A stretch of DNA of 41,116 bases from a virus: the IMG/VR virus record IMGVR_UViG_3300044845_000220, positions 1 through 41,116 of that record; one strand, written 5' to 3'. The notes beneath the pieces are model-generated. The model did not search any database, was not told where the DNA came from, and worked only from the letters and a program-made list of their open reading frames with translations. The position numbers and the translations under genes were made by a program. Below, one piece after another: positions 1 to 41,116 of this stretch; position 1 is the first letter of the stretch, and each line of letters opens with the position of its first letter.

Positions 1-855
1 CTGCGCAATGCTCAACCACCCACGCCACAGCGGCTCCATGCCATCGTCCTCGGCGTTCTCCGCGTAGTGCTGGAGTTGAGCGCACCCATTGCCAGCCTTG
101 GTCTTGACCAGGATGTTCTTGAACTTGGTAACGCTGTTCTCAAACAACTTCACTGTCGTTGCAGACACCGTGGCTACAGGCCTCTCACCAGGGATTGCCA
201 AATCCGTCTTGCCCTTGGGCGGCAGCATGGGGGGCAGCGCCTTCAGTTGGCTGCGGATGTGCTCGGCCAGTGTGTGGAAGTCAAAGGTGTCGCCTTCAGC
301 CAGTATGCGAACCTTGCGCGGTGTGCCGTACTTCTCTTTGTGATTGAACGTATCGGGCACGCGCAACACTCGGGCGGCGTCTGCTGTCACGGTCATGTCG
401 ATGCTCAAGGCTTCTTGCTTGCACAAGCGCTTGAAGTTCTCCGCCACAGGCTTCCACTCATCGACTGCTACATCCTGTGTGAAAGGCCAGTAGCAGTGCA
501 ACCCACCACCAGAACCGACAACGTAGGGCGAACCCAACAGGTCAATACCTGTCTTTGCCAAGAACTCGTTTAGCGCGGTGGCTGCGTCCTTCTTGGTGGC
601 GTACCCATCCATGTCAACGAACAGTGCGCGAATGAAGCGGGCGTTGTCCGCTGTGCGCTTGCCCTTGTTCTCAAAGGTGGATACCGCAAAGTACACGTCC
701 TTTTGTTGACGAACCCATTTGTCTATGGTGGGGGTGATTTCCTCCGTGTATTGCACATAGATATGCTCCTTCTTTTTTGTTGATAGCTCTGCCGCACAGT
801 ACAGCCCGTTGTCCGGGGACGGCAAAACGACCGCTAGAAATTCAAGCGGGGTCAT
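1..855 (-). CDS. AEP-type primase (primase-polymerase), probable primase-helicase N-terminus, cut by window edge
   Basis: Reading from ATG at 855 the frame stays open for 285 codons to the window edge, so the C-terminus is missing. The sequence has the archaeo-eukaryotic primase pattern: FVDMDG near residues 79-84 (two metal-binding Asp), SGGGLHCYW near 115-123 (the sxH motif, His120), then an Asp-rich stretch with RVLRVPDTFNHK near 162-173. A Cys-containing linker ending EPLWRGWLSIA (274-284) resembles the region joining such primases to a helicase domain, so a helicase may follow outside the window. It would prime phage DNA replication. It is the last gene in the window of the leftward replication module. 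The AEP family call is firm; the helicase is inference. Confidence 0.8.
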   Translation of the reverse strand, partial: MTPLEFLAVVLPSPDNGLYCAAELSTKKKEHIYVQYTEEITPTIDKWVRQQKDVYFAVSTFENKGKRTADNARFIRALFVDMDGYATKKDAATALNEFLAKTGIDLLGSPYVVGSGGGLHCYWPFTQDVAVDEWKPVAENFKRLCKQEALSIDMTVTADAARVLRVPDTFNHKEKYGTPRKVRILAEGDTFDFHTLAEHIRSQLKALPPMLPPKGKTDLAIPGERPVATVSATTVKLFENSVTKFKNILVKTKAGNGCAQLQHYAENAEDDGMEPLWRGWLSIAQ

Positions 856-869
856 GGAAGTCCTTCGGA

Positions 870-1055
870 TTATTTAAACAGGTCGAGCTGCTGAGGGTCT
901 TTGAGCGGGTGCTCGTCAGTGGGTGCCAGCGCCATGAAGCGGCGCAGCAATTCAACTTGCCATTGACGGGGCAGGTTGTCGTGTGAGTCCAGTTCGTCTG
1001 CCGCAATGCGGATAAATTCGCTGTTACTCAAGGTTCGAGGTTGTAGTGTGCGCAT
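870..1055 (-). CDS. Small hypothetical protein (61 aa)
   Basis: An ATG with GGAGAAAAAT just upstream opens a 61-residue acidic, mostly helical protein ending in QQLDLFK. That ending resembles the QxxLxLF type of sliding-clamp-binding peptide, but this is only a resemblance. The gene starts inside the end of the HTH gene (28-base overlap) and ends 14 bases before the primase start, so it is read with both. Function is unknown. Confidence 0.6.
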   Translation of the reverse strand: MRTLQPRTLSNSEFIRIAADELDSHDNLPRQWQVELLRRFMALAPTDEHPLKDPQQLDLFK

Positions 1056-1306
1056 ATTTTTCTCCAGGCATCGTCAGCCGAGTGTGCGGTTTGTAGGAAT
1101 TTCAACATGGTCTCGACGCGATACTCGTATGCGGGGAAGATGTCGCCACCTTCAAACCAGTTGTAGACAGTCTGGCGGGACACACCCAAAGCTTTGGAGA
1201 TGCGCACGACCGAGAAGTTGTGATGCGCGGCCCACCGCCCAAGCTGATTGCCTTGAGTCTTGGGGGCACGCATGATTGCGTTGATTGTTTTTTCGGAGTA
1301 GGCCAT
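1028..1306 (-). CDS. Helix-turn-helix DNA-binding protein (92 aa)
   Basis: Residues about 30-52 (SVVRISKALGVSRQTVYNWF) form a clear helix-turn-helix of the Cro/XRE or MerR-like type: I-S-K-A-L-G-V-S-R-Q-T-V-Y-N-W matches the classic spacing. The rest is helical and lacks an obvious ligand domain, as in small phage regulators. The start at 1306 has almost no Shine-Dalgarno sequence and lies just after a GGGGC-UUCG-GCCCC hairpin, so translation may be limited by that structure. It may regulate the primase end of the operon. The target is unknown. Confidence 0.7.
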   Translation of the reverse strand: MAYSEKTINAIMRAPKTQGNQLGRWAAHHNFSVVRISKALGVSRQTVYNWFEGGDIFPAYEYRVETMLKFLQTAHSADDAWRKICAHYNLEP

Positions 1307-1316
1307 CTTTAATGCA

Positions 1317-1330
1317 GGGGCCGAAGCCCC
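1317..1330 (-). promoter_or_regulatory. UUCG tetraloop hairpin before the HTH gene
   Basis: On the minus strand GGGGC-TTCG-GCCCC forms a five-pair GC stem with the extra-stable UUCG loop. It sits between the stop at 1338 and the ATG at 1306, where a ribosome binding site is expected. No T-run follows, so it is unlikely to be a simple terminator. It could stabilise or block the mRNA start of the HTH gene. Confidence 0.5.
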
Positions 1331-1337
1331 CGCTGGT

Positions 1338-1565
1338 TCAAGGTTGCTGGTCCGTCACAACGCCATAGTCACTGCGCTTCCACAACGGGAAGCCCCCTTG
1401 CTGCGCACCTGCGTTGCGCAGTTCAGTGTCTGAGTAACGCTGGCGCGTGAAGCGCGGGTAGCCTGGGCCGACAAAGACCGAGGGGTTGCGGTAGTGCGGC
1501 ACATAGGTGATGCCGTTAAGCACATACACCGTCTGCATGAAGGTTTCTTCTTTGTTGTCTTTCAT
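1338..1565 (-). CDS. Small hypothetical protein (75 aa)
   Basis: The start at 1565 is preferred because GAGG lies five bases upstream and the upstream gene stops at 1573. Longer versions would run into that gene. The protein is rich in Tyr, Pro and Arg with no recognised domain (YVPHYRNPSVFVGPGYPRF in the middle). It lies between the ssDNA-binding-like gene and the HTH gene. Function is unknown. Confidence 0.55.
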   Translation of the reverse strand: MKDNKEETFMQTVYVLNGITYVPHYRNPSVFVGPGYPRFTRQRYSDTELRNAGAQQGGFPLWKRSDYGVVTDQQP

Positions 1566-1572
1566 GTTGGCC

Positions 1573-2484
1573 TCACTCATCGTCCCAGTCAGACACAATG
1601 TCCGCCAACTTGCTCTTCTTGGCTGGCACAGCCGAGGGCTTGGCCGCAGTGCTACGCACCTCGGGTTCCTCGTCAGCTTCCGCCACAGGCTCGGCCTGGG
1701 GCTTCTTCTCAGCCGCAGGGGGCTTGCCGGGGATGGCTAGCGCAGGAGCGGCTTTCACACCATCGCTTTGTGCCGTGGTCATCACGATTGCGCGTTGCGC
1801 ATCGGGGCTGTCAGCCTGGGTCTTGATGACCTCGTACTCTTCCTCAGTCAACCAGCGCACAGGTTTGAAGTGCAGCTTGGGAGCCTCGGCCTTAGTATCG
1901 AAGCGCATCTCGGTGACGATCTGCTCGGGATTCACAGGCGGGTTCTGCACGGCCAGGAAGCGGGCGTATGCCTGCAATGGGCGCTTGTCGCCGTCTTCCT
2001 TACCAAACACCGAAGTGGCGGGCAGGGTCAACTGCAACACATCCCCCGTGGGGTTGTTCTCAAGCACAACAGCAAGGCGCTGTTGGTAGCGGCAAGCGCG
2101 GGTATTACCTTGACCAGAACCAGCCGCATTCTGCGGGCAATTCATGCAAGTCACCGACTGCTTGTTTGCGGCGGTGGGGTCGGGGCGCTCACCATCATTG
2201 CTCCAGCAATCAGGCCCAGCGATGTTGTCGGCGTCATAGGACTTGGCGTAGAAGATGCGGCTCACCTTGGGGGCGGCTTTCACAATGATGACGTTCATGT
2301 GGCGTTCATCAATTGACGCAATCTCTTTGCCGCCTGCGACCAAGCGGAACACACCACCTTTGATGGAGATGCGTTTAACGCTGGAGACGTTGCCGCCCGT
2401 GAGGGCTTTGGCGGTGTCGGACAACTCATTGTTACGGGCGAATGCAGGAACATTTGTGGGGGAAAAAAGCGTGATATTGCTCAT
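1573..2484 (-). CDS. Candidate single-stranded DNA-binding protein (303 aa)
   Basis: The first 200 residues read as a beta-rich domain (VKRISIKGGVFRLVAGGKEI, then MNVIIVKAAPKVSRIFY). They carry a Cys group (C92, C113, C116, C130) in a DCW...CMNCP...RAC arrangement that could bind zinc. The C-terminus is a low-complexity Ala/Pro/Lys/Glu linker ending in an acidic tail, SDWDDE. An acidic tail after a flexible linker is typical of phage and bacterial SSBs, and a zinc-binding core is known in T4 gp32. The position among replication genes fits. No direct homology to a named SSB family was recognised, so the function is inferred. The alternative is a general recombination-associated protein. Confidence 0.55.
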   Translation of the reverse strand: MSNITLFSPTNVPAFARNNELSDTAKALTGGNVSSVKRISIKGGVFRLVAGGKEIASIDERHMNVIIVKAAPKVSRIFYAKSYDADNIAGPDCWSNDGERPDPTAANKQSVTCMNCPQNAAGSGQGNTRACRYQQRLAVVLENNPTGDVLQLTLPATSVFGKEDGDKRPLQAYARFLAVQNPPVNPEQIVTEMRFDTKAEAPKLHFKPVRWLTEEEYEVIKTQADSPDAQRAIVMTTAQSDGVKAAPALAIPGKPPAAEKKPQAEPVAEADEEPEVRSTAAKPSAVPAKKSKLADIVSDWDDE

Positions 2485-2489
2485 GATGG

Positions 2490-2894
2490 TCAGTTGGTTG
2501 GTTTGGTTATGACAACTTGAAACTCAGAGACTGAGTTCAAGCCTGGGGGAACTACCCCAGGGTTTTCTTCAAGAAACGTGCGCATGTTGCCTTGTGCAAT
2601 GCGCTTCTCTAACAAGTCCACGACACTGTGCTCAAGGATGAATTCCTTGAACGATGCCCAGTCTTGTGTTGAGTAGCGCGTTGAAGTACGCATGCTCACG
2701 GTGCCGAAGGGGGTTTTGACCGTGGAGACGCCAAGCGCCTTCATCTGGTCTTTGATTGCAAACTTGATCTCGTCCTGTTGCGCTTTGAGTGTCTCCAATT
2801 TGGTGTCGTACTCTTGCGTCATGGTGTCGATCTCAGCTTTTATCTTACGGTAGATTTTCGTAAGCCTGTCGAGTGGTACAGCGGTTTCGCTCAA
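2490..2894 (-). CDS. Phage protein with N-terminal coiled coil (134 aa), TTG start
   Basis: The frame has no ATG at its start: TTG at 2894 follows a good AGGAGAAACAA site, and the next in-frame ATG has no ribosome site. Residues 10-50 are charged and helical (coiled coil). A VKTPFGTVSMRT segment follows, then a mixed C-terminus. The layout resembles Gp157-like or Gam-like phage proteins that act near DNA, but the match is weak. It heads the ssDNA-binding/primase block and has the 16-base operator-like motif in its leader. Confidence 0.6.
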   Translation of the reverse strand: MSETAVPLDRLTKIYRKIKAEIDTMTQEYDTKLETLKAQQDEIKFAIKDQMKALGVSTVKTPFGTVSMRTSTRYSTQDWASFKEFILEHSVVDLLEKRIAQGNMRTFLEENPGVVPPGLNSVSEFQVVITKPTN

Positions 2895-2912
2895 TTGTTT
2901 CTCCTGTTTTTT

Positions 2913-2928
2913 TGTCTAAGGTTGGACA
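2913..2928 (-). promoter_or_regulatory. Operator-like motif, site A (TGTCTAAGGTTGGACA)
   Basis: This imperfect inverted repeat has arms TGTCTAA and TTGGACA. It lies 18 bases upstream of the TTG start at 2894, in the only gap between the helicase gene and the next gene. The same pattern, TGTC-N4-GTTGGACA, recurs at 13102 and, inverted, at 20849, both inside promoters. A shared regulator binding site is inferred. Confidence 0.4.
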
Positions 2929-2961
2929 TGGTACACAGTATTTTTTCTTTTGCAACTCCTT

Positions 2962-4521
2962 TCAAGAATTTATTTCTGCATCAAACATCTGGGTCAAAAG
3001 TAAGTTGTCGCTTACTTTGCCCTCCAAGGCTTTGAACATCTTTTTCTCGATGGGACTACCCTCGATGTGGATGACTGTCACCTTGTCTGAGTTCTGCCCC
3101 TTGCGGTCCGCACGGGCTATGCACTGGATGTATTGCTCAACGCTCATCAACGGGCCGTAGAACACAACAGTGTCGGCAGCGGTCAGGGTAATCCCATGTG
3201 CCGTAGCCTGCGGCTGCATAACCAACACGCGGGGGTCAGGCTCGTTTTGAAAGCGGCGGATGATGTCAGCGCGTTTGGGTGGTGTGACTGAGCCGTGGAT
3301 GCACTCAGCGGTTATGTGGCGCTTGAGCAAGTGTGTTTGGATGGTGTCGATGGTGCTGCGAAACAGCGCAAAGATAAGCACCTTGCGGTCGGTCTCTTCG
3401 AGTATCTCCTCCAACACACCCAGACGCGGCGCTGAATCAAACTCAATGACTTCCTTCTCGTCTGTGTATGCCGCACCGCAACTGATTTGAAGCAGCTTGC
3501 TCAGTGCTGCCGCCGCATTGACTGCGGTGATCGTCTCGCCTGCGGCTTGCACAAGCATGCGGTCTTTGAGGAGGTTGTAGTACTTGGCTTGTTGTGGGGT
3601 CAGCGGTACTTGCCGTGTGGTGGTTAGTACAGGCGGCAAGTCCAGGCACTGCGCTTTGGTGTAGCGGATGGCGGGTTGCAGGGCTTCGTGCACCAGATCG
3701 GGGGCGTTGGCTTTTGGCGCCCACTTGTACATGGTGATCTTGTTCATTACCATGTCGCGCCAGCCTGTGTACAGGCGGGGGATTCCATCGGGGTTGACGA
3801 TCTTGGCCAGCCCATACGCGTCAGCAGGGGACTGAGACGCTGGTGTGCCTGTCATCATCCACACATGGGTGTCGGCCCTGAGTATGGACTTGAGCGCTTT
3901 CCAGCGCTTGGTGGTCACGGTCTTGTATGCGTTGGCTTCGTCAACGATCACCAGATCAAAGCGCCCGTCATTGACGATCTCAGACGCAACCAGGTTCAGC
4001 CCATCGTAGTTGGCAATTACAAATTCGTAGTCTTGCTGAATCATCTCGATGCGGCGGCTAGCCTGCGCGTGGTGCGCGATGATGGCAGAGCGATGGATGA
4101 CGCTGCTGTTCAAGTCTGCCAGCCATGCGGACTGCATGATCGACAGTGGGCACAGCACCAATACCCGGCGAATGTCTCCGCGCTGCATCAAGTAGTCTGC
4201 TGCCCACAATGCGGAGAGCGTCTTGCCTGTGCCTGGTTCGGAAAACACAAACGCCTTGCGGTGCATGGTCAGAAATGCGGCGGTTTCTTTCTGGTGCGCC
4301 ATGGGCTTGTACCTACCGGGCCAAGCGTAGCGCCGCATGATGGGCGAGGGTACATCTTTGACGCCAAGGTTCTTCAACACACGCGCTTCATCCAGCCCCC
4401 AGTAGACGGCAACATCAAAGCCACCATCAGCGCGGGGCATGACTTTGGACTTGGGGATGATGCTGTACTTCTGGGGGTTGCGGGTAGTGAACAGTAGTGC
4501 TTTGTCTTCTATGATTTGCAT
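2962..4521 (-). CDS. SNF2-type (superfamily 2) DNA helicase/translocase (519 aa)
   Basis: A complete two-lobed SF2 enzyme. It has the Q-like segment KPMAHQ (72-77), Walker A EPGTGKT (95-101), Walker B DEAN (194-197), motif III MTGTP (223-227), motif V region QATAHGITLTAAD, and motif VI ARADRKGQ (469-476). The ARxxRxGQ form of motif VI and the DExx box are typical of SNF2/Rad54-like dsDNA translocases. Such phage enzymes remodel forks, strip proteins from DNA or assist recombination. No nuclease or targeting domain is fused. The start at 4521 follows GAGAAGCAA. The gene belongs to the replication block, downstream of the HNH gene and upstream of the candidate SSB. Confidence 0.9.
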   Translation of the reverse strand: MQIIEDKALLFTTRNPQKYSIIPKSKVMPRADGGFDVAVYWGLDEARVLKNLGVKDVPSPIMRRYAWPGRYKPMAHQKETAAFLTMHRKAFVFSEPGTGKTLSALWAADYLMQRGDIRRVLVLCPLSIMQSAWLADLNSSVIHRSAIIAHHAQASRRIEMIQQDYEFVIANYDGLNLVASEIVNDGRFDLVIVDEANAYKTVTTKRWKALKSILRADTHVWMMTGTPASQSPADAYGLAKIVNPDGIPRLYTGWRDMVMNKITMYKWAPKANAPDLVHEALQPAIRYTKAQCLDLPPVLTTTRQVPLTPQQAKYYNLLKDRMLVQAAGETITAVNAAAALSKLLQISCGAAYTDEKEVIEFDSAPRLGVLEEILEETDRKVLIFALFRSTIDTIQTHLLKRHITAECIHGSVTPPKRADIIRRFQNEPDPRVLVMQPQATAHGITLTAADTVVFYGPLMSVEQYIQCIARADRKGQNSDKVTVIHIEGSPIEKKMFKALEGKVSDNLLLTQMFDAEINS

Positions 4522-4534
4522 TTGCTTCTCGAGT

Positions 4535-4645
4535 TTATTTTTTTCCTAGCGCCAGGGCTTGTTCCCAAACGAATCGGGCTACGTTGTAGCCTATGAGCTT
4601 TTGCTCTGCGACTGTGAGGGTCTCCCACCATTTCTCAAATGTCAT
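4535..4645 (-). CDS. 36-residue hypothetical protein
   Basis: ATG at 4645 follows a GGGAGAAGCAA ribosome site, and the frame closes with TAA at 4535, 13 bases before the helicase gene. The protein begins MTFEKWWETLTVAEQKL and is a single amphipathic helical segment rich in Trp. It fills what would otherwise be a gap between the HNH and helicase genes. Function is unknown. Confidence 0.65.
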   Translation of the reverse strand: MTFEKWWETLTVAEQKLIGYNVARFVWEQALALGKK

Positions 4646-4658
4646 TTGCTTCTCCCGG

Positions 4659-4919
4659 TTATTTAACTGAGTGGTTTTTTGTCCTGTCAAAAGTGCGGTT
4701 GGCAGATGCGGGTTTAACTCTGAGGTTGCTGCGCACCGTCTTGCCGCCTTTATCTACAGGCTTCTTGTGATCGACATCCATGCCATCGCCCTTGTGCACC
4801 AGACCCTCTTTCATCAGCATGGCGCGGGCTTTGTTTCGCTCGGCACGCTTTTTAATGACGGCTGGTTTTTGCGCATACGCGGGATAGGTGTCGCGGTCTT
4901 TTGGGTTTTTGTAAGGCAT
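4659..4919 (-). CDS. Small HNH-type protein (86 aa)
   Basis: The C-terminal half has the compressed HNH signature DVDHKKPVDKGG...SNLRV...N: a DH pair, a conserved N after about 14 residues (SN), and a later N in the third position. The basic N-terminus (MPYKNPKDRDTYPAY) is common in small phage HNH proteins. ATG at 4919 is chosen because AAAGGAAC precedes it; an upstream TTG at 4934 would overlap the previous stop. It could nick DNA during replication or packaging. Only one His is clear in the core, so catalytic activity is uncertain. Confidence 0.7.
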   Translation of the reverse strand: MPYKNPKDRDTYPAYAQKPAVIKKRAERNKARAMLMKEGLVHKGDGMDVDHKKPVDKGGKTVRSNLRVKPASANRTFDRTKNHSVK

Positions 4920-4930
4920 GAATGTTCCTT

Positions 4931-5596
4931 TCAATGTTTCGGGTTGTATTCACAAGATTTCACAGGACACCACGGGCACAAGCCAGAGGACTTGGGGTTC
5001 CAGGTATTTGAAGCGAAGCACGCTTCAAGTCTGGCTACGCGCTCACGGTAATTCCACCACTCAGCATCGGCCTCTTCCACGGTCATGCTGTGCTTGACCA
5101 TATCATTTTTCACCACAAATAACAACGCCGAACTGACCTTGCGTATGTGGGGGAAGTGCTTGAACACCATGAGGGACATGAGCTTTAGCTGGTCTCGGTC
5201 TGGGTACTTGTTGTTGCCTGTTTTGTAGTCAACCACCCGCGCTGTCAGGTTGTCGTCATCAATGATGAGCAAGTCGGCAATGCCCCTGACCCACCGCTTG
5301 GGTTCGTTGAAGGAGCACGGCTGCAAGTCCGGGGTGATGCCCATCTCATACTCACACAGCTTCCTGCCCGGCATGGCCATCAATACATCAAGCGCTCCCC
5401 TGGCGTAATCAAACTCAGGGGGCAACGGTGTGCCGTCCCGAATGTAGACTTCCGCCGCTGTGTGAAAGCTTGTGCCGTAGCGTGTTGCCTCAGTCTCCTG
5501 AAATGGGAAGTTGTTGAGCACGGTTACCTCGTGGTATCTGCGGGGGCATCCCTCAAAGTTTTTAAGAGCGCTGTGGCTCCACGTTACAGGCTTCAT
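4931..5596 (-). CDS. Cas4/RecB-like PD-(D/E)XK exonuclease with predicted Fe-S cluster (221 aa)
   Basis: The motifs are H45, the GIADLLIID core with Asp108, and VVDYKTG with Asp123 and Lys125, which is the PD-(D/E)XK nuclease site. Four cysteines, C17 near the start (GCPRRYH) and C207, C210 and C215 at the end, match the one-plus-three arrangement that holds a 4Fe-4S cluster in Cas4 and AddB proteins. Phage members are recombination exonucleases that resect DNA ends. No CRISPR array or cas1/cas2 is present, so a replication/recombination role is preferred. It overlaps the metallopeptidase stop by one base (TGATG). Confidence 0.85.
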   Translation of the reverse strand: MKPVTWSHSALKNFEGCPRRYHEVTVLNNFPFQETEATRYGTSFHTAAEVYIRDGTPLPPEFDYARGALDVLMAMPGRKLCEYEMGITPDLQPCSFNEPKRWVRGIADLLIIDDDNLTARVVDYKTGNNKYPDRDQLKLMSLMVFKHFPHIRKVSSALLFVVKNDMVKHSMTVEEADAEWWNYRERVARLEACFASNTWNPKSSGLCPWCPVKSCEYNPKH

Positions 5597-5904
5597 CAGA
5601 ATCTCGCAGTCTCTATGGCTATGGCAAGGCGGGCAGCAAAACCTTCTACAAAGTCTTCTCGGTTGTTGAGTTTGTGTTCACGCATGTCCTCAAGGATGGC
5701 GTGCACCAGCTCGTGCCAAAAAGTTTCTTTGACCGACTCGGACGAGAATTTGCGCCCGGTTCGGTTGTTTCGCAAACCAATCTTTATTTTCTGTTCGGGG
5801 TAGTGAACGCGCCCCATGTCGTCTTTGTCCTTCATGGCCTCGACAACTTCAACGCTGTACCACTTGTCCCCTACCTTTACTTTCTTTGGTAGTGTTATTT
5901 CCAT
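5596..5904 (-). CDS. Small zinc metallopeptidase-like protein (102 aa)
   Basis: WHELVHAIL at residues 63-71 contains the HExxH zinc-binding and catalytic motif in a helix. Glu84 or Glu88 downstream (EDFVEGFA) could be the third ligand. Length and layout resemble the minimal SprT/ImmA-like phage peptidases. It begins right after the polymerase stop (TAA-ATG) and is coupled to the Cas4-like gene. In ICE and phage systems ImmA-type peptidases cut repressors, and SprT/Spartan-type ones cut DNA-crosslinked proteins. Which applies here cannot be told. Confidence 0.7.
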   Translation of the reverse strand: MEITLPKKVKVGDKWYSVEVVEAMKDKDDMGRVHYPEQKIKIGLRNNRTGRKFSSESVKETFWHELVHAILEDMREHKLNNREDFVEGFAARLAIAIETARF

Positions 5905-7881
5905 TTAGTTCTTTGCTTCTCCATATCTACGGTGAGCACCACCGTCAGCGGACAATGGGACACCGGGCATGTAGCGCGGCTCCATTGTCATTTGTTCCAA
6001 GACCCAAGTCTTGGCTTCTTCCACTTCACTGTCGGGCACGAGCGCAATCAGCTCATCATGCACCGTTCCAACCACGGGGTATCTTTTACCAACCCGCAGC
6101 ATTCCGTCTGTCATCACCACCCGCGCCAAAGCTTGGGTCACATTGTTCGTTATCTTTCCAGCATACAACTTGGTAGCGTCTGGCCCGTATACCCACTGGC
6201 TCCTACCTTTTTCATCTTTGACTTCACGCAGATCGGGGTAGCGCAAGCACATCCCGTTTGGCAATTCTATTTCACCCTTCCTGAATGTCAAGCACTTGTG
6301 CGTGTGTTCTTTGCCGTTGACCAGGGCCGACACCAACAGGCTGGAGCACATGTCCCAGAATGAGACAACAGGAGACGCGGTGGCACGGTAGATGTCGATG
6401 ATGCGCTTGGCTGCAATGGCGTGGTGCACCAACTCCGCGTAGGTACAGGTGTGCGGGATATCCCGTAGCTTGATCTCGGTTTCGGACCACTCCAAGAACC
6501 GCTCGGCCATGTCCTTGTTGACGTTCAACGCTTTAGAGAACGCCCTCTCGTAGCGAACCGGGGGAGCCCCAAGGAATCCCGTAAGAAGCTGTGACGCGAA
6601 CGACGACCAGCCCAGACCATAGCCGCACCCGAGTAGCGCTGACTTTGCAGATTGGCGCAGGTCTGGATGAGACTCTTTGGTAAGCCCTGGTATGTTAAAC
6701 ATTTGAGCGCCGAACGCGGCATAAGGGTCACCCCCAGCGCGGAAGATGTCGAGCATATCTGTGTAATCTGATAGCCATGCAAGCACTCGCGGTTCAATCT
6801 GCGATAAGTCGCCAACGACGAGTTGATACCCCTCGGGAGCCATAATTGCTTTACGTAAGAACGAACCGCGCTTGAGGTTTTGCATGTTGATGGCACTGCC
6901 CTTGGCCGCTGTCCACCTGCCAGTCTGCGCACCGTAGTAGGAGAGAGGGACTGGTAAGGGGCCGCGTTGACTAATGTCAAGGAATCTCTGAGCCCTTGTG
7001 CGCTCGGTGGTGGATTTAACTTTGAGACGCGCTTCGCAAAGGAGCGCAACATCTTCGTTCGAACCATTGAGGAGGGCTTGGAAGAGCGCATCGTTTTTTG
7101 CCAGGGCAAGCGTTTGCTTACCTGTGGTCTTACTGATTTTTGTCGGGGGTGTAACGCCAAGGTTTGTAAGAATCTGCGCAAACTTAGGGTTTGACGCAAG
7201 CTCAGACTCATCGATGTTAAGACGTTGTAGTAGCGCTTCACGTATGTTTCCTTCCTCTGTCAATGCTTGTATCAACATCTGCTGGTCAAGCTGCAACACG
7301 GGGCGTGTGTACATCTTGAGCGTCATGTCGATGAGTTGAAGTTCTTTCCTCGGGTAGTCCCAGCCGCCAAGACCAAAGAAAATCTGTTCACACAGCCATG
7401 TGTCATGGCAGCAATACTCGGCCAGTGTGTTCTCCACATCCGCAGGCAGCTCGTCCAGTATGTTCTCGGATGGCGACAGCCCGTCCCCCTTGGGTGGCAG
7501 GCCCAGGTCTTTGGCCAGCTTGGCCAAGCTGTTGCCCACCTCCACACCGCGCAGTGCCCGGCCCATAGACAGCGTGTCCATGATGAACGCTGGGTGTGCG
7601 TCGTAGTGCCACTCCATGATCGACACGTCGAACCCTGCGTTTTGTGCCATGACAGCGGTGGTGCTCCAGTCGATTGACTTGAAGAACTCAGGCAAGTCCT
7701 TGCGTGTCACCCATACTGCGGGTGCTTCGCCGCCAAGCTCTTTCCAAGACAGTCCCCACGCCTTGAAGCGGGGGTCGCGTATGTACTCCTCCATGGTCTG
7801 GCAAGAAAAGCCCAGCTTCACGCCGCGCCCCCAGGCAGTTTCAAAGTCCAGCACGATGGCGCGTTCAAATGGTTTACTCAA
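5905..7881 (-). CDS. polA-like: Family A DNA polymerase with 3'-5' exonuclease domain (658 aa)
   Basis: The N-terminal proofreading exonuclease has Exo I as DFET (12-15), AQNAGFDV near 79-86 (Exo II region) and CHD ending at Asp160 (Exo III). The C-terminal polymerase has motif A GDLSQIEPR (357-365), with L for the usual Y and P for L, motif B from R409 through K413 to YG (421-422), and motif C VHDE (Glu610). All catalytic carboxylates are present. It replicates the phage genome. The start is TTG at 7881, overlapping the previous stop by four bases. The next ATG would delete the Exo I motif. Confidence 0.92.
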   Translation of the reverse strand: MSKPFERAIVLDFETAWGRGVKLGFSCQTMEEYIRDPRFKAWGLSWKELGGEAPAVWVTRKDLPEFFKSIDWSTTAVMAQNAGFDVSIMEWHYDAHPAFIMDTLSMGRALRGVEVGNSLAKLAKDLGLPPKGDGLSPSENILDELPADVENTLAEYCCHDTWLCEQIFFGLGGWDYPRKELQLIDMTLKMYTRPVLQLDQQMLIQALTEEGNIREALLQRLNIDESELASNPKFAQILTNLGVTPPTKISKTTGKQTLALAKNDALFQALLNGSNEDVALLCEARLKVKSTTERTRAQRFLDISQRGPLPVPLSYYGAQTGRWTAAKGSAINMQNLKRGSFLRKAIMAPEGYQLVVGDLSQIEPRVLAWLSDYTDMLDIFRAGGDPYAAFGAQMFNIPGLTKESHPDLRQSAKSALLGCGYGLGWSSFASQLLTGFLGAPPVRYERAFSKALNVNKDMAERFLEWSETEIKLRDIPHTCTYAELVHHAIAAKRIIDIYRATASPVVSFWDMCSSLLVSALVNGKEHTHKCLTFRKGEIELPNGMCLRYPDLREVKDEKGRSQWVYGPDATKLYAGKITNNVTQALARVVMTDGMLRVGKRYPVVGTVHDELIALVPDSEVEEAKTWVLEQMTMEPRYMPGVPLSADGGAHRRYGEAKN

Positions 7882-8153
7882 TTCATGGCCTCTTTGGGTG
7901 GTGCTTCACGCATGTTGATGTAGTTAAAGAAGTTGTCTGCTGCCAGCAGCAGCGTGGCGGCATCCATCTCGTTGCAGTTGACCGTGACCACGCTGGCGGT
8001 CTCGTCAGTTAAGTCGCCCAGCACAATGACAGCAGCGTGCTTGTCCTCAGCGTAGCACTGGAGCAGTGCGTACACCAGCGTTTTGAAGTGGTCCTTTTGG
8101 GCATCGGTCATAGATGCCACTCGGCGTTCTATGTCCTCTTGTGTTATTCGCAT
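7878..8153 (-). CDS. Hypothetical protein upstream of DNA polymerase (91 aa)
   Basis: ATG at 8153 follows AAAGGAACTGCT. The protein has two halves: a helical start (ITQEDIERRVASMTDAQKD) and a beta-like centre (AAVIVLGDL...ASVVTVNCNEMDAATLL). It overlaps the VRR-NUC stop by ten bases and the TTG start of the polymerase by four, so the three are made together. It may be a polymerase accessory protein, but no family was recognised. Confidence 0.7.
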   Translation of the reverse strand: MRITQEDIERRVASMTDAQKDHFKTLVYALLQCYAEDKHAAVIVLGDLTDETASVVTVNCNEMDAATLLLAADNFFNYINMREAPPKEAMN

Positions 8154-8443
8154 AGCAGTTCCTTTAAAGTTTGTTTTACCAATTCAATGTTCTCCTCGTT
8201 GATAACCAGTGCCGTCCCCCCGGCCTGCTGTATCTTGGCCAGCTCCATGTCTTGCAGCGCGGTGGTCTTGCCGTTGCCCGCCTTGCACTCGATGGCGATG
8301 AACGTGCCAAAGTAACAGCAGATGATGTCTGGTATGCCAGCCCTGCCCATGCCGTTTTGCACAGGCGAGAAGTGGTACACCGCGTTGTCATCGAGCAGTC
8401 GCTTGACTGCCTTCTTGACTTTGGCTTCGGGGGTCATGGCCAT
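8144..8443 (-). CDS. VRR-NUC domain nuclease (99 aa)
   Basis: The whole protein is one VRR-NUC (PD-(D/E)XK) domain: GMGRAGIPDIICCYFGTFIAIECKAG (31-56) holds Asp39, Glu52 and Lys54, followed by TTALQ with the conserved Gln64 and a final GTALVI strand. Stand-alone phage VRR-NUC proteins act on branched DNA, like Holliday junction or flap nucleases. ATG at 8443 is chosen because AAGGAAGCAAC precedes it. Its start lies within the upstream HTH gene (56-base overlap). It probably works with the polymerase and helicase in replication or resolution. Confidence 0.85.
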   Translation of the reverse strand: MAMTPEAKVKKAVKRLLDDNAVYHFSPVQNGMGRAGIPDIICCYFGTFIAIECKAGNGKTTALQDMELAKIQQAGGTALVINEENIELVKQTLKELLCE

Positions 8444-8609
8444 GTTGCTTCCTTCGTTTCTTGAAAAAGTATTTGATGGCCTGAAGGCTAACACCAAATC
8501 GCTCGGCAATCTCACGCATCGACACGCCCTGGCTGTGCAGCACCAGTGTTCGGCGCTCATCAATCAGTGTGGGCTTGCGCCCACTCCCCGGCCTTGCGCC
8601 GCCCTTCAT
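8388..8609 (-). CDS. Small HTH protein of resolvase/Hin type (73 aa)
   Basis: It begins with a basic GGARPGSGRKP stretch like an AT-hook or the start of small-terminase-like proteins. The HTH SMREIAERFGVSLQAIKYFF (30-49) resembles the Hin/resolvase DNA-binding fold. The basic tail overlaps the VRR-NUC start. The start at 8609 shares ATGA with the upstream gene. It could be a regulator or a DNA-targeting partner for the nuclease. The Gly-Ala-Arg-Pro-Gly-Ser-Gly-Arg-Lys start is common in phage DNA-binding proteins. Confidence 0.7.
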   Translation of the reverse strand: MKGGARPGSGRKPTLIDERRTLVLHSQGVSMREIAERFGVSLQAIKYFFKKRRKQHGHDPRSQSQEGSQATAR

Positions 8610-8827
8610 TGAATTCTCCCCCTCATGGCCTCGACCATAGACCTTTGCGTGTCCAGCAACTCCTCACGCTGTCGGCACACCTGCATGTACCTGTCGTACA
8701 AAGACTCAACCCCCCGTTGCAGTCTTTCCAATTCATCGGCAGCTTGCAAGATAACTTCTTTGGGGCAGTACTCGTGGTTTAAGCGCAGGTCTTCAATCAG
8801 CGCTTTTAATTCTTCATCTTTTGTCAT
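8606..8827 (-). CDS. Coiled-coil hypothetical protein (73 aa)
   Basis: Almost the whole chain is charged helix (ELKALIEDLRLN, then ADELERLQRGVESLYDRY), with a predicted coiled coil from about 28 to 65. There is no catalytic motif. It shares ATGA at both ends with its neighbours, the zinc-finger-like gene upstream and the HTH gene downstream. Function is unknown. Confidence 0.65.
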   Translation of the reverse strand: MTKDEELKALIEDLRLNHEYCPKEVILQAADELERLQRGVESLYDRYMQVCRQREELLDTQRSMVEAMRGRIQ

Positions 8828-9069
8828 GTGGCTTCCTTTGCTTTGCGTGCGTCAACGCAGGGCTTGCACACGTATTTGTGAAGCCCCATCTGTAGATTTA
8901 CGATGCACCCCTTTTCTGGCACGGACTGTTTCTGGCATTTCCAGCACATCTTTCCCCGGCTGTGCATCCAGGTGTTGGTCTCGCGTGTCAGCTTCGCAAC
9001 GTCACTGGCTTGCGCCAGCATATTGAAGGCGGTATTGCCCTTGCCTTTGTGGTCATCCCATTTGCTCAT
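8824..9069 (-). CDS. Zinc-finger-like small protein (81 aa)
   Basis: The C-terminal half carries CWKC, then C after about a dozen residues, then CKPC, a likely treble-clef or zinc-ribbon fold. The start at 9069 (MSKWDDHKGKGN) is chosen because GGGGGAAAGAC precedes it and it makes an ATGA overlap. A longer reading from 9096 would overlap further for no gain. It may bind nucleic acid or protein. The partner is unknown. Confidence 0.65.
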   Translation of the reverse strand: MSKWDDHKGKGNTAFNMLAQASDVAKLTRETNTWMHSRGKMCWKCQKQSVPEKGCIVNLQMGLHKYVCKPCVDARKAKEAT

Positions 9070-9821
9070 GTCTTTCCCCCAAACCCAAACGGGCATTTGC
9101 TTTCCTCGGACTCGCGCACCCTGCGGTAATCGCGGTAGCGGTTGACGTTACTCAGCTTCTCGCCTTGCATGTACTTGTTGTACTCCTCCCTCGTAACCAT
9201 GTGATGCCGCAGATCAATCGGGCGCTCGGTCAACGGCGTCAGGTGTACCAACGGCTGGCCAAACTTCAAGCGGTGCGTGGTCTTGGTTGCCCCCTTGATG
9301 AACAGCACGTTCACATTCATGGAGTACTGGTACTTGAACTCAGTCGTTCCTGGCAACAAGATGTAGCTGGACAGGCTTGGCATACTCCATGTCGGCTGCT
9401 CCCACTTGAAGTAAACATCCTCTTTACAGCTTGTGACCCAGGGGTTGTCGAACTTCATGTGGCAGTAGTGGGACTCGGGCGCAAACGAACCGCGCAGTAT
9501 CGCAGGGTGCTGGCTCATGGTGCTCGTGCTGTCAGAGAATTGACCTTGCCAGAATGGGTCACCAACAGCGCCCACTTCCAGCGTGTAGTCAGACCACAGC
9601 GGTTGAACGATGCCGTGCTTGTAGTGATCGACCAGACCCATGCACCGCTTCATGGTGGCAGTGGGAAACAGACTGTTCTGGATGGGTATCTCCAGCTTCA
9701 AATCCTTCCACCACTGCGGGTAGAAGTGGGCTGCTGCCTTGGGCTTGGCTGCATCGAACACCATCTGCCGACAGGTGAGCATGTCGATCACCAGCTTGCG
9801 TTTCTTGAATAGAAAAATCAC
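9066..9821 (-). CDS. Conserved-looking phage protein of unknown function (251 aa), GTG start
   Basis: GTG at 9821 is chosen because GAGAGG precedes it and it shares GTGA with the upstream stop. The first ATG in frame comes about 13 residues later. Segments FYPQWWKDL and DHYKHGIVQPLWSDYTLEV are distinctive, and the rest is beta-rich with a helical tail. Phage proteins with a similar P-x-W-W/Y-K start and a G-I/Y-x-x-P-L-W-x-D segment are common but have no known activity. It is the largest gene in the chain of small overlapping genes. Confidence 0.65.
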   Translation of the reverse strand: MIFLFKKRKLVIDMLTCRQMVFDAAKPKAAAHFYPQWWKDLKLEIPIQNSLFPTATMKRCMGLVDHYKHGIVQPLWSDYTLEVGAVGDPFWQGQFSDSTSTMSQHPAILRGSFAPESHYCHMKFDNPWVTSCKEDVYFKWEQPTWSMPSLSSYILLPGTTEFKYQYSMNVNVLFIKGATKTTHRLKFGQPLVHLTPLTERPIDLRHHMVTREEYNKYMQGEKLSNVNRYRDYRRVRESEESKCPFGFGGKT

Positions 9822-9970
9822 AGTACACCTCTCATTTCCCAACCTGCCAGGAAATAATTCCACCTGCCCTGCATGGCTGGATTGGTGTACTTGTCGCCTG
9901 TCATGTGTAAATCAGCATGGGTGTATCCCTTTGAGGACATCAGTGCTTGAAATACTTGTCTTGCTTTCAT
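9818..9970 (-). CDS. 50-residue hypothetical protein
   Basis: ATG at 9970 follows GAGGAGAAAAT, a strong ribosome site, and overlaps the previous stop by four bases. The frame ends in TGA that overlaps the GTG of the next gene. The protein (MKARQVFQALMSSKGYTHAD at the start, later RWNYFLAGWEMR) looks like a compact helical domain. It is too short for most gene callers, but both junctions support it. Function is unknown. Confidence 0.65.
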   Translation of the reverse strand: MKARQVFQALMSSKGYTHADLHMTGDKYTNPAMQGRWNYFLAGWEMRGVL

Positions 9971-10161
9971 ATTTTCTCCTCAATGTCTTTAACCAAAATG
10001 TCGAACCACTCATGTGTGGTCTTGGCCTTGCCCAGCCCCTCCATCGGGCTGATCGCAGGGCGCAGTTCCTTGATGAGTTGCAGGATTGTTTGAAGCCCGT
10101 CTTTAACCCCTCGGTCATAGCTTTCCATGAGTAGCTTGGTAAGTTCGTCTTTTGCGTTCAT
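9967..10161 (-). CDS. Small helical hypothetical protein (64 aa)
   Basis: It is made of two charged helices (MNAKDELTKLLMESYDRGVK; LQTILQLIKELR) and a short tail (THEWFDILVKDIEEKI). It overlaps both neighbours by ATGA. No domain was recognised. The repeated ATGA joints and similar composition to its neighbours suggest a set of small early proteins made by coupled translation. Confidence 0.65.
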   Translation of the reverse strand: MNAKDELTKLLMESYDRGVKDGLQTILQLIKELRPAISPMEGLGKAKTTHEWFDILVKDIEEKI

Positions 10162-10313
10162 TTATTGTTTTCCTTGAGTTGTTGCATCAATGCTTTTTCT
10201 TGCGCCGTCCAGACAAACGCATCCCCGTATTTTTCATTCCAGTTTTCTGGCGGTGACAAATACCAATCCCACCATGATTGGCAGGGGCGAGGTGCTGGTT
10301 TTTCATCGGTCAT
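10158..10313 (-). CDS. 51-residue hypothetical protein, Trp-rich
   Basis: ATG at 10313 follows GGAGAAGAACAC. The frame ends at 10158, overlapping the next ATG. The chain is rich in Trp and Pro (CQSWWDWYLSPPENWNEKYG) with a helical tail (WTAQEKALMQQLKENNK). It is below the usual length cut-off but is supported by its ribosome site and by 4-base overlaps at both ends. Function is unknown. Confidence 0.6.
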   Translation of the reverse strand: MTDEKPAPRPCQSWWDWYLSPPENWNEKYGDAFVWTAQEKALMQQLKENNK

Positions 10314-10465
10314 GTGTTCTTCTCCAAAACAATGTTTTCAAGTTTTTTTACCGCCACACAAAGGTCATCGTGCAAATAGTCGGGGAGCATGGTTTTTGTA
10401 CTGAATGCCCATGACTCCAATGCCGACAACAGTTTGATTATGGCGAGTGCTTCTTCTTTGCTCAT
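10310..10465 (-). CDS. 51-residue helical hypothetical protein
   Basis: It begins MSKEEALAIIKLLSALESWA and reads as two helices separated by a Pro-Asp turn. ATG at 10465 shares ATGA with the upstream gene, and its stop shares ATGA with the next. The upstream sequence CTGGAGAAAGAAGC supplies a ribosome site. It is too short for most gene callers. Function is unknown. Confidence 0.6.
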   Translation of the reverse strand: MSKEEALAIIKLLSALESWAFSTKTMLPDYLHDDLCVAVKKLENIVLEKNT

Positions 10466-10677
10466 GCTTCTTTCTCCAGTGGTACATCACGCCATTCGCC
10501 ACGATTGGGTGATGGCAAAGTGTTTCCGTCTTTGTCGGTAACATGAATTGCCAGCTTTATATTTCCGACTTCCCACCATTGCTGGAGGATGCGGACTTTG
10601 TGCGGCTCACGAAAATGCTCACCGTTGCGTGAATAACTGTCGCGCTCAACAAAGCGCAGTCGTGGTGTTGGGGTCAT
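10462..10677 (-). CDS. Small hypothetical protein (71 aa)
   Basis: The start MTPTPRLRFVERDSY at 10677 is chosen because it shares ATGA with the upstream stop; an upstream start at 10719 would overlap that gene by 46 bases. The middle, KVRILQQWWEV, continues into strands ending in EWRDVPLEKEA. This short all-beta type with an ILQQWWE core is frequent among phage small proteins and has no known role. Confidence 0.6.
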   Translation of the reverse strand: MTPTPRLRFVERDSYSRNGEHFREPHKVRILQQWWEVGNIKLAIHVTDKDGNTLPSPNRGEWRDVPLEKEA

Positions 10678-10877
10678 GCGTTTTTCTCCAATTCCCACAA
10701 TGGGATTCTTGCTTGGCACTCATCGGTGATAAGCCTTGCCAATTCCAATAAGTTGTGTTCATTGTTGAGATCGGGCCGAGTTGTTTCGTCTGAGCGCTCT
10801 GATATATACCCTCGAATGACTTCCACCAGTCTGTGGTCTGGCACAAGAGGAACATAGTTTTTCACGGGCGGTGTCAT
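10674..10877 (-). CDS. Small hypothetical protein (67 aa)
   Basis: The chain (MTPPVKNYVPLVPDHRLVE, then a helical DLNNEHNLLELARLITDECQ) is acidic and helical at its end. It overlaps both neighbours by four bases. No domain was recognised. Together with the flanking genes it forms part of the chain of overlapping small genes. Confidence 0.6.
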   Translation of the reverse strand: MTPPVKNYVPLVPDHRLVEVIRGYISERSDETTRPDLNNEHNLLELARLITDECQARIPLWELEKNA

Positions 10878-11098
10878 TCAGCCACCTCATAAGTCATCTC
10901 AAAAATGTCGGGCTTGCAAGGGTAGTGTTCGCCCTTCACGCCAGTGATGATCCAGTCGCCGGGGGTGACTGTGTGAAGACCTTCAAGCGTTTCGATAAGC
11001 GGAAGAATTCCAAGCCTCCCCATAAAGACCGCAGGGTGGTCGCCCATCTTGAACCACTGGGTGGCCTCAATGACCACTGGTTTCTTTCTGTATTTCAT
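10874..11098 (-). CDS. Conserved phage protein with GDWII...PCKPDIFE motif (74 aa)
   Basis: It starts MKYRKKPVVIEATQWF and ends TPGDWIITGVKGEHYPCKPD followed by IFEMTYE. This small beta-rich domain recurs widely in phages and prophages of many hosts, usually as a free-standing protein of unknown activity. Cys61 in the PCKPD motif is the one conserved reactive residue. Both junctions are ATGA overlaps. Confidence 0.75.
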   Translation of the reverse strand: MKYRKKPVVIEATQWFKMGDHPAVFMGRLGILPLIETLEGLHTVTPGDWIITGVKGEHYPCKPDIFEMTYEVAE

Positions 11099-11337
11099 GC
11101 TTCCCTCGCTTTCAGCATTGCGTCTGCTTGTTTGTATGCGGCGTGGGCCGTTTCTTCAAAGTCCATGTCCTGCCGCCAGTCAGGGTCTGACAGCAGTCCT
11201 TGCATCGCCTTTGCCGCAAAGTAATCGCGCAGGGTCATGCCGTTTTGGTCAATCTCATATTCTTTGGCAATGTCTGAATGTTCAGACTTTATGAGCAGTG
11301 CTTTTTGTTTGCCTGGAAATGCTGGTGGGTTGTTCAT
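11095..11337 (-). CDS. Conserved phage protein with GMTLRDYFAAKAMQG motif (80 aa)
   Basis: The central GMTLRDYFAAKAMQGLL and the ending AAYKQADAMLKARE are hallmarks of a small phage and prophage family whose function is unknown. The start contains NNPPAFP, also usual in that family. It overlaps both neighbours by ATGA. Confidence 0.75.
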   Translation of the reverse strand: MNNPPAFPGKQKALLIKSEHSDIAKEYEIDQNGMTLRDYFAAKAMQGLLSDPDWRQDMDFEETAHAAYKQADAMLKAREA

Positions 11338-11585
11338 TTCTTCATGCTCCTAACAAATGTTGCGAACGACTGCACTGTGTCACGACCGAACGGCCCTGTG
11401 AATTTTGTTTCCAGATGCTGTGCTACCTCTTCGATGGTGTCGTTGCGGTGCAGGTGTACAAACTCTGCGGGGTGTGAGTGGACATCCATGTGTGCGATCT
11501 GCTTCTTGCGCCAGCCGCTGGTGTGTTCCCATTGGCCCTGCTTCAAGGCCAACTTCTCAAATGCTTCGTCTTCTGGGTCTTTCAT
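11334..11585 (-). CDS. Small hypothetical protein, His-rich (83 aa)
   Basis: The chain has HMDVHSHPAEFVHLHRND in the middle, with several His that could bind metal, then a helical C-terminus ending FVRSMKK. No enzyme family was recognised, and His spacing alone does not define one. ATG at 11585 follows GGGAGCAGAA and overlaps the membrane protein stop by four bases. Confidence 0.6.
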   Translation of the reverse strand: MKDPEDEAFEKLALKQGQWEHTSGWRKKQIAHMDVHSHPAEFVHLHRNDTIEEVAQHLETKFTGPFGRDTVQSFATFVRSMKK

Positions 11586-11911
11586 TTCTGCTCCCGCCTG
11601 TGTTGGTCAATCAACTCCATGATCTTGGTGGTCGTTGCGTAATGCTCTGCCTCCGTCATAATTCCAGTGCTACCAATGCCCAGCTTATCTCGGCATGACC
11701 GCATGAATGCGGTGTCTATGTCAGCGTTGCTCATCATTCTCATCATCCGGTAAACGCTATATATAACCATAGCAATGCCAACAAGCCAAGCAAATCCCTC
11801 CAACGCCTTGAACCCGTAGTGCAACCAAACCCATGTTGTGCCCATGTCTTTAGCCAACCCCGTGGTGGTGTTGATCGTCTCCAAAATCATCTTCAATTCT
11901 TCAATGTTCAT
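11582..11911 (-). CDS. Single-pass membrane protein (109 aa)
   Basis: The start at 11911 (MNIEELKMILETI) is chosen because AAGGAGAGAAC precedes it and it shares ATGA with the upstream stop. One hydrophobic helix lies at about 41-62 (FKALEGFAWLVGIAMVIYSV), followed by a basic RMMRMM stretch and a soluble helical tail of about 45 residues. By the positive-inside rule the tail is cytoplasmic. It belongs to a cluster of four small membrane proteins. A role in host takeover or superinfection exclusion is a guess. Confidence 0.65.
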   Translation of the reverse strand: MNIEELKMILETINTTTGLAKDMGTTWVWLHYGFKALEGFAWLVGIAMVIYSVYRMMRMMSNADIDTAFMRSCRDKLGIGSTGIMTEAEHYATTTKIMELIDQHRREQK

Positions 11912-12075
11912 GTTCTCTCCTTGGGTGAACCCCATTCATCCACATCACCCCATGACGCAAACAGCGCATGGGTTTTCCTGTCCACTGCGGGATACCAAAA
12001 GCGCACACCGCTGGCAGTCACAACAAACCGAATCAGATCGCCGTAGTCGTCGGTGGTGAACCATATCTTTCTCAT
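11908..12075 (-). CDS. 55-residue hypothetical protein
   Basis: ATG at 12075 follows AAAGGGGGGATAG. The chain (MRKIWFTTDDYGDLIRFVVT; RFWYPAVDRKTHALFASWGD) looks like a small beta-sheet protein. It overlaps the membrane protein genes on both sides by ATGA. It is too short for most gene callers but is supported by both joints. Function is unknown. Confidence 0.6.
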   Translation of the reverse strand: MRKIWFTTDDYGDLIRFVVTASGVRFWYPAVDRKTHALFASWGDVDEWGSPKERT

Positions 12076-12194
12076 CTATCCCCCCTTTCGTTCTCATCCA
12101 TCCAGAACCACAGGTGCATCAGTGCTACCAGCACAAGGCCAGCAACCACCACACCTATGAACCCCAAGATAATTGTTGTTGCGATTGTTTCCAT
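12072..12194 (-). CDS. 40-residue single-pass membrane protein
   Basis: ATG at 12194 directly follows the TGA of the winged-helix gene, so translation can re-initiate. Residues 3-30 form one hydrophobic helix (IATTIILGFIGVVVAGLVLV) ending in LWFW. A charged tail, MDENERGDR, follows. It could be a small holin or spanin-like protein, or an early membrane protein. With no lysis gene nearby the second is preferred. Confidence 0.6.
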   Translation of the reverse strand: METIATTIILGFIGVVVAGLVLVALMHLWFWMDENERGDR

Positions 12195-12836
12195 TCAACC
12201 CCCGAACAGTTTGTGCAACTCGGCGTACATATAGCGGGCGTCCCCCACATCCAGGCCACGCAACAGGCACAGCGCATCGTACACAGCACGCGCTTCAAGC
12301 ACAGGCTTGGCCAGCACCCTATCCAGCGCTTCTCGGCCCTTGTCTATATCCTGGGTAGGCTCGGGAGCCAGCGCGGCGATGCCTTGCGCCTTGGGCTTTG
12401 TGGCTTTGGGCTTGTCGCGGGCTATGCCCAGCTTCTTGTTCATCTCTTTTCTCTTGGTTCCGCTGACCAAGGGCTTGTAGTAAACGCGTTTTGCTTCGAG
12501 GTTGCCCACCTCGTTGGTGCTCACCATTTTGTTGCGAACCATTTGCGAGACGAGGGAGCCTATTGAAGCCTCTTTAAAACCCGCCTCGATAAACACCTTT
12601 CGTATATCGGCGCGTAAGCAGCCAGGGTTGTCTCTGATGTAGACGAAGATGTCTTTGGATAGGTTGCCCGTGAGGGTGAGTTTGCTGTTGCCGTTGATTT
12701 TTGTTTGCACGATTGGTGTCTGTTCCTGTGGTTGTGCTTGCATAGTCTGCTGCTCCTCTTCTTCCCATTCGTTGATGGTGGTTGATAAAACTTGGTTCTT
12801 GATTGCGGTGGTCAATGCGGTTTGAAGGTCTGGCAT
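12195..12836 (-). CDS. Winged-helix DNA-binding protein (213 aa)
   Basis: The centre (about 65-125) reads as a winged helix: DIFVYIRDNPGCLRADIRKV, then a recognition-helix-like SIGSLVSQMVRNKMV, and a wing ending RVYYKPL. This is the MarR/RPA32-like layout with Ser/Gln-rich recognition. Regions before and after are low-complexity and basic (KPKATKPKAQG), with a helical C-terminus. The start at 12836 follows AAGGATTAAAA, two bases after the membrane protein stop. A transcription or replication regulator is likely. It is the second gene after the promoter at 13.1 kb. Confidence 0.65.
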   Translation of the reverse strand: MPDLQTALTTAIKNQVLSTTINEWEEEEQQTMQAQPQEQTPIVQTKINGNSKLTLTGNLSKDIFVYIRDNPGCLRADIRKVFIEAGFKEASIGSLVSQMVRNKMVSTNEVGNLEAKRVYYKPLVSGTKRKEMNKKLGIARDKPKATKPKAQGIAALAPEPTQDIDKGREALDRVLAKPVLEARAVYDALCLLRGLDVGDARYMYAELHKLFGG

Positions 12837-12838
12837 TT

Positions 12839-13057
12839 TTAATCCTTGGCTAGCAGAAAAAAGATGGCGGAAACAAGAGTGAATACGACGGCGGCGTAGA
12901 TGATTGCGCCTTCGATTAAGACGCACCAATCAGGGCGTATGCCAAGCAGTGCCGCTTGTATGCGCTCCTCGTCTTGCGTCATGGTGTTGGGCCTGCCCTT
13001 GTACAGCAGACCGATCTTTACTTTGCCCGTGTCGTAGGGCGGTGTGTGGTAGTGCAT
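12839..13057 (-). CDS. C-terminal membrane-anchored protein (72 aa)
   Basis: This is the first gene after the promoter at 13079-13107. It has GGAGAAGCACAA before its ATG. The N-terminal 45 residues are soluble (YDTGKVKIGLLYKGRPNTMT), and residues about 46-70 are a single hydrophobic helix (IEGAIIYAAVVFTLVSAIFF) near the end. This is tail-anchored topology. Function is unknown. The position suggests early expression. Confidence 0.65.
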   Translation of the reverse strand: MHYHTPPYDTGKVKIGLLYKGRPNTMTQDEERIQAALLGIRPDWCVLIEGAIIYAAVVFTLVSAIFFLLAKD

Positions 13058-13078
13058 TTGTGCTTCTCCGTTTTTGAA

Positions 13079-13107
13079 AATGTACCTCGCAAATAAACTT
13101 CTGTCAA
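13079..13107 (-). promoter_or_regulatory. Sigma70-like promoter, minus strand
   Basis: On the minus strand a perfect -35 TTGACA (13102-13107) is followed by 17 bases and then TACATT (13079-13084, four of six -10 bases). Transcription would begin near 13072, 15 bases before the ATG at 13057, and run into the 12.8 to 1 kb gene block. The operator-like motif overlaps the -35 box. Confidence 0.6.
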
Positions 13108-13117
13108 GTGTTGGACA
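13102..13117 (-). promoter_or_regulatory. Operator-like motif, site B (TGTCAAGTGTTGGACA)
   Basis: The motif covers the -35 element and the bases just upstream of the 13.1 kb promoter. It matches sites A (2913) and C (20849, opposite orientation) at 12 of 16 positions shared by all three. A protein bound here would be placed to control the promoter. Confidence 0.5.
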
Positions 13118-13129
13118 AGTTAGTGGTTG

Positions 13130-13225
13130 CTACGCCCTCCATATAAATAAATCCAAGGCCAGCACAATCAGTGCGACCAGAACAACAACGCGCTGAATGC
13201 GCTCGGACATGGTGTAGTTATTCAT
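13130..13225 (-). CDS. 31-residue membrane peptide
   Basis: ATG at 13225 follows CTGGAGAAGTCTG, a strong ribosome site, and overlaps the end of the previous gene by eight bases. Residues 11-29 form one hydrophobic helix (QRVVVLVALIVLALDLFIW) between short charged ends. It is very short but has a good start, a good stop and a plausible membrane peptide. It lies just upstream of the 13.1 kb promoter. Confidence 0.55.
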   Translation of the reverse strand: MNNYTMSERIQRVVVLVALIVLALDLFIWRA

Positions 13226-13502
13226 CAGACTTCTCCAGTTGTGCATCGTCAATCATGTGCTTGGCGATCTCGTACCAGTTCACATCCGACAGAAATGCCA
13301 ACGCGTAGTCCACAGCAATATTGCCTTCGCCCCCGCCTGCTTCATAGATGTGCCCCTCCACATAATCTTGCAGCACATGGCGCAGTTGTTCAACAGGCAA
13401 GGATAGGTCGAACAGTTCGGCTTTGTCCGCGTCATCGAGTATCTCCAGGTTCACACGCCATGTGGCGTAGTTCGTCCAGCCGTTGTAGGTCTTGTCAGTC
13501 AT
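13218..13502 (-). CDS. Conserved phage protein with NGWTNYATWRVNLE motif (94 aa)
   Basis: The N-terminal YNGWTNYATWRVNLEIL is the recurring signature of a widespread small phage and prophage family of unknown function. Strongly acidic helices follow, with a C-terminus of DDAQLEKSDE. It overlaps the 47-residue gene upstream by eight bases and the membrane peptide downstream by eight. Proteins of this type are often encoded in early regions. Confidence 0.75.
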   Translation of the reverse strand: MTDKTYNGWTNYATWRVNLEILDDADKAELFDLSLPVEQLRHVLQDYVEGHIYEAGGGEGNIAVDYALAFLSDVNWYEIAKHMIDDAQLEKSDE

Positions 13503-13638
13503 CTTTCATCTCCTCTAGTAAAGCCGCCTGATCTTCGGGATAAAGATCATCGAACGGCACGAAATGGTTCTCTTGGCAACAAGAGTAGCTGTCCCCTTTG
13601 GGGGTCACGCAGTAAACGCAATAAAGTTCTTCAAACAT
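13495..13638 (-). CDS. 47-residue Cys-rich protein
   Basis: ATG at 13638 follows AAAAGGAACATTC. Cysteines 7, 10, 20 and 21 with His25 (CVYC...SCCQENH) could hold one zinc ion. An acidic helical tail follows. It lies directly after the terminator hairpin, so it depends on read-through or on a promoter not seen here. Function is unknown. Confidence 0.55.
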   Translation of the reverse strand: MFEELYCVYCVTPKGDSYSCCQENHFVPFDDLYPEDQAALLEEMKDD

Positions 13639-13651
13639 GAATGTTCCTTTT

Positions 13652-13681
13652 GATTAAAAGCCCCCAGGGAATTCCCTGGGG
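13652..13681 (-). terminator. Rho-independent terminator after the GATase gene
   Basis: A perfect 20-base palindrome, CCCCAGGGAATTCCCTGGGG (13662-13681), is followed on the minus strand by GGCTTTTAATCA. The stem lies 13 bases after the stop at 13695, which is the usual place. The T-run is short and interrupted, so some read-through to the 13.5 kb genes is possible. This ends the amidoligase/GATase transcript. Confidence 0.75.
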
Positions 13682-13694
13682 ACATTGACACCCG

Positions 13695-14801
13695 TCAGGC
13701 AAGCAAGGCGGGCAGGGGTTGGGCACGCACATGAGACCAATTGAGGTAGTAGCAGAGCACCTCGGCAATCGTACTGGCAGACTTGCCATTGCGCACGAAG
13801 TCGTGCATCGCGGCAATATCGCGGTCGAGCGCGGCTTTGTAGATGTCTTGCTCATACGAGGACAGGTCTTGCTCACGCGTGAAGGTCGTGATGCTTGGCA
13901 CCCAGTTGTCGAAGATGGTATCAATGGTAGCCATGGGCATGGCCTCGAGACACGCCTCGACCGCCTCCACATCTGCGTCAAACAGATACTCACCAAGCAG
14001 CTCGATGTCCTCCAGGGTCATGGACTCAGCGTCAATCATCTCATCATCGACCCACTCGTAGTCGTCCTCGTTGAACTTGGGGTCGTGCGCTGATACAGAC
14101 GCCTTGCGTGGTGCGACCTCCCCCATGTACATATCGTCATAGATGTCATCGCTGCCCCAGCCGCCATACTTGCCGTAGTTGGAATACCGGCTGGCGTGCT
14201 TGCTAGACGAGTAGTATGTGGGTATCAGGCGTGTGGGTCTCCATGCGTAGGTGTTGCTGAACCACAGCCCATCATGCTCGATGCCTTGGTCGTAGTTGAC
14301 ATGGGACATACGCCCCTCGCCGTCCATGAACACAAAGCGGTTGTCGCCGATGTAGTCAGCAACCATGGTCAAGAACGCTTCGTTGTGGATAAGCGCAGGA
14401 TGGTCATGCACAGGGTCAGCAAGGTAGGTCTTGATGAAGTGCCAAGTGTCAGACTTGGTGGTGTCAGCGGCATTGCCTGTCTTCAACACGCCGTTGTGCA
14501 TCATGGCAACATAGCCAGGGACAACATCGTAGGGGTGGCAGTTGATGAGGTCAGTGTCGCCATGCGTAGTCCAGCGGAAGTGGATTGCCAACTCGCGGTC
14601 ATCGTTGGGCAGCTTGGTGATGAACGCAGTCGCATCGGCTTGGCTCTTGGGCAGAACCTTGACGACCTTCAACCCCTTGGTTGTTGAGTACATGATGCCG
14701 ATACCATCGGGGTTCGATGCGTAGATGTCAGCGATGAGGCCGTTGGTGTCGAGCAGGGTCGAGCGGATTTTGGCAGACTTGCCAGTGATGATGAGACACA
14801 T
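13695..14801 (-). CDS. Class II glutamine amidotransferase-like protein (368 aa)
   Basis: MCLIITG at the start places Cys2 as the N-terminal nucleophile of the class II glutamine amidotransferase (Ntn hydrolase) family after Met removal. Further motifs are NPDGIGIMY (29-37), FRWTTHGDTDLINCHPY (74-90, the RxxTHG and NxHP loop) and MMHNGVL (99-105), all typical of the glutaminase fold. These enzymes release ammonia from glutamine and pass it to a partner synthetase. Residues about 200-250 are a Tyr/Ser/Gly/Asp-rich insertion, and the C-terminal 115 residues are an acidic helical region unlike standard members. The partner is probably the amidoligase immediately upstream (27 bases apart), with a terminator straight after. 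Confidence 0.8.
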   Translation of the reverse strand: MCLIITGKSAKIRSTLLDTNGLIADIYASNPDGIGIMYSTTKGLKVVKVLPKSQADATAFITKLPNDDRELAIHFRWTTHGDTDLINCHPYDVVPGYVAMMHNGVLKTGNAADTTKSDTWHFIKTYLADPVHDHPALIHNEAFLTMVADYIGDNRFVFMDGEGRMSHVNYDQGIEHDGLWFSNTYAWRPTRLIPTYYSSSKHASRYSNYGKYGGWGSDDIYDDMYMGEVAPRKASVSAHDPKFNEDDYEWVDDEMIDAESMTLEDIELLGEYLFDADVEAVEACLEAMPMATIDTIFDNWVPSITTFTREQDLSSYEQDIYKAALDRDIAAMHDFVRNGKSASTIAEVLCYYLNWSHVRAQPLPALLA

Positions 14802-14828
14802 AGTGATTTTTCCTTGATTGTTATTTGA

Positions 14829-16700
14829 TTAAACGCGGTCAACACACAGCAACTCAGCGGGTGCTGAATTCTTGGCGGTAGCACGGCGGCGCACGCCATA
14901 CCAGTCGGCAAGGTTGGGATAGGTGTTGTTGGTGGTACGCAACCACTTGATGAAGCTCGAGTAGTCAAGGTCGCGGTAGCTTGCGACACGGCAGAACATG
15001 ACAGCGGCATGGGTGAACTCGATCTGCGCCAATATGCGCTCACGCTTGAGAGACGAGCGGAAGATGCGAAGCTCGATGGTGTTGAAGCTGCGCTCACCGA
15101 CATACTGCACACCCAAGCGGTCAGCCTCGGAACGCTTCAAGCAGGTCGTGTTGACCATGCGGTAGCGGCGTGTGCTCTTGCTCTTGATAGCGTGCTTGGG
15201 GTTGTCGAGGATGTCTTGCTCTTCTGCCGCGCAGTACTCACGCGCTTGCTTGTCCACAGAGGGGTGGCGACCAGCGATACGGCGAATGAAGTCCACATTG
15301 GTGTTGGAGTTGATGAGCATGAGGAATTTGCCCAGCGTCATTGCCGTGAAGGCACGAGAGTCGATGTGGATGTGCATACCGCAAGAACCTATATCCCAGG
15401 CAGAAAACTGCGCTGGTATGCCTTCGCCGAACCAGTTGCTAAAGCGCGTGATGTGCTCGTCTAGTTTGCGTGGTGCAGTCACGACCTCGAAGCCGCCAGG
15501 GGGCAGCGAACCATCGGACTTGCATACGCAGTAGTCTTCGCCCAGTGCGCCGCGCACAAGCTCAACCGCTGAGCCTACGCTCCCCGATGTTGCCATCTCA
15601 AGCTCGATGCCTATGAGTAGGTCACCGAACGGAGACGGCGTGAAGCTCGTGTCCCTTGCCACAAAGTCTGTGACCACAGTCATGTAGCTCATCAAGCGAT
15701 TGGGTTCCTCCGCAGCGGTGTAGTCGTCATCGTCATCATCGTTCTCTGCCAACTCGGAGTCGCGGTCGTATGAGTAGTACGCGTCCTCACGCTCAGACCA
15801 CATAGCATCGTCTGACTGCCAGTACTCTTCCTGGTCTTCGACCCATACTGCGCGGTCGTCACGGCACGCCGCACACCATGTACGCATACGCCCACCATCG
15901 CGCACCTCAACAGTCTCGTGCGCGGGCACCACATGATCGCAGTAGGTTTGCTCCAGGTTGGTCATGACACCTGCGTCACTCAGCGCTGACTCAATAGCAG
16001 GAAACGCTTCAATCATGCGCTCCATGTGGTAGCCCGTGACGGTGTCTGCAAACCAATCATCGAAATCGCCAGCATCCTGGTCTTTGATTGCTTCGCGCAC
16101 CTTAGCGCCCAACTGCTTGAAAGTGCTACGCATATACACGAATCTTTGCGCGTCAATGCGCACACCCTTGTAGTACGCCGTGGTTTCCCGTGCACGATCT
16201 AGCCCCAGCTTGATGCGTGCGTTGCGTCTGATGCGATCTAGTCGTGCGCCAATCAGCGCGGACTTGCGTCCGTAGAACGGAGAGTCCAGCAAGCCAAGCA
16301 GTCTTTGTTGCACCGCATACCCCTCGTAGTTGAACCATGCACGCTCAGCCCCAGTCAGCGGCTCCACGACATATGACGCCTCGTCAAACGCAACGCTCCA
16401 TGTGTTGTTGTCGATCATGGACTGCATAGCCTCGTCTATGCTGGTGAGTGACAAGACTGAATTCATATCAGAGTAAGAGCGACTGAGCCACGGGGACTCA
16501 ATGCCTGCACTGCGCGTTGCTTCAACGAAGCAGGTGTTCGGGTTGTTGAACAGACAGGCGTTGGATACGCCCTTGATGGCAAGCCACACACGAGTGTTGA
16601 AAGCTTCGGCTACGAACACATGGCGGTGCTTGATGTGGTTGACGTTTGTTGCGTCAAGATCATCGTTAACGAAAGTAAATGTTGCGTGATAGATTCTCAT
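14829..16700 (-). CDS. Amidoligase-family (COOH-NH2 ligase) protein with novel N-terminal region (623 aa)
   Basis: Residues about 360-575 match the amidoligase fold (glutamine-synthetase-like ATP enzyme): GIELEM (364-369), KSDGSLPPGGFEVVTAP (394-410), CGMHIHID (440-447), RRYRMVNTT near 511-519 and TIELRIFRSS (541-550). These hold the expected metal and ATP ligands (two Glu, Asp, His, Glu/Arg). Such enzymes join a carboxyl group to an amine. The first 360 residues match no fold known to me; they include a possible zinc pair (C254/H256 with C276/C279) and a seven-Asp run. ATG at 16700 follows GGAGAATGCA. A product or substrate cannot be named, but a paired GATase suggests ammonia supply or peptide-amide formation. 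Confidence 0.8.
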   Translation of the reverse strand: MRIYHATFTFVNDDLDATNVNHIKHRHVFVAEAFNTRVWLAIKGVSNACLFNNPNTCFVEATRSAGIESPWLSRSYSDMNSVLSLTSIDEAMQSMIDNNTWSVAFDEASYVVEPLTGAERAWFNYEGYAVQQRLLGLLDSPFYGRKSALIGARLDRIRRNARIKLGLDRARETTAYYKGVRIDAQRFVYMRSTFKQLGAKVREAIKDQDAGDFDDWFADTVTGYHMERMIEAFPAIESALSDAGVMTNLEQTYCDHVVPAHETVEVRDGGRMRTWCAACRDDRAVWVEDQEEYWQSDDAMWSEREDAYYSYDRDSELAENDDDDDDYTAAEEPNRLMSYMTVVTDFVARDTSFTPSPFGDLLIGIELEMATSGSVGSAVELVRGALGEDYCVCKSDGSLPPGGFEVVTAPRKLDEHITRFSNWFGEGIPAQFSAWDIGSCGMHIHIDSRAFTAMTLGKFLMLINSNTNVDFIRRIAGRHPSVDKQAREYCAAEEQDILDNPKHAIKSKSTRRYRMVNTTCLKRSEADRLGVQYVGERSFNTIELRIFRSSLKRERILAQIEFTHAAVMFCRVASYRDLDYSSFIKWLRTTNNTYPNLADWYGVRRRATAKNSAPAELLCVDRV

Positions 16701-16751
16701 TGCATTCTCCAGTTATGGTTGTGTGCCTGTACCCGACAGGCGGCGGTTTGT

Positions 16752-16768
16752 GGGAGAGAGTCTCTCCC
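16752..16768. repeat. Dispersed palindrome GGGAGAGA-N-TCTCTCCC, copy 1
   Basis: A perfect 8-base inverted repeat around one base (G here). It lies three bases after the stop at 16771. A second hairpin (GCCTGT at 16725-16730 with ACAGGC at 16736-16741) follows before the amidoligase ATG. No T-run follows it. Confidence 0.85.
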
Positions 16769-16770
16769 GA

Positions 16771-16974
16771 TTACTGCAAGTGATTTTCAATTTCATTCAA
16801 AATACACATAGCAATGTCTTGCTGGTTCAGCACCAGTGCGCCCTGCACCTGGATAACTAAGTCGAGCAAGCGTGCGCGTTCAGCGTCAGCCAGGGCTGAC
16901 TGCGCGTCTTCTCTGTCGATCAGGTCTTGGTACGCGTCCATGACCGCGTAGTGGTGTGCGTCTAGTCCTTTCAT
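16771..16974 (-). CDS. Helical hypothetical protein (67 aa)
   Basis: The chain is almost wholly helical (HHYAVMDAYQDLIDREDAQS, then RARLLDLVIQVQGALVLNQ) with no catalytic motif. It overlaps the 59-residue gene upstream by ATGA and ends just before palindrome copy 1. It is the last gene before the amidoligase/GATase pair. Function is unknown. Confidence 0.6.
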   Translation of the reverse strand: MKGLDAHHYAVMDAYQDLIDREDAQSALADAERARLLDLVIQVQGALVLNQQDIAMCILNEIENHLQ

Positions 16975-17150
16975 GTTGTCTCTCCTTGTGTTGCTTCGTT
17001 AACCAGCTTGTGTGCTAGGTTCAGCGTCATCGTAGCCACCAACATGGCGATGGCTTTCTCTGACCCGCTGAATCGCTCGCAGTACGCCATTAATTCATCG
17101 AGTGAATCGGGCGTGGCTACAAAGCCTGTCTTTGGTATCGGGTTCTTCAT
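16971..17150 (-). CDS. 59-residue hypothetical protein
   Basis: ATG at 17150 follows GGAGAAAGCAA. The chain starts MKNPIPKTGFVATPDSLDEL, and a hydrophobic helical part follows (EKAIAMLVATMTLNLAHKLV). That part could be amphipathic or weakly membrane-seeking. It overlaps both neighbours by ATGA and is just below common length cut-offs. Function is unknown. Confidence 0.6.
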   Translation of the reverse strand: MKNPIPKTGFVATPDSLDELMAYCERFSGSEKAIAMLVATMTLNLAHKLVNEATQGETT

Positions 17151-17341
17151 TTGCTTTCTCCTTCGGGTTCATATGCGTGGCAGCGTGCGGCAATGTCTCG
17201 GCAATCCCGGTCTGCTTTGATGTTTTCTTCCGTATTCATGGATGGTGTTGGTGCTACCCGCCTGCCATTTACTGGACAGACAAGTTCGACACGATGAGCC
17301 CCACTTTGTCGAGAGTGGGCGCAGTTTCTACAAGATTTCAT
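17147..17341 (-). CDS. Small Cys-rich (zinc-ribbon-like) protein (64 aa)
   Basis: It begins MKSCRNCAHSR, with more Cys at 22, 47 and 54 (LVCPVNG, DRDCRD, ARCHAYEP). This is a plausible zinc-binding arrangement like small phage zinc-ribbon proteins. GGAGAAAGCAA precedes the ATG at 17341. It overlaps both flanking genes by four bases. Function is unknown. Confidence 0.65.
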   Translation of the reverse strand: MKSCRNCAHSRQSGAHRVELVCPVNGRRVAPTPSMNTEENIKADRDCRDIAARCHAYEPEGESK

Positions 17342-17523
17342 TTGCTTTCTCCTTCACTGGTTATGTGTGTCACGCTGGGTTCTTCGCCCCAGCACCCTTG
17401 CCCCTTCTCCATCGCTCTGTGCGCTTGGCGTATTGCCTGCTGTTTGGCGCTGTGTTCGTCATCTGCCTCGACTTCCACATCGGCGTAGTACGACAAGCGC
17501 ACCTGTACTGTGTATCGATTCAT
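17338..17523 (-). CDS. Small phage protein with EVEADDEHSAKQQA motif (61 aa)
   Basis: It starts MNRYTVQVRLSYYADVEVEA with a long helix after it. Proteins with a short strand pair and a VEVEADDExxAxxxA helix recur in phages and bacteria as small unknown domains. GGAGAAGTGAA precedes the ATG. It overlaps the zinc-ribbon-like gene by ATGA. Confidence 0.65.
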   Translation of the reverse strand: MNRYTVQVRLSYYADVEVEADDEHSAKQQAIRQAHRAMEKGQGCWGEEPSVTHITSEGESK

Positions 17524-17535
17524 TTCACTTCTCCT

Positions 17536-17712
17536 TCAAAAGTTACACGGCTCGTGCACAAACAAACCCTCTACTGGCAATTCAACCAATTCAGTCGCAA
17601 GCTGTTGTGCTCTGCGCAGTCTTGCTGCCGCTCTGTATCTCGCACACTTACGCCTGAATTCATGGTGTTTCATCAACGCTAGGTGATGCTGCTTTAGCTT
17701 TCTTACTTTCAT
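17536..17712 (-). CDS. Small basic protein (58 aa)
   Basis: The start at 17712 follows AAGGAGAAAGCAA and is preferred to an upstream start at 17775, which lies in another gene. The first 40 residues are dense in Lys, Arg and His (KVRKLKQHHLALMKHHEFRR), which points to nucleic-acid binding. The rest is helical with a short hydrophobic tail. Function is unknown. Confidence 0.6.
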   Translation of the reverse strand: MKVRKLKQHHLALMKHHEFRRKCARYRAAARLRRAQQLATELVELPVEGLFVHEPCNF

Positions 17713-17723
17713 TTGCTTTCTCC

Positions 17724-17969
17724 TTACTGTTGAACAATGAATGTGTCTACTGGTGCGGGCAGCACCTCTTTCCACTCTGGGTACACCAGCACCATGAGGG
17801 CATACTCGGGGACATCCTCGGCGTGGTCAGACCCAACGAAGTTGAAGTCGTACTCATCCCAAGACACCCACTCATCAACACCCTTGATGGACTCGCCTGT
17901 GTGTTCGTCATACAGAGCGCATCGCAGGTAGCCCTCGGCGAAGGCGACCATTTCTTCTTTCGTTTTCAT
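17724..17969 (-). CDS. Acidic hypothetical protein (81 aa)
   Basis: It starts MKTKEEMVAFAEGYLRCALY and is acidic and aromatic (WVSWDEYDFNFVGSD) with a Pro-rich end. ATG at 17969 shares ATGA with the upstream gene. No recognised domain. It could be a small inhibitor or anti-host protein, but nothing in the sequence shows this. Confidence 0.6.
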   Translation of the reverse strand: MKTKEEMVAFAEGYLRCALYDEHTGESIKGVDEWVSWDEYDFNFVGSDHAEDVPEYALMVLVYPEWKEVLPAPVDTFIVQQ

Positions 17970-18226
17970 TGCAGTTCTCCCACATCAACCTCATAGATGG
18001 GGTTGCAGAACTCGACCACGAACTCGCGGTGTTCGCCCACGATGCGCTCGTCTTCTCCGAACACATAGAAGATGTCGTTGTGGAACCCCAAGCTGCCCTT
18101 GACACCTTCCAATATGTCTGTTGCCATCGAGTCCGTGGCAGCGTTGGGCATGACCACACAGCGGCGCTCAAACCGCTTGTGGTCGTCTTTCCAATAGCCC
18201 TCAATACAGATAACTTTCGCTTTCAT
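17966..18226 (-). CDS. Hypothetical protein (86 aa)
   Basis: The chain (MKAKVICIEGYWKDDHKRFE at the start; FVVEFCNPIYEVDVGELQ at the end) looks like a small alpha/beta protein. AAAGGGGAAACGAA precedes ATG at 18226. It overlaps the next gene by ATGA and follows the 62-residue gene by 13 bases. Function is unknown. Confidence 0.6.
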   Translation of the reverse strand: MKAKVICIEGYWKDDHKRFERRCVVMPNAATDSMATDILEGVKGSLGFHNDIFYVFGEDERIVGEHREFVVEFCNPIYEVDVGELQ

Positions 18227-18239
18227 TTCGTTTCCCCTT

Positions 18240-18428
18240 TCAATAAATTTCAGTCACACGAAAGTCGCCAGCGATTACATCGCCCAGACTCAGCGGCTCG
18301 CCGTCGGTGTAGTAGAAGATGTTTCGGTCTTCTTCTGTCTCTTGCCCATCCCATGAGCCAAGCGAAACAAGCACCGAATACTCGATGGTGGGTAAGTCCA
18401 ACCAATGTCCACGAACATTTACTATCAT
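18240..18428 (-). CDS. Small hypothetical protein (62 aa)
   Basis: ATG at 18428 follows a GGAGGAAAAGCAA site, so it is preferred to the upstream reading from 18599, which would cross the palindrome and overlap the next gene. The chain starts MIVNVRGHWLDLPTIEY and is beta-rich and acidic. It follows palindrome copy 2. Function is unknown. Confidence 0.6.
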   Translation of the reverse strand: MIVNVRGHWLDLPTIEYSVLVSLGSWDGQETEEDRNIFYYTDGEPLSLGDVIAGDFRVTEIY

Positions 18429-18491
18429 TTGCTTTTCCTCCAGGCTATGGTGAAAGCTGTGCGCGGCGTAGCCCAATGCCGAGTACAGCGT

Positions 18492-18508
18492 GGGAGAGAA
18501 TCTCTCCC
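18492..18508. repeat. Dispersed palindrome, copy 2 (central A)
   Basis: Perfect GGGAGAGA-A-TCTCTCCC in the 109-base gap between the 219-residue gene (stop 18538) and the 62-residue gene (start 18428). TGACACCCGTCA lies near it at 18523-18534, a sequence also present at 13686-13697. Confidence 0.85.
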
Positions 18509-18537
18509 GTGAATGTTTCCCCTGACACCCGTCAAGG

Positions 18538-19197
18538 TCACAGTCCATGCCATGTTGTTGGCACAGGTTCGCCCATGGGCAGACGCTTGATGGTGTCAAG
18601 CGCTTGACTGATTTGCTCTATGCGGTCTTTGTCCCCCTCGGTCTGCGCCCGCTCCAGGTCTTTGGTCGTGCGCCTGAGTAGCCTGTCCCTTTGCTTGTTG
18701 TGCAGGATGGCGGGCACTGTCCGCTCAAATGGGCGCTTGCGCTTTGCTCGTACTACAGGCGGTATGGCATCGAACAAGGCAATCACGCGTTCCCTGATGT
18801 GAGACGGCACATGGTCGCACCAGTGCGTGCGCTCGGGGTTCAACTGCATGGGTGTTTGAGATTTTTCCCTCTTGAGTAACTCAAGCTTGCCGCGCAGTGT
18901 GTCGAGCACCTGGATGTAGGCTTGCAAGGCAAGCGTGCGGGCATCCCCAGATTTTGCCGCTTTGTAGCCCAGCATGGAGCGCACGACCTTGCGCTCGTGC
19001 ATGAGCGGCGCAATGAATTCCCCCCAGGTGTGGTCAAGCTGGCGCTTGTGTGCGCGTTGTGCCTTGAGATTTTTCCGCATTTCACGCACTTGCTCTTTCA
19101 CCAGCTCGACCGCTTCGGGCGAGTCGTACCGCTTGCTCAGTGCGTTGTGCAAGTCGCGCTCACTCATTTGGGTGTAGCTCGATAGTCCTTTTGGCAT
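18538..19197 (-). CDS. Basic helical protein of unknown function (219 aa)
   Basis: The start MPKGLSSYTQMSERDLHNAL at 19197 follows AAAAAGGACACATC. An earlier reading from 19266 would run into the inverted repeat. The chain is rich in Lys and Arg with long helices (VREMRKNLKAQRAHKRQ near 33-49; RLLRRTTKDLERAQTEGDK late). That suggests nucleic-acid binding. It is the first gene downstream of the candidate origin on this strand, so an initiator or origin-binding role is worth testing, but no replication-initiator motif is seen. Confidence 0.6.
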   Translation of the reverse strand: MPKGLSSYTQMSERDLHNALSKRYDSPEAVELVKEQVREMRKNLKAQRAHKRQLDHTWGEFIAPLMHERKVVRSMLGYKAAKSGDARTLALQAYIQVLDTLRGKLELLKREKSQTPMQLNPERTHWCDHVPSHIRERVIALFDAIPPVVRAKRKRPFERTVPAILHNKQRDRLLRRTTKDLERAQTEGDKDRIEQISQALDTIKRLPMGEPVPTTWHGL

Positions 19198-19239
19198 GAT
19201 GTGTCCTTTTTCGGTCTGTAAGTATCCATGATTAGAGCA

Positions 19240-19315
19240 ACTTTCCCCCCGTTTGGACAGTTGCAAGTGCTTGATTGTACGCGGGTATGCGCTGTACTGT
19301 CCACTCTATCTATCT
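19240..19315 (+). repeat. Left arm of interrupted inverted repeat
   Basis: Conserved blocks in order: ACTTTCCCCCCG, TGGACA, AAGTGCTTGATT, ACTGTCC, then CTATCTATCT. The same blocks occur in reverse complement and in mirror order at 19450-19525, with gaps of 2, 5 and 19-20 bases matching in both arms. Confidence 0.8.
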
Positions 19316-19340
19316 GTTTGGGAAGTGCACTATAGCAAAT

Positions 19341-19357
19341 GGGAGAGAGTCTTTCCC
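19341..19357. repeat. Dispersed palindrome, copy 3 (one mismatch)
   Basis: GGGAGAGA-G-TCTTTCCC lies between the two arms of the inverted repeat. It has one T in place of C in the right half. Confidence 0.75.
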
Positions 19358-19449
19358 GCTAACTCATGCCAGGTTTCTCAAGCTGATAAATCCGGCAATT
19401 CTGAACGCGCACGAGTACACATCTCTATATCTATATCTATATAAATATA

Positions 19450-19525
19450 GATAGATAGATAGGACAGTGTGTGCCCACGCTGTATATGAATCAAGCACTT
19501 ACGCTTGTCCACGCGGGGGGAAAGT
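19450..19525 (-). repeat. Right arm of interrupted inverted repeat
   Basis: Reverse complement of the left arm in blocks: AGATAGATAG, GGACAGT (19462), AATCAAGCACTT (19489-19500), TGTCCA (19506), CGGGGGGAAAGT (19514-19525). Bases between the blocks differ from those in the left arm, so the blocks, not the spacers, are conserved. Confidence 0.8.
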
Positions 19526-19561
19526 GCATCTAATCTGGGATAGCTATTTTTTGCTTAAAAA

Positions 19562-19777
19562 CTAGGCAGTTTGTGCACTAAGTTGGTGCGGAATGGGTAC
19601 TCCGATGGATTCGAGGTAGTTGGCGCAGACTTCTGCGCTTGTGTGAAGGCGTGCTTCACGCCCTACGCAGGTCTCCCACATCTGGACTTCGCGCCAGCGT
19701 TTGCCGCCCCGCTCAAGGCAGGGGATGTAGGACTTGATGACCACTCCGTTGATGGTCAGGTTGGTGTGCTTTTTCAT
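19562..19777 (-). CDS. Small hypothetical protein (71 aa)
   Basis: ATG at 19777 follows AACTGGAGAAGCAAC, the ribosome site used by several genes here. The chain (MKKHTNLTINGVVIKSYIPC; then a basic RGGKRWREVQMWETC) is basic at its centre with two Cys. It ends at the edge of the candidate origin and might bind it. This is a guess from position and charge only. Confidence 0.6.
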   Translation of the reverse strand: MKKHTNLTINGVVIKSYIPCLERGGKRWREVQMWETCVGREARLHTSAEVCANYLESIGVPIPHQLSAQTA

Positions 19778-19794
19778 GTTGCTTCTCCAGTTGC

Positions 19795-19811
19795 GGGAGA
19801 GAATCTCTCCC
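19795..19811. repeat. Dispersed palindrome, copy 4 (central A)
   Basis: Perfect GGGAGAGA-A-TCTCTCCC in the 94-base gap between the 47-residue and 71-residue genes, just upstream of the AACTGGAGAAGCAAC ribosome site. It could pair in the mRNA leader. Confidence 0.85.
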
Positions 19812-19871
19812 AGGGTTCTGCAAGGCGCAGGGTTGCCCAGCAAGCACAGCACGCTGTGCTTGCGGAGGTTC

Positions 19872-20015
19872 CTACAGTTCTCCACCTGCGAGGAAGGCAA
19901 GGAGGGTGTCGCTGTCCACGAATTCGCCATCGAGGGCTTGTTCGTGTGCCGCATCAAAGAAGGTGTCGTGCGTCTCGAGGACGCACAGGTAGGGGTTGTT
20001 TTTGTACAGGGGCAT
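19872..20015 (-). CDS. 47-residue acidic protein
   Basis: ATG at 20015 follows TTGGAGAATCAA and starts MPLYKNNPYLCVLETHDTFF. The end (DGEFVDSDTLLAFLAGGEL) is acidic and helical. A longer reading from 20057 would start before the ribosome site. Function is unknown. Confidence 0.5.
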   Translation of the reverse strand: MPLYKNNPYLCVLETHDTFFDAAHEQALDGEFVDSDTLLAFLAGGEL

Positions 20016-20093
20016 TTGATTCTCCAAGTAGCGGACAGGATAGTCCCCACAGCACACCCTTGTGGGATGCGCTGTAAGAATTCCCGTTGGACA

Positions 20094-20125
20094 GGAAAAG
20101 AAACAACGGCGCAGGACGCCGTTGT
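20094..20125 (-). terminator. Rho-independent terminator after the 151-aa gene
   Basis: On the minus strand a 9-base stem (ACAACGGCG / CGCCGTTGT) around a TCCTG loop is followed by TTCTTTTCC. It lies about 25 bases after the stop at 20150 and just past palindrome copy 5. A half-site GTTGGACA (20086-20093) follows its tail. Confidence 0.75.
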
Positions 20126-20130
20126 CGCTT

Positions 20131-20146
20131 GGGAGAGAATCTCTCC
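20131..20146. repeat. Dispersed palindrome, copy 5 (last base differs)
   Basis: GGGAGAGA-A-TCTCTCC followed by G instead of C. It begins three bases after the stop at 20150 and lies just before the terminator stem. Confidence 0.8.
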
Positions 20147-20149
20147 GGA

Positions 20150-20605
20150 TTACTCGAAGGTGATCTGAGACAAGGCGCGATCAACCAAGGCGTTGATCTG
20201 CTCACGGGTCATCCCCGCAAACAACTTGACCGCCTGCTCAACCTTGACCTTGGGCACAGCCACACGAGCGTGGCTGGGAGACTCTGGCGCCTGGGTGGAC
20301 TCCGCCCGAACGATGTGGTACTTGAATGAGTTGCTTGCTCGGTAGTACACAGCCTGCTGGTCTTTGGTGCGGTCATCCCTGCTCTGGGAGAGAATCTCTC
20401 CGGCTTTCTTCTCCGACACCTTCAACGCCCCGATGAATGCGTTGAGCATCCACTCGGTGCGGTAGGCTGTCTGCCCCTCGGCGTTAAGCTTTTGGTAGTG
20501 CTTGTGGAAGGGGCGTGTGGCTTCCTCCAACAGACGATCCTCACCCTTCTGCTTGGCGGCAAGGCGTTGGCTGAACACAGCCATAGTTACTTTCGATTGG
20601 TTCAT
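20150..20605 (-). CDS. Hypothetical protein, first gene of the leftward arm (151 aa)
   Basis: ATG at 20605 follows AACTGGAGAAGCAAC. The chain is basic at the start (MNQSKVTMAVFSQRLAAKQK), helical in the middle and ends in KVEQAVKLFAGMTREQINAL with an acidic tip. It is the most promoter-proximal credible gene on the minus strand next to the divergent region, the usual place for an early regulator, but no HTH is clear. Palindrome copy 6 lies inside the gene and encodes GEILSQS. Confidence 0.6.
   Translation of the reverse strand: MNQSKVTMAVFSQRLAAKQKGEDRLLEEATRPFHKHYQKLNAEGQTAYRTEWMLNAFIGALKVSEKKAGEILSQSRDDRTKDQQAVYYRASNSFKYHIVRAESTQAPESPSHARVAVPKVKVEQAVKLFAGMTREQINALVDRALSQITFE
20386..20401. 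repeat. Dispersed palindrome, copy 6 (inside a gene)
   Basis: GGGAGAGA-A-TCTCTCC, followed by G. It is translated as part of the 151-residue protein, so the DNA or RNA form has been kept inside coding sequence. Confidence 0.8.
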
Positions 20606-20717
20606 GTTGCTTCTCCAGTTAAGTTAAGGAATGTCTCCAGGGTTTCCCCCTCGGACACTTTCAGTATCACATGACGGGGTTTAAAACATGGTCTGGAGCC
20701 ACCCCCTGAACCCCACC

Positions 20718-20882
20718 CTACCCCCACCAACCCATATATAAACAAGCCATACTAGCCAGCCAGAACACTATTCCCCAGCCATAAACCAATCTTTTGTAAT
20801 ACTTACCCACTACCCCCATAAATTTTTTAAAAAATTCTACAAAACCCTTGTCCAACGATTGACAGGGGGGTATACTGCGCAT
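20718..20882 (-). CDS. Doubtful small membrane protein (54 aa)
   Basis: A frame from ATG at 20882 to TAG at 20718 ends in a Trp-rich hydrophobic helix (YGWGIVFWLASMACLYMGWW). No ribosome site precedes either possible ATG (20882 or 20819). The frame crosses the promoter on the other strand. The membrane helix is the only argument for it; chance is equally possible. Confidence 0.2.
   Translation of the reverse strand: MRSIPPCQSLDKGFVEFFKKFMGVVGKYYKRLVYGWGIVFWLASMACLYMGWWG
20848..20876 (+). promoter_or_regulatory. Sigma70-like promoter for the structural operon, with operator-like site C
   Basis: TTGTCC (20848-20853), a 17-base spacer and TATACT (20871-20876, five of six -10 bases). The spacer and -35 contain the operator-like motif TGTCCAACGATTGACA (20849-20864), the reverse complement of the pattern at 2913 and 13102. 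Transcription would begin near 20883, giving a leader of about 165 bases before the first ribosome site. Confidence 0.6.
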
Positions 20883-20976
20883 GTTGGTGACCAATAGAGA
20901 GGCTTGGTTTAAATGAGGAGCCGTGTAGGCACACGCAAGTGGAAAAGGGGAACTACCAGCCAACACCCCCCAAATG

Positions 20977-21007
20977 AAAAAAGCCCCTGACCGTTGCCAG
21001 TCAGGGG
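20977..21007 (-). terminator. Terminator-like hairpin, minus strand (leader hairpin on plus)
   Basis: CCCCTGAC (20984-20991) pairs with GTCAGGGG (21000-21007). On the minus strand it is followed by GCTTTTTT, a proper terminator tail. On the plus strand no T-run follows, so there it is a stem in the leader of the structural transcript. It may stop antisense transcription from the virion genes into the early arm. Confidence 0.6.
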
Positions 21008-21048
21008 TTGAAGAGGGGGATAATCACAAACCCCCGGAGGAGAAGCAA

Positions 21049-21123
21049 ATGAGCATTTTTGCTTGCTGGCCGAAGGCCAACCGGCAACTGCTTGCACACT
21101 TACCGGGATTGAGTGTACATTAG
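21049..21123 (+). CDS. 24-residue leader ORF before the small terminase
   Basis: ATG at 21049 follows CCGGAGGAGAAGCAA, one of the strongest ribosome sites in the window. The ORF (MSIFACWPKANRQLLAHLPG then LSVH) ends in TAG at 21123, 11 bases into the GTG-started terminase gene. It looks like a leader for translational coupling. A frameshift joining the two frames is a less likely alternative. Confidence 0.5.
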   Translation: MSIFACWPKANRQLLAHLPGLSVH

Positions 21124-21775
21124 CCCCATCGCAGGTTCAAGGGCTTATGCGCGTATGCTGGATCATTTAATAGATTTCTCCCCCGAGGTGAGTACTCACC
21201 AAGGGAAGACTGTTGCCGTAAACAAACTGTCCCCGGCAGATTTGGTGGACGCCAAAATAAAAACCACAGACTGGCTCAAAGGTTTGGGGGCGGTGGATAC
21301 CGATGCGGCTGTGGCGCAGGCAGAGATTGACGCAGCCAGGGCGTCTTTCAACGGCATGATTACTGCGGCTCCAGCAGAGATCACCCACAAACATTTGGCA
21401 CAGATAAAAACCCCCGCGGCGGTGCAGCATCTGGTTGGGATGTTGTCTGCATACGACTGGGAGTTTGTGGAACGCGCCAAAGAGATTCGGGGCTACACCG
21501 TGGCCAAACTGTTGGAAGAAGCAGAGAACCCCAACGCCAACATCCGCCTGAAGGCGCTCGGTCTTTTGGGAAAAATCACGGAAGTGGGCCTGTTCACCGA
21601 CAAGATCGAGGTCAAGAAGGAGTCTCTGAGCGACGACGAGATCGACCAGAAGATCAAGGACAAGCTCAACAGGTTCATGGGCGTCGCAGACGCTGCTGTG
21701 ATCGAAGACATAGAAGTTAGCACTCACACACATACGGCTGATGAAGCTCAACGACCTGACGCTCTCCCCAACTGA
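21113..21775 (+). CDS. terS: Terminase small subunit (220 aa), GTG start
   Basis: Position directly before the large terminase and the C-terminal NIRLKALGLLGKITEVGLFT segment (about 139-158) followed by EVKKESLSDDEIDQKIKDKL fit phage small terminase proteins that bind DNA and load the packaging motor. The N-terminal part (SRAYARMLDHLIDFSPEV) would hold the DNA-binding helices. The only in-frame early start is GTG at 21113 with a weak site; ATG at 21155 also lacks one. Coupling with the leader ORF explains the weak start. It overlaps the large subunit by 35 bases. Confidence 0.75.
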   Translation: MYISPIAGSRAYARMLDHLIDFSPEVSTHQGKTVAVNKLSPADLVDAKIKTTDWLKGLGAVDTDAAVAQAEIDAARASFNGMITAAPAEITHKHLAQIKTPAAVQHLVGMLSAYDWEFVERAKEIRGYTVAKLLEEAENPNANIRLKALGLLGKITEVGLFTDKIEVKKESLSDDEIDQKIKDKLNRFMGVADAAVIEDIEVSTHTHTADEAQRPDALPN

Positions 21776-23276
21776 GGTTGCCGCCATTCAAAAGGCGCTC
21801 CCGACTCTTTCTATCAAGGAGAAGATGGAGCTGTTTGACATGCTGGAGGAGCGCGAGAAGCGCTATGGGGTGGCCGCAGCACGCCAAGACATGATTCCGT
21901 TCGCCCAGCGGGTCTATCCGGGGTTTAAAGTAGGTCCACACCACAGGAAACTGGCCAAAATCTTCACCGATGTGATCGAGGGGCGCAAAAACCGGGTCAT
22001 CATCAACATTGCCCCCCGTATGGGCAAGTCAGAATTCAGTTCTTACCTGTTCCCAGCGTACTTTCTAGGTAAATACCCTAATAAGAAGATCATCATGGGG
22101 ACGCACACCGCGTCTTTGTCCGAAGACTTTGGCCGCAAGGTCCGCAACTTGATCGCAAGCGAGGATTACCGTGAGCTTTTCCCCCACACTGTTGTTGCCG
22201 ATGACCAAAAAGCTGCTGGAAAATGGGGTACTGGCGCTGGGGGTCAGTATTACGCTGCTGGTGTCGGTGGTGCTCTGGCTGGCCGTGGTGCCGATCTGTT
22301 CGTTATTGATGACCCTCACTCGGAACAAGACGTAAAAGCCAACAGTCGTCTAGCGTTTGACACGGCGTGGAGTTGGTTCCAGACCGGACCCCTCCAGCGC
22401 TTGATGCCAGGGGGCGGAATCATTGTGGTGATGACCCGCTGGGGCAAATTGGACCTGACCGGGCGGCTGATCGACTACCAGACCAAGAACCCCGAAGCGC
22501 CGCCCTGGGAGATCGTGGAGCTGCCCGCCATACTGAACGAAGGCACGGACGACGAGAAGTCCCTGTGGCCAGAGCAGTGGCCCCTGGCTGCGTTGAAGTC
22601 GGCCAAAGCGTCGATCGACCCCCAGTATTGGAACGCGCAGTACATGCAGCAGCCCACCAGCGACAACGCGGCCATCATCTCCAGAAAGAACTGGCGCATC
22701 TGGGAGGGCGAAGAGCCGCCCTCCTGTGAGTACATCATCCAGTCCTGGGACACTGCGTTTGAAGCCAAGACCAGCGCTGACTATTCGGCGTGCACAACCT
22801 GGGGGGTGTTCTACAACGAGGAAGAGCACGATGCCGCGCAGGTCATACTGCTGGATGCGTTCAAAGACCGGATGCAGTTTCCTGAGTTGAAGGCCACTGC
22901 GCTCAAGCACTACAAGGAATGGGAGCCAGATGCGTTCATCGTGGAGAAGAAGGCCGCAGGAGCGCCGTTGATACAAGAGCTGCGCAGGATGGGCATACCT
23001 GTGCAAGAGACCAACCCCTCCAGGGGCAACGACAAGATCGTGCGTCTGAACGCGGTTGCGGATTTGTTCACTTCAGGTACAGTCTGGGCACCAGACACAC
23101 GCTGGGCCAGGGAGGTCATCGAGGAGGTGGCATCCTTCCCCAACGGCGAGAATGACGACTACGTGGACACGACCTCCCAAGCGTTGCTGCGGTTTCGCCA
23201 AGGCGGGTTCATCAGTTTGGACACCGACGAGAAAGACGACCCCATCTACTTCCGCCGTAAGGCGGCGTATTACTAA
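21741..23276 (+). CDS. terL: Terminase large subunit (511 aa)
   Basis: It has an ATPase with Walker A APRMGKS (91-97) and Walker B LFVIDDPHSE (186-195), and an RNase H-like nuclease domain with Asp337 (QSWDTAF), Glu402 (VEKKA) and Asp472/Asp473/Asp476 (NDDYVD). It cuts concatemers and pumps DNA into the prohead through the portal. All key residues are present, and its length is usual for the family. It starts inside the small subunit gene and stops eight bases before the portal start. Confidence 0.95.
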   Translation: MKLNDLTLSPTEVAAIQKALPTLSIKEKMELFDMLEEREKRYGVAAARQDMIPFAQRVYPGFKVGPHHRKLAKIFTDVIEGRKNRVIINIAPRMGKSEFSSYLFPAYFLGKYPNKKIIMGTHTASLSEDFGRKVRNLIASEDYRELFPHTVVADDQKAAGKWGTGAGGQYYAAGVGGALAGRGADLFVIDDPHSEQDVKANSRLAFDTAWSWFQTGPLQRLMPGGGIIVVMTRWGKLDLTGRLIDYQTKNPEAPPWEIVELPAILNEGTDDEKSLWPEQWPLAALKSAKASIDPQYWNAQYMQQPTSDNAAIISRKNWRIWEGEEPPSCEYIIQSWDTAFEAKTSADYSACTTWGVFYNEEEHDAAQVILLDAFKDRMQFPELKATALKHYKEWEPDAFIVEKKAAGAPLIQELRRMGIPVQETNPSRGNDKIVRLNAVADLFTSGTVWAPDTRWAREVIEEVASFPNGENDDYVDTTSQALLRFRQGGFISLDTDEKDDPIYFRRKAAYY

Positions 23277-23284
23277 GGACAGAC

Positions 23285-25798
23285 ATGGCAACCAATATCG
23301 ACAAAGCGCTTTACCAACAGCCCCAGGGCATCGACGAACTGGGAGAGCAAGAAGAGCCGATCGAGATTGAGATCATCGACCCCGAGGAAGTCAACATCCA
23401 CGCCGGGGACTTGGAGGTGTCCATCCGCCCAGGCGACGAAGAAGACGACACATTCAATGACAACTTGGCCGAGGAGATGGACCAGTCTGCCTTGGAGACC
23501 CTGGCCGGGGACTTGGCAGGAGACATCGAGAACGACAAGAACTCCCGCAAGGACTGGGAGAAAGCCTACACAGAAGGGCTGAAGCTGCTGGGCCTCCAGT
23601 ACGAGGAGCGCACAGAACCTTGGAACGGCGCGTCTGGCGTGTTCCACCCGATGATTACCGAGGCGGTTGTGCGCTTCCAGTCTGAGACGATCACGGAGAC
23701 CTTCCCGGCCCAAGGCCCGGTGCGTACCAAAATTCTGGGCAAGCAGACCCCGCAGAAACAAGAAGCCGCTATGCGTGTCGAGTTCGACATGAACTACGAG
23801 CTGACAGAAGTGATGCGTGAGTTCCGGCCTGAGCATGAGCGCATGCTGTGGAGCCTGCCCGCTACTGGTAGCGCGTTCAAGAAGGTGTACTACGACCCCA
23901 GCCTGGGGCGTCAGGTGTCGATGTTCATCCCCGCAGAAGACATCATCCTGCCCTACGGGGCCACGGACTTGGACACCTGCTACCGCGTCACCCATGTGAT
24001 GCGCAAGACCAAGAACGAGATTGTCAAGCTCCAGAAAGCTGGGTTCTATCGTGACGTTGAGTTGCCTGATGCGTCCAGGGAGCAGACCAACATCCAGAAA
24101 GCCAAGGACAAGGAGACCGGGTTCAGTGACCTGAACGACGAGCGCTACATCATCTTTGAGTGCCACGTTGACCTGGACTTGAACGGCTACGAAGACAAAG
24201 ACGGTGACGGAGAAGAAACTGGCATTGCTCTGCCATACGTAGTTACCCTAATAAAAGGGACCAACGAGGTGTTGGCCATCCGCCGCAACTGGAAGGAAGA
24301 CGATGAACTCCGACTCAAGCGACAGCACTTTGTCCACTACCAATACATCCCAGGCTTTGGGGCTTACGGCTTTGGCCTCTTCCACCTCATCGGCGGGTTT
24401 GCCAAGTCAGCCACCAGCATCATGCGTCAGCTTGTCGATGCAGGAACGCTGTCGAACCTCCCAGGAGGCCTCAAATCTCGTGGACTTCGCATTAAGGGTG
24501 ATGACACACCGATTCAACCCGGCGAGTTCAGGGACGTAGACATTGGCTCTGGGGCGCTGCGCGACAACATCCTGCCCCTGCCGTACAAGGAGCCAAGCGG
24601 CGTTTTGTACCAGTTGCTGGGCACCATCGTGGAGGAAGGCAGACGGTTTGCCGCCACAGCGGATATGAAGGTGTCAGACATGAGCGCACAAGCGCCTGTG
24701 GGCACCACGCTGGCCCTGCTGGAGCGTCAGTTGAAGGTGATGTCCGCGGTTCAGGCCCGGTTGCACTACAGCTTCAAGCAAGAGTTGCAACTGCTGGCCG
24801 GGCTGATTCGGGACTACACAGACCCCGAGTACGACTATGACCCAGACAAGTCCACACGACGCGCCAAGCAAGAGGACTACAACCACGTTGACATCATCCC
24901 GGTGAGCGACCCCAACGCGGCCACCATGAGCCAGCGGGTTGTGCAGTACCAAGCAGTCATCCAGATGGCACAGATGGCCCCGGACATCTACGACTTGCCC
25001 CAGTTGCACCGCCAGATGCTGGAGGTGTTGGGCATCAAGGACGCAGACAAGCTCGTGCCCCTGCCTGACGACCAAAAGCCCAAAGACCCCGTGTCTGAGA
25101 ACATGGCCGCGCTTAAGTTGGAGCCGCTCAAGGCGTTCTTCTACCAAGACCACGAGTCCCACATCAAGGTGCACACGATGGCCATGCAAGACCCCATCGT
25201 CATGCAGTTGATTGGCCAAAACCCCAAGGCACCGCAGATTCAAGCGGCCATGCAGGCGCACATCGCTGAGCACGTCGGGTTTGGTTATCGCCAGAAGATC
25301 GAGCAGCAGCTTGGTATGCCCCTGCCCCCGGCAGACGAGAAGCTGCCCCCGCAGATCGAGGTGGCTCTGTCAGGGATGATGGCGCAAGCTGCACAGCAAG
25401 TGCTCCAGCAAAACCAACAGCAAGCCCAGCAGCAGCAAGCCCAGCAGCAAGCGCAAGACCCCGTGCTAAAGATGCAGCAGCAAGATTTGCAAATTCGCCA
25501 GCAAGAAGTGCAGATCAAGCAGCAAGAAACGCAGATCAAGGACAAGGAAGTTACCGGCAAGCTGGCCATCGAGGAAAAGAAACTGCAAATGGACGCCATG
25601 GCCAAGGTCGGCAAGTACAGAATGGACAAAGAAGATCAGGCACTCCAAGCGGCAGAAAACGCGGGCAAGTTCCAGATGTCCCAAAAAGAACAACAGTTCA
25701 ACAACCAGCAAAGGATGGGGGATGCCCTGCTGCGGGTTGACGAACAGTTGGCTAAGCGCAGAGAAAACCGACCACGAAAGGAAAACCCTAAAGCATGA
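23285..25798 (+). CDS. P22-like portal protein (837 aa)
   Basis: Long portal of podovirus type. The N-terminal half carries KDWEKAYTEGLKLLGLQYEE and GASGVFHPMITEAVVRFQS; the core has ATGSAFKKVYYDPSLGRQV. The C-terminal 170 residues are Gln-rich coiled coil (QQQAQQQQAQQQAQD, then long charged helices), matching the long barrel helix of P22-type portals. AAGGACAGAC precedes the ATG. It forms the dodecameric DNA entry ring and docks the terminase and adaptors encoded nearby. Confidence 0.9.
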   Translation: MATNIDKALYQQPQGIDELGEQEEPIEIEIIDPEEVNIHAGDLEVSIRPGDEEDDTFNDNLAEEMDQSALETLAGDLAGDIENDKNSRKDWEKAYTEGLKLLGLQYEERTEPWNGASGVFHPMITEAVVRFQSETITETFPAQGPVRTKILGKQTPQKQEAAMRVEFDMNYELTEVMREFRPEHERMLWSLPATGSAFKKVYYDPSLGRQVSMFIPAEDIILPYGATDLDTCYRVTHVMRKTKNEIVKLQKAGFYRDVELPDASREQTNIQKAKDKETGFSDLNDERYIIFECHVDLDLNGYEDKDGDGEETGIALPYVVTLIKGTNEVLAIRRNWKEDDELRLKRQHFVHYQYIPGFGAYGFGLFHLIGGFAKSATSIMRQLVDAGTLSNLPGGLKSRGLRIKGDDTPIQPGEFRDVDIGSGALRDNILPLPYKEPSGVLYQLLGTIVEEGRRFAATADMKVSDMSAQAPVGTTLALLERQLKVMSAVQARLHYSFKQELQLLAGLIRDYTDPEYDYDPDKSTRRAKQEDYNHVDIIPVSDPNAATMSQRVVQYQAVIQMAQMAPDIYDLPQLHRQMLEVLGIKDADKLVPLPDDQKPKDPVSENMAALKLEPLKAFFYQDHESHIKVHTMAMQDPIVMQLIGQNPKAPQIQAAMQAHIAEHVGFGYRQKIEQQLGMPLPPADEKLPPQIEVALSGMMAQAAQQVLQQNQQQAQQQQAQQQAQDPVLKMQQQDLQIRQQEVQIKQQETQIKDKEVTGKLAIEEKKLQMDAMAKVGKYRMDKEDQALQAAENAGKFQMSQKEQQFNNQQRMGDALLRVDEQLAKRRENRPRKENPKA

Positions 25799-25989
25799 TT
25801 CAAGATTTCGCACGCGTATTGCGCGAACAAATACGCACCGACATGAACAACTACGCAGATGACTGCGCGGGGGGTTCGTGCCGCACTTTTGAAGAGTACC
25901 AAAAACTTTGCGGGGTCATCCAGGGTCTGGCCATCGCAGAGCGTTACATCATTGACCTTGCAGAGAAAGTTGAAAAATCCGATGAGTGA
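25795..25989 (+). CDS. Small hypothetical protein between portal and co-chaperonin (64 aa)
   Basis: It starts on the ATGA shared with the portal stop. The chain is helical with Cys34 and Cys39 around a short loop (DCAGGSCRTFEEYQKLCG) and an acidic tail. The fixed position between portal and GroES-like genes suggests a head-assembly or accessory part. Function is unknown. Confidence 0.65.
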   Translation: MIQDFARVLREQIRTDMNNYADDCAGGSCRTFEEYQKLCGVIQGLAIAERYIIDLAEKVEKSDE

Positions 25990-26419
25990 ACTCGCACTTG
26001 AACCAGGGCAGTTTGCCCCGCCTGAAGCAATCCAGCCCGTCGATGCCCCGGCAGAAGACGCAAACAACGATGAGAAAGCAACCATGCTGCCAGAGCCAAC
26101 AGGCTGGAAGCTGCTGTGTGCGGTGCCAGACATATCTGAAAAGATTGACGGTACTGAGCTTGATCTGGTGAAAGCATCATCCGTCATGCGCCAAGAAGAA
26201 CACGCCACAACTGTTCTGTTTGTGCTCAAGGTCGGCCCTGACGCATACAAAGACTCCACCAAGTTCCCCGCAGGCGCGTGGTGCAAGGCAGGCGACTTTG
26301 TACTGGTACGTACCTACTCGGGTACGCGCTTCAAAATTTTCGGTAAAGAGTTTCGCTTGATTAACGACGATCAAGTCGATGCTGTTGTGCAAGACCCTCG
26401 CGGGTTAACCCGCGCTTGA
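25982..26419 (+). CDS. GroES-like co-chaperonin (145 aa)
   Basis: The start at 25982 overlaps the upstream stop. After a 35-residue acidic, Pro-rich leader, the body reads GWKLLCAVPDISEKIDGTEL, then TTVLFVLKVGPDAYKDSTKF, WCKAGDFVLVRTYSGTRFKI, and a closing EFRLINDDQVDAVV. This follows the cpn10 beta-barrel order: first strand, mobile loop, GxxxxxGD-type hinge, last strand. Phage versions replace host GroES to fold the capsid protein with host GroEL, as T4 gp31 does. The location just before scaffold and capsid fits. Similarity to GroES is by pattern, not by alignment. Confidence 0.7.
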   Translation: MSELALEPGQFAPPEAIQPVDAPAEDANNDEKATMLPEPTGWKLLCAVPDISEKIDGTELDLVKASSVMRQEEHATTVLFVLKVGPDAYKDSTKFPAGAWCKAGDFVLVRTYSGTRFKIFGKEFRLINDDQVDAVVQDPRGLTRA

Positions 26420-26429
26420 TGGAGTAGAC

Positions 26430-27389
26430 ATGGCTGAACAATACAAGTTCCCAGACGAACTGGATGACGAAAAGACCTCCCAGGTCAATGTATCCGTGGG
26501 GGACGACGGCGACGTAGAAGTCGAAGTCGTTGACGATACCCCCATCCAAGACAGAGGCCGCAAGCCCCTGGACCGGGAGGTGGAAGACCCCACGGACGAC
26601 GAAATCGAGAACTACTCCGATAAAGTCAAAGGGCGCATCAAGGAGTTGACCCACGCACGCCACGACGAGCGCCGGGCCAAAGAAGCCACCATGCGCGAGA
26701 AGCAAGAACTCGAGCGTCTCGCACAGCAGCTCATTGATGAGAACAAGAAGTTGAAACAATATGTTTCAACTGGGACAGAGCAGTACGGGCACATGGCCAA
26801 AAACGCGGCGGAAGCCGAGCTGGAGAAAGCCCGCCGCCAGTACAAGGATGCCCAGGAAGCGTTTGACACTGACGCCATCATTGCAGCCCAGGAAGCAATG
26901 ACTGACGCCAAGTGGAAGTTGGAGCAAGCGAAAAGTTTTCGCCCACCCCCTTTACAAACTGAAGAATATGATGTACAAACGCGTCAAAGCGCACCCGAAC
27001 AGGCGCAACCAGACGAAAAAACCCTGCGCTGGCAGGCAAAAAACCAGTGGTTTGGCGCAAACGGGTTCGAAGAAGTCACCAGCTACGCACTAGGGCTGCA
27101 TCAAAAACTAGTCAACAACGGGGTCGATCCCCGCACTGATGAGTATTTCGATCAAATAAATGATCGCGTGAAGTCGAAGTTCCCCGAAGTTTTCGGTGGT
27201 ACAGAAGACAAGCCAAGGTCGGGTGATTCCCCAAGACGACCTGCTGCCGTTGCAGCCCCCGCGACCCGTTCGTCGGGAGCCAAGAAAGTCCAACTCACTC
27301 AGACCCAGGTCGCACTGGCAAAGAAATTTGGATTAACCCCGCAGCAGTACGCTGCTCAAGTAGCAAAATTGGAGAGTCAAAATGGCTGA
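26430..27389 (+). CDS. Scaffolding protein (319 aa)
   Basis: An acidic start (ELDDEKTSQVNVSVGDDGDV), a long charged coiled coil (about 60-175, with RRAKEATMREKQELERLAQQ inside) and a basic C-terminus (SGAKKVQLTQTQVALAKKFG) that could bind the capsid protein. This is the standard layout for phage scaffolds between portal and capsid genes. GGAGTAGAC precedes the ATG. It overlaps the next gene by eight bases. Confidence 0.75.
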   Translation: MAEQYKFPDELDDEKTSQVNVSVGDDGDVEVEVVDDTPIQDRGRKPLDREVEDPTDDEIENYSDKVKGRIKELTHARHDERRAKEATMREKQELERLAQQLIDENKKLKQYVSTGTEQYGHMAKNAAEAELEKARRQYKDAQEAFDTDAIIAAQEAMTDAKWKLEQAKSFRPPPLQTEEYDVQTRQSAPEQAQPDEKTLRWQAKNQWFGANGFEEVTSYALGLHQKLVNNGVDPRTDEYFDQINDRVKSKFPEVFGGTEDKPRSGDSPRRPAAVAAPATRSSGAKKVQLTQTQVALAKKFGLTPQQYAAQVAKLESQNG

Positions 27390-27834
27390 AAACCGTACCC
27401 CCCGTGACCTTGTGTCACGCGACAAGCAAACCCGTTATGTGTATACGCCTTCCTCGGCACTGCCTGATCCGACCCCGGAGCCAGGGTATGTGTACCGCTG
27501 GGTGGCCACCCACGTATTAGGGCAAGCTGAACCCACCAACGTGTCTCGAAAGATGCGCGACGGCTGGGAGCCTGTCAAGGCAGAAGATCATCCAGAATTG
27601 ATGATTGAAGGTAACGCAAAGACGGGGAACGTCGAGATTGGCGGGCTCATGCTTTGCAAGATGGTGGCGGAACGAGCACGCGCTCGGGACGAGTACTACG
27701 ACCGACAAGCACAAAACCAGATGGAATCGGTGGACAACCACTTCATGCGAAACAATGATCCTCGTATGCCTTTGTTTGCGGACCGCAAGTCCACAGTCAG
27801 CGGCGGCAGAGGGTTTGGTTCAGGTTCTAAGTAA
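27382..27834 (+). CDS. Head-associated conserved protein (150 aa)
   Basis: The pattern YTPSSALPDPTPEPGYVYRW, then AEPTNVSRKMRDGWEPVKAE, then VEIGGLMLCKMVAERARARD recurs in phages with this gene order, always between scaffold and capsid. The C-terminus (FADRKSTVSGGRGFGSGSK) is Gly-rich. It is probably a minor capsid or assembly protein. Direct structural evidence is not known to me. GGAGAGTCAAA precedes the ATG. Confidence 0.7.
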   Translation: MAENRTPRDLVSRDKQTRYVYTPSSALPDPTPEPGYVYRWVATHVLGQAEPTNVSRKMRDGWEPVKAEDHPELMIEGNAKTGNVEIGGLMLCKMVAERARARDEYYDRQAQNQMESVDNHFMRNNDPRMPLFADRKSTVSGGRGFGSGSK

Positions 27835-27849
27835 ACAAGGAGTCCTTAA

Positions 27850-28476
27850 ATGGCATCAGTAGCATCCCCATACGGGCTAAAACCCGTGAATGAACTGGGC
27901 GGCACACCATATGCAGGTGCAACCCGTTCGTATCTCATCGACCCCGCAGGCACTGCCGCGAACATTTACAACGGTTCGCCCGTGTACGTGAATTCGTCTG
28001 GCTATCTGGCTGTGGCCACCGCAACTGGCGCTGATGCGACCACCAACGGCTTTCCTGTCGGTACCACTAACACCGGCATCGTGGGCGTGTTTGTTGGCTG
28101 TTCTTACGTCAACGCACAAGGCCAAGTGATCTATGCTCAGTACTACCCCACGGGTACGACTGGTGTGGTCAACGCTTACGTTGTGGATGATCCCGGTGTT
28201 GTGTTCCAAGTCCAGTCCGCTGGCACTGTGACGCAAGCTGCCGTGGGCGCAAACGTGTTTTTCTCAACTGGCGCTGTGGCAACTGGCAGCACATCCACTG
28301 GTAACTCTACGGCTTCTGTCGTGGCAGGTGCCTCGGCTGTGACCACCACCGCAGCATTCCGTGTTGTTGGGTTTGTGAACATGCAAGGTTTCTCGGTTGT
28401 GGGCGACGCTTACACCGACATCCTGGTCAAGATCAACCCCGGCTATCACACATTCACCAACGCAGTTGGTCTGTAA
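27850..28476 (+). CDS. Capsid decoration/stabilising protein candidate (208 aa)
   Basis: It starts MASVASPYGLKPVNELGGTP, with a beta-rich body full of Thr, Gly, Val and Ala (ATNGFPVGTTNTGIVGVFVG). Proteins with an APFGLxPV-type start just before the capsid gene are usually head decoration or stabilising proteins in phages of this type. AAGGAGTCCTTAA precedes the ATG, so it is probably made in large amounts with the capsid protein. Confidence 0.65.
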   Translation: MASVASPYGLKPVNELGGTPYAGATRSYLIDPAGTAANIYNGSPVYVNSSGYLAVATATGADATTNGFPVGTTNTGIVGVFVGCSYVNAQGQVIYAQYYPTGTTGVVNAYVVDDPGVVFQVQSAGTVTQAAVGANVFFSTGAVATGSTSTGNSTASVVAGASAVTTTAAFRVVGFVNMQGFSVVGDAYTDILVKINPGYHTFTNAVGL

Positions 28477-28489
28477 GGAGTAACTCAAA

Positions 28490-29419
28490 ATGGCAATTTC
28501 ACGCGCACAACTACTTAAAGAGTTGCTCCCTGGTCTGAACGCTTTGTTCGGTTTGGAATACGCTCGTTACGGCGAAGAGCACAAAGAAATCTACGAAACT
28601 GAGAAATCAGAGCGTAGCTTCGAAGAAGAGACCAAGCTTGCTGGTTTCGGTGCTGCTCCTGTCAAGAACGAGGGCTCCGCCATCGCGTATGACAACGCAC
28701 AAGAAGCGTTCACCGCCCGTTACAACCACGAAACCATCGCCCTGGGCTTCTCGATCACCGAGGAAGCTGTGGAAGATAACTTGTATGACTCCTTGTCTGC
28801 TCGTTACACCAAAGCCCTGGCCCGTGCGATGTCCTACACCAAGCAAGTTAAAGCCGCCTCCGTTATCAACAACGGTTTCAACGGTTCGTACTTGGGTGGT
28901 GACGGCGTGACCTTGTTCGGTAACAACAGCTCCAGCACTCGTGTTGGCCACCCCTTGGTTAATGGCGCTGTTAACTTCAACAGCCCCACCACTGGCGTGG
29001 ACTTGAACGAGACCTCCTTGGAAAATGCCGTGATTCAAATCGCTGCATGGACCGATGAGCGTGGTCTGTTGATCGCTGCCAAGCCCCGCAAGATGGTCAT
29101 CCCCCCAGCGCTGATGTTCGTTGCCAAGCGTTTGCTTGACACTGAACTGCGCGTCTCTACTGCTGATAACGACATCAACGCTATCAAGCAGATGGGTGCG
29201 ATTCCTGAAGGCTACTGCGTCAACCACTTCTTGACCGATTCGAATGGCTGGTATTTGATTACCGACGTTCCCAACGGCATGAAGCATTTCGAGCGTATGC
29301 CCCTGGCTAACTCGATGGACGGCGACTTTGATACCGGCAACGTCCGTTACAAGGCTCGTGAGCGTTACAGCTTCGGCTGGTCTGATCCCCTCGGCATGTG
29401 GGGTTCCGCAGGCGCTTAA
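28490..29419 (+). CDS. Major capsid protein, HK97-fold type (309 aa)
   Basis: It lies after the scaffold and before a strong terminator, with a strong AAGGAGTAACTCAAA site. The chain starts MAISRAQLLKELLPGLNALF, has an N-arm-like YEELHKEIYETEKSERS region, GFSITEEAVEDNLYDSL (P-domain-like), AWTDERGLLIAAKPRKMVIP and an ending typical of Mu/gpT-like capsid proteins (YKARERYSFGWSDPLGMWGS). It lacks an obvious protease neighbour, so it probably assembles with the separate scaffold. Confidence 0.85.
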   Translation: MAISRAQLLKELLPGLNALFGLEYARYGEEHKEIYETEKSERSFEEETKLAGFGAAPVKNEGSAIAYDNAQEAFTARYNHETIALGFSITEEAVEDNLYDSLSARYTKALARAMSYTKQVKAASVINNGFNGSYLGGDGVTLFGNNSSSTRVGHPLVNGAVNFNSPTTGVDLNETSLENAVIQIAAWTDERGLLIAAKPRKMVIPPALMFVAKRLLDTELRVSTADNDINAIKQMGAIPEGYCVNHFLTDSNGWYLITDVPNGMKHFERMPLANSMDGDFDTGNVRYKARERYSFGWSDPLGMWGSAGA

Positions 29420-29429
29420 TGTGTCTATG

Positions 29430-29456
29430 AAAAAGGGGCCTTGTGCCCCTTTTTCT
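29430..29456 (+). terminator. Strong Rho-independent terminator after the capsid gene
   Basis: AAAAAGGGGC (29430-29439), a five-base loop and GCCCCTTTTT (29445-29454) form a ten-base stem with a T-run inside and beyond it (TTTTTCTTTT). It lies 11 bases after the capsid stop and would work on both strands. It separates the head module from the next block. Confidence 0.9.
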
Positions 29457-29469
29457 TTTGGTGTATATT
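29441..29469 (+). promoter_or_regulatory. Possible promoter after the capsid terminator
   Basis: TATATT (29464-29469, five of six -10 bases) lies 17 bases after TTGTGC (29441-29446, only TTG matches). It would restart transcription for the second structural block after the terminator. The -35 is poor, so this is tentative. Confidence 0.35.
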
Positions 29470-29557
29470 GCAACTATTCCGGGGTTCCCGGTGTATCTGA
29501 CAGTCCCGGCTGACGACATGCAGACAGATACGCCCCACTTGCATGTAAGGACATATC
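29470..29557 (+). promoter_or_regulatory. Structured 88-base leader
   Basis: The leader before the 29558 gene contains CCGGG-GTT-CCCGG (a small hairpin, about 29479-29491) and GTATCTG (29493-29499) that pairs with CAGATAC (29525-29531). GTAAGGACATATC gives the ribosome site. No known riboswitch was recognised. It may protect the mRNA or control the next gene. Confidence 0.35.
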
Positions 29558-30136
29558 ATGGCAAATACCACGTTCTCCGGCCCAGTCATATCTAACAATG
29601 GCTTCATTACCGGAACAGCTTCTTCCCCCATCGTTGAGACTACCGCTACTAATGTATCTGAGTCTTACGTCACCACATCTGCCACTACTGGCGATACACG
29701 TCTGTCTTATCAGCGTTTGGCTTTTACATCAACTGGCTCTGGTGAAACTTACCGTGCTTTGACTCAAGTCACAGGCGTTGGCGCAGCTACTGGCGGTACT
29801 GTTAACGGTGCTCACATCAGCTTGAGCATCAACGGCTCTGGCACTATCTCCGGTGCAGGTAACGCTCTTCGCGCTACTTTGGGCGGCACATCCACAAACC
29901 CCGGCGGTACGATTGCAGCTATTCAAGCTGACTCTAACTTTGCCTCTGGTGGCACTTGGACAAATGCTTCTTTCATCCGCTTCACAAACAGCGGCACTGG
30001 CACAGTGGCCAACTTGTTTAACGTTCCATCTGGCATGATTACTGCCAATACACAGGGCGCAGCTACAAACTCATTGAAGATTGTGGACAGCGCTGGTACT
30101 GCGTATTACATCATGTTGACTACAACAAACAGCTAA
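29558..30136 (+). CDS. Virion structural protein candidate (192 aa)
   Basis: It starts MANTTFSGPVISNNGFITGT and continues TTGDTRLSYQRLAFTSTGSG, with a Ser/Thr/Gly-rich beta body (SINGSGTISGAGNALRATLG). This is typical of head or tail surface proteins. It is the first gene after the capsid terminator and its own leader. A head fibre or decoration role is likely but unproven. Confidence 0.6.
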   Translation: MANTTFSGPVISNNGFITGTASSPIVETTATNVSESYVTTSATTGDTRLSYQRLAFTSTGSGETYRALTQVTGVGAATGGTVNGAHISLSINGSGTISGAGNALRATLGGTSTNPGGTIAAIQADSNFASGGTWTNASFIRFTNSGTGTVANLFNVPSGMITANTQGAATNSLKIVDSAGTAYYIMLTTTNS

Positions 30137-30137
30137 T

Positions 30138-30290
30138 ATGCAGATCACCAAGGAATTCTTGGAGATTGAGATTCGTGACCTTGAGACTGAAGCCCAAAAA
30201 GCCCAAACCTTTTTGATTCAATCTCAAGCCACAATCCAAGCGTACAAGATGCTTATAAACAGGTTAGACGCACCAGAACCGGAGCAATAA
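30138..30290 (+). CDS. 50-residue coiled-coil protein
   Basis: ATG at 30138 follows the upstream stop by one base, so translation can re-start. The chain (MQITKEFLEIEIRDLETEAQ, then TFLIQSQATIQAYKMLINRL) is a single amphipathic helix. The stop at 30288-30290 is one base before the next ATG. Small chaperones and lysis regulators look like this; no function can be named. Confidence 0.6.
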   Translation: MQITKEFLEIEIRDLETEAQKAQTFLIQSQATIQAYKMLINRLDAPEPEQ

Positions 30291-30291
30291 C

Positions 30292-30573
30292 ATGACGATG
30301 CAAACAGACGTAAAAGCAGCGCACACGGAAGCAACAGGCACGCTGGTGTCGCAGCGCACCCGTCTTAAAGGCTACCAGTGTCTTTCTGGCGGCACGGCAG
30401 GCGATGTAATCATCAGGGATGGTGGCGCATCGGGAACTATTCGGTTGCAGTTCAATATTTCTACCAATTTGGTAGCGTTTGGTTTGCCAATCCCCGGAGA
30501 AGGCATTTTGTTCTACTCCGACATACACGTAACCCTGCCTGCAACGGCAAAAATTACAATTTTCTATGGCTAA
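30292..30573 (+). CDS. Small virion-region protein (93 aa)
   Basis: The body (LKGYQCLSGGTAGDVIIRDG, then TIRLQFNISTNLVAFGLPIP) reads as a small beta sandwich ending in HVTLPATAKITIFYG. The SGGTAGDVIIRDG pattern recurs in phage genes of this region. It follows the coiled-coil gene by one base and overlaps the next by eight. A particle component is likely. Confidence 0.6.
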   Translation: MTMQTDVKAAHTEATGTLVSQRTRLKGYQCLSGGTAGDVIIRDGGASGTIRLQFNISTNLVAFGLPIPGEGILFYSDIHVTLPATAKITIFYG

Positions 30574-30820
30574 ATCTCCAGCATGGCAACGCAAGGAAGG
30601 CAAATCCGAGAAGGGCGGCTTGAACGCCAAGGGTCGGGCTTCCTACAACAAGGCCAATCCCGGCAAGCCGGGGTTGAAAGCACCGCAGCCAGAGGGCGGC
30701 AGCAGGCGCGACTCTTTCTGTGCAAGGATGACTGGGATGAAGAAAAAACTCACATCCGAAAAAACAGCCAAAGACCCAAACAGTCGGATTAACAAGAGCC
30801 TGCGGGCTTGGAAGTGTTGA
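30566..30820 (+). CDS. Conserved SPAWQRKEG-type protein (84 aa)
   Basis: The start MAKSPAWQRKEGKSEKGGLN and the end SFCARMTGMKKKLTSEKTAK (with LRAWKC at the C-terminus) match a very widespread small phage family of unknown role. The chain is strongly basic with two Cys. It overlaps the preceding gene by eight bases. It belongs to a run of small basic proteins at 30.5-32.0 kb and 34.4-34.8 kb. Confidence 0.75.
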   Translation: MAKSPAWQRKEGKSEKGGLNAKGRASYNKANPGKPGLKAPQPEGGSRRDSFCARMTGMKKKLTSEKTAKDPNSRINKSLRAWKC

Positions 30821-30821
30821 C

Positions 30822-31010
30822 ATGAACCATGACGTAAAAACAATGGCTGACGGCGCTGCCGTAGTAATGGGCCTTGGGGGTTTCTTAGGGTGGATGACGC
30901 CCGTGGTAACGCTTATTGGCGGCGTGTTGACCATCGTATGGATGGTTATCCGCATCTGGGAAACGGATACCGTACAACGGTGGGCGTATAAAGATGCCGT
31001 CAACAAGTAA
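30822..31010 (+). CDS. Holin-like membrane protein (62 aa)
   Basis: Residues about 12-45 are hydrophobic (VVMGLGGFLGWMTPVVTLIG, then GVLTIVWMVIRIW), enough for one long or two short membrane helices with a turn at TP. The charged tail ETDTVQRWAYKD follows. Size and end resemble small phage holins that make lysis holes. No endolysin is nearby, so the holin call depends on topology only. It overlaps the next gene by 17 bases. Confidence 0.6.
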   Translation: MNHDVKTMADGAAVVMGLGGFLGWMTPVVTLIGGVLTIVWMVIRIWETDTVQRWAYKDAVNK

Positions 31011-31359
31011 GAAACAGCACAATTTCATGGCTGCGGTGGCCAACAACCCATCGTTTGCCAAGAAGGTAGGAGTCCCGCAGTCTGTGGGCAAAGATTTCAG
31101 CAACGCCGACAAAGGCAAGTCTTTTAAAAGAGGTGGTGATATGGCTAAAGCGAACCCTTTCATGGAAATGATTGCTAAGAAAAAAGCAATGAGCACGAAG
31201 AAAATGGCGTCTGGTGGCATCACCACCGCCAAAATGGGCAGCGTCAAGACTGGCGCACCCAGCCGTGACGGCATTGCCACCAAAGGCAAGACCAAGGGCA
31301 CCATGGTCAAGATGGCTGGCTCCAAGCCCCTGGGCATGAAGTCTGGCGGCAAGTGCTGA
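30994..31359 (+). CDS. Lys-rich basic protein (121 aa)
   Basis: It starts MPSTSKKQHNFMAAVANNPS, then VGKDFSNADKGKSFKRGG, and ends in repeated K/G/M (KGKTKGTMVKMAGSKPLGMK). Proteins beginning SKKQxxFMxAVAxNPxFAKK occur widely in phages of this type. The second half may begin again at an internal ATG (MAKANPFMEMIAKKK). A DNA-contacting or ejected particle protein is a guess. Confidence 0.7.
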   Translation: MPSTSKKQHNFMAAVANNPSFAKKVGVPQSVGKDFSNADKGKSFKRGGDMAKANPFMEMIAKKKAMSTKKMASGGITTAKMGSVKTGAPSRDGIATKGKTKGTMVKMAGSKPLGMKSGGKC

Positions 31360-31360
31360 G

Positions 31361-31636
31361 ATGATGGCCTCACGCGGGATGGGCGACATCAGCCCATCCA
31401 AAATGCCCAAGGGCGTTCGAAAAGAACGCCGTGACGACACCGACTTCAAGCAGTACAAAGAAGGCGGGAAAGTCAATGCCGCTGGCAATTACACCAAGCC
31501 CAGTTTGCGCAAGCGAATTGTGTCTCAGGTAAAAGCCGCAGCAACTCATGGCACGGGCGCGGGGCAATGGTCAGCCCGTAAAGCACAACTTGTCGCCAAG
31601 AAATACAAGGCGGCTGGAGGAGGTTATCGTGATTAA
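31361..31636 (+). CDS. Conserved small basic protein with GQWSARKAQLVAKKYK motif (91 aa)
   Basis: The end ATHGTGAGQWSARKAQLVAK followed by KYKAAGGGYRD is a highly recurrent phage signature. The start is acidic/basic mixed (GDISPSKMPKGVRKERRDD). It starts one base after the previous stop and overlaps the GTG of the next gene. Function is unknown. Confidence 0.75.
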   Translation: MMASRGMGDISPSKMPKGVRKERRDDTDFKQYKEGGKVNAAGNYTKPSLRKRIVSQVKAAATHGTGAGQWSARKAQLVAKKYKAAGGGYRD

Positions 31637-31754
31637 AAGACATATGGACGATTGCGCCGTGATGGAAGATGGCCCTTGCACTTGTGGCACGGACGAAATT
31701 TTAGAAGAGTTGGCACTTGAAGATGCTGGTTTGACCGCTGAAGACTTTGAATGA
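31629..31754 (+). CDS. 41-residue acidic Cys-rich protein, GTG start
   Basis: GTG at 31629 follows GGAGGAGGTTATC, a near-perfect ribosome site, so it is chosen over the ATG at 31644 and over the longer reading from 31548. It has three Cys (DDCAVMEDGPCTCGTDE) and an acidic tail. It overlaps the next gene by ATGA. Function is unknown. Confidence 0.6.
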   Translation: MIKRHMDDCAVMEDGPCTCGTDEILEELALEDAGLTAEDFE

Positions 31755-31984
31755 AAGCACCGCAGACTTCCCTTAAAAACTGGGGCGATCAGAAGTGGCG
31801 CACCAAGTCGGGGAAGCCTTCGTCAAAGACGGGGGAGCGGTATTTGCCAGAAGCGGCAATCAAGGCGCTCAGTCCTTCTGAGTACGCTGCCACTACCAAG
31901 GCCAAGCGGGCGGGTAAAGCGGCAGGTAAACAGTTTGTGGCGCAACCCAAAAGCATTGCGAAGAAAACAGCGGGGTACCGATAA
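31751..31984 (+). CDS. Conserved basic protein with KSGKPSSKTGERYLP motif (77 aa)
   Basis: The chain LKNWGDQKWRTKSGKPSSKT, then GERYLPEAAIKALSPSEYAA, and PKSIAKKTAGYR at the end, matches a very common small viral and phage family (also in large DNA viruses) of unknown role. It is strongly basic. It overlaps the preceding gene by ATGA, and its stop shares a base with the next ATG. Confidence 0.75.
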   Translation: MKAPQTSLKNWGDQKWRTKSGKPSSKTGERYLPEAAIKALSPSEYAATTKAKRAGKAAGKQFVAQPKSIAKKTAGYR

Positions 31985-33036
31985 TGGCAGGCGGAGCAGG
32001 AAGTGTAGGCGGTTCAGGCGGCATGGGGCAACAACCCATGGGCAACGCATCGGCGCAGCCGGGCGGGGGTGTCCCCTCCTACGCGCAACCGTACATGTCC
32101 AACTTTGGTTCTCAGAACCAAGGCGGGGGTATGGGCAACGCGTCTGCGCAGCCCCAGCCGTTTGGCATGCAGCAACAACAGCCGTATGGCATGCAACAGA
32201 TGCAAAACCCGTTTGGTGGGATGGGGGCCCTGTCCAGTCCCGGCTATGGGATGAATCAGTTTCAGCAGCAGCAACAAATGGGGCAACAGCAAGACTATCG
32301 CTCAATGGGGCGCGAGGTCGGGGAGCAAATGGGACAACTTGGCGCTCCCAACCAGATGCCGCAACCAATGGGCCAGCAGCCCTCGTACATGAACAACCCG
32401 GACTTCCAGGCGTACCAGAAGCAGGAGCAAGACCTTGGTCGTCAGATGAACGAGTACATGCAGAAAGCGCCCATGTACCAGCAGTTGCAAGACTTGCAGG
32501 GCAAGCTGCGCGGGTTCCAACAGCCGCAAGGACAACAAGGACAGATGGGGCAAAACCCATACGGCAACATTGACCAGATGCAGCAACAGCGGAACATGCA
32601 AGACCAAGCTCGGCAACAGCGGATGTACGAGCAGGCTACCCAACAGGACATGTACCAGATGCAGCGAGACCAAGCTACCCAAGGTGACATGCGGGCTGCG
32701 GTAATGCCACAGCAACCCGGCTCAGAGCAGGTGGCTTCAGAAATCGGTATTGGTGACTTTATGCAACGGCAGCTTCCCGGCCCCCGCATAGACAACAGGA
32801 TGGGCATGCCTGATTTTGGCGGTCGTGGCGGATACGGCGGCGGTCGTGGCGGATACGGTGGTGGCGGTGGCTACGGCGGCGGTCGTGGTGGCTACGGCGG
32901 CGGTTATGGTGGCCGCATGGGCGGTGGCTACGGTGGGCAAATGGGGCTGCAAGGCTTGGCGTCGATGTTGCAAGGGCGGCGTGGAGGGTTTGGTGGGCAG
33001 CAAGCTGTTCCCCAAATGATGGACGAGTTCTACTGA
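31984..33036 (+). CDS. Gln/Gly/Met-rich low-complexity protein with RGG/YGG repeats (350 aa)
   Basis: The first 240 residues are rich in Gln, Met, Gly and Pro with little fold. Residues about 275-320 carry repeats of GGRGGYGGGRGGYGGG type, like RGG-box RNA-binding and phase-separating proteins and like silk. A conserved-looking EIGIGDFMQRQLPGPRIDNR lies between. The position between small basic genes and adaptor genes suggests a particle or assembly part. The repeats could mediate self-assembly, which is inference only. Confidence 0.7.
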   Translation: MAGGAGSVGGSGGMGQQPMGNASAQPGGGVPSYAQPYMSNFGSQNQGGGMGNASAQPQPFGMQQQQPYGMQQMQNPFGGMGALSSPGYGMNQFQQQQQMGQQQDYRSMGREVGEQMGQLGAPNQMPQPMGQQPSYMNNPDFQAYQKQEQDLGRQMNEYMQKAPMYQQLQDLQGKLRGFQQPQGQQGQMGQNPYGNIDQMQQQRNMQDQARQQRMYEQATQQDMYQMQRDQATQGDMRAAVMPQQPGSEQVASEIGIGDFMQRQLPGPRIDNRMGMPDFGGRGGYGGGRGGYGGGGGYGGGRGGYGGGYGGRMGGGYGGQMGLQGLASMLQGRRGGFGGQQAVPQMMDEFY

Positions 33037-33037
33037 T

Positions 33038-33979
33038 ATGGCAGTCACCTCTGGACAATCAGGCTTTAACCTCGACCTCACCGAGTTGGTCGAGGAGGCA
33101 TTTGAACGTGCGGGTTCAGAGATGCGCACGGGGTATGACCTGCGAACAGCGCGTCGATCCCTGAACTTACTGTTTGCTGACTGGGCCAACCGCGGCGTCA
33201 ACATGTGGACGTTTGAGCAGGGGACGATCACCCTGACACAAGGGCTGAACACCTACGCCGTACCAAACGACACCGTGGATTTGCTCGACCATGTAATCCG
33301 CACCAATGCCAACATCCTGTCCAACCAAGCGGACTTGACCATCACACGCATCAGCGTGTCCACCTACGCAACCATCCCCAACAAACTTAACCAAGCTCGG
33401 CCCATCCAGGTCTGGTATCAGCGCTTGGACGGGCAGGTGGCCACCACCGCTTCGACGTTTGTGTCCCAAGATTTGACTGCGGCAACGATCACGTTGAGCT
33501 CCGTTGTCGGGCTCCCCGCCATTGGCTATGTGGACATCGTGACTGCTGGCGGCACCGAGACGGTGTTTTACAACTACATCTCGGGGAATACCCTTAGTAA
33601 CGTGTTTCGTGCACAGATCGGCACGACCCAGCAGACCCCTGCGGCGGGCAACCCCATCCGTGTCAACAACGCCCCCCGTGTCACTGTGTGGCCCACACCT
33701 GACGGCTCTCAGACCTACCAGTTTGTGTATTGGCGCATGCGCCGGGTGCAGGATGCTGGCGGTGGCGTGAACGTCATGGATGTGCCCTTCCGGTTTGTTC
33801 CTTGCATGGCAGCAGGTCTGGCCTACTACATTGCGCTCAAAGTGCCCGGTGGCATGGAGCGCCTGGGCGTGCTCAAACAACAGTACGACGAAGCCTGGAT
33901 GACGGCTGCGGATGAAGACCAAGAACGTGCAGCGCTGCGGCTTGTGCCCAGGCAGATGTTCATTGGGGGCGGCACTTAA
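33038..33979 (+). CDS. Head-tail adaptor-like protein, P22 gp4-type (313 aa)
   Basis: The start FNLDLTELVEEAFERAGSEM, then RTARRSLNLLFADWANRGVN, and LTQGLNTYAVPNDTVDLLDH are typical of the ring proteins that close the portal after packaging in P22-like phages. A beta insertion follows (about 135-215, VSQDLTAATITLSS and IGYVDIVTAGGT), then FVYWRMRRVQDAGG. It probably forms the first ring below the portal, next to the 34808 protein. Confidence 0.7.
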   Translation: MAVTSGQSGFNLDLTELVEEAFERAGSEMRTGYDLRTARRSLNLLFADWANRGVNMWTFEQGTITLTQGLNTYAVPNDTVDLLDHVIRTNANILSNQADLTITRISVSTYATIPNKLNQARPIQVWYQRLDGQVATTASTFVSQDLTAATITLSSVVGLPAIGYVDIVTAGGTETVFYNYISGNTLSNVFRAQIGTTQQTPAAGNPIRVNNAPRVTVWPTPDGSQTYQFVYWRMRRVQDAGGGVNVMDVPFRFVPCMAAGLAYYIALKVPGGMERLGVLKQQYDEAWMTAADEDQERAALRLVPRQMFIGGGT

Positions 33980-34407
33980 TGGGTAACAGGTTTGCGTCTG
34001 GCAAGAATTCAATTGCGGAGTGCGACCGTTGCGGGTTTCGCTTCAAATTAACCACGCTGCGCAAAGAAGTTGTCAAGACCAAGGTATATGATCTCAAGGT
34101 GTGCCCCCAGTGTTGGGACCCGGATCAGCCGCAGTTGCAACTGGGCATGTACCCGGTGGATGACCCGCAAGGGATTAGAGACCCCCGGCCCGACATCAGC
34201 TACAAAGTGTCTGGCCGAACAGGTTTGCAGATCGTGTTGACCAACAGTTCGGCGGCTGATGCGCAGGGGATTCTCAGCGGGGGCAGCAGGATTTTTCAGT
34301 GGGGCTGGACACCTGTCGGGGGTTCAGAATTTTTTGATGCCGCTTTGACACCAAATAACTTGGTTTTGAACGTGCAATTGGGTACAGTTACGGTAGCAAC
34401 GACATAA
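33979..34407 (+). CDS. Zinc-ribbon virion-region protein (142 aa)
   Basis: The first 50 residues carry CDRCGFRFK and VCPQCWDPDQ, two CxxC knuckles of a zinc ribbon. After them comes a beta-rich region (RTGLQIVLTNSSAADAQGIL and FQWGWTPVGGSEFF) that may contact the tail. The ATG overlaps the adaptor stop by one base (TAATG). Possibly a connector accessory; the function is not known. Confidence 0.65.
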   Translation: MGNRFASGKNSIAECDRCGFRFKLTTLRKEVVKTKVYDLKVCPQCWDPDQPQLQLGMYPVDDPQGIRDPRPDISYKVSGRTGLQIVLTNSSAADAQGILSGGSRIFQWGWTPVGGSEFFDAALTPNNLVLNVQLGTVTVATT

Positions 34408-34417
34408 GGAGTCGAAG

Positions 34418-34609
34418 ATGGACAAGAAAGACTTGGCACAAGACAAGAAGATGATCGCAGGCGCGGTGCATAAGCATGAGAAAAAGATGCACCCTGGCAA
34501 GCCAATGACCAAGCTTAAGGCTGGCGGCAAGACCAACGGCGACATGCTCAAATACGGGCGCAACATGGCCAAGGTCATGAACCAGCGCAGCCCTGGCCGT
34601 GGAGGCTGA
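34418..34609 (+). CDS. Small basic conserved protein (63 aa)
   Basis: It starts MDKKDLAQDKKMIAGAVHKH and continues EKKMHPGKPMTKLKAGGKT, a pattern found again and again in phages of this gene order. It is strongly basic. AAGGAGTCGAAG precedes the ATG. It is followed by another small basic gene. Function is unknown. Confidence 0.7.
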   Translation: MDKKDLAQDKKMIAGAVHKHEKKMHPGKPMTKLKAGGKTNGDMLKYGRNMAKVMNQRSPGRGG

Positions 34610-34610
34610 T

Positions 34611-34811
34611 ATGGCAACGTACAAGGTACCCAAAAAAGTGGCCAACGTGATTGTTGGCGAAGAGCCAGCCAAAGAGACGATGCGCAAAGCAAACGTGGCT
34701 GTGGCCAACACGCGCAGCCAGGACTACCCGCCCATGAAGACCTCTGGTATTGTGGTGCGTGGCGGTAAAGCGCAGACCAAAGGCAAGATGGCCAGAGGCC
34801 CGATGGCATGA
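34611..34811 (+). CDS. Small basic protein (66 aa)
   Basis: ATG at 34611 follows GGAGGCTGAT directly after the upstream stop (34607-34609); a GTG at 34599 is less likely. The chain starts MATYKVPKKVANVIVGEEPA and ends in a Lys/Gly-rich tail. It overlaps the next gene by ATGA. Function is unknown. Confidence 0.65.
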   Translation: MATYKVPKKVANVIVGEEPAKETMRKANVAVANTRSQDYPPMKTSGIVVRGGKAQTKGKMARGPMA

Positions 34812-35554
34812 ACTACACCGAGTTGTATAACACAATTCAGACGTACACGGAGAACCAGTTTCCCGATGTATATCTGGCCCCTGTACCTCCGGCAACGGTG
34901 GGGAGTACTGTGTCTGCAACGACACAGATTAACACTTTCATCACGCAAGCGGAACAGCGTATATACAACTCGGTTCAATTCCCATCACTGCGTAAAAACG
35001 TGACGGGGTTAACGTCCACGGGCAACAAGTATTTGTCGTGCCCGATAGACTTTCTTTCCACGTTTTCGTTGGCGGTCATAACCGCTGATGGGCAAGAGTT
35101 TTTGCTCAACAAGGACGTGAACTTCATCCGGCAGGCGTACCCCAAAGCCACCGACACAGCAACCCCCAAGTACTACGCATTGTTTGGACCAACAACCACA
35201 AACGAGGCGTCTCCTGTAATCACCAACGAGTTGTCATTTATCCTCGGCCCCACGCCAGATGCGGTATATGACGTTGAGTTGCACTATTACTACTACCCAA
35301 CTTCCATCACCACGGCGGCTTCTGGCCAAACGTGGCTTGGTGACAACTTTGACAGTGTGCTGTTGTATGGGTCTTTGGTTGAGGCGTACACCTTCATGAA
35401 GGGTGAGCAAGACTTGATCGCTTTGTATGACGGCAAATACAAGGAAGCACTTGCATTGGCACAGCGTCTGGGCGATGGGCTGGAGCGCAGCGATGCGTAC
35501 CGCAGTGGGCAGTATCGCCAGTCGCCTCTGCCCCAGAATAGTGGGGTTCGCTGA
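34808..35554 (+). CDS. Head-tail connector/adaptor-like protein (248 aa)
   Basis: It starts MNYTELYNTIQTYTENQFPD, then FITQAEQRIYNSVQFPSLRK, YLSCPIDFLSTFSLAVITAD and YYYYPTSITTAASGQTWLGD. This pattern is common to phages with P22-like portals, always after the first adaptor, and matches connector or tail-hub helper proteins. The C-terminal helix is Arg/Gln-rich. It probably forms the second ring between portal and tail. Confidence 0.7.
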   Translation: MNYTELYNTIQTYTENQFPDVYLAPVPPATVGSTVSATTQINTFITQAEQRIYNSVQFPSLRKNVTGLTSTGNKYLSCPIDFLSTFSLAVITADGQEFLLNKDVNFIRQAYPKATDTATPKYYALFGPTTTNEASPVITNELSFILGPTPDAVYDVELHYYYYPTSITTAASGQTWLGDNFDSVLLYGSLVEAYTFMKGEQDLIALYDGKYKEALALAQRLGDGLERSDAYRSGQYRQSPLPQNSGVR

Positions 35555-35976
35555 TGGCGTTCACGGGCAACTACAGTTGCAACACGCTTCGTTCGGGGCT
35601 GGCAAACGGCACGATCAATTTTGCGACAGACACGTTTCGTCTGGCGCTGTATACCAATGCCGCCACACTTGACCAGAATACCACCGCGTACACTACGGAC
35701 GGTGAATCATCTGGGGGCAATTACTCGCCAACGGGGTCCGTGGTTACTGCAACGATTGGCACTGAGTTGGCGTCTTCTGGCAGCATTGTGTTCATCAACT
35801 TTTCTTCGCCGTCTTGGACGGGCGTAATCACTGCCAGGGGCGCTTTGATTTACAAGGCAGGGGCCAACGGCGCTGTGTGCGTTTTGGACTTCGGCAGTAA
35901 CAAAACGTCTGTCAACACTTTCACCGTGACGATGCCTGCAAACACAAGCACATCGGCACTCATTCGACTTGTTTAA
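35554..35976 (+). CDS. Tail/virion structural protein (140 aa)
   Basis: The chain (FRLALYTNAATLDQNTTAYT, then SWTGVITARGALIYKAGANG and VLDFGSNKTSVNTFTVTMPA) is a beta-rich unit that recurs in phages of this type, often beside fibre genes. It starts on the last base of the adaptor stop. A tail or surface protein is likely. Confidence 0.65.
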   Translation: MAFTGNYSCNTLRSGLANGTINFATDTFRLALYTNAATLDQNTTAYTTDGESSGGNYSPTGSVVTATIGTELASSGSIVFINFSSPSWTGVITARGALIYKAGANGAVCVLDFGSNKTSVNTFTVTMPANTSTSALIRLV

Positions 35977-35986
35977 GGAGCACCCT

Positions 35987-36562
35987 ATGTTCAACGAAAA
36001 AGCTCAATCTACCGATACCGTAACTGCGGGTCTGGTTGCTGGCACGGCCTTGCAAAACGGCGCTCGTGGCGGCGGTGTGTTCCACGTTCAGTGCTTGGAC
36101 AAAGACGGCAACGTGAAGTGGGAAGACAAGATGCACAACCTCGTGGTCAACGAGGGGCTGCAAGACATGAACACCCAGTACTTCAAAGGCAGCACCTACA
36201 CTGCGGCGTTCTTCCTGGGGTTGGTAACCGGCCCCGGTTCTGGCACGACATACGCAGCCACTGACACCTTGGCGTCTAAAGCATGGACGGAGTTCACCAA
36301 CTACAGTGGCTCCCGTAAGGCTGTGACTTTTGGTACGGCCACAACTGCCGATCCGTCCGTCATCAGCAACTCTGCTTCGCCTTCTTCGTTCAGTATCACA
36401 AGCTCTGGTGGTGTTGTCGCAGGCGCGTTCCTGTGCACTGTGAGCAGCGGCACTTCGGGGGTTTTGTTCTCTGAAGCCGATTTCCAGTCTCCTGGCGACC
36501 GTACCGTGGTGAGCGGCGACACGTTGAATGTGACCTACACGTTCAGCCTTGACGCTGCGTAA
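35987..36562 (+). CDS. Virion structural protein (191 aa)
   Basis: ATG at 35987 follows TTTAAGGAGCACCC, so the 35969 reading is dropped. The chain (FHVQCLDKDGNVKWEDKMHN, then LVVNEGLQDMNTQYFKG, then a beta-rich Ser/Thr part) matches phage proteins with a KWxxxxxNLVVNEGL signature found near tail genes. Function is unknown; a tail-surface part is inferred. Confidence 0.65.
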   Translation: MFNEKAQSTDTVTAGLVAGTALQNGARGGGVFHVQCLDKDGNVKWEDKMHNLVVNEGLQDMNTQYFKGSTYTAAFFLGLVTGPGSGTTYAATDTLASKAWTEFTNYSGSRKAVTFGTATTADPSVISNSASPSSFSITSSGGVVAGAFLCTVSSGTSGVLFSEADFQSPGDRTVVSGDTLNVTYTFSLDAA

Positions 36563-36568
36563 TCCTTT

Positions 36569-37426
36569 GTGTTCGGCACTTCCGCATTTGCCGCCGCACC
36601 CTTTGCTGCTCTAGCGGGGGCTGGCGCTATTTACGATAGCGCAGTTGATGAGGCGGTAACGGCATCAGACACAGCGGTCAGTGCGGTGGCGTTGTTTGCG
36701 CCTTTGATTTTGGAAGAAATCGCCGTCGGAGAGAACCTTGTTGTTGCAGAGTCTGACTTCAGCGCAGCTATAGCAGAGACCACCACTGCATTGGATACGC
36801 CTTCAGCTTTGGTGGTGTTCCCGGCGTACTTTGAGGATGCAGCAACTGCTTCGGATGTGGCGGCTGCTGCGGCAACTTTTGAGGGGGTGTATGCAGATAC
36901 TGTCAGTGTGTCTGACCTGTATTCAGCCCAAGCAAATTTTGTAGCGGCAACCCCCGAAACGGCCACAGCAGCGGATTTGCTGATTGCGGGCCTTGAGTAC
37001 ACCGTGTTCATTCAAGAGTTGGCAGCGGCTTTGGATACTGTCAGCGCCAATGGCGTCTTGTTTTCAACGTTGGATGAAACAGCCACAGCTTTGAACTCCA
37101 TTGCCGCCGCTGCTGGGTTTGGGGTGGCGGTAGCTGAAACAGCCGCAGGGGCTGACAGCGTATTGGTGGCACCATCTACCTTTGGTGCGGAGGTTAACGA
37201 AACCGCCGCCGCCTTGGATTCACTCTTGGCTTCAGCCGTCTTTCTTGCTACCATACAAGAAAGCGCAGTGGGGGCAGATGTAATCCTCGCCCGATTCTTG
37301 TGGGAAATCATCAACGATGCGCAAACGGCGGGTTGGGGGACAATCAACGCAGCACAGACAGCAGGCTGGGCAGAAGTGAATACCGCGCAGTCAACCACTT
37401 GGCAGACTGTTAAAACCCAACCGTAA
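36569..37426 (+). CDS. Ala-rich repeat fibre-like protein (285 aa), GTG start
   Basis: GTG at 36569 has no clear ribosome site, and no nearby ATG is better. Eight or nine units of about 25 residues follow an ETATALDS-like pattern (ETTTALDT, DAATASDV, ETATAADL, ETAAGADS). They are followed by three 11-residue units (DAQTAGWGTIN, AAQTAGWAEVN, TAQSTTWQTVK). Such repeats fit a fibrous virion protein. It precedes the long tail fibre by nine bases. The role is inferred from repeats and position. Confidence 0.6.
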   Translation: MFGTSAFAAAPFAALAGAGAIYDSAVDEAVTASDTAVSAVALFAPLILEEIAVGENLVVAESDFSAAIAETTTALDTPSALVVFPAYFEDAATASDVAAAAATFEGVYADTVSVSDLYSAQANFVAATPETATAADLLIAGLEYTVFIQELAAALDTVSANGVLFSTLDETATALNSIAAAAGFGVAVAETAAGADSVLVAPSTFGAEVNETAAALDSLLASAVFLATIQESAVGADVILARFLWEIINDAQTAGWGTINAAQTAGWAEVNTAQSTTWQTVKTQP

Positions 37427-37435
37427 GAGGCACAA

Positions 37436-40400
37436 ATGGCACTTGTAGTAAAAGACAGGGTACAGGAAATAACGGGAACCACTGGGACGGGTACTGTTAC
37501 GCTTAATGGGGCGGTTCTTGGGTACCAGTCGTTTTCCACCATTGGCAACGGTAACACCACGTACTACACCATTGTTGACCTGACCGCAGGTGACTGGGAA
37601 GTTGGTATTGGTACGTACACTTCGGCAGGCCCAAGCCTGTCCCGTACCACAGTGCTGTCCTCCAGCAATGCAGGTTCGTTGGTTTCCTTTGGCGTTGGCA
37701 CAAAGAATGTCTTTGTAACCTACCCATCTTCGCGGTCGGTTTATTTGAGCGCGGCTGGGCTGGCTGTTGACGTTCTCGACATCGGCACACTGGGCACCAG
37801 CACGGCCAACATCAGCACGGCCAACATCACTGCGGGAACAGTTTCTACAACCCCGGTTAACAACACAGACATTGTCAACAAACAGTACGCCGACGCCATT
37901 GCGTCTGGCATCCACTTCCACGAAGCTGTGGATTTGGCGACTACCACAGCGCTACCAGCAAACACATACAACAACGGCGCATCTGGGGTGGGGGCAACGC
38001 TCACGGCAAACGCCAATGGCGCTTTGTCTGTGGACTCAACCCTCACAGTTGTTTCAAACCGGATATTGGTGAAGAACGAAGCCGCGCAAGCAAACAACGG
38101 TGTGTACACGGTCACGCAGGTTGGCTCTGCGGGAGCACCATACATTCTGACTCGGGCAACCGACTTTGATACCGTTGGAACCGGAGTTGACCAGATCGAC
38201 GAGGGTGACTTTTTCTTGGTAACCAGCGGCACAGCAAATGTTAACACCGCTTGGGTACAACAGACCGCGCCCCCTATAGTTGTTGGCACAACCGCGATTG
38301 TTTTCCAGCAGTTTTCTGCGCCCATCACTTACACCGCAGGGACGGGGCTGTCTGAATCCCCCACCTACACGTTCAACATTGCCACCACAGGTGTTACAGC
38401 GGCTACCTACGGCACGGCAAGTTCTGTCCCGGTCATGGCGATCAACGCCCAGGGCCAAGTCACTACGGCCACCAACACAGCCATTGCCATCGCTGCTGGG
38501 GCGGTGTCGGGTCTTGCAGCTTCAGCCACTACGGACACGACCAACGCAAGCAACATCTCATCTGGCACGTTGGGAACTTCGAGACTCAGCGGTTCTTACA
38601 CGGGAATTACTGGAACCGGAGCGCTTGCTGCGGGTTCATTGGCTACAGGTTTTACGGCAGTGTCTGCTCCTCTGGGCGGCACTGGACAGACATCCTACGC
38701 TGTGGGAGATTTGTTGTATGCGGATACAACGTCTTCTCTGGCCAAACTCGCAGACGTAGCAGTTGGCAATGCCTTGATCTCTGGTGGCGTGGGCGCAGCC
38801 CCAAGCTGGGGCAAGGTTGGTCTGGCCACGGCAGTAAGCGGCACCCTCCCAATTGCCAACGGCGGCACAAACTCCACGGCGACGGCGACAAACGGGGGTG
38901 TTGGATACGGTACGGGTACGGCCCATGCGTACTCAGTGGCGGGCACCTCCGGGCAGGTTTTGCAAAGCAACGGGGCAGCAGCCCCCACTTGGCTTGCCCA
39001 GTCCAGCATTGCAGCAGGTTCGGCTACCAACGCCACTTTTGCTTCGTCCGCAACCAATGCAACTTTCGCAAGCTCTGCTACCAACGCGACATTGGCCACT
39101 ACGGCTACGCTTGCGACTCTGGCGACGCTTGCTACCCTGGCCACTACGGCCACCAATGCAGGCGCAGCCACCAATGCAGGTTTTGCCACCAACGCCACTT
39201 TTGCTACCAGTGCAGGATCGGCTACCAACGCAGGCGCGGCTACCAACGCAACTTTTGCCACATCGGCAGGTTCAGCCACCAACGCCAGCGCAGCCACCAA
39301 CGCAGGCTTTGCCACTAACGCAACAAACCTAACATCAACCCAAAGTAACTGGGCCACAAACGGAACAGTCTCAGCGGTTGTCGGTCAGTTGGCGTGGAAG
39401 AACTACGGAAATAACCACGTTATCTTTGACGCTTCCAACAGCACAAGTCCGAGCGGTACGGCGGTAAGTAACACTAACGCCACTTATCCTTGGTCAGGCA
39501 CTCATCCCACTTTAATGGGGTGGAACGGCGCTAATACATATGGGATTCGTGTGGACTCTGCACGCGTTGCCGACAGCGCATCTTCAGCCACCAATGCAAC
39601 TTTTGCTTCATCAGCCACCAACGCAACTTTTGCTTCGTCCGCTACCAATGCCAGCGCAGCCACCAACGCAGGGTTTGCCACCAATGCAACTTTTGCAACC
39701 ACTTCAACCAACGCAACAAACGCAACATACTTAAACACAAGCAGCCCAATCTATCGTTCCGCCGCAGGCGCGGGGTATTTGAACGGGCAATACAGTTCTG
39801 GCATTGAAACCGTCTCAACCTCTGGAGCAATTTATTCAATTGGCGGCGCTTACGTCCCAGGCACGACAACTCTTGGAAATATGTATGGCATTGGGTATAC
39901 CTATACCGGTTCGGGGCGCGCAGTTGGAAACCCCGCAGGAGCGCCATCTGATCTTTGGGGTCTGTATGGCGCATCCGGCGGCACGGCACGATGGTTCTTG
40001 GACTCCGACAATGGTCGCGGGTATTTTGCTGGCAACCTGTATGTAGTTGGCGGAAACCAAGTTGTTTACAACTCTGGCACTTGGGGTATCAGCATTTCAG
40101 GCTCGGCTGCTTCCGCCACCAACGCAGGTTTTGCCACCAACGCAACCTTTGCGTCTTCAGCCACCAACGCAACCTTTGCGTCTTCAGCCACCAACGCAAC
40201 TTTTGCTTCATCAGCAAGTTCAGCCACCAACGCAACCTTTGCGTCTTCAGCCACCAACGCAACCTTGGCAACCTTGGCCACGACTGCAACCAACGCAGCT
40301 AAAGCATGGGTTAACTTTAACGGCACCACATCACCTGGAACCATCCGCGCACAATTTAACGTAAGCAGTGTGACGCGCAATGGCACAGGTGATTACACAG

Positions 40401-40591
40401 TTAATTTTTCTAGCGCATTGGCGGACGCAAACTATGCGTGTGTGATTACTGGCGAAAATACGACTTTTAACAACAGCTATACCTGGGTTGCAGCAGGGGG
40501 CACGCAAACGGCGTCTGCGGTACAGATGCTGAGTGTAGGGGGCGCGGGTTTATTTAACAGCGCTCGTATGAACGTAGCTTGTTTCAGATAA
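37436..40591 (+). CDS. Long tail fibre protein with hexa/nonapeptide repeats (1051 aa)
   Basis: The N-terminal region (about 1-100) is beta-rich. Residues about 150-290 form a fibre domain with HFHEAVDLATTTALPANTYN and VSNRILVKNEAAQANNGVYT. Three repeat arrays (about 529-632, 715-762, 892-955) use ATNA and SSATNATFA units, and a C-terminal head (VSSVTRNGTGDYTVNFSS) is a receptor-binding end domain known in other tail fibres. The gene holds repeats in the DNA, so its length may vary. AAGAGGCACAA precedes the ATG. It would bind the host surface. Confidence 0.8.
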   Translation: MALVVKDRVQEITGTTGTGTVTLNGAVLGYQSFSTIGNGNTTYYTIVDLTAGDWEVGIGTYTSAGPSLSRTTVLSSSNAGSLVSFGVGTKNVFVTYPSSRSVYLSAAGLAVDVLDIGTLGTSTANISTANITAGTVSTTPVNNTDIVNKQYADAIASGIHFHEAVDLATTTALPANTYNNGASGVGATLTANANGALSVDSTLTVVSNRILVKNEAAQANNGVYTVTQVGSAGAPYILTRATDFDTVGTGVDQIDEGDFFLVTSGTANVNTAWVQQTAPPIVVGTTAIVFQQFSAPITYTAGTGLSESPTYTFNIATTGVTAATYGTASSVPVMAINAQGQVTTATNTAIAIAAGAVSGLAASATTDTTNASNISSGTLGTSRLSGSYTGITGTGALAAGSLATGFTAVSAPLGGTGQTSYAVGDLLYADTTSSLAKLADVAVGNALISGGVGAAPSWGKVGLATAVSGTLPIANGGTNSTATATNGGVGYGTGTAHAYSVAGTSGQVLQSNGAAAPTWLAQSSIAAGSATNATFASSATNATFASSATNATLATTATLATLATLATLATTATNAGAATNAGFATNATFATSAGSATNAGAATNATFATSAGSATNASAATNAGFATNATNLTSTQSNWATNGTVSAVVGQLAWKNYGNNHVIFDASNSTSPSGTAVSNTNATYPWSGTHPTLMGWNGANTYGIRVDSARVADSASSATNATFASSATNATFASSATNASAATNAGFATNATFATTSTNATNATYLNTSSPIYRSAAGAGYLNGQYSSGIETVSTSGAIYSIGGAYVPGTTTLGNMYGIGYTYTGSGRAVGNPAGAPSDLWGLYGASGGTARWFLDSDNGRGYFAGNLYVVGGNQVVYNSGTWGISISGSAASATNAGFATNATFASSATNATFASSATNATFASSASSATNATFASSATNATLATLATTATNAAKAWVNFNGTTSPGTIRAQFNVSSVTRNGTGDYTVNFSSALADANYACVITGENTTFNNSYTWVAAGGTQTASAVQMLSVGGAGLFNSARMNVACFR
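39020..39330 (+). repeat. Fibre repeat array 1 (ATNA units)
   Basis: DNA repeats of GCCACCAACGCA-like units, mainly 18-base spacing with 27-base units at the start, coding for ATNAGF, ATNATF and ATSAGS. Long, near-identical blocks make slippage possible. Confidence 0.8.
39580..39720 (+). repeat. Fibre repeat array 2
   Basis: About five units of SSATNATFA and ATNASA type, with DNA very close to array 1. It lies between non-repeat parts that may form shaft or collar segments. Confidence 0.75.
40111..40300 (+). repeat. Fibre repeat array 3
   Basis: About seven units, several being near-identical 27-base copies that encode SSATNATFA. It lies just before the C-terminal head domain. Confidence 0.8.
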
Positions 40592-40615
40592 CCGACAACC
40601 AGTGGTGTATTCAAA

Positions 40616-41026
40616 ATGGCAAATGTAATTATCTATACCAATGCGCAGGGCGGTGTGTCCGTTTGTGTTCCTACAGGGGACATTCCAATTGAACAAGTAC
40701 AAGCCAAAGACATTCCCGCTGGCGTACAGAGTTTTATTGTTGACGGGGATACGCTTCCCAATGACGACAACGATTTTTTTAACGCATGGGAGCACATTGA
40801 TGGCGTTGTGACAGTGAACTTCAACAAAGCAAAGCTGCTCACCAAAGACCGCCTTCGATATGAAAGAACCGCTTTGCTTGAGACGCAGGATGTGGCGTTT
40901 CAGCGGGCACTAGAATCTGGCGCGGATACTGCTGCAATCGTGGCCGAAAAACAAAGACTGCGCGACCTCCCTCTTCTGGCCGATAACTGCGCCACCCTTG
41001 CTGAGTTGCGGGCTTTGAGCCCCTAA
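40616..41026 (+). CDS. Tail-fibre-associated protein (136 aa)
   Basis: The start IIYTNAQGGVSVCVPTGDIP, then TLPNDDNDFFNAWEHIDGVV, and a helical end (RLRYERTALLETQDVAFQRA) match small proteins coded right after phage tail fibres. They are often called tail-fibre assembly or tail accessory proteins. No chaperone signature is certain. It starts 25 bases after the fibre stop. Confidence 0.6.
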   Translation: MANVIIYTNAQGGVSVCVPTGDIPIEQVQAKDIPAGVQSFIVDGDTLPNDDNDFFNAWEHIDGVVTVNFNKAKLLTKDRLRYERTALLETQDVAFQRALESGADTAAIVAEKQRLRDLPLLADNCATLAELRALSP

Positions 41027-41050
41027 ACTGCCGTTTAAAGGAAATACACC

Positions 41051-41116
41051 ATGAGCACGTATTCATCAAATCTTCGAATTGAACTGCCCACCAACGGCAC
41101 CCAAGCAGGTGTTTGG
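41051..41116 (+). CDS. Tail/virion protein N-terminus, cut by window edge
   Basis: AAAGGAAATACACC precedes ATG at 41051. The 22 visible residues begin MSTYSSNLRIELPTNGTQAG, the usual start of a phage tail-associated protein family found after fibre genes. The rest lies outside the window. Confidence 0.6.
   Translation, partial: MSTYSSNLRIELPTNGTQAGVW

Follow-up and report, generated by a model that had tools for sequence, protein, structure and literature searches.

A conserved amidoligase-glutamine amidotransferase gene pair in a phage genome and its possible role in glutamine-dependent amide formation

Layout and surroundings of the gene pair

The virus record analyzed here (the window, meaning the whole stretch of 41,116 bases) contains terminase, portal, DNA polymerase, helicase, and exonuclease genes. 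A preliminary description had placed an amidoligase and a class II glutamine amidotransferase (GATase) side by side with a spacing of 27 bases, and both open reading frames were indeed found on the minus strand at 14829-16700 and 13695-14801, with all of the motifs quoted for them. The features of the locus are as follows.

14829..16700, minus strand: amidoligase gene, 623 amino acids, ATG start; Amidoligase_2 match above the cut-off, glutamine synthetase-like fold
15966..16700, minus strand: ligase residues 1-245, variable N-terminal region, from low identity among near homologues in the alignment
15756..15965, minus strand: ligase residues 246-315, predicted zinc module, C254-x-H256 ... C276-x-x-C279, pLDDT mostly above 90
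14898..15638, minus strand: ligase residues 355-601, catalytic domain, from invariant alignment columns and fold matches; motifs GIELEM 364-369, KSDGSL 394-399, E405, CGMHIHID 440-447, R478, and TIELRIF 541-547
14802..14828, minus strand: intergenic gap of 27 bases from ligase to GATase
14811-14815, minus strand: AAGGA, a ribosome-binding-site-like stretch in the gap, read from the sequence
13695..14801, minus strand: class II glutaminase-fold (GATase) gene, 368 amino acids, from alignment, Pfam matches of homologues, model, and fold matches
14217..14801, minus strand: GATase residues 1-195, glutaminase core, from invariant or near-invariant columns and the model; Cys2 nucleophile, HFRWTTHG 74-81, CHP 88-90, HNG 102-104, and D118
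13749..14216, minus strand: GATase residues 196-351, low-confidence linker (196-262) and C-terminal helical domain (263-351), from the model
13660..13683, minus strand: terminator-like hairpin 3' of the GATase gene, with a 10-pair stem and a short T tail

The last of these agrees with the terminator that had been proposed to follow the GATase gene, and a hairpin is present at the equivalent place in ten relatives, with differing stem sequences. Two further hairpins lie ahead of the ligase gene at 16701-16773, one of them with a perfect stem (GGGAGAG/CTCTCCC). The pair shares its strand with the DNA polymerase, helicase, and exonuclease genes and is not grouped with the structural genes.

The flanking genes at 18541-19266 and 12198-12929, neither of which has a named function, were matched in 67 and 63 of the fetched loci, respectively (counts not deduplicated); the product of 12198-12929 weakly resembles a transcriptional activator family. 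These two genes and the terminase gene were considered as a third conserved partner and rejected, as their conservation within the near phage group looks like the synteny of that group. Elsewhere in the window, the product of 25859-26416, just after the portal gene, has a C-terminal part resembling the GroES co-chaperonin (match to phrog_3188).

Families, folds, and accessory regions of the two proteins

The assignment of the first protein to the amidoligases was borne out at several levels. It matches Pfam Amidoligase_2 (PF12224) with 26.9 bits at a cut-off of 22, and 35 of the 36 aligned ligase homologues match the same family (E 0.01 or better). Residues G364, E366, E368, D396, S398, E405, C440, G441, H443, H445, R478, T541, E543, and R545 do not vary across homologues with identities as low as 21%, those of the ExE, HxH, and ExR motifs being invariant in 36 sequences. 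The alignments used for structure modeling contained no rows from named phage records. The ligase model has a mean pLDDT of 78.6, with values mostly between 84 and 97 in the catalytic domain and a weak patch around residues 480-520. Its fold matches include glutamine synthetase (GS), YbdK, and the Pup ligase PafA, as well as Dop, and many phage amidoligases, that of phage tf among them. The matches in the PDB are modest (best E 5e-4), with low TM-scores that can be expected for a multi-domain query, and they agree among themselves on the superfamily; a search of solved structures with the ligase sequence profile gave no match.

For the second protein, the match to Pfam GATase_4 stays below the threshold (18.2 bits, cut-off 23), this cut-off being a detection threshold rather than a biological feature, and the family is matched by 26 of 32 GATase homologues (E 0.01 or better). 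Cys2, R76, T79, G81, H102-N103-G104, and D118 are invariant and H80 is nearly invariant across 32 sequences; the counterparts of these residues in GlmS are its nucleophile together with its glutamine-binding and oxyanion residues. In both proteins, the catalytic residues stay invariant at identities as low as about 21-25%. The pLDDT of the AlphaFold model exceeds 90 across most of residues 1-190, and the model matches the glutaminase domain of GlmS (best match, E 3.5e-06), EgtC, and PurF. The proposed class II GATase family is thus supported by Cys2 and the core motifs, the matches of the homologues, and a GlmS-type fold, and the ligand residues are retained in both proteins. The preliminary description had also mentioned inserts in the GATase. 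Extra sequence is present, mainly as the linker (196-262) and the helical domain (263-351) rather than as insertions within the glutaminase core.

Both genes are under purifying selection. Between the window and its near relatives, dN/dS is about 0.32-0.38 for the ligase and about 0.07-0.13 for the GATase, the ranges over all near pairs being 0.28-0.40 and 0.07-0.19, respectively. The dN/dS values, the invariant motifs, and the linkage of the two genes rule out chance or spurious reading frames.

The ligase carries a long region ahead of its catalytic domain. Among near homologues, mean identity to the window ligase is 62% in the catalytic domain vs. 12-18% in residues 1-245. Within the adjoining residues 246-315, C254-x-H256 and C276-x-x-C279 are kept in all 29 near homologues in the alignment (C276 and C279 were also counted separately), a pattern that is likely to form a zinc site. 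A CxxC ahead of the catalytic domain also occurs in the ligases of a Marvin-group phage, MW202733, vB_AciJM_313, and a contig labelled Lokiarchaeota (L105). The last contig had been considered as evidence for an archaeal host and was dropped, given that it encodes a DnaB-type helicase and an SSB and could be a phage contig binned in error. Taken alone, the predicted zinc module shows similarity to segments of proteins from Vibrio phages (VP7, 37% identity, E 3e-3; vB_VpP_DE17, 66 columns at an rmsd of 1.6), and it may therefore be a mobile domain.

Linkage of the two genes and comparison with known systems

To assess the linkage, iterated profiles were used on the fetched loci, which contained 79 non-redundant ligase open reading frames; four were too near a contig edge, leaving 75 that were testable. 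A GATase lies within 400 bases downstream of the ligase in 70 of these 75. The two genes are separated by a gap of 1 kb in locus L023 and of 444 bases in L034, while in L026 the ligase reading frame is split and its second half is paired with the GATase. Only the ligases of L099 and L131 (Clostridioides difficile phage AR1086-1) have no GATase nearby, and conversely a GATase without a ligase in its locus was seen in only 1 of 82 non-redundant cases (a Bifidobacterium phage, L134). Homologues occurring apart from each other, which would speak against a joint role, are therefore not what is seen in nearly all loci. The sample behind these counts is not neutral, as the loci were collected partly with the GATase and partly with the ligase as the query, each query finding the other gene.

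Shared gene order inside a single phage group accounts for part of the linkage. The pair is also intact amid different neighbors, namely in 29 loci from bacterial genome contigs, in the Marvin-group phage, in OM43 phages, and in tf and phiEco32, and Acinetobacter phage vB_AciJM_313 has two separate pairs (L133 1813-4726 and L132 2825-5798). Around the distant loci lie, among others, genes for terminases and SSB, a MobA/MobL gene, and CRISPR genes. In Butyricicoccus pullicaecorum (L117 1-12642), the pair is flanked by CRISPR-associated genes (Csd1, Cas3-like) on one side and a MobA/MobL gene on the other, and this position in a bacterial genome weakens a virion-specific reading. Several amidoligase loci were found in this same genome. 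Given the near-universal linkage, a joint function is a safe assumption, and the idea in the preliminary description that the two proteins act together is well supported.

In locus L023, an open reading frame whose translation reads as an HNH endonuclease lies between the ligase and GATase genes (7333-8384), and phage UFV-P2 has an HNH gene in the same position. These two cases suggest repeated insertion at the junction.

Amidoligase and GATase enzymes of this kind are already known from phiEco32, tf, UFV-P2, PSA-HP1, and OM43 phages. The arrangement in phiEco32, LUZ24, tf, and RIO-1 is referred to as a "peptidoglycan modification" cassette, a description credited in PMC10580990 and PMC5498523 to Iyer et al. 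(2009). In tf and phiEco32, the cassette comprises a COOH-NH2 ligase, the amidoligase, the GATase, an ATP-grasp protein, and a GGCT-type gene. The core order of Amidoligase_2 followed by a class II GATase and the catalytic motifs are alike in the window. The ligases differ in that about 350 residues, including the predicted zinc module, precede the catalytic domain in the window and only about 25 do so in tf and phiEco32. Moreover, no match to the COOH-NH2 ligase (PF14395), to GGCT (PF06094), or to an ATP-grasp ligase like tf_24 was found in the window and 19 related records, which may be incomplete, although G017, whose ligase is identical, spans 64.6 kb; the controls were positive for the first in tf and phiEco32 and for GGCT, and the ATP-grasp ligase was found in both phages. 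Membership in the full five-enzyme cassette of phiEco32 was rejected, as these three partner genes were not found, and the window pair is a reduced two-gene form of this known kind of cassette with a distinctive ligase head.

Other relatives share the two-gene core. The OM43 phages MEP401 and MEP402, reported to have both enzymes (PMC10580990), and Caudoviricetes MW202733 likewise have an amidoligase directly followed by a GATase, but at 21-28% identity, with a shorter GATase C-terminus and another ligase N-terminus. In the mycobacteriophage Marvin group, gp105 is an amidoligase with a CxxC before its catalytic domain and is directly followed by gp106, a GATase with Cys2; the sequences are distant, the host is actinobacterial, and the deposited annotation names both proteins glutamine amidotransferase. 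The EgtA/EgtC pair also combines a GS-superfamily ligase with a class II GATase-fold enzyme, and EgtC is among the fold matches of the GATase. EgtA and EgtC form a ligase and gamma-glutamyl hydrolase pair in which EgtC acts as a hydrolase in a multi-enzyme pathway; no other gene of that pathway was seen at the window locus. A known anti-phage defence family was rejected, since eight proteins gave no match to the PADLOC families, a library of defence rather than anti-defence models.

Published proposals for such pairs are cell-wall modification against superinfection or the synthesis of secondary metabolites, and for a planctomycete phage an involvement in the metabolism of nitrogen and amino acids was put forward (PMC10945688). 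Searches for the exact pair turned up little, and no account of a tested reaction or target was encountered.

Proposed reaction and alternative explanations

Our favored explanation is that the pair constitutes a two-protein, glutamine-dependent amide-forming enzyme that would amidate a carboxylate, perhaps in the cell envelope, and we assign it a probability of about 45%. It is supported by the invariance of the ATP/metal-binding and glutamine-hydrolysis residues in distant homologues, by the fold matches to GS, YbdK, and PafA and to the GlmS glutaminase, and by the linkage to a GATase in nearly all loci together with the order and motifs shared with phiEco32 and tf. The strand of the pair and its position with the replication genes were also counted in its favor, while the unpaired ligases of L131 and L099 count against it.

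According to this explanation, the pair would be made during infection, Cys2 of the GATase would hydrolyze glutamine to release ammonia, and the GS-fold ligase would activate a carboxylate with ATP, to which the ammonia would be joined to give an amide. Substrate binding would probably fall to the ligase's CxH...CxxC module and its variable N-terminal region. The target would most likely be a carboxylate in host envelope peptides or in another host peptide, and its modification could favor the infecting phage, for example through exclusion of competitors or superinfecting phages. We infer the transfer of ammonia between the proteins, the target, and the benefit, and the envelope as a possible target is carried over from the published proposals. 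As the sequence alone does not reveal the substrate, the earlier suggestion that the pair forms a modification system directed at some part of the phage or host is likewise kept as an inference.

The main alternative is a ligase that attaches an amino acid, glutamate or a different one, to a peptide or small molecule, with an NTN-hydrolase that removes or trims a gamma-glutamyl group; EgtA and EgtC work in this way during the synthesis of ergothioneine. To our knowledge, there is no synthetase in which a class II glutaminase has been demonstrated to pass ammonia to a GS-fold ligase, and this, together with the fold match to EgtC, keeps the alternative open. YbdK-type ligases are among the fold matches of the ligase, and R76 and D118 of the GATase would, judging from GlmS, bind a gamma-glutamyl substrate as well as glutamine. 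In addition, a published cassette paper groups the GATase with degradation genes, and related cassettes include GGCT, a gamma-glutamyl enzyme. The two-gene form, however, shows no enzyme that would act between addition and removal, unless the host supplies it. With no COOH-NH2 ligase, GGCT, or ATP-grasp partner in this form, adding gamma-glutamate and removing it again without a step in between would be futile. We therefore prefer the donation of ammonia to the ligase and regard a gamma-glutamyl hydrolase as unlikely, at odds of perhaps one in four.

Instead of changing the envelope, the pair might make a modified nucleotide, a phage DNA base, or a small anti-defence molecule. Its place among replication genes would fit such a role, as would the restriction-modification, restriction-alleviation (Lar), or CRISPR genes near some relatives and the polynucleotide kinase gene near the pair in vB_AciJM_313. 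No nucleotide-hypermodification or 7-deazaguanine family turned up in the scan of window proteins, and no PADLOC family was matched, although that library is built from defence rather than anti-defence models; we consider this role improbable. The occurrence of PafA and Dop among the fold matches of the ligase also raises the idea that it attaches a tag, either a peptide or a protein, to proteins of the host or the phage, with the GATase as a helper or remover. The GATase is not Dop-like, and no conserved Pup-like small gene was noticed beside the pair across lineages in a non-systematic look, so that tag conjugation appears very improbable.

The pair is a real, conserved, and selected two-enzyme unit; pairs of its type are found widely in phages, and their discussion goes back to 2009. 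If amide formation by ammonia donation holds true, the synthetase architecture, in which a dedicated class II glutaminase supplies a GS-fold ligase, would be one with no demonstrated example known to us. The two-gene form, which lacks the other cassette enzymes, makes the reaction approachable with two purified proteins, and the variable N-terminus of the ligase is a pointer to substrate recognition. It is a speculative and rather doubtful extension that a GS-fold ligase fed by its own class II glutaminase and fitted with a changeable substrate-recognition head, spread over phages and mobile elements, serves as a general envelope-altering or counter-defence factor. Should the envelope be the target, the pair would bear on how phages exclude rivals from infected cells.

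Follow-up and report, generated by a model that had tools for sequence, protein, structure and literature searches.

The six 17-bp palindromes clustered in the window, by which we mean the whole 41,116-bp stretch of viral DNA analysed here, are almost certainly landing sites of a small, unannotated, putative DNA-binding protein that is encoded alongside them. The proposed binder is the product of the first leftward gene (gene 1; 20150 to 20605, minus strand, 151 aa), which is put forward as the cognate protein from co-variation, prediction tests and structure prediction. Comparisons with related phages make it highly probable that the N-terminal part of gene 1 is paired with the type of site that a phage carries. 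Protein and sites appear to have changed together across the group, into more than 20 codes, and knowing the gene 1 protein of an unseen phage is enough to predict its site sequence. The palindromes are probably operators of an autoregulatory repressor of early genes, with many of them acting as stoperator-like roadblocks to transcription.

A motif scan of the window finds six copies of GGGAGAGANTCTCTCCC (core GGAGAGN3CTCTCC) with no or one mismatch, in the positions where a preliminary description of the DNA had placed them, and there is no seventh copy in the window even if three mismatches are allowed. Dinucleotide shuffles of the window (n=100) contain a mean of 0.07 copies and a maximum of one. 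The nearest relative (G001, 64.6 kb) has the same block with the same six sites and no more. Three of the six copies are perfect palindromes over 17 bp and two are perfect over 15 bp, and the copy at 19341 has a single internal mismatch. The sites are spaced 250-1700 bp apart and do not form an array. The left arm of the window is filled by leftward genes, and the gene for the terminase large subunit (terL) starts at 21741 in the right arm. Site 1 (16752 to 16768, GGGAGAGAGTCTCTCCC) is directly past the stop codon of a conserved leftward ORF of 67 aa and precedes an amidoligase-like gene by 51 nt; site 2 (18492 to 18508, GGGAGAGAATCTCTCCC) is in a gap separating leftward ORFs; and site 3 (19341 to 19357, GGGAGAGAGTCTTTCCC, one mismatch) is flanked by both arms of an inverted repeat. 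Site 4 (19795 to 19811, GGGAGAGAATCTCTCCC) is in a gap, directly before the ribosome-binding site of a leftward ORF that starts at 19776, site 5 (20131 to 20147, GGGAGAGAATCTCTCCG) is directly past the gene 1 stop codon, and site 6 (20386 to 20402, GGGAGAGAATCTCTCCG) is within gene 1, ~205 nt from its start. These contexts agree with those first described, and no T-run follows the palindromes, in line with the earlier opinion that they are not terminators.

The inverted repeat around site 3 is origin-like, with a left arm (19223 to 19276, plus strand; 54 nt, 80% inverted repeat) and a partner right arm (19489 to 19542, plus strand). It is present in a similar place in most relatives, and many phages have a site in or near it. 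The equivalent of site 3 is absent from the same repeat in the near relatives G017 and G015, and a link of this site to the origin is therefore not upheld, which leaves the suggestion that the palindromes are origin sites a weak one. An intrinsic-terminator-like hairpin (20102 to 20126, minus strand) directly follows site 5, and refines the description of this copy; its sequence differs in G017 and G015 and its pairing is retained. Of 47 phages, 16 have a terminator-like hairpin after the gene 1 distal site; such hairpins follow 2 of the 161 other sites. Aligned leaders suggest a leftward promoter for gene 1 at ~60-90 nt before its start, and the predicted -10 element in the window is GATACT (20663 to 20668, minus strand), identified from the TAnAAT/TATACT of the relatives.

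The relatives compared here are phages with a related terminase in public viral contigs, mostly from freshwater metagenomes, and any repeated palindrome upstream of terL was sought at each of these loci. Phage by phage, the terminase relatives have their own sets of 4-7 near-identical palindromes, located in the corresponding early region. Where the upstream sequence is long enough, a single palindrome family with 3-6 exact copies is present at most loci, compared with 1-2 in shuffled sequences. All but one imperfect match are in the range -9 to -0.85 kb of terL (19 genome records). Both the palindrome sequence and the spacing of its half-sites differ from phage to phage, and the types besides that of the window include GGAGAGN4CTCTCC, GAGAGAN4TCTCTC, CAGACAN3TGTCTG, GTGGACN5GTCCAC, GGGACAN3TGTCCC, GGGGGTN6ACCCCC, GTGGTCAATTGACCAC, CGGGTCACNGTGACCCG and ATTCAGNCTGAAT, plus others, with more than 20 different site codes across this large group of lake phages. 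The matrix of cross-occurrence is essentially diagonal, each phage having its own type and essentially none of the others, and the overlaps between types mostly involve closely similar motifs. Among copies the arms are fixed and the palindrome centre is variable. The motif as first listed is real in the window; the presence of another sequence in each relative could not be seen from the window. Sensitive searches of HTVC023P, 023Pt, HTVC027P and DSL-LC04 give no comparable palindrome family, and DSL-LC04 and HTVC027P have only 2-copy repeats; two genome scans yield no usable host.

The relationship between gene 1 and site type is seen in an all-against-all comparison, in which the phages with the CAGACA motif have their first leftward gene in common (40-89% identity) and the phages with the window motif are without a first leftward gene of this type, although terL similarity indicates the reverse. 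Motif similarity is correlated with similarity of the gene 1 N-terminus in 54 phages (Mantel r=0.64, P=0.0005, the P values for co-variation allowing only partly for shared descent), with r=0.63 when terL is held fixed and 0.54 after dereplication to 36 phages. The C-terminal module of gene 1 adds nothing when the N-terminus is held fixed (r=-0.01). A terS-like gene, a 242-aa gene and a 244-aa HTH-like gene also correlate with the motif (0.43, 0.44 and 0.25, respectively), but these values fall away to 0.005, 0.13 and 0.04 once gene 1 is controlled for, and we therefore reject all three as the binder.

For the prediction test, further loci were fetched by the gene 1 protein only, loci already used were removed, and each phage was assigned the motif of the nearest known N-terminus at a similarity of at least 0.5, with at least three copies counted as success. 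The predicted motif is present in at least three copies in 38 of the 39 unseen phages, whose loci are mostly of the GGGTCA type, and random motifs from the library succeed in 3.5%. None of the seven loci with similarities below 0.5 has the predicted motif, and most of these contain a new palindrome family instead (AGTATCN5, CTGACAN3, GTGGAGN4).

Close relatives provide natural examples of exchange. The window and G017 can be aligned (~87-90%) over most of the block, and the non-alignable stretch corresponds to the N-terminal two thirds of gene 1. Five orthologous sites have conserved flanks (85-90% identical in G017 and G015), with the palindrome centre changed by +1 bp in G017 and by +3 bp in G015; there are small departures from this concerted change at single copies, and the orthologues of site 1 are altered in both genomes. 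G016 is 93.5% identical to the window from just before terL onward, and almost the whole block from -8.0 to -1.0 kb, including gene 1 and all of the sites, is non-homologous.

Gene 1 products are 123-155 aa across the group, and all have an N-terminal part (the putative specificity domain, approximately residues 1-105 in the 151-aa protein of the window), a linker and a C-terminal helical module. Profile comparisons link gene 1 types A2 and A3 (probability 97), A2 and A4 (92), and, through the C-terminal part, A1 and A4 (96), but give no link between A1 and A3. Gene 1 has no match of note in Pfam or PHROG, and fold searches yield no trusted match, with weak MarR/IscR-like rows at Z 2-4. AlphaFold models of the gene 1 products are of middling confidence; that of the CAGACA type has a helix-helix-helix-beta hairpin-helix order, which looks like a winged helix on our own reading of the element order and with no database match. 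Neither a near DNA match to the window nor gene 1 relatives of the window type or the GCAGAC type are found among named phages, and gene 1 would appear to represent a new protein family. Gene 1 is less likely to encode the small terminase subunit, as a 220-aa gene before terL is a candidate instead; its product has a weak match to a protein of Planktothrix phage Pag-Yong1 and is read as small-subunit-like, without confirmation from Pfam.

The sites have characteristic positions relative to the genes. There is a site 0-9 nt past the gene 1 stop codon in 54 of 54 phages, a count that is biased because gene 1 candidates were partly chosen by nearness to a site, whereas the prediction test is unbiased; in three phages (L067, L069 and L125) the site was found only afterwards, also just past the gene 1 stop. 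A second site is located inside gene 1 in 27 of the 54, 16-38 nt upstream of its start in 15 and 93-128 nt upstream in 10, with none nearby in the other 2. It is downstream of the predicted promoter in 42 phages, as far as ~205 nt into gene 1, and since this promoter is predicted ~60-90 nt before the start, most second sites would be in transcribed DNA. As for the other sites, 40% are no more than 10 nt behind a leftward stop codon, compared with 4.7% at random. Pag-Yong1, a named relative with a 44% terL match, contains 37 copies of GGTTCAGNCTGAACC at up to two mismatches across its whole genome. Nineteen of these are in gaps although ~92% of the genome is coding, and many follow a stop by 3 nt, with the next start 21-28 nt away. 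The product of its first leftward gene, UMO76074.1, has its C-terminal module in common with gene 1 (E=1e-9).

In the reading that we favour, a dimer of the gene 1 product would bind the dyad-symmetric DNA sites, with the recognised sequence and spacing set by its N-terminal domain; the binding sites for a dimeric regulator proposed in the preliminary description are strongly supported, and the protein found to co-vary with the sites is the 151-aa one listed there. Early in infection, gene 1 would be expressed by leftward transcription from a promoter of its own, and the accumulating product would occupy the site within or close to gene 1 and the one behind the gene 1 stop codon, as well as further sites behind other early genes. 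The bound protein would block its own transcription and that of the leftward early operon, largely as a roadblock to elongation. Sites past the promoter, inside the gene of the binder and behind stop codons fit a block to transcription and not activation, and together with the lack of signs of lysogeny they favour a regulator that shuts off early genes through operators private to its type. Lysogeny is not indicated, since searches of 15 relatives give no tyrosine integrase (PF00589; the records may be incomplete) and no ParB_N (PF02195; control genomes are positive), and the more distant relative DSL-LC04 is predicted to be virulent (PMC10611076). Because protein and sites seem to have been inherited and diversified together, the block may behave as an immunity-type specificity module, whose regulation co-infecting relatives of another type would escape. 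An immunity-type system without lysogeny, in which a fast-diversifying regulator with swappable N-terminal recognition domains and private operators would shut off superinfecting newcomers of the same code only, is possible but less likely than not. Against the repressor reading as such count the lack of a confident fold match to a known DNA-binding family and, where no lysogenic state is visible, the absence of an obvious benefit from many roadblocks and diversified codes.

The evidence for pairing would apply equally if the gene 1 product were an activator or timing factor for early or middle leftward transcription instead of a repressor, and in the 10 of 54 phages with the promoter-proximal site 93-128 nt upstream of gene 1, upstream of its predicted promoter, activation is equally possible, which is a point against repression. 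We nonetheless find an activator unlikely, given the 42 phages in which the second site is downstream of this promoter, the frequent placement of other sites directly after stop codons, and the sites of Pag-Yong1, which often leave no space for a promoter before the next start. There is a slim chance that the palindromes are iteron- or centromere-like elements for replication or partition, and gene 1 an initiator or segregation protein. The lambda O protein binds palindromic iterons inside its own gene, and in 27 phages there is a site within the gene of the binder; an origin-like inverted repeat is also present in the block, with its associated site in many phages. However, the sites are far apart and not in an array, the copy in the repeat is missing from two near relatives, and Pag-Yong1 has its 37 sites genome-wide. 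The absence of ParB_N from the 15 relatives and the dispersal of the sites also disfavour the partition sites considered earlier.

Action in RNA, as intercistronic hairpins subject to processing or to binding by a translational regulator, would suit the location of sites between cistrons and close to stop codons and ribosome-binding sites, but it is quite improbable. Mispairs between the arms on the leftward transcript are A.C in 11 cases and G.U in 3, and so break an RNA hairpin and do not preserve it; this excess of A.C, the free centre between fixed arms, and the exact sequence common to the copies within a genome, which a plain stem does not need, all argue for recognition at the DNA level. 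The mRNA processing stems offered in the preliminary description lose favour on these same grounds. It is barely credible that the palindromes, instead of being sites of a regulator, are repeats that spread by themselves or boundaries for the recombination of gene cassettes. In favour of this, the copies are multiple and nearly identical, and close relatives have exchanged the block in its entirety. Against it, a single protein domain predicts the type of site, the flanks of orthologous sites stay conserved while the palindromes between them change, and sites have fixed positions inside coding sequence.

With the pairing described here, an unannotated gene and an anonymous repeat become a matched protein-site pair in a common, hardly studied group of aquatic phages. 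As nature supplies over 20 specificities in a series, along with clear domain swaps, the protein-DNA recognition code becomes directly testable, together with the question of why phages without visible lysogeny genes diversify their operator specificity. If immunity-type specificity is correct, a phage already in the cell would shut off the early genes of same-code newcomers only.

Cluster A mycobacteriophages such as L5 and Bxb1 have dispersed repressor sites (stoperators) at promoters and in short intergenic spaces, with a consensus that differs by subcluster and correlates with repressor distance; in the L5 type, which belongs to temperate phages, each genome has 20-30 asymmetric 13-bp sites that follow the direction of transcription and are recognised by a monomer (PMC9283540, PMC6550527). 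The window group is similar in its many dispersed sites, in a consensus that varies with protein sequence, and in its N-terminal putative DNA-binding domain. It differs in that its sites are near-perfect dyads, 4-7 in number and in one early block; the gene 1 protein has no confident match to a described family, and a tyrosine integrase was not found in the 15 relatives. We do not file it as a member of the cluster A system, from which it is set apart by the symmetry and number of its sites, by its protein family and probably by its life style. The start-associated sequences (SAS) of cluster K mycobacteriophages are 13-bp asymmetric elements tied to translation starts, part of them with 17-bp inverted repeats (PMC3203893). 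The sites of the window group are also short repeated elements at gene junctions, but they go with stop codons and with a single variable protein. They are unlike intrinsic terminators and processing stems in that RNA pairing is not preserved and a T-run is lacking, and unlike ParB-parS partition systems in the lack of ParB_N among the 15 relatives. In the temperate phage phiC31, the repressor binds dispersed, conserved inverted repeats of ~17 bp that are mostly intergenic and distributed over the genome. The likeness to phiC31 is one of site layout, with dispersed and mainly intergenic inverted repeats, whereas the sites of the window are in one block; Pag-Yong1 with its 37 sites is closer to phiC31 than is the window. 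Lambda Cro and CI recognise 17-bp odd-centred dyads, with three adjacent operators per promoter and an early product that shuts off early transcription, and lambda-type immunity blocks are type-specific and exchanged between relatives. The window sites differ from these in being single and scattered behind genes, with no CI/Cro switch identified, but they share with lambda the 17-bp odd-centred dyads, the proposed shut-off of early genes, and the exchange of type-specific blocks.

Nearly all of the relatives that were inspected keep a G-rich element, GGGTTGGTGGGGGTAGGGTGGGG, between gene 1 (the first leftward gene) and the terS-like gene; in the window it lies at 20711-20733 on the minus strand. 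The element may form a G-quadruplex, and a role in packaging or as part of a promoter is possible. A near-palindrome, GAATAGTGTTC, is present as a single copy at 20763-20773, also on the minus strand, and its counterpart in many relatives is GAACANTGTTC. In contrast to the proposed operators, its sequence does not change from type to type. In three terminase-related phage loci (L063, L065 and L074) a terminator-like stem, CCCCGCC..TGCGGGGTTTTT, is seen upstream of gene 1, and its position in the leader, immediately before the start region, suggests attenuation.

A long inverted repeat at 19223-19542, with a middle of 212 nt, is a possible replication origin, and most relatives have a long inverted repeat located -2.7 to -1.9 kb from terL. 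Among the other window genes, an amidoligase-like gene and an adjoining class II glutamine amidotransferase-like gene (13695-16700) are transcribed leftwards, and a rightwards-transcribed 1051-aa ORF (37436-40591) probably encodes a fibre protein; short, imperfect repeats (ATNAxxA-like) form a long array in it.

The pelagiphage HTVC027P (L192) carries GCTTGAA-type repeats dispersed in the gap region, about -3.9 to -2.7 kb from terL, and its leftward genes gp33/gp34 are expressed in a distinct early-middle pattern (PMC12753301).
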